A stretch of 38,587 nt of DNA from Pseudomonadota bacterium (GTDB lineage Bacteria > Pseudomonadota > Alphaproteobacteria > Puniceispirillales > UBA1172): NCBI GenBank assembly GCA_027593125.1, contig JAQCJL010000007.1, positions 1 through 38,587 on the forward strand, read 5' to 3'. This document shows, in pieces, positions 1 to 38,587 of the stretch (its first letter is position 1; every line of letters begins with the position of its first letter). The notes below the pieces were generated by a model. That model searched no databases, was not told where the DNA came from, and worked only from the letters and a program-made list of their open reading frames with translations. Both the position numbers and the translations under genes were made by a program.

Positions 1-114
1 GCAAAATTGATCCATCGACGGCGTTAATCCCGGTGGCCTGTCAGATCAGCCCCTGAGCACGCAACAAAAACCTTTACATTCACCCTTGGGTTTCCTGTGC
101 GCGATCGCTTTGCC

Positions 115-122
115 TTAACCAT
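115..122 (+). promoter_or_regulatory. Possible CtrA half-site
   Basis: The octamer TTAACCAT lies about 95 bases before the start codon at 217. It matches the short form of the alphaproteobacterial CtrA recognition sequence. An 8-base match is weak on its own. A possible -10 (TAAAAT, 184-189) lies further downstream, without a convincing -35. Confidence 0.25.
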
Positions 123-216
123 CCATGCGCCGCGAAATTTAGCTTATTGTCAGCAGGCCGTTTCCCTTCCACCAAATTTTCAGTAAAATAAGGGTAATGC
201 AAAGGATTGGTTAAAA

Positions 217-1128
217 ATGTCGGACCAGAAATTTCATTCCCGATCACATCGTCGCCGCCCACAGACAGGTCGGGTGGTGCTGAACCGCCGTGGCCGCATT
301 CTTAATAATGCGCCGCACCGGACCACAACTTTATCTCAAGAGGGCACAAAACCTGTTGATGAATTGACCGTAGGAATTGCCCAAAAATCTGTTCTGATCA
401 GCGAGAATGATCCGAATTTCACTATGCTTGATCAAGGTAGTTTTATGATCTTTAAGGCTAATAAGACTGACGACAAAGCAGAGAAGACGACGCGAGATAC
501 CACGATAGAAAATAAAGCGATTAAATCAAAAATTATATCAAAAAAACAAATAGATAAAAAATCTTCGCGCGCCCAAAGGCCAGCTGAACATACCGCCCCC
601 GAAGTGATCAAAACTGGTAATAATTCAGCGGATAGGTATCCCCATTCCGCCCCTGATGTGGTCAGTTCAACAGTCATTCCGTTACGCATTATAAACCGAA
701 GAACATCATCAGAAGTATCAACAGATCACCCTGTGACGGCGCCTGTTCAACCTGTGGTCGAAGATATTAAAGCCATAAGCCAACCCGACCCGAGCAATGC
801 TATTCGCCATCAAGCAGAAGCAGAAATTACCCCGGAGGCGGTCGAAGAATCGCCACAATATCCGGCGCCTAAAACCGCCCCCATCACAGATGAGGCGATT
901 TCAAGCGACACCATTTCATCCGATTCGGAAAAGCAAACTCTTCCTGCGCTTCCCGTTAGCGCGTCAGATGATCAGATTTTGCGGAATTGGCATATCGGTG
1001 CTGAAATTGGTGCCACCATCAATGCGATTGTTGCTGATGAATTAGGTCAACAAGTCCGCCGCATCACGCGAAGTGTAATCCAAGATATGGTTCGTGATGG
1101 AACGCTTGATTTGGGCCAGAAGAAATAA
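217..1128 (+). CDS. Unrecognised protein with basic N-terminus, long disordered middle and helical C-terminus
   Basis: I do not recognise a named family. The 303-residue product starts with an Arg/His-rich stretch (about residues 8-30, RSHRRRP and NRRGR). A long Lys-, Ser-, Pro- and Glu-rich middle follows (about 90-245) that looks disordered. The C-terminus, about residues 252-300, is a compact amphipathic segment containing VADELGQQVRRITRS. That tail resembles, from memory, the C-terminal helices of uncharacterised alphaproteobacterial proteins of the VREELxGxLGERITRNVRKLV type. The start is supported by AAAGGA at 201-206, ten bases upstream. There is no signal peptide or membrane segment, so it is probably cytoplasmic. 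A TTAACCAT element lies upstream. PopZ-like polar organisers share the architecture of acidic or Pro-rich linker plus short helical tail, but I cannot match their sequence. Confidence 0.75.
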   Translation: MSDQKFHSRSHRRRPQTGRVVLNRRGRILNNAPHRTTTLSQEGTKPVDELTVGIAQKSVLISENDPNFTMLDQGSFMIFKANKTDDKAEKTTRDTTIENKAIKSKIISKKQIDKKSSRAQRPAEHTAPEVIKTGNNSADRYPHSAPDVVSSTVIPLRIINRRTSSEVSTDHPVTAPVQPVVEDIKAISQPDPSNAIRHQAEAEITPEAVEESPQYPAPKTAPITDEAISSDTISSDSEKQTLPALPVSASDDQILRNWHIGAEIGATINAIVADELGQQVRRITRSVIQDMVRDGTLDLGQKK

Positions 1129-1182
1129 TTTCATCTGACCCATATCTGATTGCTGTCTTATGACCCTTAGCAATAAATCAGA

Positions 1183-2676
1183 TTAGTTGTTTAGTGGGAA
1201 ATTAAACTGTGCGCCTGAACGGATGCCGGTTGGCCAACGTGAGGTGATGGTCTTAAGACGAGTATAAAACCGTACACCTTCCATCCCATAGGTGCCATGA
1301 TCCCCAAACAATGACCGCTTCCAGCCACCAAAAGAGTGATAAGCCACGGGAACAGGAATAGGCACATTAATCCCAACCATGCCAATTTCAATCTGATCCG
1401 CAAAACTGCGAGCGGCATCACCATCGCGGGTAAAGATCGCGGTTCCGTTCCCGAACTCATGCGCATTGATCATGGATACCGCCTGATTATAGTCATCCGC
1501 GCGAACCACACTTAGCACTGGACCAAAGATTTCTTCCTGATAAATGGTCATATCCGTGGTCACATGATCAAACATCGTACCACCAACAAAATACCCATTT
1601 TCGTAACCTTGGAGTGAGAAGTCGCGGCCATCAACCAGCAACTTAGCACCTTCTTCAACCCCTTTGTTGATATAGCCAAGCACCTTATCGCGATGCTGAG
1701 CTGTGACAACAGGGCCCATCTCGGCATCAGGATCATTCCAAGGCCCAATCTTAATATTTGAAACCCGTGGAGCAAGTTTTTCAACCAAACGGTCTGCGGT
1801 ATCCTGACCAACAGGAACAGCAACCGAAATAGCCATACAGCGTTCGCCAGCTGAACCGAAACCTGCCCCCATCAGGGCATCCACCGCTTGGTCCATATCC
1901 GCATCAGGCATGATAACCATATGATTCTTAGCGCCGCCCAAGGCCTGAACCCTTTTGCCGTTTGCCGTACCAGTTTGGTAAACATATTCCGCAATTGGTG
2001 TTGAGCCAACAAAGCTAACCGCCTTGATAGAAGGATGATGAAGAATGGCATCAACCGCTGGTTTTCCACCATTAACAATATTAAGCACCCCTTCAGGAAG
2101 TCCGGCCTGATGCATCAATTCTAGGATCATTTGTGGTGCTGCTGGATCACGTTCTGAGGGTTTAAGAATAAAGGTATTGCCGCATGCAATCGCCATCGGA
2201 AACATCCACATCGGAACCATGGCCGGAAAGTTAAAAGGGGTTATCCCTGCAACAACACCAAGCGGTTGGCGATCTGAATAACTGTCAATGGCTGGACCAA
2301 CATTACGTGTATAGTCGCCGCGCAAAAGATGCGGAATGCCGCAAGCAAACTCAACCACTTCAATGCCGCGGATGACCTCACCTCTGGCATCTTCAAGGGT
2401 CTTGCCATGCTGGGTGCTGATAGCTTCTGCCACTTTATCCAAATTGGCTTCTAGCAGTTCCTTATACTTGAACATGACTCGCGCTCTTTTTAAAGGAGGC
2501 GTATTAGCCCATTTTGGCAGGGCATCTAGCGCTGCCGCAACAGCTTGTTCTACCCCTGCTTCACCCGACAAGGTGACTTCGGCGATTTGCTCACCTGTCG
2601 CAGGATTAAAAATAGGCTGGCGACCCAGCTCACCTTCAACAGGCTTATTGTTAATGATATTTTGATAAATGGTCAT
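1183..2676 (-). CDS. mmsA: Methylmalonate-semialdehyde dehydrogenase (CoA-acylating)
   Basis: This enzyme oxidises methylmalonate semialdehyde (or malonate semialdehyde) with NAD+ and CoA to propionyl-CoA (or acetyl-CoA). It is the last dedicated step of valine catabolism and is also used for inositol and thymine breakdown. The 497 residues cover the full aldehyde dehydrogenase fold. The nucleotide-binding FVGSTP lies near 222-227 and the catalytic Cys280 sits in GERCMAIS. The segment GGAKNH (247-252) lacks the glutamate general base of ordinary aldehyde dehydrogenases, which is the mark of the CoA-dependent MmsA/IolA branch. It lies 62 bases downstream of an Lrp-family regulator on the same strand, which probably controls it. 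Its propionyl-CoA product fits the mutase genes at 7.7-11.6 kb. Confidence 0.95.
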   Translation of the reverse strand: MTIYQNIINNKPVEGELGRQPIFNPATGEQIAEVTLSGEAGVEQAVAAALDALPKWANTPPLKRARVMFKYKELLEANLDKVAEAISTQHGKTLEDARGEVIRGIEVVEFACGIPHLLRGDYTRNVGPAIDSYSDRQPLGVVAGITPFNFPAMVPMWMFPMAIACGNTFILKPSERDPAAPQMILELMHQAGLPEGVLNIVNGGKPAVDAILHHPSIKAVSFVGSTPIAEYVYQTGTANGKRVQALGGAKNHMVIMPDADMDQAVDALMGAGFGSAGERCMAISVAVPVGQDTADRLVEKLAPRVSNIKIGPWNDPDAEMGPVVTAQHRDKVLGYINKGVEEGAKLLVDGRDFSLQGYENGYFVGGTMFDHVTTDMTIYQEEIFGPVLSVVRADDYNQAVSMINAHEFGNGTAIFTRDGDAARSFADQIEIGMVGINVPIPVPVAYHSFGGWKRSLFGDHGTYGMEGVRFYTRLKTITSRWPTGIRSGAQFNFPLNN

Positions 2677-2738
2677 GCTATGTCCCTCAGCTTTGCCGAT
2701 GTCTTGGTTATCTGTTTACCTTTTCCTATTGGATAAGA

Positions 2739-3212
2739 TCAACCCTTATCCGTGGATTTTAATGATATCGGCAACATTGTTGTGAACTTAATCTGTTCCA
2801 TCGCAAATGAGGATGACACATCAGACAGTTTCACCGAACTGATCAATTGTTTATAAAACGCGTCATAATGTTCAATATCTGGCACCACAACGCGCAACAA
2901 ATAATCGATTTCCCCACTCATTCGATAGAACTCAACCACTTCGGGCATAGAAGCGACCGTATCAGCAAAGGTTTTCAACCAGTCTGCGTTATGCTCATTG
3001 GTACGGACCGAAACAAAAACTGAGATATTTGCGCCAATTTTTTGGGGATCAAGTAAGGCCACACGTCGCCTAATGATACCAATCTCATCAAGGCGTTGAA
3101 CCCGTCGCCAACATGGCGTTACGGATAGCCCAACACGCTTAGCAATCTCAGCAATAGGCAAGCTGGCGTCTTGCTGCAAGATATTCAATATTTTTTTATC
3201 AACCGCATCCAT
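2739..3212 (-). CDS. Lrp/AsnC-family transcriptional regulator
   Basis: At 157 residues this is a typical leucine-responsive regulator. Residues 1-60 form the winged helix-turn-helix, with ILNILQQDASLPIAEIAKRVG followed by the recognition helix SVTPCWRRVQRL. Residues about 70-145 form the RAM ligand-binding domain, with VVEFYRMSGEIDYLLRVVV. Such proteins bind amino acids or their metabolites and form octamers on DNA. The gene sits directly before mmsA on the same strand with a 62-base gap. It is therefore most simply read as a local regulator of branched-chain amino acid breakdown. The ligand cannot be told from sequence. Confidence 0.93.
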   Translation of the reverse strand: MDAVDKKILNILQQDASLPIAEIAKRVGLSVTPCWRRVQRLDEIGIIRRRVALLDPQKIGANISVFVSVRTNEHNADWLKTFADTVASMPEVVEFYRMSGEIDYLLRVVVPDIEHYDAFYKQLISSVKLSDVSSSFAMEQIKFTTMLPISLKSTDKG

Positions 3213-3259
3213 TTAGAATAATTTTCCTCTTTTTGCGTTTCTGTGACAATTTGAAGAAA

Positions 3260-4132
3260 TTATTTTCCTAATGCAAGGGTTTTGGCAAAAGTTTTAGCAA
3301 GGAAAGGATAAAATCCCGGCCCCTCTTTTTGGCTTTTATTCTCCGCAAGAAATCGGCGATTCCAGTTGCGCCTTAGGGTTAAGGCTTTTCTCATCTGATG
3401 CTGTTGGTAAGGAGGCAAATCTGGCCATGTGTTGAGGGCATTAAGCATCTGCCGATATGACCTATCAATCTGGTGGCTAAACCCATGGCTAGCAGTAACA
3501 CTCGTTTTGCTAAGATAAAGCAAATATGTTGCCTTATCCACAAGTGGCGCAGCTTTCCCATAAGCACCCAGAACCACCATAGCATGAAAAACATCCTGTG
3601 CTGGCTGATTGATAAAAAGAGGGCTGTCACTGCGCCGCATGACTGGGTGAAAAGACCCAGGCCAGCGTCCAAAATCTTGCACTCTTAACTGGCTTTGCCC
3701 TTCACCCAGAACCAGCACCTTATCCCCTTGAGCTGACCTGATTTCTGTCTTACCAAAAGCCAACCCATGTCGAGACACCAGCGGCATGAGCGCGTCCAAA
3801 TAACCTTCTTGCCAAGCATCATCTGCATCAAGAAAGGCCAGATACTGGCCAGAAGCGGCAAGGATACCGCGATTTCGAGCAGGCCCCGGCCCTGTGCCCC
3901 GCCTTAAACACGGACATATTGTCACCTGAGGCCACATATTTACTGCCCAGCTATAATCCCGACCATCATCCACCGATAGCACAATTTCCAGATCATCCTG
4001 CCGCCAGCCTTGATGAACAATGCTGTTAATCGCCCGGCGCAAACTTGTTTCTGCCTGAAAACAAGGGATGATGACGCTAAGCAAAGGCGCCCGAGTTATA
4101 CGAATTGGTAATAGTTTGTTAATACTTTTCAC
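3260..4132 (-). CDS. Family 2 glycosyltransferase
   Basis: The 290-residue product has the GT-A nucleotide-sugar transferase fold. SVIIPCFQAETSLRRAINSI lies near the N-terminus, the VDDG motif follows at about 54-57, and FLDADDAW near 95-102 carries the metal-binding DxD. It probably transfers a sugar to a cell-surface glycan or protein on the cytoplasmic side; donor and acceptor are unknown. The start used here is a GTG at 4132 with no clear ribosome site, so the true start could be slightly internal. No other polysaccharide genes adjoin it. Lrp lies 47 bases downstream on the same strand. A palindromic CtrA-type site lies 40-55 bases upstream and could act on this gene or on the divergent transcript. 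Confidence 0.88.
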   Translation of the reverse strand: MKSINKLLPIRITRAPLLSVIIPCFQAETSLRRAINSIVHQGWRQDDLEIVLSVDDGRDYSWAVNMWPQVTICPCLRRGTGPGPARNRGILAASGQYLAFLDADDAWQEGYLDALMPLVSRHGLAFGKTEIRSAQGDKVLVLGEGQSQLRVQDFGRWPGSFHPVMRRSDSPLFINQPAQDVFHAMVVLGAYGKAAPLVDKATYLLYLSKTSVTASHGFSHQIDRSYRQMLNALNTWPDLPPYQQHQMRKALTLRRNWNRRFLAENKSQKEGPGFYPFLAKTFAKTLALGK

Positions 4133-4172
4133 GAAACATTTATCAAAATATCTGTCACATTTATTCTTCTTG

Positions 4173-4188
4173 TTAACCTTTTGTTAAC
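4173..4188. promoter_or_regulatory. CtrA-type binding site (TTAA-N7-TTAAC)
   Basis: The sequence TTAACCTTTTGTTAAC matches the full CtrA consensus TTAA-N7-TTAAC exactly. It is also palindromic, so it matches on both strands. It is part of a tandem TTGTTAAC repeat with an 11-base period (4170-4177 and 4181-4188), one helical turn. It lies between the glycosyltransferase reading left and the hairpin and methyltransferase reading right. Confidence 0.5.
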
Positions 4189-4199
4189 ATATTTATGCG

Positions 4200-4257
4200 A
4201 TAACAATCATATTGATCCTCCCCAACTGCACCACCATTTTTGGTGGTGCTTTTTTTT
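4200..4257 (+). ncRNA. Candidate short RNA or transcribed leader ending in a terminator
   Basis: A strong terminator at 4228-4257 has no plus-strand gene in front of it, so something short must be transcribed into it. The 5' end here is a guess. The stretch includes an unpaired CCTCCCC at 4217-4223, complementary to a Shine-Dalgarno sequence, just before the hairpin. Alphaproteobacterial CcsR ('cuckoo') sRNAs carry exposed anti-Shine-Dalgarno motifs rich in CUCCUCCC, so the layout is suggestive. The alternative is an attenuated leader of the methyltransferase gene. Confidence 0.35.
4228..4257 (+). terminator. Rho-independent terminator ahead of the methyltransferase gene
   Basis: A perfect 9-bp stem, GCACCACCA (4228-4236) with TGGTGGTGC (4241-4249), closes a TTTT loop and is followed by eight T residues (4250-4257). 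The T tract exists only in the plus direction. It ends 21 bases before the methyltransferase start at 4279. Confidence 0.8.
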
Positions 4258-4278
4258 GGTTCTGGCTATTGTGTCGCC

Positions 4279-5223
4279 ATGACACAGCATTTTGACTCAT
4301 CTCAACATCCTCATCATGCGCCACTAATCCTTACACCACAAGGGTGGCATGACTATCGGCTTTTGGATAGTGGACATGGACGAAAGCTTGAAGAAGTAGG
4401 CGGTTATCGTTTTATTCGCCCTGAACCACAGGCTTTCTGGGCACCACATTTGCCATCACAGGACTGGGCCGAACCAGCAGGGGTATTCGTTAGTGGGTCG
4501 CGTGATCAGGATGAAGGCGGCAAATGGGAGTTATCACCATCATTGCCTGCCGAGTGGTCTGTCAATTTTGAGGATATCCGTTTTCTTGCGATGCCGACCC
4601 CCTTTCGGCATTTTGGCTTCTTTCCCGAACAATCTCGGCATTGGCAATGGTGCGCTGATCTGATCAAAGCGCGAATTAAGGCCACGGGCACACGCCCCCT
4701 TATGCTCAATCTGTTTGGTTATACCGGGGTAGCCAGCCTTCATGCCGCCAAAGCCGGCGCTGAGGTGACCCATGTGGATTCGTCCAAAAAGGCTATTGCC
4801 CAAGGGTTTGCGAATCGTGATCATGCTGAGATGACCGACGCACCCATTCGCTATATTACTGAGGATGCGCGCAGTTTTGTTGCGCGTGAACTGCGTCGAG
4901 GGCGGCGCTATGATGGTATTATTCTTGACCCCCCAAAATATGGGCGCGGGGCAAAAGGTGAGATTTGGCGTCTCGAAGATGATCTGGCTGATTTGCTTGC
5001 GGCCATTAAACCTTTGCTTTCGGATCAGCCTCTTTTTATGGTGCTGACATCATATGCGATCAGAGCCAGTTTTCTGTCCCTGCATCATCTCATGGCGGAT
5101 ACGCTTCAGGATTTGGGCGGCTTTGTTTCCTCAGGGGAATTGGCAATTGCTGAGGATCGCCCTCACGGTCGCTGCCTAGGACAAGCCATTTTCTCACGCT
5201 GGCAAGCAGAAACCACGCTCTGA
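4279..5223 (+). CDS. RlmI/RlmK-like SAM-dependent methyltransferase
   Basis: This is a class I methyltransferase of the large-subunit rRNA m5C/m7G type (RlmI/RlmK-like). The SAM-binding motif is LNLFGYTGVASLHAAKAG with the acidic VDSS after the next strand, and the catalytic-region motif is ILDPPKYGRG. The exact rRNA target is not known. It lacks the N-terminal PUA domain of E. coli RlmI. An in-frame ATG at 4240 lies inside the upstream terminator hairpin, so I place the start at the next ATG, 4279, giving 314 residues. There is no clear ribosome site before it, so it may be translated from a very short leader. It is convergent with the TrmH-type methyltransferase, 22 bases away. Confidence 0.85.
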   Translation: MTQHFDSSQHPHHAPLILTPQGWHDYRLLDSGHGRKLEEVGGYRFIRPEPQAFWAPHLPSQDWAEPAGVFVSGSRDQDEGGKWELSPSLPAEWSVNFEDIRFLAMPTPFRHFGFFPEQSRHWQWCADLIKARIKATGTRPLMLNLFGYTGVASLHAAKAGAEVTHVDSSKKAIAQGFANRDHAEMTDAPIRYITEDARSFVARELRRGRRYDGIILDPPKYGRGAKGEIWRLEDDLADLLAAIKPLLSDQPLFMVLTSYAIRASFLSLHHLMADTLQDLGGFVSSGELAIAEDRPHGRCLGQAIFSRWQAETTL

Positions 5224-5245
5224 GCCTAATAATGGAAAATAGACC

Positions 5246-6046
5246 TTATTCAGGGGGGTGCTGGTGACGCAAATGTTCATAAAGAGCAACGCCTGTGGCT
5301 ACTGCAAGATTGAGCGAATCGGAACGCCCTAGCATTGGCATGCGAATCAGTTGCGTTGCCGCCGCCGCCAATGCGTCAGTGAGACCAGCCTGTTCATTTC
5401 CCATCAACAGAATTTTTGGTCCTGTCCAATTTGCTAGCCGGTAATCTGATGATGCCAAAAGAGAAGTGCCAATAATCTCACCTTGCCAGTTTTTGACCTG
5501 ATCAAGAAAGGCCTCTTCTGTGGCTTCAGCTAGGCTGAGGTTAAAACACGCTCCCATTGAGGCACGCACCGCCTCAACAGAAAATCCATCCGTGCAGTCA
5601 CCGATCAGAATCACCCCTACGCCGCCTACCGCATCAACGCTTCGCATAATGGTTCCAAGGTTACCTGGGTCGCGAACCCGGTCAAGCGCCACCCACAGCG
5701 CTTGTGCTTTAATGACCTCATCCATTGGCATCCATTTTTCAGCAAAACTGGCAACAACCGCTTGAGGGTTATCTTTGCGGCTAATCTTGGCTAAGACATC
5801 ATGGCTGACCGCTAGGCATTCCGCGCCCATGTTTTCGGCGGCGGAAATTAATTTGGCCACGAGGTCATCATCTTGCCGCCCATCAAGAAAGACAAAATGC
5901 TGTGGCACCCAACCCAAATCTATGGCTTCCATCACAATCCTCATGCCTTCAGCAAGAAACAATCTGGATTGGCGACGATATTTGCGTTCATGCAATGCTC
6001 TTAGCGCTTTGACGGTTGGATTTGTTAAGCTGTTTATGTGCCGCAT
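5246..6046 (-). CDS. TrmH/SpoU-family RNA 2'-O-methyltransferase
   Basis: The 266 residues combine an N-terminal substrate-binding domain (RNA-binding fold, about 1-100) with a C-terminal SPOUT knot domain. SPOUT motifs are clear: VRDPGNLGTIMRSVDAVG (motif 1), ILLMGNEQAGL (motif 2) and MPMLGRSDSLNLAVATGVALYE (motif 3). The family methylates ribose 2'-OH in rRNA or tRNA; RlmB, TrmH and TsnR are relatives. The target cannot be assigned from sequence. It ends 22 bases from a second, convergent methyltransferase. Confidence 0.92.
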   Translation of the reverse strand: MRHINSLTNPTVKALRALHERKYRRQSRLFLAEGMRIVMEAIDLGWVPQHFVFLDGRQDDDLVAKLISAAENMGAECLAVSHDVLAKISRKDNPQAVVASFAEKWMPMDEVIKAQALWVALDRVRDPGNLGTIMRSVDAVGGVGVILIGDCTDGFSVEAVRASMGACFNLSLAEATEEAFLDQVKNWQGEIIGTSLLASSDYRLANWTGPKILLMGNEQAGLTDALAAAATQLIRMPMLGRSDSLNLAVATGVALYEHLRHQHPPE

Positions 6047-6150
6047 GATCTGCTTTTCCTGCTCTTTTTGATCGGATGTTTAGGCTAAAATAGCCAAAAT
6101 ACGGGAAACCCCTTTGCATTGATAGGAATTGCCCTTAATCCGACAAAAAA

Positions 6151-6160
6151 TATATATAAT
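6151..6160 (+). promoter_or_regulatory. Possible -10 region of the GlxA-type regulator
   Basis: TATATATAAT contains TATAAT (6155-6160). TTGCCC at 6129-6134 could serve as -35 with a 16-base gap to TATATA (6151-6156). The inverted repeat at 6186-6200 would then fall just past the transcription start. Confidence 0.35.
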
Positions 6161-6185
6161 TCGTCTTGCTTTTTTTATCTAAATC

Positions 6186-6200
6186 TTGTCATTGTGACAA
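6186..6200. promoter_or_regulatory. Inverted repeat, candidate operator
   Basis: TTGTCA-TTG-TGACAA is a perfect 6-bp inverted repeat about 38 bases before the start codon of the GlxA/ArgR-type regulator. Its position fits autoregulation or control by a dimeric repressor. Confidence 0.35.
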
Positions 6201-6238
6201 AGGCATAATAGCCCAAACTTAAGTATTGAGCCAATTGA

Positions 6239-7228
6239 ATGAAGCGAACCTCTATTACCGATTTGATTGCTTCTGCCGATGATTCGGATGTGTTTCGGAT
6301 AGGCTTCTTTCTTTTACCTCGTTTTTCCATGATGGCCTTTGCTTCTGCTATTGAACCTTTGCGTTCAGCTAACCGCTTGATGGAAAAAACCATTTTTGAT
6401 TGGGTGATTGCGTCTGAAAATGGACAATACACGATGGCCAGCAATGGCGTAGAGGTGGCAGCAACGACCGATTTAGATGATCTGACGAAGTGCCGAATGA
6501 TTTTCGTCTGTGGCGGCATTGATATTCAGCGCCACTGCACAAAAAGTGTCATTTCTGCCTTGCGCATGATTGATCGGCATGGCGTTTCTATCGGGGCTAT
6601 TTGTACAGGCACCTATGTTCTTGCCAAAGCTGGACTTCTTGAAGACCGCCGATGCACTATCCATTGGGAAAACCGCGATGGGTTAATGGAAGAGTTTCCA
6701 GACCTTGAGGTGACAGAAGAATTGTTTGAAATTGATACTGACCGAATAACCTGTTCCGGGGGCACAGCGGCACTTGATATGATGTTGCATCTGATAGCAC
6801 AAGCCCACGGCAACAGCCTGGCTACTTCTGTTTCTGAACAATTTATTCATGACCGTATTCGTGACAGCCATGATCGTCAGCGCATGGAACTGCGCTCTCG
6901 GCTTGGGGTGAGTCACCCGAAACTGCTGGCTGTTGTTGCTGAGATGGAAAAAAACCTTGAAGAACCCATGCCGCAAACTGAAATTGCTAAGCGTGCTAAC
7001 CTTTCAACTCGGCAGCTTGAGCGTCTGTTCCGAAAATATCTAGGCACGACACCAACACGCTATTATCTCAACCTTCGGATTGCTCGCGCCCGTCATTTGT
7101 TGCGCCAAACCAGTATGTCAATCCTATCCGTGGCCTTGGCCTGCGGATTTGTATCTGCGTCCCATTTCTCAAAATGTTACCGGGAAACTTATGGCCGCAC
7201 CCCAAGGGATGAACGCGTCGTTCATTAA
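6239..7228 (+). CDS. GlxA-family transcriptional regulator (DJ-1/PfpI domain plus AraC DNA-binding domain)
   Basis: The 329-residue protein has an N-terminal DJ-1/PfpI-like domain (about 15-190). Its conserved cysteine 'elbow' is in GAICTGTYVLAKAG, and CSGGTAALDMMLHLI ends the domain. An AraC-type double helix-turn-helix follows (about 220-320), with LSTRQLERLFRKYLGTTP and LSVALACGFVSASHFSKCYRE. Characterised members (ArgR, GbdR, CdhR, DgcR of Pseudomonas) respond to arginine, betaine, carnitine or dimethylglycine and activate nitrogen-compound catabolism. That makes the guanidino/polyamine block at 21-30 kb a plausible target, but nothing here proves it. The start codon has no strong ribosome site. 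It has its own divergent promoter region. Confidence 0.92.
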   Translation: MKRTSITDLIASADDSDVFRIGFFLLPRFSMMAFASAIEPLRSANRLMEKTIFDWVIASENGQYTMASNGVEVAATTDLDDLTKCRMIFVCGGIDIQRHCTKSVISALRMIDRHGVSIGAICTGTYVLAKAGLLEDRRCTIHWENRDGLMEEFPDLEVTEELFEIDTDRITCSGGTAALDMMLHLIAQAHGNSLATSVSEQFIHDRIRDSHDRQRMELRSRLGVSHPKLLAVVAEMEKNLEEPMPQTEIAKRANLSTRQLERLFRKYLGTTPTRYYLNLRIARARHLLRQTSMSILSVALACGFVSASHFSKCYRETYGRTPRDERVVH

Positions 7229-7242
7229 TCCATCTGATAGAC

Positions 7243-7662
7243 TTATTGCTGAGCGTGATGTTTGGCCGCGTCCATAATTGCTGTCACCATCGAGGCAAGC
7301 CCGTTTTTACGCGTCGGGGATAGATGTTCATCCAGACCAATCTCTGTCAAAAAGTGCGGCGGATGCGCCAAAATTTCATCTGGGGTGCGCCCTGAATAGA
7401 CACGCATCATCAGTGCGATTAATCCCTGTACAATCGCGGCATCACTGCCAGCCTGATACCACATATGGCCATTGGCATAATCTGCTTTGAAATGCACCAC
7501 CGACTGGCAACCGCGCAGGCGGTTTTCTTCTATCATCATTGCGGCATCTAACGGCGGCAATTTTCGCCCCATACCAATTAAATACTGATAACGGTCATCC
7601 CAGTCGTCCAGAAACTGAAACTCATCCACAATCTCTCTGGCTTCTTCGCTCAGACCTGCCAT
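7243..7662 (-). CDS. sufE: SufE-family sulfur acceptor
   Basis: SufE accepts persulfide sulfur from the cysteine desulfurase SufS and passes it to the SufBCD scaffold for Fe-S cluster assembly. The 139-residue length is normal. The active-site cysteine is Cys52 in ENRLRGCQSVVH, the family signature. AGGA lies eight bases before the start. The gene follows mutB by 50 bases on the same strand and may share its transcript. No other suf genes are in the window, so this copy stands apart from its main cluster. Confidence 0.93.
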   Translation of the reverse strand: MAGLSEEAREIVDEFQFLDDWDDRYQYLIGMGRKLPPLDAAMMIEENRLRGCQSVVHFKADYANGHMWYQAGSDAAIVQGLIALMMRVYSGRTPDEILAHPPHFLTEIGLDEHLSPTRKNGLASMVTAIMDAAKHHAQQ

Positions 7663-7712
7663 CTTCTCAATCCTATCAGGTGGTATGTTCTCTGGTATAT
7701 TATGATTTTGTT

Positions 7713-9857
7713 TTACGCGACGTTCTGGCGTTTGCCAAGAATCGTCAACAAATTTGCCGCAATGTTTTCGATACTAGACCCCGGAGGAAAGATCGCATCA
7801 ATCCCGCCTTGTTGTAATTCCTCTAAATCCCCAGGAGGGATCACACCACCAATAACAAGAGGAATAGCATTGCCGCCACGTTGATCAAGAGCCTGACGCA
7901 TAGCAGGGGCAAACTGCCTATGACCAGCCGCCAGTGACGATAAGCCCACCAAATCCACGGCCTCATGGATAGCCAAATCCGCCGCTTCGTCTTCTGTCTG
8001 GAAAAGCGGTCCAATGACCACATCCATCCCCAAATCCGTTAAGGCCGATGCCACTACCTTTTGCCCGCGGTCATGGCCATCCTGCCCAAGTTTAGCAATA
8101 AGGATACGGGGCTTACGGCCCATCCGTTCAACGAAACGGTCCATGGCAATGGTAAGGCTCTCTGATGGTGGGTTTTCTTTTTTCCAAACACCTTTGACCC
8201 CAGATACCGGTGCTTTATATCGAGAAAAGGCTTTTTCAAGGGCGGATGACATCTCTCCCACTGTAGCACCAACTCGACCTGCCGCTACTGCCGCGGCTAA
8301 TAAATTGGCTGTCCCTTTCGCCGCATCTGTAAGCGCATTTAGCGCGGCATTTACAGCATCAGCATCGCGCGATTTACGCAACGCCTTAAGCCGTTTGATC
8401 TGCTGGTTGCGCACATCATCCGTATTAATGCGCAACACCTCAACCGTTTCATCATCCGGACGCTGTTCGGGCTGATAGATATTGACGCCGATAATGCTTT
8501 GCTTGCCTGCATCAATCCATGCTTGGGTGCGCGTAGACACTTCTTCAATGCGTTGCTTAGGCAGGCCAGCAGCGATGGCCTTTGCCATGCCGCCTTTGGC
8601 ATCAACCTCTAACAACAAATATTCCGCTCTTTTGATCAGGGCATTGGTTAAAAACTCTACAGCTCCACTGCCGCCCCAGGGATCAATCCATTTTGTAATG
8701 CCGCCTTCACCTGCTAGATGCAACTGGGTGTTTCGGGCAATACGGGCAGAGGAATCTGTTGGCAGACCCAGCGCTTCATCAAGGGAGTTGGTATGCAAGG
8801 ACTGCGCTTGTCCACCGACAGCGGCGGCCGCCTCAATCGTTGTGCGGATCACATTATTATAGACATCCTGCGCTGCCAGTGACCAACCTGAAGTCTGACA
8901 ATGGGTACGCAACATCAACAATTTGGGATCCGTAAATCCAAACTCTTTGTGCAAAAGTTTAGCCCATAATGTTCTTGCTGCCCGAAGTTTTGCCACCTCA
9001 ACCAAATAGGGCATAGCATTGGCAAAAAAGAACGATAAGCGCGGCACAAATTGTTCTGCGCTCAGACCTGCGGCAAGACCCGCCCGAATATATTCAAGCC
9101 CATCGCCTAGGGTATAGGCCAGCTCAAGATCGGCTGTCGCGCCTGCTTCTTCAATATGATACCCCGATATCGAAATGGAATTAAACTTTGGCATATGCTT
9201 TGCCGTATAGGCAAAAATGTCAGAAACAATTCGCATCGATTCCAAGGGTGGATAAATATAAGTGTTCCGAACCATGAACTCTTTCAGGATATCATTCTGG
9301 ATCGTACCTGTTAATTTTTCAGGGGGGACACCCTGTTCTTCGGCGGCAACAATATAAAGCGCCATAATTGGAAGTACCGCCCCATTCATGGTCATGGAAA
9401 CACTCATCCGATCAAGGGGAATACCCTCAAACAACACGCGCATATCTTTGATGGAATCAATAGCAACCCCTGCCATTCCAACATCTGAACGCACGCGTGG
9501 ATTATCAGAATCATAGCCTCGGTGGGTAGCCAGATCAAAAGCAATAGACAACCCCATTTGTCCAGCCGCCAAATTCCGGCGATAAAAAGCGTTGGATTCC
9601 TCAGCTGTCGAAAACCCAGCATATTGCCGAATTGTCCAAGGCCGTGTGGTGTACATGGTTGGATAAGGGCCACGGGTAAATGGAACCTGCCCCGGCAAGC
9701 CATGATTTGTGTTCTGCGGCGGCACCTGTGAAGGCATGGTAATGCCTTCGGGCCATTCGCGGCTAATGGGGGCCGTCTGCTCTGCCCCTTTGCCATTAGG
9801 CAGGGTGTGATCCGGCAAAGCAAAGGGGATCGTAGAAAAATCAGGTATTGCTGTCAT
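7713..9857 (-). CDS. mutB: Methylmalonyl-CoA mutase large (catalytic) subunit
   Basis: This adenosylcobalamin enzyme interconverts (R)-methylmalonyl-CoA and succinyl-CoA. The 714 residues give an N-terminal TIM barrel with the diagnostic [19 protein letters not shown] (about 65-83), which carries the substrate-binding Tyr and Arg. A C-terminal cobalamin domain contains DGHDRG (593-598), with His595 the lower axial cobalt ligand. Length is normal. Its ATG overlaps the mutA stop codon (ATGA), so translation is probably coupled. It links propionyl-CoA from mmsA and odd-chain or branched carbon to the citric acid cycle. The organism therefore needs B12 or must make it. Confidence 0.97.
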
Positions 9858-11554
9858 CCTGCTAGTCCCTTCATCACCTGTTCAAAAACCATTCGTCTTT
9901 TGTCCCCACTGGCATCAAGGGCGGCAAGAACTGCGCCATGGATTTTCTGGTCATTTTGCTGTGCCCAGCTATGCCATGCTGTTCCTAAAACCAATATATG
10001 TGGCTTTGCAGAGTTGATATGGCCTGTCAGCTCATCAGCATCTGATGATTGAATTTCTGCCAGCTCAATGCCAAGCATCCTTGCCTCATCACGCCAAGCA
10101 GCACGGCCTTTGCTGTTATCTTCTTCATCATAAAGAACAAGACAGCGCAAGCCACGATTAAAAGCCGACTGGCGCAAATCTTCCCATGGGGCCGCGACAC
10201 GCCAGTAGCCGCCTCTTGGTGCACCTGCCTCAACCATGATGGGGGGTAATGGTTCTGCCGCGACTTTAGGATGATGATTAACCCCTAACATCGGGGCGTT
10301 TCGGTTATCCATCTCATGCTGGCGCTGGGTAGCCGCCTGCTTTGCCCATGCCAACACTTGCCCTGATGCTGCCAACGCAAGCGCACCGCCTGATGCCTCA
10401 ATCTCTTGGAAAATCTGCCATGCTTTCGCCGCCAGCTCTTGGCTCATCGCTTCGAGGGCATCCGCACCATAGGCAGGATCTGCCACTTGATCCAATCGTG
10501 CTTCATGGCGCATGATCAGCTGAATATTTCGAGCAAGGCGGCGGCTCATCCCTGTGCTTCCCGTCAGCCAATCATGAGGCAAGGTCGTGATCAGATCGCT
10601 TCCCCCCAGTGCCGCCCCAAGGCTAGCTGTGGTGTTCCGCAGGATATTATTCATGGGCTCAATCCGCGTCATCATCCGATCTGATGTCAGGGCATGAAGC
10701 ACCGGCAAATGGTCTGGCACCACACCCATGACTGAGGCCAAACGAAGCAATAAATACCGTGCCGCCCTTGTCTTTGCTAAGGCTGGATAAAGTTCTGCTG
10801 ATACTGCTATGCGCATCACCAAACGGGCACTTCCCTGATCAGGGGAACATCCTGCAGCGTCAAGGCAACGCCATTGCCACAAGAGCGTGGAAAGCCCAAA
10901 TGCCAATTCCTGTGCTTGGGTCAACCCTAACCGATGCGCGGTATCCCCTGATGCAGCAAAAATGCGGCACCCCGGCAAAGCTGAAAACTGATCCTTTTGC
11001 CAGGTGGCTAATGCCGCCCCCTCAGCCTCAGCTTCGGCCATGGTTGCTAGACCTGTTATCATATTTGCGATCGGATCAGCCCCAAGATGAACCCGAAGTC
11101 CAGCGCCTTTATCATCCATCCCTGACGTAAAATCTATCCAGGCCGCCGCTAACGCTATGCTGTCTTGGCCATGATGAAATCCAAATCCACATGCTGACAT
11201 GATGACCCCGTCAAGCAAACGCGGGAAATCATAACCTTGATGAACAGCAAGCCCAGATTGGACCATGCGAGGGATCATGACGAAAGTGGTGCCGCCCTCC
11301 AATTCAGCAAGAATACTGCGATTAAGCGTTTTAGTGTCTGTGCTATCTGCCGCGTGCTGAGCCATTTGCCAGCCTTGGAACAAAGGTGACACCACGGGAT
11401 GAGGCGACACTGCACCACCCGGATAAAGAGGCGGCAAGCGTAGCCCATCTTCGCTTATTGGGGTGATGTGATCTAACCCATTAGCGTCAGTGCCTAAAGT
11501 CTTGCTAACCAACTCAAGCCAGTTTGACCAATTTTTATCTTGCGTGTCGTTCAT
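9854..11554 (-). CDS. mutA: Methylmalonyl-CoA mutase small subunit
   Basis: This is the non-catalytic partner of the heterodimeric mutase. It has the same barrel-plus-cobalamin-domain architecture as mutB but lacks the DxHxxG cobalt-ligand motif in its C-terminal third, as expected for the small subunit. Diagnostic parts include [20 protein letters not shown] and the arginine- and glycine-rich C-terminal domain with [13 protein letters not shown]. At about 566 residues it is somewhat shorter than many homologues. An in-frame GTG three bases upstream (11557) could also start it; I chose the ATG at 11554. There is no clear ribosome site. It is followed by mutB with a 4-base overlap. The divergent neighbour is a membrane glycosyltransferase. 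Confidence 0.93.
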
Positions 11555-11641
11555 CACACTTGGTGTTTTATTTCCTCAGACAAATCAGAAATGATGAAAA
11601 CATAGTTTCATGCCTATACCGCCTCATGATACGATAGTTTC

Positions 11642-13144
11642 ATGGCATCCGTCATCCACAAACCGCTACTTTTGGCATCCCGTGTCCTGATCATAATCAG
11701 CGCATTGATCGCGGCAAGGCTGATCGCTATTGGGATCAGCCCCCTAGATTTGAGTGTTGATGAAGCGCAATACTGGCTATGGAGCCAAAATCCATCAGCA
11801 GGATATTTTACGAAACCGCCTATGATCGCATGGGTAATAGGGGTGGGGAAGGCACTTGCTGGATCAGCGGAATATGGCGTTCGGCTTATGGCACCTTTGC
11901 TTCACGGTGTCACCGCACTGGTTTTATGGCAACTTGCCGCAAGACTATTCCACCCGATGGCAGGACGGATTGCGGCTTTGGGCTGGATCACTTTGCCTGC
12001 GACAGGGCTAGGCAGTTTTATTATCTCAACCGATACCCCTCTTTTGCTTTTTACCTCAACGATGCTCTTGGTGCTGTCGCCATTAGCCCATGGCCGTTCA
12101 CCCGGATTATTTGGCTTTCTTTTGGCAGGGATCATGTTGGGACTTGGGTTTTTGTCAAAATATGCCGCGATTTTTAGCCTAATGGGAATCATCATTTTCT
12201 GGATTGTCCAGCCGCGGGATAAAGCCTCTCTTGGGCTTAAGGATATCGCGGTAATCATCTTGGCTGCGTTAATTGTCATTAGCCCCAATCTGATTTGGAA
12301 TTTTCACCATGGCTTTTCCACCATTACACATTTGGGGGATAACGCGAATATTGATCAGTCACAGCTGGCTTTTGGATTGTCACTGGTGGCGGCATCATTG
12401 GCATCTGGATTCTCGTTATTGCTTGCCCAGTTTGGGGTCATTGGCCCGGTGGTAATGCTTGGGGTTTTGATAGCTGTTAAAACCACAGATGGCTTAAGAC
12501 ACCGTTTCCTTTTGGGGTTTATATTGCCGCCATTAGTCATCATTACTATTCAAGCTATGATCAGCGAGGCTAACGCCAATTGGGCAGTACTGGCATGGCC
12601 ACCCGCCTTGGTCATGCTGGCGGGGTGGTGTTGTGATAAAGAAGGCCGCATCCGAAAACCTTTTTGGCTAACTGCCATGGCTGTAAGCAATGGATTTTTG
12701 GCAGTTGTGATTTGGTTGGTTAGCCTAACTGGCCATCTTGGCGTATTGACGCCGTCATCTGATCCTCTTCGCCATTTGCGAGGGTGGGATAGCCATCATG
12801 CCGCTTTACTAGCGGTCATAACCGAACATCCGGTCAATACCATCATCACCGACCGCCGGGGTTCTGCCGCGTTGATGACCCACGCCTTACGCGATCAAGA
12901 CATTTCCGTTACTATCATTGATGCAGATGGTGTTCCCTCTAACCATTTTGAAGCGTCACATCCTTACCTGTCCATGGGCAAAGGTGATCCGGTGATACTG
13001 ATGACTGAGGCCGATACACCACCAGCTATTCCAAAGGTTCGCTGGATCAAATCTATCGGGGAAAGCCGTATTAAGATTAGTCATAATCGTAACCGGCATT
13101 TCATTTTTTATCTTGGCATCGAAGAGACCAGCAAATCGCCATAA
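11642..13144 (+). CDS. Family 39 membrane glycosyltransferase (ArnT-like)
   Basis: The 500-residue integral membrane protein has about ten to twelve predicted helices. Its first periplasmic loop carries the acidic motif SVDEAQYWLWSQNPSAGYF followed by TKPPMIAW, the GT-C signature of the dolichyl-phosphate-mannose/ArnT family. Such enzymes move a sugar from a polyprenyl-phosphate carrier to lipid A, protein or another envelope acceptor on the periplasmic side. Donor and acceptor are unknown here. The C-terminal 120 residues form a soluble periplasmic domain. It stands alone, divergent from mutA and convergent with mntR. Confidence 0.87.
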   Translation: MASVIHKPLLLASRVLIIISALIAARLIAIGISPLDLSVDEAQYWLWSQNPSAGYFTKPPMIAWVIGVGKALAGSAEYGVRLMAPLLHGVTALVLWQLAARLFHPMAGRIAALGWITLPATGLGSFIISTDTPLLLFTSTMLLVLSPLAHGRSPGLFGFLLAGIMLGLGFLSKYAAIFSLMGIIIFWIVQPRDKASLGLKDIAVIILAALIVISPNLIWNFHHGFSTITHLGDNANIDQSQLAFGLSLVAASLASGFSLLLAQFGVIGPVVMLGVLIAVKTTDGLRHRFLLGFILPPLVIITIQAMISEANANWAVLAWPPALVMLAGWCCDKEGRIRKPFWLTAMAVSNGFLAVVIWLVSLTGHLGVLTPSSDPLRHLRGWDSHHAALLAVITEHPVNTIITDRRGSAALMTHALRDQDISVTIIDADGVPSNHFEASHPYLSMGKGDPVILMTEADTPPAIPKVRWIKSIGESRIKISHNRNRHFIFYLGIEETSKSP

Positions 13145-13160
13145 CCCTGTTTTCGATACC

Positions 13161-13694
13161 CTAGGGTGAAGATGGGTTTATCTTTTGCGTGGTTAAGCGG
13201 CGAAAAACCGCTAGGGTTTTCTCACTGATATGATGTTCCATGCCTTCCGCGTCGGCATCAGCCGTAACCGGATCAACCCCAATGGCAATTAAAAAATCAC
13301 GCACCACCGCATGACGTTCTGAACAACTATCCGCCAGCGATTTCCCTGCATCTGTAAGGTAAATTGGTTGATACGGCTCTGTGCTGACCAAGCCTTCCCG
13401 ATGAAGCCTCTGGATAGTGGCATTAACCGTAGGGGCAGACACACCGAATCTGGCCGCAAGATCAACCGTCCTTGCCTCACCATACTGGGCAATAAGATCA
13501 GCGATCATTTCAACATAATCTTCGGCAATCTCGCTTTGGTGGGCAATACGAATACGCTCAAATCTAGCCGCGCTAACCGCGACATCACATTCAGATACAT
13601 CCCTATGGTTTTGAGTGGCATCAATATCTAGGTTTTGCAGCGCTTTTCTATCCATCATTCGGCTCGATGTCTTCCCGATCTCCATGCTTTGCAT
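13161..13694 (-). CDS. mntR: MntR-type manganese-responsive regulator (DtxR family)
   Basis: This protein probably represses manganese import when Mn(II) is plentiful. A winged helix-turn-helix lies in the middle (ARTVDLAARFGVSAPTVNATIQRLHREGLV). The metal-binding dimerisation region follows, with SERHAVVRDFLIAIGV and ADAEGMEHHISEKTL. The histidines and Glu/Asp there match the DtxR/MntR ligand set. An N-terminal tail of about 50 residues is longer than in most MntR proteins. Possible starts are TTG 13700, ATG 13694, ATG 13685 or an internal ATG. None has a convincing ribosome site, so the N-terminus is uncertain. An inverted repeat at 13728-13743 is a candidate autoregulatory operator. Confidence 0.88.
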   Translation of the reverse strand: MQSMEIGKTSSRMMDRKALQNLDIDATQNHRDVSECDVAVSAARFERIRIAHQSEIAEDYVEMIADLIAQYGEARTVDLAARFGVSAPTVNATIQRLHREGLVSTEPYQPIYLTDAGKSLADSCSERHAVVRDFLIAIGVDPVTADADAEGMEHHISEKTLAVFRRLTTQKINPSSP

Positions 13695-13727
13695 GATCAA
13701 AGCTTATGGTTTTCCAAAAAGTAATTT

Positions 13728-13743
13728 CCTAATTGATATTAGG
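13728..13743. promoter_or_regulatory. Inverted repeat upstream of mntR
   Basis: CCTAAT-TGAT-ATTAGG is a perfect 6-bp inverted repeat 34 bases before the mntR start, in the divergent region shared with the DUF1244 gene. A dimeric metalloregulator binding its own promoter is the simplest reading. The heptamer GTCATTA also occurs twice, 24 bases apart (785-791 and 809-815 past 13000), nearer the DUF1244 gene. Confidence 0.35.
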
Positions 13744-13843
13744 GTAGGGAAGTCAAATCCACCGCGCAAGGTCAAAATTTGCTTGTCATTAGGTGATCAG
13801 AGTGGCAAGTCATTAAGGGACATTTCACTTCACGAGAGCAACC

Positions 13844-14131
13844 ATGACAGATCACAACGTTGAGATTGAAGCCGCGGCATTTCGCCGGTTGATTAAACAT
13901 CTCCAAGAACGCACCGATGTTCAGAATATTGATCTGATGAATATGGCTGGCTTTTGCCGGAATTGCCTATCGCGATGGTATCATGAAGCAGCTAGTGAGG
14001 CTAATATCGCGGTTGATAGAGAGGCGGCAAAAACCCATGTCTATGGTATGCCTTATGATGATTGGAAAGCCAAATATCAGACTGAGGCCACACCAGAACA
14101 GATGGAAGCCTTGAAGAAAAATCACTCGTAG
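13844..14131 (+). CDS. DUF1244 protein
   Basis: The 95-residue protein is a full-length member of the small DUF1244 family found mainly in proteobacteria. Its hallmark is MAGFCRNCLSRWYHEAA near residues 31-47, with two cysteines, followed by YGMPYDDWKAKYQ. Function is not established; the CxxC-like FCRNC could bind metal or be redox active. It is soluble with no signal peptide. It is the first of three closely spaced plus-strand genes (DUF1244, gapR, pyrF; gaps of about 29 and 6 bases), probably one operon. Confidence 0.92.
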   Translation: MTDHNVEIEAAAFRRLIKHLQERTDVQNIDLMNMAGFCRNCLSRWYHEAASEANIAVDREAAKTHVYGMPYDDWKAKYQTEATPEQMEALKKNHS

Positions 14132-14160
14132 CCCTAAACCAAAACCTGATGGAAGCCATT

Positions 14161-14421
14161 ATGAACGCACCTCAACCTTTCAAAGCTGGCAATCAAACCC
14201 CTGATATGTTGCGGCAATTTATTGAACGCATCGAACGCCTAGAAGAAGATAAGGCCGCGCTGATGGCCGATATCCGTGAGGTATATAGCGAGGCCAAAGG
14301 TTATGGCTTTGACCCCAAGATTATGCGGCAAGTGGTAAAAATGCGCGCCATGGACAAACAAGACTTGGTCGAACAAGATCAATTAATTGAAACTTATCGG
14401 TCTGCCCTTGGCTTGATATAG
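14161..14421 (+). CDS. gapR: GapR, nucleoid-associated protein (DUF2312)
   Basis: GapR of Caulobacter is a small dimeric or tetrameric DNA-binding protein that recognises overtwisted DNA ahead of forks and transcription and supports replication. This 86-residue product shows the full family pattern: a long first helix (LRQFIERIERLEEDKAALMADIREVY), the loop AKGYGFDPKIMRQVVKMR, and a C-terminal helix. I start it at 14161 rather than the in-frame ATG at 14149 because GGAAG (14151-14155) is five bases before it. It is followed six bases later by pyrF. Confidence 0.95.
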   Translation: MNAPQPFKAGNQTPDMLRQFIERIERLEEDKAALMADIREVYSEAKGYGFDPKIMRQVVKMRAMDKQDLVEQDQLIETYRSALGLI

Positions 14422-14427
14422 GATGGC

Positions 14428-15306
14428 ATGATGACTGGTTTCGCCGCCCGCCTTACTGATGCGATTCGCGCCAGAAATTCGGTGCTATGTGCAGGCATTG
14501 ATCCGCATCTGAATTTAATTCCTGCTCTTTTTCAGCAAAAAGACATGACCGCTTCAGTCAGAGACTGGGCTTTTGAACTCATTCCTCTATTAGCTGGACA
14601 AGTGCCAGTGATCAAACCCCAAGCCGCGATGTTTGAACAGCTTGGCCCATCTGGCATGACCATGCTTGCCGCCCTATCCCATGCTGCTATGGATGAAGGT
14701 CTGATGGTCATAATGGATGCTAAACGTGGAGATATTGGATCAACCGCCGCCGCATATGCCGAGGCATGGCTGGGTCATGATGCCGGATTTGCATCTGATG
14801 CCCTGACTATCAATCCCTATCTAGGACGCGATAGCCTAGAGCCATTTGCCAAAAAAGCACAGGCTGCCAACGCCGGATTATTTACCTTATTGCGGACCAG
14901 CAATCCTGGTTCTGCTGATATTCAGATGCTTCAGTCCATTGAAAAGAAACCTGTTTTTCATCACGTGGCAGATATGATTCGTCCCTTTATGGAAAATATG
15001 GTGGATGGGTCTGGGTTTTCATCATTTGGTGTTGTGATTGGCGCAACATGGCCAGATGAACAAGTCGCATTGCGAAAAATGCTGCCTGAATGCCTTTTCC
15101 TGATCCCCGGGTTTGGCGCCCAAGGGGCAAGTGCCGCCGACGCACTCGCTGGTTTGGTTAAAGGCCCCGAAGGTTGGGAAGGCGGTGTTGTTAATTCCTC
15201 GCGTGGGCTAACGATGCCTGCCGAGGCCGCAGAGGCCCGAAATCTGACGGATTGGCGTGCCGCCATCCGCGCCGCTACTAGCCAAACTATCCACGCTCTC
15301 CGCTGA
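14428..15306 (+). CDS. pyrF: Orotidine-5'-phosphate decarboxylase, type 2
   Basis: This enzyme decarboxylates OMP to UMP, the last step of de novo pyrimidine synthesis. The 292-residue length and the motif MDAKRGDIGSTAAAYAEAWLG (Lys and Asp of the catalytic array) place it in the larger 'type 2' group rather than the 230-residue E. coli type. VCAGIDPHLNLIP near the start and the phosphate-binding LIPGFGAQGA near the end are also typical. Either of two adjacent ATGs (14428, 14431) can start it, after AGGA. It is the last gene of the DUF1244-gapR-pyrF run, and a weak terminator-like hairpin follows. Confidence 0.95.
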   Translation: MMTGFAARLTDAIRARNSVLCAGIDPHLNLIPALFQQKDMTASVRDWAFELIPLLAGQVPVIKPQAAMFEQLGPSGMTMLAALSHAAMDEGLMVIMDAKRGDIGSTAAAYAEAWLGHDAGFASDALTINPYLGRDSLEPFAKKAQAANAGLFTLLRTSNPGSADIQMLQSIEKKPVFHHVADMIRPFMENMVDGSGFSSFGVVIGATWPDEQVALRKMLPECLFLIPGFGAQGASAADALAGLVKGPEGWEGGVVNSSRGLTMPAEAAEARNLTDWRAAIRAATSQTIHALR

Positions 15307-15337
15307 TTTTTCCCTGTTTTTAATAAGCCTTTAAGCA

Positions 15338-15372
15338 AGCAAAAGTTTTTTTGCTGGCGTTAAGTCTTTTTT
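15338..15372 (+). terminator. Possible weak terminator after pyrF
   Basis: AGCAAAA (15338-15344) pairs with TTTTGCT (15349-15355) around GTTT, and a T-rich stretch follows ten bases on. The stem is short and AT-rich. Confidence 0.35.
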
Positions 15373-15375
15373 AAC
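15360..15375 (+). promoter_or_regulatory. CtrA-type binding site before the double cold-shock gene
   Basis: TTAAGTCTTTTTTAAC matches TTAA-N7-TTAAC exactly. It lies about 116 bases before the cold-shock-domain gene, and TAACAT at 15386-15391 could be the -10. This leaves a 5' untranslated leader of roughly 90 bases, a length at which cold-shock mRNAs often carry regulatory structure. Confidence 0.45.
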
Positions 15376-15490
15376 TTTCTTACCATAACATACAAAGCAG
15401 ATGGTCTTGTAGTTGTCGCCATTAAATTAGTGATCGTTCTGTCATCATCAAGCGAAACATTAAAGCTGGTGTTTTGAAAGTATTTTGGAA

Positions 15491-16096
15491 ATGAATAGTA
15501 TCAACGCTTACCCCATCATTGCGAATGGGGCAGAAAGACAAAAGGGAACCGTCAAATGGTTCAGCGAACGGCTTGGCTATGGCTTTATTGAAGTTGACGG
15601 CAATGAGGTCTTTATTCACCGCACTACATTAAGCCAATTTGGCGCTAGCCGATTACTGGCTGAAGATATTGTGATGGTAACGATTACCTCATCAGCACGA
15701 GGGCAAATTGTCGATACGCTTTTTGGGATCGAACGTCTGCCAGTTGATAATAGCCTTATTGCCAGTGAACCTGCTGAGGATGAACATATCGCCTATGTGA
15801 AGTTTTTCAATGAAATGCGCGGTTATAGTTTTATCGAAGTCGAAGGTTATGATCAGGATATTTTTGTCCATTCCCGTATAATTGAACATAATGGGTTATC
15901 CACTATCTACACCAAACAGAAATTGTTGGTTACGGTTGTTCCCGGGGAAAAAGGGAATGAGATTAAAACCATCCGATTGCTAGTAGATCAGGATTCCCAA
16001 AATGAAATTCCAGATAATATAGATAACCCAGAAGATGGGCTGCCCGAACGCTATTCTGATATCGTCAGAGATGATGGTGAAACAGACGAAAGCTGA
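15491..16096 (+). CDS. Tandem cold-shock-domain RNA/DNA-binding protein
   Basis: Two CspA-like OB folds lie in about 201 residues. The first is near 14-75 (GTVKWFSERLGYGFIE, then EVFIHRTTL). The second is near 96-165 (YVKFFNEMRGYSFIEV, then DIFVHSRII). RNP1 is well kept in domain one (KWFSERLGYGFI) and slightly altered in domain two (YSFI). An acidic C-terminal tail follows. Double-domain cold-shock proteins such as Caulobacter CspC/CspD are typical of alphaproteobacteria. They act as RNA chaperones in stationary phase or cold. I use ATG 15491; a TTG at 15485 is also in frame. Regulation by a CtrA-type site at 15360-15375 is possible. Confidence 0.92.
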   Translation: MNSINAYPIIANGAERQKGTVKWFSERLGYGFIEVDGNEVFIHRTTLSQFGASRLLAEDIVMVTITSSARGQIVDTLFGIERLPVDNSLIASEPAEDEHIAYVKFFNEMRGYSFIEVEGYDQDIFVHSRIIEHNGLSTIYTKQKLLVTVVPGEKGNEIKTIRLLVDQDSQNEIPDNIDNPEDGLPERYSDIVRDDGETDES

Positions 16097-16173
16097 TCAC
16101 CTATATGGCATATTTTGATTTATCAAACCGCCAAAGGATTTCAGCTTAGCGTCTGAGCAAAAGCAGATATTTT

Positions 16174-17118
16174 CTATTTGTTAACGGCGAGCCATTTTTC
16201 CGCATCAAGTGCGGCCATGCACCCCATGCCGGCGGCAGTAACAGCTTGGCGATAGGTTTTATCAACGCAATCTCCTGCGGCAAAAACCCCATTAGTAGAG
16301 GTTTGTGTCCGCCCAGCGTCAACGACAATATAGCCTTCTTCATCAAGGGTGATCGCACCTTTGAATGCGGCGGTCGCCGGATCATGACCAATCGCAACAA
16401 ACATTCCATCACAGGCAATATCCTGCTTACTGTCATCAAGGGTTGAGGCTAAGCGTAGCCCAGTGACACCGCCCATGGGGGCATCATCGCCTAGCACCTC
16501 ATCAACAACATGATTCCAAATTATGTTAATGTTAGGTGTCTTCATCAATCGGTCTTGCATCACTTTTTCTGCTCTCAGGCTGTCTCGACGATGGATAAGG
16601 GTGACTTCCTCACAAATATTAGACAAATAAAGCGCTTCCTCAACCGCCGTATTTCCGCCACCAATCACAGTGACTTTTTTGCCGCGATAGAAAAATCCAT
16701 CACACGTTGCGCAGGCGGAAACACCTTTGCCATTATAACGCTTTTCACTCTCAAGGCCGAGCCAACGCGCCTGTGCACCTGTGGTGATAATCACACTATC
16801 AGCAAAATAAGTATCGCCGCTATCAGTGAAGAGCCGGAAAGGCCGCTGGCTGAAATCAACGCTGGTCACCAAATCATAGGCTATTCTGGCGCCCACGTTT
16901 TCTGCCTGTTTCTGCATCTGTTCCATCAGCCATGGGCCTTGGATAGGATCAGCAAAACCAGGATAATTTTCCACATCAGTAGTAATGGTTAATTGTCCCC
17001 CTAGCTGCAACCCGGCGATGACAAGCGGTTTAATATTAGCACGCGCGGCATAGATCGCTGCGGTTAGTCCCGCGGCCCCAGTGCCGATAATAACAAGATG
17101 TTCTTGATGGTCAGTCAT
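16174..17118 (-). CDS. trxB: Thioredoxin-disulfide reductase
   Basis: This cytoplasmic flavoenzyme uses NADPH to reduce thioredoxin. The 314-residue protein is the normal low-molecular-weight length. The FAD motif GTGAAGLTAAIYAARA is at 12-27, the redox pair CATC is Cys136/Cys139, the NADPH motif GGGNTAVEEALYL follows, and the closing FAD motif is VFAAGDCVDKTYRQ. Its ATG is only four bases past the stop codon of acetoacetyl-CoA synthetase. There is no separate ribosome site, so it is probably translationally coupled. That pairing has no obvious metabolic logic. Confidence 0.97.
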   Translation of the reverse strand: MTDHQEHLVIIGTGAAGLTAAIYAARANIKPLVIAGLQLGGQLTITTDVENYPGFADPIQGPWLMEQMQKQAENVGARIAYDLVTSVDFSQRPFRLFTDSGDTYFADSVIITTGAQARWLGLESEKRYNGKGVSACATCDGFFYRGKKVTVIGGGNTAVEEALYLSNICEEVTLIHRRDSLRAEKVMQDRLMKTPNINIIWNHVVDEVLGDDAPMGGVTGLRLASTLDDSKQDIACDGMFVAIGHDPATAAFKGAITLDEEGYIVVDAGRTQTSTNGVFAAGDCVDKTYRQAVTAAGMGCMAALDAEKWLAVNK

Positions 17119-17122
17119 GGTC

Positions 17123-19081
17123 TCATTTCAACTGTTCAAGGTTTCGGAAATAGTCGAGTGCCTCAGGGTTAGCTAAGGCTTCAGTGTTTTTGACAGGCTT
17201 GCCGTGAATAACATCCCGCACCGCCAATTCAGTAATTTTGCCCGAACGAGTGCGCGGAATATCCAGCACCGCAATAATAGCATAAGGCATGTGCCTAGGT
17301 GTAGCCCCTTCTCTGATAGATTGTGACAATGACGCCTTAAGCTGTTCATCTAATCTTACGCCTTTGGCCAAACGGACAAAAAGAATGACACGCATATCTT
17401 GTTGACCATCTTGGATAATATTCTGGCCAACCACCAAGGCCTCAACAATCTCATCAAAAGCTTCCACTTGGCGATAAATCTCGGCTGTGCCAATGCGTAC
17501 ACCGCCAGGATTAAGGGTTGCATCTGACCGCCCATGAATAATGATGCCGCCGCGTTCCGTCAAAGTTGCCCAATCGCCATGCCGCCACATTCCTGGGAAA
17601 TGTTCAAAATAGGCCGTACGATATTTTGCCCCATCGGGGTCATTCCAAAACCCTATGGGCATAGACGGGAATGGTTTTGTGCAGACCAATTCCCCTTGTT
17701 GACCAGTGATGGGGCTACCCTCCTCATCCCAAATCTCAACCGCCATGCCCAAGCCACGCGTTTGAATCTCACCTTTATAAACAGGTAAGGTCGGTGCCCC
17801 CAAAACAAAACATGACACCAAATCTGTCCCGCCAGAAATGCTGGCCAGATGCAGATCCGACTTAATCGCATCATAGACAAAAGCAAAACCATCTTCAGTC
17901 AGGGGCGAGCCCGTAGAACATATGCGTTTTAAGGATTTGAGGTCTGCATCATCAGCGGGCCGATAGCCACTTTTGCGGGTAGCATCAATGAACTTGGCAG
18001 AGGTGCCGAAACTGTCCAGCTGTTCATCCGCTGCCATCCGCCATAACCGTTCCGGGCCAGGATAAAACGGGTTGCCTTCATAAAGAACAATAGTTGCCTT
18101 TACCGCCAAGGCCGACACTAACCAATTCCACATCATCCAACCGCAAGTGGTAAAGTAAAATACCTTATCACCAGGCCCATGATCCGAATGAAGCCGATGT
18201 TCTTTGACATGTTGAATTAGACTGCCGCCAACACCGTGAACAATGCATTTAGGCGCCCCCGTCGTCCCCGAAGAGTAAAGAATATAAAGGGGATCATTGA
18301 ACCCTGTGGGCACAAACCCTTCAACCGGAACAGCATGGCTTAATGCATCGTCAAATAGCGTTTCGCCAGATAAAGGAGAATAAGCTTTATCCAGAAACGG
18401 AATTACCAATGTAGCCTCAACCGAAGCTAAGCTGGCGCGGAGATGTTGGTTAGTTTCGCGCCGATCAATCACTTTGCCATTATAATGATAGCCATCAACC
18501 ACCATCAAAACCTTTGGCGCAATCTGACCGAAACGATCAATCACCCCATTGAGGCCGAAATCTGTTGAGCAGGAAGAAAACACCGCGCCAATGGTTGCAC
18601 TTGCCAAAAGCATGATAACTGCCTCAGGCACATTCGGTGTATAAGCGGCAACCCGGTCTCCTTTGGCAACCCCTTGGGCGGTCAGCCATCCTGCCATCGC
18701 CATGACTTGTTGATAGAGTTGCTGACGGCTAAACTCACGCCTTTCCCCATCTTCGCGCCAAGCAATAATCGCAGGTTGATCATCCGCATCCTTAAGCAAA
18801 TTTTCCGCATAATTCAGCTTACCTTGAGGATAGAATTGTCCACCTGTCATTTGATCAGGTTGCGCAAGGATCACATCCCCCTTATCCCCGATCAAACCTT
18901 GCCAGTCCCAAAAATGATCCCAAAAGCGTTCAGGATGTTGAACAGACCACTGCCAAAGCTGATGAAAATCACCCTGCCAGTTAGCCTCGCCTTTTTCCAC
19001 CAGATAAGCCGCAAAATTAGCAACAGCTGAAGATTGCACCCTATCAGCATCAGGTGACCAAAGTAATGACGACATGTACAT
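17123..19081 (-). CDS. Acetoacetyl-CoA synthetase
   Basis: This enzyme activates acetoacetate with ATP and CoA to acetoacetyl-CoA. It lets the cell use ketone bodies or the products of polyhydroxybutyrate and leucine breakdown. The 652 residues are the normal length for the acyl-adenylate-forming family. The ATP-binding motif is YILYSSGTTGAPKCIVHG. The acetoacetate-type segment TTCGWMMWNWLVSAL follows. The C-terminal GRSDATLNPGGVRIGTAEIY and the catalytic-lysine region RTRSGKITELAV are intact. An ATG at 19075 is an alternative start with slightly better spacing from AGG. It precedes trxB on the same transcript and is divergent from the M23 peptidase. Confidence 0.94.
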   Translation of the reverse strand: MYMSSLLWSPDADRVQSSAVANFAAYLVEKGEANWQGDFHQLWQWSVQHPERFWDHFWDWQGLIGDKGDVILAQPDQMTGGQFYPQGKLNYAENLLKDADDQPAIIAWREDGERREFSRQQLYQQVMAMAGWLTAQGVAKGDRVAAYTPNVPEAVIMLLASATIGAVFSSCSTDFGLNGVIDRFGQIAPKVLMVVDGYHYNGKVIDRRETNQHLRASLASVEATLVIPFLDKAYSPLSGETLFDDALSHAVPVEGFVPTGFNDPLYILYSSGTTGAPKCIVHGVGGSLIQHVKEHRLHSDHGPGDKVFYFTTCGWMMWNWLVSALAVKATIVLYEGNPFYPGPERLWRMAADEQLDSFGTSAKFIDATRKSGYRPADDADLKSLKRICSTGSPLTEDGFAFVYDAIKSDLHLASISGGTDLVSCFVLGAPTLPVYKGEIQTRGLGMAVEIWDEEGSPITGQQGELVCTKPFPSMPIGFWNDPDGAKYRTAYFEHFPGMWRHGDWATLTERGGIIIHGRSDATLNPGGVRIGTAEIYRQVEAFDEIVEALVVGQNIIQDGQQDMRVILFVRLAKGVRLDEQLKASLSQSIREGATPRHMPYAIIAVLDIPRTRSGKITELAVRDVIHGKPVKNTEALANPEALDYFRNLEQLK

Positions 19082-19191
19082 AAACCTAAAACAGAATGAT
19101 TGCCGATTGCATATCCATCAAGCATACTGATTTCATTGGTGCTGACAAGACGAAGCTTGCCGCGAGATGAACGAAAGTGTGAGGTCGGGTG

Positions 19192-20007
19192 ATGATGGGA
19201 TACCGAATGTTTCTGGCAGTAGTGGTTTTGCTTGCCGGAACAAAAACTGGGCTTGCCCTTGAACTCTGGAAAGGGGCGCCGGTTCAGGGCGGAATGGTCA
19301 TTCTCAAAACTGAACCTGATGCTATCGTAACATGGGATGATAAGCCAATAATGGTAGCCGAAAATGGGCTTTTTGTTATTGGCTTTCATCGGGATGATAC
19401 CGCCCCGATCACTTTGATTGAAACCCTTACTAATGGTGAGGTAAACCGCCTTGTTCTAACCCCAGAGGTTCGAGTGTTTCAAGAACAACGCATTGATGGC
19501 CTTCCGCCAGCTATGGTAACGCCGCCGCAAGATGTTCTTGACCGCATTGCGCGTGACCGTGTCGTGGTTGCTGATGCCCGCGAGGTGATCACCACGATTT
19601 TAGCATGGCAAGAGGATTTTATTTGGCCCGCGAAAGGCCCTATCACAGGGGTTTATGGTTCACGCCGTATTCTAAATGGTCAGCCCCGTGCACCCCATTA
19701 TGGGATTGATATCGCTGCCCCTAAAGGTACGCCTGTTGTTGCCCCAGCCTATGGCATTGTTCGCATGGTTGATGACCTCTATTATACTGGTATCACCATC
19801 ATTCTTGATCATGGTCATGGCGTGAGTTCAACCTTTTTACATTTGCAAGATGCCGCGGTGAAGCCAGATATGATTATAAGCAAAGGTGATGTGATCGGTT
19901 GGGTGGGTTCAACGGGGCGATCTACGGGCCCGCATTTAGACTGGCGTGTGAATTGGCGCAATAAACGCCTTGATCCAGAGCTATTAGCTGGCCCTATGCC
20001 GGATTGA
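19192..20007 (+). CDS. M23 (LytM-type) peptidoglycan endopeptidase-like lipoprotein-free exported protein
   Basis: The 271-residue protein has an N-terminal hydrophobic export signal (about residues 3-23, no lipobox), a beta-rich domain (about 25-110), and a C-terminal M23 domain (about 150-255). The zinc motif HYGIDIAAP (His170, Asp174) and the catalytic His218 in STFLHL are present. The usual HxH near the end is HLD here ([10 protein letters not shown]), so the third zinc ligand would be Asp251 instead of His. Numbers follow the frame from 19189. It may cleave peptidoglycan or act as an activator or regulator. GAGG at 19181-19184 supports ATG 19192 over the GTG at 19189. Its 3' end overlaps hemA by 24 bases, tail to tail. 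Confidence 0.88.
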
Positions 20008-21219
20008 AAGCAAATCTGTTGCCTTACGGTTGATCACCACACTTATCATGGCCTCAACAAGCGCATCTATCATCTGATCATCATGAAAAGGACCCGGGGT
20101 GATACGCAACCGTTCCATGCCTTTGGCCACAGTCGGGTAATTAATCGGCTGAATATAAATCCCATACTGTTCCAGCAAGTCCGTGCAAATCGTTCGGCAT
20201 AACGCCGCATCACCAATCATCACCGGTACGATATGGGATTGTCCCGGGAAAACATAAAATCCAGCTTGGGTCAGTTTATCTTTTAATCTTGCCACTTGTT
20301 TTCGTTGTACTTGGCGTTCGCTTTGGCTTTGCCGCAAGTGGCGAATGCTTGCTAATGCGCCACGAGCAATTACAGGCGGCAACGCTGTGGTAAAAATAAA
20401 GCCTGAGCCATAACTGCGAACCACATCACAGATTTGATCCGAAGCAGCTATATAACCGCCCATCACACCAAAGGCTTTCCCTAGCGTGCCTTGGATAATA
20501 TCAATCTGATCCGTGACACCATCGCGTTGCGCTACACCGCCGCCCTGATCCCCATAAAGACCAACAGCATGAACCTCATCGCAATAGGTTAAAGCATCAT
20601 AGCGCTTAGCTAAGGCAACAATCTCTTTCATAGGGGCAATATCGCCATCCATGGAATAGACAGATTCAAACGCAATCATCTTTGCCCGATCCGCTGGTTC
20701 TGCGGCAAGCAAAGATGCCAGATGCGCCATATCATTATGTCGGAAAATCACTTTATCAGCGACTCCATTGCGAATGCCACTGATCATTGAGGCATGGTTG
20801 CCCTCATCTGAGAACACCTTCACCCCGTCAAGGATCTTGATCAAGGTAGAAAGGCTGGCATCATTGGCGACATAACCACTGGAAAACACCAACGCTCTTT
20901 CCTTGCCATGCAAATCTGCTAATTCGCGCTCAAGTTCCATGACGGCATGACTATTTCCAGAAATGTTGCGTGTTCCGCCAGCACCACCACCTTCATTAGT
21001 GCCATTAATCATCGCCTCTTTGACCATCTGAGACTGACCCATGCCAAGATAATCATTAGAACACCAGATAATGATATCACGCGCCCCATTTGGCCCATGC
21101 CAGCGCGCATGAGGGTGCTTGCCATCTAGCCGTTCAATTTCAGCAAAGTGACGATATCGGTTTTGATCATGCAGATCATCAAGGCGGTCTGCAAAAATAG
21201 TGTCAGCCCAATCAGGCAT
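19984..21219 (-). CDS. hemA: 5-aminolevulinate synthase
   Basis: This PLP enzyme condenses glycine and succinyl-CoA to 5-aminolevulinate, the first step of haem synthesis in alphaproteobacteria (C4 pathway). The 411-residue length is standard. Diagnostic parts are [10 protein letters not shown] near 51-60, [28 protein letters not shown]-like [22 protein letters not shown] and the cofactor lysine in [16 protein letters not shown]. It is a strong clade marker. Succinyl-CoA supply ties it to methylmalonyl-CoA mutase. Its 3' end overlaps the convergent M23 gene by 24 bases. A small inverted repeat CGTG-N6-CACG lies at 21251-21264 upstream. Confidence 0.97.
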
Positions 21220-21352
21220 GGCAGTATCCGTTATAAATCATTATTTTACCGTGATTTAACACGATAGATAGATGGTTGCCTAACGAAAGCATCATGCCTG
21301 TGACGATTTCGCGCAAGCCATTTATTCTGAGACTATCAGAGGTTAGATATCA

Positions 21353-22603
21353 TCAACCGGGGGTAATACCGCGCATCCGTTCTGATCTGCGGCGAAGCAA
21401 TTCCACTGTAGTCAAAAGAACGACGGACAAAATTACCAAGATCGTGGCCACAGCAAGAATCGTTGGGCTAATCTGCTCACGTATCCCAGAGAACATTTGC
21501 CGGGGAATCGTACGCTGGGTCACATCCGCCATCTGCAACACCACCACCACTTCATCAAAAGAAGTGATAAAGGCGAACAAGCCCCCAGAAATTACCCCAG
21601 GCAAAATTAACGGCATCTGAATCTTGAAAAAGGTTGTGACAGGGCCTGCACCAAGATTTGCCGCAGATCGGGTTAGGCTTCGGTCAAAACCCGTTAAGGT
21701 TGCCGTTACCGTGATAATCACAAATGGCGTACCAAGCGCGGCGTGGGAAATGATCAAACCGATATAGGTTTTGGCAAGACCAATATAAGAAAAGAAATAA
21801 AACAGGCCAGACGCTGTAATAACCAAAGGCACAACCATCGGCGAGATCAGCAAAGCGGTAATGGCGCGCTTATAGGGCATTTCAGAACGGGAAAGACCAA
21901 TAGCCGCCAATGTCCCCAGACCCGTAGAAATCAAAGTCGCAAAAAATCCAATAAATAGTGAGTTTTTAATAGACCGTATCCATTGGGCATTGCTCCAAAC
22001 ATCTGACCACCAGCCTTCGGTCGCATCTGGTGCAAACATCCCATTGGTCAAAATATCACGGTACCAGCGCAAGGAAAACGCCTCAGGATCAAGGGCTAGC
22101 ATACCAGGGGTAAAGCTGAAATACGGCTCTTGATTGAACGACAAAGGGATTAAGATAAGGATAGGCGTAATCAAAAACACAAAAATACCACCGCAAATGA
22201 TGCGGAAGAAATAAAACCCAAACACTTCACGCGGTGACGCATAAGGAGGAAGCGGCAAGCGATAATCACCAGTGTTTAGCCAAACCGCAATACGGCCCAG
22301 AAAATATGCCGCTAATCCCGTTAACAGGCCAAAGGCGATTGAGGCAAAAAGAAACCCACAAATAAGGACTAAGCCGCCAAATAAAGCGCCCGCTTGAAAC
22401 CGGCTCAACTTTAAGGTGATGACGACCACCGCCATAACCGCAGAAATCACTGCTGCCGCCGCCATGAAAGGCAACATCAAAATGGTGTTACCTTGCGCAG
22501 ATAGCAACCCAAGGAACGCCCCTAAACCAGCTGGAATAGCCATGCTAAACCATAACGGGGGTTGAGGTGGAATATAGCGGTACTTACCTTGCGACATAAC
22601 CAT
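21353..22603 (-). CDS. potC: Polyamine-type ABC transporter permease (PotC-like) with N-terminal membrane extension
   Basis: This is an inner-membrane permease of the spermidine/putrescine importer family. The C-terminal 270 residues are the canonical domain. They start near VFGFYFFRIICGGIFVFLITPILILIPLSF and contain the EAA-like coupling loop AANLGAGPVTTFFKIQMPLILPG. The first 125 residues are extra and carry about three or four hydrophobic helices, so the protein is 416 residues against the usual 260-290. Its ATG overlaps the potB stop by one base (TAATG), so the two permeases are coupled. It is the last gene of the block. I use the symbol for family, not for proven substrate. Confidence 0.88.
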   Translation of the reverse strand: MVMSQGKYRYIPPQPPLWFSMAIPAGLGAFLGLLSAQGNTILMLPFMAAAAVISAVMAVVVITLKLSRFQAGALFGGLVLICGFLFASIAFGLLTGLAAYFLGRIAVWLNTGDYRLPLPPYASPREVFGFYFFRIICGGIFVFLITPILILIPLSFNQEPYFSFTPGMLALDPEAFSLRWYRDILTNGMFAPDATEGWWSDVWSNAQWIRSIKNSLFIGFFATLISTGLGTLAAIGLSRSEMPYKRAITALLISPMVVPLVITASGLFYFFSYIGLAKTYIGLIISHAALGTPFVIITVTATLTGFDRSLTRSAANLGAGPVTTFFKIQMPLILPGVISGGLFAFITSFDEVVVVLQMADVTQRTIPRQMFSGIREQISPTILAVATILVILSVVLLTTVELLRRRSERMRGITPG

Positions 22604-23847
22604 TACCCCAGTTTCATATTGTCGATCCCAACCACACGGTCATAGATCCAGAAGAAGAATAAAACGAAGACCAGCAACACAAACCCAAGCGCGGCAGCAA
22701 GATTCCAATTCAGTGATTTTCGCATATGGAAATCAATAATGTTTGAAATCATCTGGCCATCCTGACCACCAACCAAAGCAGGGGTAATATAGTAACCAAT
22801 CGCCAAAATAAAGACCAGCAACGACCCTGCACCAATGCCGGGGACTGATTGTGGGAAATACACCTTCCAAAAGGCTGTCCAGTTTGTCGCCCCCATGGAC
22901 TTGGCTGCCCTGACATAAGCAGGTGAGATCGTTTTCATCACCGAATACAGCGGCATAATCATAAACGGCAACATAATATGCGTCATCGCAATCAGCGTGC
23001 CTGTTTTGTTGTAAATGAGTGAGAAACGATCCTCATCGTTTGCGACCCCAAAGGCAACAAACAAATCATTCATGACCCCTTGGCCTTGTAACATAGCAAT
23101 CCAGGCGGTGGTTCTGACCAGAAGTGAAGTCCAAAAGGGCATCAGAACAAGTATCAGCAATAAATTAGATGTGCGAAGCGGCAGGTTTGCCATCAAATAC
23201 GCCACCGGATAACCTAGCAAAAGACAGGCAACGGTAACAATAAAGGAAATTTCAATTGTCCGAATAAAGAGGGTGATATGAATCTGGCGCAATTCGTCTT
23301 GCGGTTCAAACCCGCCTGTTGCCTTAGCGCGCATATCGATCGCGTTGGCAATGTAACCTAGCGTATAGGTGTTTGAAGCAATTTTAATTCCTTGCCACAA
23401 TTCCTTATCATTCCAGTCCTTATCCTTAGCTAATAAAGCTTCGAGATATGGCGGTTCAAATTTCTTTGCTGAGCGCGAGGTCGATTTGAACAATGACGTC
23501 GCACCAGAATATTCCCGGTTTACGCGATTTGCGACCTTGCCAATATCTTTGTTTTCTCTCGCCCTTATCAGATCAGACACCATCGCAGCAGCCATGGCTT
23601 CGGTAATTGGGCTTTCGCCATCCCATTCCTGCATGGCGGTGGTGGATTCCGGCATCAACGAAGAATAGCTGTCATCATAAACCGCAGCCGAAAGCATAAA
23701 GAGAATAGGCAAAACAAAGGCGCTGATAATCAAGGCCAGCAATGGACAAACAAGACCAAAGGCCCGCAGCTTTGTGCGGAACATCGATTGCGCCAGCTTC
23801 TTTTTTAGCGGGGTTCCGTCAGCGGCGAGAATGCGCGTATCCGACAT
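22603..23847 (-). CDS. potB: Polyamine-type ABC transporter permease (PotB-like) with large periplasmic insertion
   Basis: This is the second permease of the importer. Helix 1 lies near residues 30-55. About 135 mostly hydrophilic residues then precede helix 2 (LFIRTIEISFIVTVACLLLGYPVAYLMA). They replace the short periplasmic loop of E. coli PotB and bring the length to 414. The coupling loop AAKSMGATNWTAFWKVYFPQSVPG is clear. Such long first loops occur, as I recall, in other alphaproteobacterial members of the family. A terminator-like hairpin separates this gene from the substrate-binding gene upstream, which would lower permease expression relative to the binding protein. Confidence 0.9.
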   Translation of the reverse strand: MSDTRILAADGTPLKKKLAQSMFRTKLRAFGLVCPLLALIISAFVLPILFMLSAAVYDDSYSSLMPESTTAMQEWDGESPITEAMAAAMVSDLIRARENKDIGKVANRVNREYSGATSLFKSTSRSAKKFEPPYLEALLAKDKDWNDKELWQGIKIASNTYTLGYIANAIDMRAKATGGFEPQDELRQIHITLFIRTIEISFIVTVACLLLGYPVAYLMANLPLRTSNLLLILVLMPFWTSLLVRTTAWIAMLQGQGVMNDLFVAFGVANDEDRFSLIYNKTGTLIAMTHIMLPFMIMPLYSVMKTISPAYVRAAKSMGATNWTAFWKVYFPQSVPGIGAGSLLVFILAIGYYITPALVGGQDGQMISNIIDFHMRKSLNWNLAAALGFVLLVFVLFFFWIYDRVVGIDNMKLG

Positions 23848-23874
23848 AATGATTGAGACCTCTGTCTTACAACG

Positions 23875-23916
23875 GAAAAAGAAAAAGGGTGAAAGGGGGT
23901 TTTAGCCCTTTCACCC
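23875..23916 (-). terminator. Hairpin with T tract between binding-protein and permease genes
   Basis: GGGTGAAAGGG (23887-23897) pairs perfectly with CCCTTTCACCC (23906-23916) across an 8-base loop. Read on the minus strand, the stem is followed by TTTTTCTTTTT (complement of 23875-23886 region). It is a good intrinsic terminator inside the operon, and probably a partial one that also protects the upstream mRNA end. Confidence 0.75.
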
Positions 23917-23926
23917 AAAGATAGTT

Positions 23927-25015
23927 TTAGTTAGCTAACCAAGCGTTGAAACGCTCGTTCATTTCGTCTTGGTTGTCTGCCCACCATTCAAAGTCGTTCT
24001 GAATAGCAGTTTTGAAGTTATCAGGCGCTGTTGGCATCTGTGGGCCCATAGCAAGGGATGGCTTGCTGTGGAAAGAACCAACTAAAGGCGCGGATGACTT
24101 ACGAGCAGGACCATAGGAAATGTATGAAGCCTGATCAGCAAGACGCTGTGTATCGGTTGAGAACGCGATAAAGTCTAGAGCGAGTTGCTTATTCTTTGAG
24201 CCTTTTGGAATGATGAAGAGGTCAAGATCATAAACCTGTGCATCCCAAACGATTTCAAATGGCTTATCTTCAGAAGCAACAGCATTAAAGATACGGCCAT
24301 TATAAGCAGTGGTCATGACCACTTCACCATCAGCCAAAAGCTGTGGAGGCTGAGCGCCAGCTTCCCACCAGATCACATCATCTTTGATGGTATCAAGCTT
24401 AGCGAAAGCACGGTCAACACCAGCATCGGTAGACAGGACTTCATAAATATCACCAGGTGCTACCCCATCAGCGGCCAGAGCCATTTCAAGGTTTGCCTTT
24501 GGTGATTTACGCATGCCGCGCTTACCAGGGAAATTCGCAGTGTCAAAGAAATCGCTGATGGTCTTTGGGCCATTTGACATCACTGATGAATCATAGGCGT
24601 AAATGGTTGACCATACGATAGAAGGAATAGCGCAATCCGTTACAGAACCTTCAATGAAATCTGACATGGCAGGTGTGCCGTCAGGGGCTGCTGGCAGAAT
24701 CGCAGGATCAATTTCTTCTGCAAGACCTTCGTCACAGGCGCGAACCGCGTCTGAAAGTTCAACGTCAACCACATCCCAAGTGACATTGCCGGCTTCTACC
24801 TGAGCCTTAATTTCGGCAATACCACCATTGTAATCTTCAGAAACTACGCTGGCGCCAGTCTTTTTGGTCCATGGCTTGTGGTAAGCTTCGACCTGAGATT
24901 TGGTGTAAGCACCACCCCAGGATACCACGGTCAGGCTCTCAGCTGATGCCGCACTTGCAACAGCAAGTGAAAGAACAGCAGCAGATGCCATCGTCATGCT
25001 TTTCTTAAATGTCAT
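23927..25015 (-). CDS. potD: Periplasmic polyamine-type substrate-binding protein (PotD-like)
   Basis: This is the soluble receptor of the importer. A signal peptide is clear (lysines at 4-5, hydrophobic 9-22, cleavage after ASA at about 25). The mature protein begins ESLTVVSWGGAYTKSQ, a family 1 extracellular binding protein of the PotD/PotF type. Two cysteines (in RACDEG and TDCAIPS) could form a disulfide. Ligand could be putrescine, spermidine or a guanidino compound such as agmatine, given the enzymes upstream. A near-ideal AGGAGG at 25021-25026, with six bases before the ATG, predicts strong translation. A palindrome lies further upstream, and a terminator follows the gene. Confidence 0.92.
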   Translation of the reverse strand: MTFKKSMTMASAAVLSLAVASAASAESLTVVSWGGAYTKSQVEAYHKPWTKKTGASVVSEDYNGGIAEIKAQVEAGNVTWDVVDVELSDAVRACDEGLAEEIDPAILPAAPDGTPAMSDFIEGSVTDCAIPSIVWSTIYAYDSSVMSNGPKTISDFFDTANFPGKRGMRKSPKANLEMALAADGVAPGDIYEVLSTDAGVDRAFAKLDTIKDDVIWWEAGAQPPQLLADGEVVMTTAYNGRIFNAVASEDKPFEIVWDAQVYDLDLFIIPKGSKNKQLALDFIAFSTDTQRLADQASYISYGPARKSSAPLVGSFHSKPSLAMGPQMPTAPDNFKTAIQNDFEWWADNQDEMNERFNAWLAN

Positions 25016-25020
25016 TACTT

Positions 25021-25026
25021 CCTCCT
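25021..25026 (-). promoter_or_regulatory. Strong Shine-Dalgarno for the binding-protein gene
   Basis: AGGAGG on the minus strand, with five bases between it and the ATG at 25015. It is the best ribosome site in the window and fits the need for excess binding protein. Confidence 0.8.
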
Positions 25027-25044
25027 AAATCAAAGTAAATTTCA

Positions 25045-25061
25045 GTTTAATCAGATTAAAC
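25045..25061. promoter_or_regulatory. Palindrome in the potA-potD gap, candidate operator
   Basis: GTTTAAT-CAG-ATTAAAC is a perfect 7-bp inverted repeat 30-46 bases before the binding-protein start. On the minus strand a TTGGTT lies just before it, so it would fall between -35 and -10 if a promoter is present. No T tract follows, so it is not a typical terminator. Confidence 0.4.
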
Positions 25062-25077
25062 CAAGCATTGATTATTA

Positions 25078-26169
25078 TTAACTATAATCAAGTGCCCGGC
25101 AATCATCAATATTCCAACTAACGAAACCATCTTTACCCGGTGCTAGGGTAATGGTCTTGTTGGAATTCGGAATCTTGGCGATAAACTCATCATTTCCGGC
25201 TACAGACATGCGGCAACGGATATGATCACCAAGGTAAATCATCTCAAGGACTTTAGCTGGTAGGCTCATTTTTCCTTTCGGTGCTTTGGCCTCAAAAGCA
25301 ACACGTTCTGGGCGAATCGACAAAGTGGTTTGCCCACCTTTGGCGACTTCAACGACTTTAACCGCCTCCACGTGACCATGTTTGCCCAGATCAACATCGA
25401 CCTTGCCAGCCTTAGTTGAGGTGACCTTGCCAACCAGCGTATTGTTTTCACCAATAAATTGGGCGACGAACGCATTATCCGGCCGCTCATATAAGGTCAC
25501 AGGATCCGCCAATTGTTGAACCACACCATCATTGAACACAGCGATGCGGTTTGACATGGTCAAGGCCTCTGACTGATCATGGGTTACATAAACGACTGTC
25601 ACACCAAGCGATTCATGAATATGCTTAATCTCATACTGCATATGTTCACGAAGTTGCTTATCAAGGGCGCCAAGTGGTTCATCCATGAGCACCAGTTCAG
25701 GTTCAAACACCAATGCTCTTGCCAAGGCAATACGCTGTTGCTGTCCACCGGAAAGCTGTGCTGGTTTACGGTCACCAAAGGCTTCCATCTGAACCATTTC
25801 CAGCGCCCGTTTAACTTTGGCCTCTGTTTCTGCCTTGTCCATTTTGCGAACTTTAAGCGGAAAGGCCAGATTCTCATTAACTGTCATATGAGGAAACAAA
25901 GCATAGTTTTGAAACACCATGCCAATGCCGCGGCGATGGGGCGGAATATTATTAATGGGTTTCCCATCAAGAAGAATATCCCCGTGGGTTGCGGTTTCAA
26001 AACCTGCCAACATCATCAGGCAAGTTGTCTTACCTGAACCTGATGGCCCAAGCATGGTGACAAATTCCCCTTTTTCGATATCGAGATTCAGATTCTTCAC
26101 AACAAGGCTTTCGCCATCGTAACTTTTCTGAACATTGTCGTAACGAACAAAAGGCAATGATTTTGCCAT
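25078..26169 (-). CDS. potA: Polyamine-type ABC transporter ATPase (PotA-like)
   Basis: This cytoplasmic ATPase powers the importer. Walker A is GPSGSGKTT, the Q-loop is MVFQNYALFPHMTV, the signature is LSGGQQQRIALARAL, Walker B is LVLMDEPLGALD and the H-loop follows in VTHDQSEA. The last 120 residues are the TOBE regulatory domain typical of PotA (RPERVAFEAK, YLGDHIRCR). I place the start at ATG 26169 (363 residues). GGAG at 26176-26179 lies six bases before it and overlaps an upstream in-frame ATG at 26181. It follows the M24-fold gene by about 66 bases and precedes the binding-protein gene. Confidence 0.95.
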   Translation of the reverse strand: MAKSLPFVRYDNVQKSYDGESLVVKNLNLDIEKGEFVTMLGPSGSGKTTCLMMLAGFETATHGDILLDGKPINNIPPHRRGIGMVFQNYALFPHMTVNENLAFPLKVRKMDKAETEAKVKRALEMVQMEAFGDRKPAQLSGGQQQRIALARALVFEPELVLMDEPLGALDKQLREHMQYEIKHIHESLGVTVVYVTHDQSEALTMSNRIAVFNDGVVQQLADPVTLYERPDNAFVAQFIGENNTLVGKVTSTKAGKVDVDLGKHGHVEAVKVVEVAKGGQTTLSIRPERVAFEAKAPKGKMSLPAKVLEMIYLGDHIRCRMSVAGNDEFIAKIPNSNKTITLAPGKDGFVSWNIDDCRALDYS

Positions 26170-26175
26170 TGAAAT

Positions 26176-26179
26176 CTCC
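26176..26179 (-). promoter_or_regulatory. Shine-Dalgarno that decides the potA start
   Basis: GGAG lies six bases before the ATG at 26169. It immediately follows the ATG at 26181, which has no site of its own. Confidence 0.6.
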
Positions 26180-26235
26180 ATGAATTGATTAATGACAAGA
26201 AAACAGATTGATAAGGGTGATGCAAGTTTTTTCCT

Positions 26236-27387
26236 CTACCCAACAATCAAATCTAGCGAAGACCTTCCCAACCTTTCATTTCCTGTGCTTGTAACCAGAT
26301 AGCTCTCGCCAAGTGTCATAGCGACTCCAGCTTCACTATCCATCAGAATCATATGCATGAAATAGGTCATGCCTTCTTTAAGCACCACCGGATTGCCCGA
26401 ATAAAACATGGGCCAGTCCATCCAATTCGGAGAAAAGGTTGTTCCCATACTGTAACCACAAGCATTCATCCGGGCATGGTTAAACCCATGAGCATCCATA
26501 ACCTTTGCATGGGCGTCAAATACGCCGCCCACTGTTTTGCCAGGGGACAAGGCTTCTTCACACGCTTCTAAAGCTGCCACGCAAGCAGTATGCATCGCTT
26601 TATGTTCATCTCTGGGTTTGCCAATCGGGATAGTGCGCATCATTGCCGCGTGATAATGGCGATACGCTCCTGCCCATTCCAAGGTGAGTTGGTCAGTTTC
26701 TGACAACACGCGCCGACCAGAAAAATAGCGGCAGAGCAACGCATCTGGACCAGAGCCAATAATAAACTCATTTCCTGGGTAATCACCTCCACCTTTGAAA
26801 ATCTCTCCCTGCATGGCGGCTAGGATATGCCCTTCATCCGCGCCAGCATGGGCCAATTCAATAGCCGCATCTAGGGCAAGATCGGCCAGTTCAGCTGCCT
26901 TGCGAGCATAAACAATTTCTTCGTCAGACTTGATCAGCCTAAGAGACGAGATTAATTCAGAATCATCGACTAATGTGGCAAAACCATCTAGCGCTGTGTT
27001 TAGCCGCATAGCTGACCGGCCTGTCATCCCATAGGCCTCATATTCCACCCCAAGGCGCTTACCTTTCAGCCCCATTTCATCTAGCAAATCGCGCAAATCA
27101 TCATGGGGAGTGCTACCATGCTTATCCACCCAGACACGAATATCCGCAATGTTGGAGGTGTTTTGCGCCTGCCGCAAATCTGGGGCGCGCGTGATTAAGG
27201 TCATCTCACCATCTGCACGCACCACCAGACATTGAAAAAACACATAGCCGAAAGTATCGTAGCCTGTGAGCCAATACATGCTTTCCTGACGGAACAAAAG
27301 CATGCCGTCATAATTTGCTTTAGCAATTGCGTTTTTGAGTTCTTGTCGACGGCGAGAAAACTCTTGATCTGAAAAATGAAGTGCCAT
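26236..27387 (-). CDS. M24-fold hydrolase of the creatinase/ectoine-hydrolase type, metal ligands largely lost
   Basis: The 383 residues form a creatinase-type N-terminal domain (about 1-150) and a C-terminal 'pita-bread' M24 domain (about 155-383). In metallo-aminopeptidases the metals are held by Asp, Asp, His, Glu, Glu. By eye the equivalent positions here are Glu237, Ala248, Tyr312, His345 and Glu361, so a two-metal peptidase is unlikely. The GYSMG and MTYFMHMILMD segments resemble ectoine hydrolase (DoeA/EutD) more than aminopeptidase P. Metal-free family members (creatinase, ectoine hydrolase) cut C-N bonds of small compounds. It begins only two bases after the ureohydrolase gene ends, so the two enzymes are probably made together. 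The substrate is unknown; a guanidino or amidine compound is my inference. Confidence 0.85.
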   Translation of the reverse strand: MALHFSDQEFSRRRQELKNAIAKANYDGMLLFRQESMYWLTGYDTFGYVFFQCLVVRADGEMTLITRAPDLRQAQNTSNIADIRVWVDKHGSTPHDDLRDLLDEMGLKGKRLGVEYEAYGMTGRSAMRLNTALDGFATLVDDSELISSLRLIKSDEEIVYARKAAELADLALDAAIELAHAGADEGHILAAMQGEIFKGGGDYPGNEFIIGSGPDALLCRYFSGRRVLSETDQLTLEWAGAYRHYHAAMMRTIPIGKPRDEHKAMHTACVAALEACEEALSPGKTVGGVFDAHAKVMDAHGFNHARMNACGYSMGTTFSPNWMDWPMFYSGNPVVLKEGMTYFMHMILMDSEAGVAMTLGESYLVTSTGNERLGRSSLDLIVG

Positions 27388-27389
27388 TC

Positions 27390-28349
27390 CTATGTTTTCC
27401 TTTTGTGATAGAGAATGCGGCCGATCGCATTAAGCAAAATCTGCGCCGCTAGCGTGGTGGTCGAACCTGTATGATCATAATCTGGTGCGACCTCAACCAA
27501 ATCCATGCCAACAACCGTATTTCGGCGCGCCAGCCCATCCAGCAATTCCAACACCTCATAATAAAGAAAGCCACCATGGCTAGGCGTGCCAGTCCCTGGT
27601 GCAATCGAAGGATCGAAACCGTCAATGTCTATAGTAATGTATACTCGGCCTTCGGGAATTCGCGCCAGCAATGCCTCAACCCCAAGGGCGCGAGCCTGCC
27701 TGACCGAAAGAATATCTGACCCCATTGTCCGCGCATCTTCATACCCATCACGAGCCGTTGAGGAAACATTACGGATCCCGACCTGGGTTAGGCCTGTGAC
27801 ATAGAGTTTTTCAGCAGCACGGCGCATAGGATTGCCATGCCCTGCAGTTACCCCATGGCGGCTGTCAACAAAATCTAAATGAGCGTCAATCTGAACAAGA
27901 TGAAAAGGATCCTGATCACTAAAGGCATTTATCACCGGAATATTGACCGAATGGTCACCGCCTAAGACCACGGGCATTGCCCCTGCCTTTAAGATGGCGC
28001 GGACACCATATTCTATGTTGGCGTGGCTTTGCACGGTATCTGTATGAATGATATCCGCATCACCAATATCAACGATGCGGGTGTTTTGACTTTCTAGATA
28101 GGTGATATCATCTTCATGATCATACGCGCCACTATGACCAAAGGAAAACAACGTTGATGCCTCGCGGATTCCACGTGGGCCGAATCGAGCACCTGCCCTA
28201 AACTGGGTCCCAAAATCAAATGGTGCACCCAAGACAGCAACATCAGCATCAATAGCATCCCAATTTTCAACATAAGGGTATTTGCCAAAACTGCATAAAC
28301 CAACAAATGGCAAATTTAGCCGACCCTTTTCATAACCATGGCCACTCAT
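27390..28349 (-). CDS. Agmatinase-family ureohydrolase (agmatinase or guanidino-acid hydrolase)
   Basis: The enzyme should hydrolyse a guanidino group to urea plus an amine. All manganese motifs of the arginase/agmatinase fold are intact: GGDHSVNIPV, DAHLDFVD and TIDIDGFDPSIAPGTGTP. Length is normal (319 residues from the chosen start). Family members act on agmatine, 4-guanidinobutyrate, 3-guanidinopropionate or related acids, and sequence alone does not separate them. SHGG after the GTGTP loop, where agmatinases often have a Glu, hints at a different side-chain preference. I start it at ATG 28349 because GGAGG (28356-28360) is six bases upstream; the ATG at 28355 touches that site. It lies between an HlyD relic and the M24-fold gene. 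Confidence 0.92.
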   Translation of the reverse strand: MSGHGYEKGRLNLPFVGLCSFGKYPYVENWDAIDADVAVLGAPFDFGTQFRAGARFGPRGIREASTLFSFGHSGAYDHEDDITYLESQNTRIVDIGDADIIHTDTVQSHANIEYGVRAILKAGAMPVVLGGDHSVNIPVINAFSDQDPFHLVQIDAHLDFVDSRHGVTAGHGNPMRRAAEKLYVTGLTQVGIRNVSSTARDGYEDARTMGSDILSVRQARALGVEALLARIPEGRVYITIDIDGFDPSIAPGTGTPSHGGFLYYEVLELLDGLARRNTVVGMDLVEVAPDYDHTGSTTTLAAQILLNAIGRILYHKRKT

Positions 28350-28355
28350 CCACAT

Positions 28356-28360
28356 CCTCC
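28356..28360 (-). promoter_or_regulatory. Shine-Dalgarno that decides the ureohydrolase start
   Basis: GGAGG lies six bases before ATG 28349 and directly abuts the alternative ATG at 28355. Confidence 0.65.
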
Positions 28361-28380
28361 ACCCTTTTGTCTTTGCATAT

Positions 28381-28419
28381 TGAAACAGTCCTTACGCAAA
28401 AAACGCAAGGCCTGTTTCA
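28381..28419. repeat. Hairpin upstream of the ureohydrolase gene
   Basis: TGAAACAG (28381-28388) pairs with CTGTTTCA (28412-28419). After a single mismatch, CCTT pairs with AAGG inside. The 13-base loop contains six A residues on the plus strand (six U in the minus transcript). It could be the old terminator of the degraded secretion gene or a leader structure of the ureohydrolase mRNA. Confidence 0.45.
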
Positions 28420-28440
28420 TGCTTGATAGAAAATATGGGT

Positions 28441-28626
28441 TTATTTTTCTCTGAACACAACGGTCTGTGCGCGTTGGATCGGTGACAAAATATAACCCAG
28501 AACGGTGCGCTTGCCGCCTAAGACATCCACGACCACGGGCATCCCCGGAACAACATCGGGGCGAAGCCCTGATTGCTGAAAGATGGGATCAGGAATTTTA
28601 ATCATGGTCACGATTTTAATTTGCCC
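28441..28626 (-). pseudogene. Relic: C-terminal end of an HlyD-family type I secretion adaptor
   Basis: Reading the minus strand from 28626 to the stop at 28441 gives about 61 open residues with an in-frame TAG directly upstream (28627-28629). The sequence includes PDPIFQQSGLRPDVVPGMPV and GGKRTVLGYILSP, then QRAQTVVFREK. That is the conserved end of HlyD/LapC-type periplasmic adaptors (pGM-x-v-v-D-v-x-x-GkRTvLxYlLxP). A complete adaptor has 400 or more residues, and no adaptor, ABC exporter or upstream part is left here. The remnant ends about 20 bases from the amidinotransferase stop. It is therefore a dead fragment left by deletion or by insertion of the neighbouring gene. Confidence 0.75.
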
Positions 28627-28648
28627 CTATCGCTATCCTGCTTTGGGA

Positions 28649-29782
28649 TTATTGGTTGGGGAAATAATCCTCGCAAGAACCTTCTCTTAGCACATCTGCC
28701 GTACAGCAATGCAAACCGCCGCCAAAGGCATAGGCGTCACGCAAGTCCACCTCAACCACATTGATCCCCAATTTGTCCATTTGCTCTGCTTGATAGACTT
28801 CAGTTTTTTCCACGCAAACGGTTTTGGGGTCTAGCACCAACACATTCATAGACAGCCAGACAGAGGAATAACAAAGAGGCGGCGGTGAATTATGAGCTGG
28901 CTGAGCCGCATCAACAATTTCCCAACCATTTTTTTCAAACATTGCTCTCTGATCATCTGGCAAACGCCGTTGCGGGTTGTTGAGCAAAAGCCCCGGACGA
29001 AGCGGCGTGAATGTCGCATCAATATGGATAGGGTAAGGATCACCCGGAAAGTTCACCGCATGAACCCGGTGGTCAGGAAAATGCCGCTGCAACCAATCAA
29101 TGCCTTTAAGATTCGTGGTAAAGCCGTGCTGAACCACAAGGTCTTTGCCAAACCGCAACACATCTGCAGCATCAAATAATGGCTCTTCTTCTGTGGTGAC
29201 AAAATATTTATCAGCGGTCCATTCTAGCCGCTTCTGCTCACCAATTTTTTCAGACAGATAATCAGGGCGATAATCCTCATCCGTCAGACGCGGTTTTGGT
29301 GCCGCTTCATGACGCATCCCCGGGTCTTCGTTGTAATAGCGTTGCAACAATGGCCGATAGCAAAGATACTCAAACCAACGGCACCGATAGCTCATCGTGG
29401 CTTCCAGCATTTCCTTACCCACGGTCAAAAGCACATCCCGTGGCGGCATACAGCCAAACATCGTTTCTGTTTTCCAGTCCGGTGTTGCGGTAGGTTGATT
29501 AAAATCAAGTGGGGTTGGGCGATCAACAATGACGCCGCGCTTTTCGAGCATCGCGGCAAAATTGTCCAATAACTCATTAGCCCGATCAACAGTTTCTTGT
29601 GGACGCGGCCCGTATTGTCCGCGCATATCCGAATCTTCAGGCACTTTGGCATCAAGCGCTGGTTCTGGCGCCGGAATACAGCACCCATCCGCTCTCCCAA
29701 CGATAACATGCTTTAAGGGGTCCCATTCGTTCCAGCTGGATACAACGGTTTTGGTATTTGCGGCCTCTGGCTGTTTTGCCAT
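28649..29782 (-). CDS. Arginine:glycine-type amidinotransferase
   Basis: The enzyme should move the amidino group of arginine to an amine acceptor, giving a guanidino compound and ornithine. With glycine the product is guanidinoacetate; other acceptors are GABA, lysine or a polyamine. The GATM-type catalytic set is visible. DAADVLRFGKDL holds the Asp, HIDATFTPL the His, and GGGLHCCTADV the nucleophilic Cys359 (numbered from my start). The N-terminal WNEWDPLKHVIVGRADG is also typical. Length is 377 residues, close to the mature mammalian enzyme. I start at ATG 29782 because AAGGAG (29789-29794) is six bases away; an ATG at 29809 lies further upstream. Its partner genes downstream are a ureohydrolase and an M24-fold hydrolase, with a gene relic between. 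Confidence 0.9.
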   Translation of the reverse strand: MAKQPEAANTKTVVSSWNEWDPLKHVIVGRADGCCIPAPEPALDAKVPEDSDMRGQYGPRPQETVDRANELLDNFAAMLEKRGVIVDRPTPLDFNQPTATPDWKTETMFGCMPPRDVLLTVGKEMLEATMSYRCRWFEYLCYRPLLQRYYNEDPGMRHEAAPKPRLTDEDYRPDYLSEKIGEQKRLEWTADKYFVTTEEEPLFDAADVLRFGKDLVVQHGFTTNLKGIDWLQRHFPDHRVHAVNFPGDPYPIHIDATFTPLRPGLLLNNPQRRLPDDQRAMFEKNGWEIVDAAQPAHNSPPPLCYSSVWLSMNVLVLDPKTVCVEKTEVYQAEQMDKLGINVVEVDLRDAYAFGGGLHCCTADVLREGSCEDYFPNQ

Positions 29783-29788
29783 AATGAT

Positions 29789-29794
29789 CTCCTT
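29789..29794 (-). promoter_or_regulatory. Shine-Dalgarno that decides the amidinotransferase start
   Basis: AAGGAG lies six bases before ATG 29782; the upstream ATG at 29809 has no such site. Confidence 0.7.
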
Positions 29795-29920
29795 GCCGTG
29801 ATTTCTCATGCCGGCAAATTACTGCAAAAAAAAATGCGGGGCAATTGCTCATGTTAAGTAAATATTATACAGTTACTTTTATAGTTCTGTCATGACCTCA
29901 TCCTTCACGCGTGATGACAC

Positions 29921-31123
29921 ATGATTGCATATTGGATAAAGAAACGCCTTCGGGACGCGGCAGAAACATCAGGACTAGGCGTCCTTCTACCTAACAAACA
30001 GCCCCTTATCACCCCGGCGAAAGGTCAGGCTACGATTGAGTTCACCTCATGGAAACCCCTAAGGGCAATAGCCTTCAAACCAAGCCTTGCTTTGGGTGAA
30101 GCCTATGCAAATGGCCAGATGATCATTCACGATGGTGATCTTTATGATGCGCTGAAGCCATTGATGCTTTATGCCACCGCCAAGCCAGATATTGGGATGA
30201 GCCAATGGACTGCGCTGTTATCAAAACCTATTATGCTGATGAAAGATGGGCGGTGGAAAACCCAATCGGCTCATAATATTCATGTTCATTATGATCTTGG
30301 AAATGCTTTTTATCGGCTGTTTCTGGATCAAGATATGCAATATTCCTGCGCTTATTTTTCAAATCCAGATATGGCGTCAGACCTCACCGCCGCGCAACAG
30401 GCAAAAAAAGCACATATTATCAAAAAGCTTTGCCTTAATCCCCATAAGGATTCCCCCCAAACGGTGCTAGATATTGGTTGCGGCTGGGGCGGCATGGCAG
30501 AGACTTTAGCCAAAGATCATGGCGCCAAAGTCACTGGCATCACGCTATCCCACCAACAGGTTGCATTAGCAAAACAAAGATTAGCCGGAAGCGATTTGCC
30601 AGTTGAGATTGCCCTTCAAGATTATCGGGATGTCACCGAAACCTATGATCGTATTGTTTCGGTTGGGATGTTTGAACATGTTGGCAGACGGCAATTCCCC
30701 ACATATTTTCAAATCGTGGATCGTTTATTAAATAATGATGGCGTTGCCCTTATTCACACGATTGGCAACACCAAAACCTCACGTGGCCAAAACCCGTTTA
30801 TTAGTAAGTATATTTTCCCCGGTGGCTATATCCCAAAACTGTCAGAAATCATGGCCGCCGTTGAACACACCAACCTGAAAGTCACCGATATTGAGGTTTG
30901 GCATGACCATTACGCCAAAACCCTTCGCCATTGGCGGCAAGGTTTCATGGCGCGGCGTGATGAGGCTTTAACCATGTTTGATGAGAGATTCTGCCGACTG
31001 TGGGAGTTTTATTTGGTGGGATGCGAATTGGCCTTTAGTCATAGCAATTTGGTTGTTTATCAGTTGCAATTGACCCGTTCTAAAGGCGTTGTGCCAATCA
31101 CCCGTGATTATCTGTATTCTTAG
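29921..31123 (+). CDS. cfa: Cyclopropane-fatty-acyl-phospholipid synthase
   Basis: The enzyme adds a methylene from SAM across the double bond of membrane phospholipid acyl chains, usually in stationary phase or under stress. The 400-residue product has the lipid-binding N-terminal domain (about 1-120) and a SAM domain with VLDIGCGWGGMAETLAKDHG followed by GITLSHQQ. The family segments FEHVGRRQFPTYF and HTIGNTK, then FISKYIFPGGYIP, are present. The start at 29921 lacks a clear ribosome site. It is divergent from the amidinotransferase across about 140 bases of AT-rich DNA with TATTATA and TATAGT elements. It converges on the exporter gene. Confidence 0.95.
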   Translation: MIAYWIKKRLRDAAETSGLGVLLPNKQPLITPAKGQATIEFTSWKPLRAIAFKPSLALGEAYANGQMIIHDGDLYDALKPLMLYATAKPDIGMSQWTALLSKPIMLMKDGRWKTQSAHNIHVHYDLGNAFYRLFLDQDMQYSCAYFSNPDMASDLTAAQQAKKAHIIKKLCLNPHKDSPQTVLDIGCGWGGMAETLAKDHGAKVTGITLSHQQVALAKQRLAGSDLPVEIALQDYRDVTETYDRIVSVGMFEHVGRRQFPTYFQIVDRLLNNDGVALIHTIGNTKTSRGQNPFISKYIFPGGYIPKLSEIMAAVEHTNLKVTDIEVWHDHYAKTLRHWRQGFMARRDEALTMFDERFCRLWEFYLVGCELAFSHSNLVVYQLQLTRSKGVVPITRDYLYS

Positions 31124-31143
31124 CGCCTTAGCCCGAAAGCGAA

Positions 31144-32091
31144 TCAGATGTTGCGCGCGGTCATCGCTTTCTGGCGTTTATGCTCACGCATGATGATATA
31201 GCTGTTTGCCATCAGAATAATTGCGGCGCCAAAATAAAACCAAACCGAAGGGCGTTCACCAAAAAACATGGCGCCAGCCAGAACCCCAAATGGAATCGTC
31301 AGAAAATGAACAGGTGCAAGTGCGCTGGCAGGGGCATAAGCATGGCTTGCCGCCATGAGGAATTGCTGAAAACTGGCTAGCACCCCGATGAGGATTAAGA
31401 TCGGCAAATAAGGTAGAACAGCGACCATATCTTCGCCAAGCCACAACACAAGCACCAACGACACGACCATGCCTGTGGCATTGTACCAAAGGGCAGTAGT
31501 AGCCGGAGGATTGCTTTTCCCTAATTGCCGCAACATTAAAAACATAATCGCAGCAAAAAAGGGTGAGGCCAGCGCAAGGGAGATGCCGAACGCCACCCCT
31601 GCATCAGAAAAAGAAGGGGCATTAACTTTTTCCCAAACCAAAACCATCACGCCTAAAAATCCGACAAAAACCGCGCCAATGCGATTCCATCCCACTCGCT
31701 CAGCAATTAAAATGGGCGCCATAATGGTAATAAAAATAGGAAGCGTTTGAAAAAAAGCAGAGGCCAGCGAGATATCAATATAAATCACCGCCCCAAACCA
31801 AGTGAACAGCCCAAGCATGCCTGAAATAATCCGAAATATAAGCGTGTTCCAGTTGCTAATTTTTAGAACATCCGTGCCGCGTTGCCATACCCCATAGATG
31901 AACAACAAAGGCAGGCAAAAAGTATAACGCGCCAACAAAATGGTAAAAAACGGAACCGCATCTTTGATACTTTTCACCATCGATGCCAAGCCCAGAGAAA
32001 GAATAATTTCCAAGGTTAGGCAAAGCATGCCTAGGATCAGGTAAATAGGCCGAATATCATCATCAGGATGACTATGATCAGGGCTGGTCAT
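31144..32091 (-). CDS. EamA-type (DMT superfamily) transporter
   Basis: The 315-residue inner-membrane protein has about ten hydrophobic helices arranged as two EamA repeats (roughly 20-145 and 165-300), the drug/metabolite transporter pattern. Members export amino acids, nucleosides or other metabolites, or import carboxylates. Substrate is not predictable. Both termini are hydrophilic, with a His/Asp-rich start (DHSHPDDD). It overlaps the thymidine kinase gene by 14 bases on the same strand, so the two are co-transcribed. A role in nucleoside traffic is possible but not shown. Confidence 0.9.
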
Positions 32092-32671
32092 GACGGCCTA
32101 CCGCATGGGATGTCCAGTGATGGCGGCAGAGCGACACATAGAGATCATTGCCGCCAATAGCGATTTGCTCCCCTTCGCTCAAAGGTTTACCATCCGGCCC
32201 AAGCCGCAACACCATGGTGGCTTTGCGCCCGCACCAACAAATAGTTTTAATCTCACGGATATTGTCTGCCAGCGCTAATAAGACTGCGCTCCCAGGGAAA
32301 AGTTCACCTTGAAAATCTGTCCGTAATCCAAAAGTCATCACAGGGATATTGAGATGATCTGCCACCTTAGCCAGTTGCCAGACTTGGTCTCGCGTCAAAA
32401 ACTGCGCCTCATCGACAAGAAGGCAATCAATAGCAGCTGCAGAATGCTCAGTTTCAGTAATAGCATAAAGATCATCCCCAGATGAAAACGGGATCGCGCC
32501 TGATTGAATGCCAATACGTGAACTGATCACCGCGTCACCATAGCGATTATCGATTTTCGCTGTCATCAACAGGGTCCGCATCCCCCGTTCTAGATAGTTA
32601 TGGGATGCTTGCAAAAGTATCGTTGATTTGCCAGCGTTCATGGCCGAATAGTTAAAATACAATTTGGCCAT
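32078..32671 (-). CDS. tdk: Thymidine kinase
   Basis: The enzyme phosphorylates thymidine with ATP for DNA precursor salvage. The 197 residues match the bacterial type II (TK1-like) enzyme. The P-loop is [15 protein letters not shown] near residues 4-18, Walker B is LLVDEAQFL, and a zinc site is indicated by CWCGRK and the C-terminal SLCRHHW. It is the first gene of a two-gene unit with the DMT transporter, which starts inside it, and it follows the aldehyde dehydrogenase stop by about 17 bases on the same strand. Confidence 0.95.
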
Positions 32672-32688
32672 GAACTGCTACCAGATGC

Positions 32689-34119
32689 TTAGGCGCCACC
32701 ACCAAGGATAGCTTTTACTTCAAGATATTCTTCAAAACCCCATTCAGCTTTTTCACGGCCATTGCCGGAATGCTTATACCCGCCAAAGGGGGCTTCGGAT
32801 CCACCGCCAGTGTAATTGATATGCACCTGACCTGCACGCAATTCGCGAGCATAATCCATCAGCTGATCCATATTTGACTCATCGCCTGACACATAAGCTG
32901 CCAAGCCATAATCGGTATCATTAGCAATGGCAATGGCATCATCACGATCATCATAGGAAAGTACCGAAAGCACAGGGCCAAAGATTTCTTCGCGGGCAAT
33001 GGTCATATCATTATTGACATGACCAAAGATGGTTGGACGAACAAAATAGCCGCGATTAAGGCCATCTGGACGGCCAGTGCCACCCGTCACAAGAGTCGCC
33101 CCTTCATCAATACCTTTTTGAATCAGTCCTTGGACTTTATCAAACTGCATTTCGCTGACCAATGGGCCCATGGTGGTATTTTCGCTAGCAGGATCACCTA
33201 CGACAACGGTTTCTGCTGTTTTCTTGGCAATTTCAAGCGCTTCATCATGGCGAGAAGCAGGAACAATCATGCGAGTTGGCGCATTACAAGACTGGCCTGT
33301 ATTTTCCATAACCCCACGAACACCATTTTCCACAGATGTGGTAAAGCCGCCATCATCAAGAACGATATTCGCAGATTTCCCGCCCAGTTCCTGTGCAACA
33401 CGCTTCACTGTATCAGCAGATGCTTTCGCCACCGCAACACCCCCACGGGTAGAGCCCGTAAAGGACATAAAGGCAATATCCGGATGCGCACTCATAGCCT
33501 CACCAACCACTGGGCCATAGCCATTAACCAGGTTAAATACCCCAGCTGGCACCCCAGCTGCATCGCAGACTTCTGCCACAATCATTGAGGACAAAGGTGC
33601 GATTTCACTTGGCTTTAATACAGCCGTGCATCCTGCCCCAAGACAAGGCGCTAATTTCGCCATGACCTGATTAATAGGCCAATTCCACGGCGTGATCAGC
33701 CCACATACCCCAATCGGTTCATGCCGGATGAGGAAATTGTTATGGCTATATTCAAATTTATGTTCACTCAGAACGCGAATAGCCGTTTTCAAGTGGTTTA
33801 ACCCAACTAGCGCCTGACTGCCTTTAGCCAGATAGGTCGGTGCCCCCATTTCAATCATGATAGCGTGGGCAATATCATCAAAGCGGCGTTTGTATTCTTC
33901 ACGCACCTCTGTCAAAAGATCAACTCGCTCTTTGACGCTAAATCTGGAATAGCTTTCAAAGGCAGTTTTCGCAGCCGCTACTGCTTTATTAACATCGGCC
34001 GCAGAACCAGCACTGATCTGACCAACCGATTCCTCGGTCGCCGGGTTAATCACATCAATCACTTCAGGAGTGGCAGGATCTACCCAAGCGCCATTAATAT
34101 AGAATTGCAAATTGTTCAT
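32689..34119 (-). CDS. NAD(P)+-dependent aldehyde dehydrogenase
   Basis: The 476-residue protein has an intact active site: Glu244 in QELGGKSANIV and Cys278 in NTGQSCNAPTRM, plus the cofactor-fold FTGSTRGG. It should oxidise an aldehyde to the acid. The exact substrate is unknown; SCNAPTR is seen in a broad subgroup of uncertain substrate. In polyamine breakdown an aminobutyraldehyde dehydrogenase would be needed, but this gene lies outside that block, so I do not assign it. It has AAGGTGA before the start and a palindrome (34153-34170) about 35 bases upstream. A carboxymuconolactone-decarboxylase-like gene precedes it on the same strand. Confidence 0.93.
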   Translation of the reverse strand: MNNLQFYINGAWVDPATPEVIDVINPATEESVGQISAGSAADVNKAVAAAKTAFESYSRFSVKERVDLLTEVREEYKRRFDDIAHAIMIEMGAPTYLAKGSQALVGLNHLKTAIRVLSEHKFEYSHNNFLIRHEPIGVCGLITPWNWPINQVMAKLAPCLGAGCTAVLKPSEIAPLSSMIVAEVCDAAGVPAGVFNLVNGYGPVVGEAMSAHPDIAFMSFTGSTRGGVAVAKASADTVKRVAQELGGKSANIVLDDGGFTTSVENGVRGVMENTGQSCNAPTRMIVPASRHDEALEIAKKTAETVVVGDPASENTTMGPLVSEMQFDKVQGLIQKGIDEGATLVTGGTGRPDGLNRGYFVRPTIFGHVNNDMTIAREEIFGPVLSVLSYDDRDDAIAIANDTDYGLAAYVSGDESNMDQLMDYARELRAGQVHINYTGGGSEAPFGGYKHSGNGREKAEWGFEEYLEVKAILGGGA

Positions 34120-34152
34120 AGCATCACCTTATTCTGTTTGCTTATTTTGTCT

Positions 34153-34170
34153 GGGATATCACCATATCCC
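34153..34170. promoter_or_regulatory. Palindrome before the aldehyde dehydrogenase gene
   Basis: GGGATAT-CACC-ATATCCC is a perfect 7-bp inverted repeat between the two minus-strand genes. No T tract follows in either direction, so an operator is more likely than a terminator. Confidence 0.4.
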
Positions 34171-34202
34171 TCAAATATTAAAACCTTAAACCCTAGTAAA
34201 AA

Positions 34203-34595
34203 TTATTCGTCAAAGTCTTCAAGCAGGCCTTTTTCGTCCAATACTTTCCTAGCCGCTCGAAAACATTCCAGCGCCTGGGGCACACCGCAATATATGCCAA
34301 TAACATGAATAATCGCGCGAATTTCAGCCACGCTAACCCCATTGCCAATCGCACCGCGGCAATGCAATTCCCATTCATGCATTTTGCCAAGCGCACCGAT
34401 CATGGCTAAGTTCATCATTGAACGCGTTTTCGGGTCGATGGCCTCATCGCCCCATCCAAAACCCCAACACCACGCGGTCATCGCCTCTTGAAATGGGCGC
34501 ATGAAAGCATCAGCGTTGTCCAAACTTTTTTCCACATATTCCGCACCAAGCGTTTCTTTGCGCTTTGCGACACCAATTGTAAAATTGTCATCCAT
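34203..34595 (-). CDS. Carboxymuconolactone-decarboxylase-like (AhpD-fold) protein
   Basis: The all-helical protein of about 130 residues matches the CMD family. The core is DPKTRSMMNLAMIGALGKMHEWELHCRGAIGNGVSVAEIRAIIHVIGIYCGVPQALE. The AhpD-type CxxC pair is absent. The position has EWELHCRGA, as in true decarboxylase-like members rather than peroxidase partners. Classical members decarboxylate gamma-carboxymuconolactone in aromatic breakdown, but no other aromatic genes are seen. I start it at ATG 34595 because GGAG (34605-34608) is nine bases upstream. Longer readings up to 34661 run through that site. It sits upstream of the aldehyde dehydrogenase, and the pair may act on one small-molecule route. 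Confidence 0.85.
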   Translation of the reverse strand: MDDNFTIGVAKRKETLGAEYVEKSLDNADAFMRPFQEAMTAWCWGFGWGDEAIDPKTRSMMNLAMIGALGKMHEWELHCRGAIGNGVSVAEIRAIIHVIGIYCGVPQALECFRAARKVLDEKGLLEDFDE

Positions 34596-34747
34596 TGCCA
34601 TTCTCTCCGGACATAGATCATATTCCATAATAGTCGTACTCTTCTGATGGCAATAAGGCAAGCCATCTCCCAGTAAACTTTACCTTAAAGCCTTAAAAGG
34701 ATAAGATCTTTGCCATGATAAAAGATAAGCTTTAGGAGCAAGTAAAG

Positions 34748-35062
34748 ATGAATGGCGATAACGGCGTTGCCCAGCTCTATATCAGGGATTTTCCTGATGC
34801 TGAAAATGTGGATCGCATGGCGGCATCTGTTGATCTTCAGGTGCGCCACCGCATCAGCGGTGTTAATGCCAGTCTATTGGTATGGCGCGCCACCGCAGAA
34901 CCTACACGCATGATGGAGTTATGGCGTTATCATATCGAATATGATCAGGAATGGGTGCGTCAATCCTTAACCGGTACTCACATAATTCCTGATGCTATGG
35001 CGCCGAAAAATCAAATCTTTTCCCTTGATCTGATTTATCAGTCCGATAGCCCAGATTTCTGA
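34748..35062 (+). CDS. Small unrecognised protein
   Basis: I do not recognise a family. The 104 residues are soluble, with no signal peptide or membrane helix. The mix of strands and amphipathic helices (VAQLYIRDFPDAENVDRMAA, then SLLVWRATAEP and MMELWRYHIEYDQEWVRQSL) could suit a small alpha/beta domain. It is probably a real gene: AGGAG (34734-34738) is nine bases before the ATG, and codon usage looks like its neighbours. It is divergent from the CMD gene and overlaps the TerB-like gene by 25 bases tail to tail. Confidence 0.75.
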   Translation: MNGDNGVAQLYIRDFPDAENVDRMAASVDLQVRHRISGVNASLLVWRATAEPTRMMELWRYHIEYDQEWVRQSLTGTHIIPDAMAPKNQIFSLDLIYQSDSPDF

Positions 35063-35493
35063 ACTGCTTGTTGGCGTGCTTCGGCAACGTCACGATCCGA
35101 GACATAAATCAGCCCAGCCACCTTTCGCATTAAGGCCGCTTCGTGATCTTCAATAACGCCATCAGCTAGGATCACCTGCCATAATTTTTCCATCAAGTAA
35201 CATTTTTCTTCATGGCTATAACGGCTATTAATTTGCTTGATCCATCCATAGAGATCAGCAGCCTCATCCGCTTGCGTAGCCGCATCCGACATAAGTTGCT
35301 CTACTTCATCAGGGGTTAACCCAAACTCGTCCTCGACAATGCGCCGGATCATCGCAAGCTCAGACACATCCGCCTCACCATCAACCATTAAAGCCCGGAA
35401 CATTAGTGCCGTTGCCGCTAAACGGAGGTTTTCATCCGAGGCGTGATCATCTTCGATTTTCACCGCTACCAATTTTTCAAAAAAACGCATCAT
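35038..35493 (-). CDS. TerB-like protein
   Basis: The 151-residue, all-helical, acidic protein matches the TerB/DjlA-N fold. It has paired acidic segments RALMVDGEADVSELAMIRRIVEDEFGL and VILADGVIEDHEAALMRKVAGLIYVSD, each with the DGE/DGV acidic turn thought to bind divalent metal. Stand-alone TerB-like proteins are common in alphaproteobacteria and need not confer tellurite resistance; no other ter genes are here. AAGGAAAG precedes the start by about eight bases. Its 3' end overlaps the small unknown gene. The clpB terminator lies just upstream. Confidence 0.88.
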   Translation of the reverse strand: MMRFFEKLVAVKIEDDHASDENLRLAATALMFRALMVDGEADVSELAMIRRIVEDEFGLTPDEVEQLMSDAATQADEAADLYGWIKQINSRYSHEEKCYLMEKLWQVILADGVIEDHEAALMRKVAGLIYVSDRDVAEARQQAVQKSGLSD

Positions 35494-35546
35494 CGTATCT
35501 TTCCTTTCCCTATGTATTCAGTCATCCCCTATCAGCCCATAAAAGT

Positions 35547-35577
35547 AAAGCCGCCTCTTATAAAAAGAGGCGGCTTT
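35547..35577 (-). terminator. Strong terminator after clpB
   Basis: A perfect 13-bp stem, AAAGCCGCCTCTT (35547-35559) with AAGAGGCGGCTTT (35565-35577), has a 5-base loop. It lies 22 bases past the clpB stop. In the minus direction it is followed by ACTTTTATG, a modest U stretch. Confidence 0.8.
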
Positions 35578-35598
35578 GGTCTTTGTAAATGTTGTTCA

Positions 35599-38202
35599 TT
35601 AGGCGGTTTGCTGATGTTCTGATGCAGTGGTAAATTGCAACGTCCTTTCTCCACCTCCCAATTGGTCAACAACAATCATATCACCATCGGCAAAGCGTCC
35701 GCTTATGATCGCTTCCGCCAGAGGGTTTTGCACCTCGTTTTGGATGACGCGCTTAAGCGGTCTTGCCCCATATTGAGGATCATAGCCAGCATCAGCCAAC
35801 CATTGTTTTGCCGCTGGCGTCACCTCAATCATGATCTGTTTTTCAGCTAAACGCTTAGCAAGATGATCAAGCTGAAGATCAACGATATGCGTCATATCCC
35901 CACGATCAAGGCGCCGGAACAGTAAGGTAGAATCAATCCGGTTTAGAAACTCTGGCCGGAAAATAGACCGCAAATCTGTCATGACAGCGTCACGCGCCTT
36001 TTCGCTGCTATCACCATCCTTGAGTTCAAGCAAATGATCTGCCCCAATATTTGAGGTCATCAAAATAATGGTGTTGCGGAAATCCACCTTATGGCCTTGG
36101 CTATCTGTCAATTTGCCTTCGTCCAGCACTTGAAGCAGGATATTAAAAATATCTGGATGCGCTTTTTCAATCTCGTCAAAAAGCACCACTTGATAAGGCC
36201 GCCGCCGAACTGCTTCAGTTAGACTGCCGCCTTCTTCATATCCAACATAGCCGGGTGGGGCACCAATTAAGCGTGAAACCGCATGGCGTTCCATATATTC
36301 TGACATATCAATTCGCATCACTGCACTCTCGTCATCAAACAAAAACTCTGCCAAGGCTTTGGATAATTCCGTCTTACCTACCCCTGTTGGGCCTAGCATC
36401 ATAAAACTGCCAATCGGCTGATTAGGATCAGAAATTCCAGCCCTTGCTCGGCGCGTAGCATTCGCGACCGCCTGAATGGCTTCAGGCTGACCAATCACTC
36501 TTGCCGCTAGCAAATCTTCCATTGCCAGCATCTTTTCCTTTTCACCCTCAAGCATTTTATCAACAGGTATTCCTGTCCAGTTGCTAATCACTCGGGCAAT
36601 ATGGGTGCTTTCCACCTCATCATTGAACATTTCTGAAGCAGCAACCAGAGCTTTGGCTTCATCCAATTCTGCGGTTAGCCGAGGCAGGATGCTGTAACTG
36701 ATTTCTGCTGCGTCCTCAAGCCTGCCTTCACGCTGTGCAGATTTCAAGTTATTGCGTTCTGTATCAAGCTGTTGCTGAAGGGATTTTACTTCTTCTAGCC
36801 TGGTTTTTACACCTTCCCATTCGCTGGTCAGATCAGCGGATTGCTCTTCTAGTCCCTCTAGATCATTAGCGATCGCGCCAAGCCGGCTCTTATGCCGCTC
36901 TGAGGATTCTTTTTTCAATGCCGCCTGTTCAATTTTTAACTGCATGATCTGACGGTCAATATTATCCAAGAGAGGTGGCTTACTGTCGGATTGCACTCTT
37001 AAAAGACTAGCAGCCTCATCCATTACATCAATGGCCTTATCCGGCAGAAACCTGTCATTAATATAACGGCTCGACAATCTGGCTGCTGCGACCAAAGCCT
37101 CATCCGAAATGCGCACAGCGTGATGATGTTCATATTTTTCTTTTAAGCCGCGCAAGACAAAAATTGTGTCTTCAACCGAAGGTTCATTGACATATACAGG
37201 CTGAAACCGTCTTGCCAGTGCCGAATCTTTTTCCACATATTTTCGATATTCATCCAATGTGGTAGCGCCAATGCAGTGTAACTCACCTCGTGCTAAAGCA
37301 GGCTTCAGCAAATTGGACGCATCCATAGCACCATCGGTTTTACCTGCACCAACCAGTTGATGCATTTCATCAATAAACAGAATGATATTTCCATTTTGTG
37401 ATTGGACCTCTTTGAGGACAGCTTTAAGCCGTTCTTCAAACTCACCCCGATATTTAGCCCCTGCGATGAGCGCCCCCATATCTAGCACCATTAGGATTTT
37501 CCCTGCCAGAACACCTGGCACTTCTCCATTAATGATGCGCTGGGCTAGACCCTCAGCAATAGCGGTTTTGCCAACCCCTGGTTCGCCAATCAACACAGGA
37601 TTATTCTTGGTGCGGCGTGACAGGATTTGAATGGTACGGCGAATTTCCTGATCCCTGCCAATGACGGGATCCAGTTTGCCTTTTCTTGCCATATCAGTCA
37701 GGTCGGTTGCATATCGGCTCAAGGCCTCAAATTGATCTTCGGCGGCGTCGCTATCTATGGTTTTGCCGCCCCTAGTCGCGGAAGATGCAGCTTTTAATGC
37801 TTGCGCCGTCACACCTGCGGCTTTCATTATTTCCGCAACAGAGCTTTTTGATTCGGCCATCACAATCAGCACGGTATCAGCGGCAACAAACTGATCGCCA
37901 GCCTGTTTTGCTGCTTTTTCTGCTTGTGCCAATATTCGGGCAAGATGCCCATCAAGATGGAGCTGGGCATTACTTCCAGTCATCCTAGGCATAGCATTAA
38001 GAGCTTGATTTAAGCTTTGTTTCAGCTGATCTGCATGGCCTCCACTTCGGTTGACCAGCATCACCGCCAACGCATCTGGGTTTTCCAGCATGGCAGCCAA
38101 AAGATGTTCGGTAGTAAGCTGAGGATGACCATTGGCAAGGGCCGTGTTTTGTGCCTCACCTATGGCGTTGCGCATGAGCGCAGTATAATGATCAAGTTGC
38201 AT
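35599..38202 (-). CDS. clpB: ClpB protein disaggregase
   Basis: ClpB is a hexameric AAA+ chaperone that pulls proteins out of aggregates with DnaK. The 867 residues show the full order: N-terminal Clp domain (about 1-145, starting [18 protein letters not shown]), first AAA+ module ([13 protein letters not shown] near 205 and [12 protein letters not shown]), coiled-coil middle domain (about 400-530), second AAA+ module ([16 protein letters not shown] and [11 protein letters not shown]), and D2-small domain. The middle domain separates it from ClpA/ClpC. GGAG lies about ten bases before the ATG. A promoter with TTGAAA and TATTTA is visible 120-150 bases upstream, and a strong terminator follows. 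Confidence 0.97.
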
Positions 38203-38325
38203 AACATATCTCCATTATTCTTACCGTCACCCCTGATCAGGCAGTTGCGGCGAATATCAGATAATCTGCCCATTATTGGCGCAGATCAGATAAAGCGGCT
38301 CACGATTGACACCGCCTATAATTCT

Positions 38326-38354
38326 TAAATAAGAACCTTAAAGCTGGGTTTCAA
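38326..38354 (-). promoter_or_regulatory. Promoter candidate for clpB with palindrome on the -10
   Basis: On the minus strand, TTGAAA (38349-38354) and TATTTA (38326-38331) are separated by 17 bases. CTTATTT at the same place would also suit an alphaproteobacterial RpoH -10. The inverted repeat TTCTTA-AA-TAAGAA (38322-38335) covers the -10. Confidence 0.4.
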
Positions 38355-38366
38355 TAGTCAACAGAA

Positions 38367-38587
38367 TTAACGGGCGTTGGGGAAAAACAGTTGCTGACCT
38401 GCTACTTGATAGCTGGCGATGATATCCTGACCTTTTTCTGACAACAGCCATTCCGTCACCCGAATGGCAGCAGAAAGTTCTGTATCTGGGCAGTGGTCAG
38501 GGCTAATCGGAATAATCCCATATTGGTTAAAAAGAGGGGGATCGCCCTCAAACACAATCATGTGTTGTTTTTTATTTCCATAGGCCA
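38367..38587 (-). CDS. tupA: Tungstate ABC transporter substrate-binding protein, C-terminal part (cut by window edge)
   Basis: Only the last 73 or so residues are in the window; the frame stays open to the right edge. The visible part contains VFEGDPPLFNQYGIIPI, then RVTEWLLSEKGQDIIASYQV and GQQLFFPNA. That is the ending typical of TupA-type tungstate (or molybdate) binding proteins, in which the GD-x-x-LFNQYG segment lines the oxyanion site. It would deliver tungstate for tungsten or molybdenum cofactor enzymes. The rest of the transporter is outside the window. It is followed by the clpB promoter region on the same strand with no obvious terminator. Confidence 0.82.
   Translation of the reverse strand, partial: AYGNKKQHMIVFEGDPPLFNQYGIIPISPDHCPDTELSAAIRVTEWLLSEKGQDIIASYQVAGQQLFFPNAR

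Follow-up and report, generated by a model that had tools for sequence, protein, structure and literature searches.

A conserved candidate small-RNA gene with an alphaR8-like anti-Shine-Dalgarno sequence and a CtrA-type promoter motif in a SAR116 family

Judged from its sequence and that of its relatives, the intergenic segment analyzed here is likely to be a small-RNA gene, whose product would be a ~47-nt anti-Shine-Dalgarno RNA, an alphaR8-like sibling expressed from a CtrA-type promoter. The segment lies in the window, the whole 38,587-nucleotide stretch of DNA that was analyzed, which comes from a 1.99-Mb draft genome whose named relatives are SAR116. The comparison covered its family (f1, 12 genomes) and more than 120 other genomes of the same order. 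An earlier note on this DNA had read the segment as possibly a small RNA that is driven by a CtrA-type site, ends at a terminator, and exposes a sequence able to pair with Shine-Dalgarno sequences; conservation of box, seed, and hairpin supports that reading, with CtrA as the putative activator. The features, in order along the window, are as follows.

3260 to 4132, minus strand: divergently oriented gene for a family-2 glycosyltransferase; relatives G004 and G009 do not have it
4173 to 4187, plus strand: CtrA-type full motif TTAA-N7-TTAA (TTAACCTTTTGTTAA), half-sites invariant and spacer variable in 7 representatives
4192 to 4204, plus strand: putative −10-like region, weakly conserved (T4192, T4196, G4197, and A4200) and without a consensus −10
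4211 to 4257, plus strand: predicted small RNA of ~47 nt, its 5′ end placed at the onset of invariance and its 3′ end at the terminator
4211 to 4227, plus strand: AUUGAUCCUCCCCAACU, invariant and single-stranded, containing the anti-Shine-Dalgarno core CCUCCCC (4217-4223); mostly unpaired in the folds of 12 genomes
4228 to 4257, plus strand: intrinsic terminator with stem 4228-4236/4241-4249, loop 4237-4240, and T8 at 4250-4257, supported by the fold and by compensatory changes
4267 to 4272, plus strand: −10-like TATTGT 3′ of the terminator, the methyltransferase gene's own predicted promoter, with TAT-N-N-T in 12/12 genomes
4279 to 5223, plus strand: gene for an Rlm-type class I SAM methyltransferase, apparently without a leader

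The palindromic TTAA-N7-TTAAC site described in the earlier note is present to the base, as TTAACCTTTTGTTAAC at 4173-4188 on the plus strand. The terminator stem begins 40 bases after the box, at 4228, and no plus-strand gene precedes it, as had been claimed: the nearest upstream gene-sized plus-strand ORF is at 217-1128, with minus-strand genes between. In an ungapped alignment of seven representative relatives, all eight columns of the two TTAA half-sites were invariant and the box-to-seed offset was fixed, with identity at 49% in the box spacer, 55% between box and seed, and 44% in the upstream DNA. Fixed half-sites around a free spacer are the pattern expected from a bound dyad. Elsewhere in the family, the box was shifted by 3 nt and changed at one base in G011 and was lost in G004. 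The TTAA motif carries little weight on its own: genome-wide, TTAA-N7-TTAAC shows no over-representation (29 matches versus 37 for the reversed pattern), and the window holds three matches versus 0.8 expected. Two further TTAA-N7-TTAA sites in the window, 15320-15334 and 15360-15374, are spaced 40 bp apart; they lie upstream of a possible CtrA target, a gene at ~15485-16096 that encodes two cold-shock-like domains.

Among the proteins of the genome are a CtrA-like regulator (G000:C123) and, encoded nearby, a ChpT-like protein; both were identified by reading the proteins rather than with a curated model. The contig that carries the regulator also has TTAACAAACCGTTAAC, next to the ChpT-like gene, and a TTAA-N7-TTAAC box lies upstream of an flbD-like gene, its identity likewise read from the protein. 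We infer CtrA control of the predicted small RNA from the motif, its position, and the presence of the CtrA gene. In Caulobacter, the full motif of CtrA-activated promoters starts near −35, and that of ctrA P2 is at −39 (PMC4287350). The first invariant base in the window, 4211, is 38 nt past the first base of the box; since this distance fits the Caulobacter geometry, transcription is most simply modeled as starting at 4211, which gives an RNA of ~47 nt. The putative promoter shows no clear −10 consensus.

The element was present in all 12 family genomes, ATTGATCCTCCCCAACT was invariant at 17/17 positions in the seven representatives, and exact GATCCTCCCCAACTG occurred once per genome in 11 of the 12. 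The CCTCCCC proposed to be exposed is at 4217-4223 and, like most of the seed, was predicted to be largely unpaired in the folds of all 12 family genomes. Downstream, the terminator hairpin comprises 9 bp, and the fold of 4195-4260 reached −19.5 kcal/mol (z = −3.7). Stem pairing survives double changes at three pairs: A-T/G-C in G004, C-G/T-A in G009, and, at the ninth pair, A-T/T-A/C-G. The R1 covariance model, built on seed and hairpin together, recovered the element in 12/12 family genomes with E-values, rough as such values are, of 5e-11 to 1e-15. Outside the family, the sole R1 match among 136 genomes of the order, in G090, was without the seed and was rejected; a search for the exact seed in other families of the order returned unrelated near-matches only. 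Exact copies of the element were not found on viral contigs. Simple conservation counts are inflated by the relatedness of the genomes, though the flanks are nearly unalignable. The earlier note had suggested looking for covariation and conservation in relatives, and box, seed, and hairpin proved to be conserved, the hairpin with compensatory changes. Given the invariant seed, fixed half-sites, and covarying hairpin, the 12-genome comparison argues for a real small-RNA gene.

One relative, G004, has lost the glycosyltransferase gene, the box, and GATCCT, and keeps CCCCAACT with a compensated hairpin. Its element may be a decaying copy. Because the hairpin was kept with a compensatory change while the box and half of the seed are gone, the hairpin may have a role of its own in that genome. 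Two candidate products other than the RNA were set aside: a short ORF, ATG-CGA-TAA at 4195, is upstream of the predicted start and is not kept in relatives, and a minus-strand antisense ORF following GGGGAGG showed no conservation in relatives.

The closest known counterpart is alphaR8 (MmgR, SisA-D), which carries a terminator and a single-stranded anti-Shine-Dalgarno sequence, UUUCCUCCCU, 3′ of a weak hairpin; several siblings with independent promoters occur per genome (PMC12559287). We defined the canonical alphaR8 pattern as TTTCCTCCCT followed by a T-run. Under this strict pattern, canonical genes were detected in 10 of the 12 family genomes and also in other families of the order. The copy in the genome studied here (G000:C162:57953) lies between gluQ-like and moaA-like genes, in a locus (L145:1424-1501, that is, G000:C162:57923-58000) that has a TTGAC-type promoter and was unmatched by Rfam. 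Like alphaR8, the window element is alphaproteobacterial and has a single-stranded anti-Shine-Dalgarno stretch immediately 5′ of an intrinsic terminator, and the two have in common UCCUCCC-Y-AACU abutting the stem (11/12 letters). The differences are also clear. Over the 10-mer, UUUCCUCCCU of alphaR8 and GAUCCUCCCC of the window element, the latter invariant in 11 of the 12 relatives, are identical at 7/10 positions. The window RNA would lack the weak 5′ hairpin if it starts at the predicted ~4211, and it would be ~47 nt long with a CtrA-type promoter. Moreover, alphaR8 adjoins an N-formylglutamate amidohydrolase (FGase) gene in most species, and the window element does not. In the genome studied here, the FGase genes are on contigs C115 and C55, the canonical alphaR8 copy is on neither (C162), and CCTCCC was not found near either FGase gene.

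Additional loci of this kind were found in the family. The signature CCTCCC(Y)AACT plus T-run matched 27 distinct loci, four of them in the genome studied here, versus one match for the reversed control, and siblings of intermediate sequence, such as ATAACCTCCCCAACTCGG and AGTTCCTCCCTAACT, occur in the same family. The alphaR8 covariance model scored the window element at 26.9 bits (E 0.003 within the window, with no significance at whole-genome scale), the next best score in the window being 10.5 bits. Because canonical alphaR8 and further signature loci occur in the same genomes, the element is most likely an alphaR8-like sibling; because it does not carry the defining 10-mer, we file it as alphaR8-like rather than as a member. 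On these comparisons, it probably works like alphaR8 and descends from it. The word "new" in the earlier note's possible new small RNA needs qualification: the element looks like a sibling, since diverged, of a known RNA whose canonical copy lies elsewhere in the genome.

Several related loci were observed along the way. On L167 (G000:C119), two more alphaR8-like loci of the form TTCCTCCC..AACT plus terminator are at ~1590-1630 (plus strand) and 3395-3450 (minus strand), and one has a relative in G003 (C157:8046). In G004, a closed genome of the same genus, we detected no CCTCCC-AACT-terminator locus and no alphaR8-model match, so the pattern in G004 is apparently one of concerted loss of anti-Shine-Dalgarno small RNAs. 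In a distant alphaproteobacterial genus (family f46, class genomes, L164, L165, and L166), GAGCTCCCCAACTT is accompanied by a strong terminator, another CTCCCCAACT small-RNA-like element.

The window element could instead be an anti-Shine-Dalgarno RNA unrelated to alphaR8 by descent that converged on CCUCCC before a terminator. The unconserved 10-mer, the missing 5′ hairpin, and the different promoter and neighbors would all fit such an origin, and convergence on CCUCCC is easy because anti-Shine-Dalgarno sequences are constrained by their targets. However, the likeness exceeds the anti-Shine-Dalgarno core, extending over UCCUCCC-Y-AACU at the stem (11/12), and intermediates such as AACCTCCCCAACT and GTTCCTCCCTAACT occur as siblings in the same family. 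We therefore regard convergence as unlikely; homology is likely rather than proven, given that the 10-mer is not kept and the 5′ hairpin is missing. Another reading, about equally unlikely or slightly more so, assigns the conserved box to the glycosyltransferase gene, or to chance, and has the small RNA transcribed from a constitutive promoter unrelated to the box. The palindromic box does lie between divergent genes, and in G004 the losses of the glycosyltransferase gene, of the box, and of part of the seed coincide. Against this, G009 has no glycosyltransferase gene and retains box, seed, and hairpin with their spacing unchanged, the box exactly as far from the seed, which argues that the box is independent of that gene. 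The glycosyltransferase itself diverges rapidly, with 37-53% identity in most relatives and 80% in G003; the adjoining small RNA is nearly unchanged.

The earlier note had also raised an attenuator in the leader of the methyltransferase gene that would tie rRNA modification to the cell cycle. In such a leader, transcription would start at the CtrA box, and regulated termination at 4257 would set the amount of readthrough into the gene. The methyltransferase ATG does follow the T-run by ~20 nt on the same strand in most relatives, and its position at 4279 corrects the mechanical ORF start at 4240. However, the folds contained no mutually exclusive antiterminator pairing, the terminator alone folding, and a −10-like TAT-N-N-T lies past the T-run in 12/12 genomes (9-12 nt on in 11, less regularly in G004). 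The ATG stands 6-8 nt after this box in most family genomes, as in leaderless genes, which suggests that the methyltransferase gene has its own promoter. The gene starts ~190-200 bp further downstream in two genomes, G007 and G009, in which the element is unchanged. Moreover, the single-stranded seed, dispensable for attenuation, is the most strongly conserved part, and a sibling family of seed plus terminator occurs elsewhere in the genome. With the −10-like box past the terminator and the variable gap to the gene start, attenuation is improbable, and a stand-alone small RNA of the alphaR8-like kind remains our preferred reading.

Database screens of the window returned no Rfam match above the gathering score and no tRNA or tmRNA. 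Sub-threshold Rfam matches (Hrs1 on the wrong strand, Ref84, Phe leader, and others) were dismissed as terminator look-alikes. Since canonical alphaR8 copies are also unmatched, Rfam is uninformative here. AbcR/alphar15 and NfeR1/alphar14, like the window element, have C/U-rich anti-Shine-Dalgarno motifs and terminator tails, but their motifs differ from that of the window element. The Caulobacter ncRNA CcnA was compared by description only. Encoded at the replication origin and reported to act on the 5′ UTRs of ctrA and gcrA, it is similar in being presumed CtrA-activated and in that its CCCC meets GGGG near start codons (PMC8959179). It differs in that the ctrA start region of the genome studied here pairs poorly with the window seed. 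Our literature search found no paper joining SAR116, CtrA, and a small RNA.

Predicted duplex energies for the seed were ~−19 kcal/mol for a perfect GGGGAGGAU and −11 for plain GGAGG. In the genome studied here, the starts of ctrA, chpT, and flbD paired with the seed more weakly than background, and no GGGGAGGAT-ATG target was found besides the element's own antisense; the search for GGGGAGGAT-N-ATG yielded no shared gene. Within the window, the lowest duplex energies, at starts ~28349-28355, 19389, and 22603 (all minus strand), were at chance level. Overall, the target search gave no convincing candidate.

These features suggest how the locus could work. Phosphorylated CtrA would bind TTAA-N7-TTAA at about −38 and activate transcription from ~4211, and polymerase would stop at the hairpin and T8, leaving a ~47-nt RNA of AUUGAUCCUCCCCAACU plus the terminator hairpin, its U-tail probably bound by Hfq. 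The single-stranded AUUGAUCCUCCCCAACU would then pair with purine-rich, GGGGAGG-like ribosome-binding sites on other mRNAs and block their translation when CtrA is active. As predicted from the sequence, the most likely function is thus repression of mRNAs with GGGGAGG-like ribosome-binding sites under active CtrA. We propose more tentatively, as an idea that may well turn out otherwise, that an alphaR8 duplicate had its promoter swapped and its seed retuned to GAUCCUCCCCAACU, giving a clade-specific, CtrA-driven anti-Shine-Dalgarno RNA of ~47 nt as a post-transcriptional repressor arm of the SAR116 CtrA pathway. A small RNA under a CtrA box would link a cell-cycle and motility regulator to translation control and would exemplify alphaR8 siblings gaining new inputs and seeds. 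Together with the further siblings, it would represent a family of anti-Shine-Dalgarno RNAs, each responding to its own input, in a streamlined marine bacterium of SAR116, which is among the most abundant bacterial groups of the surface ocean.
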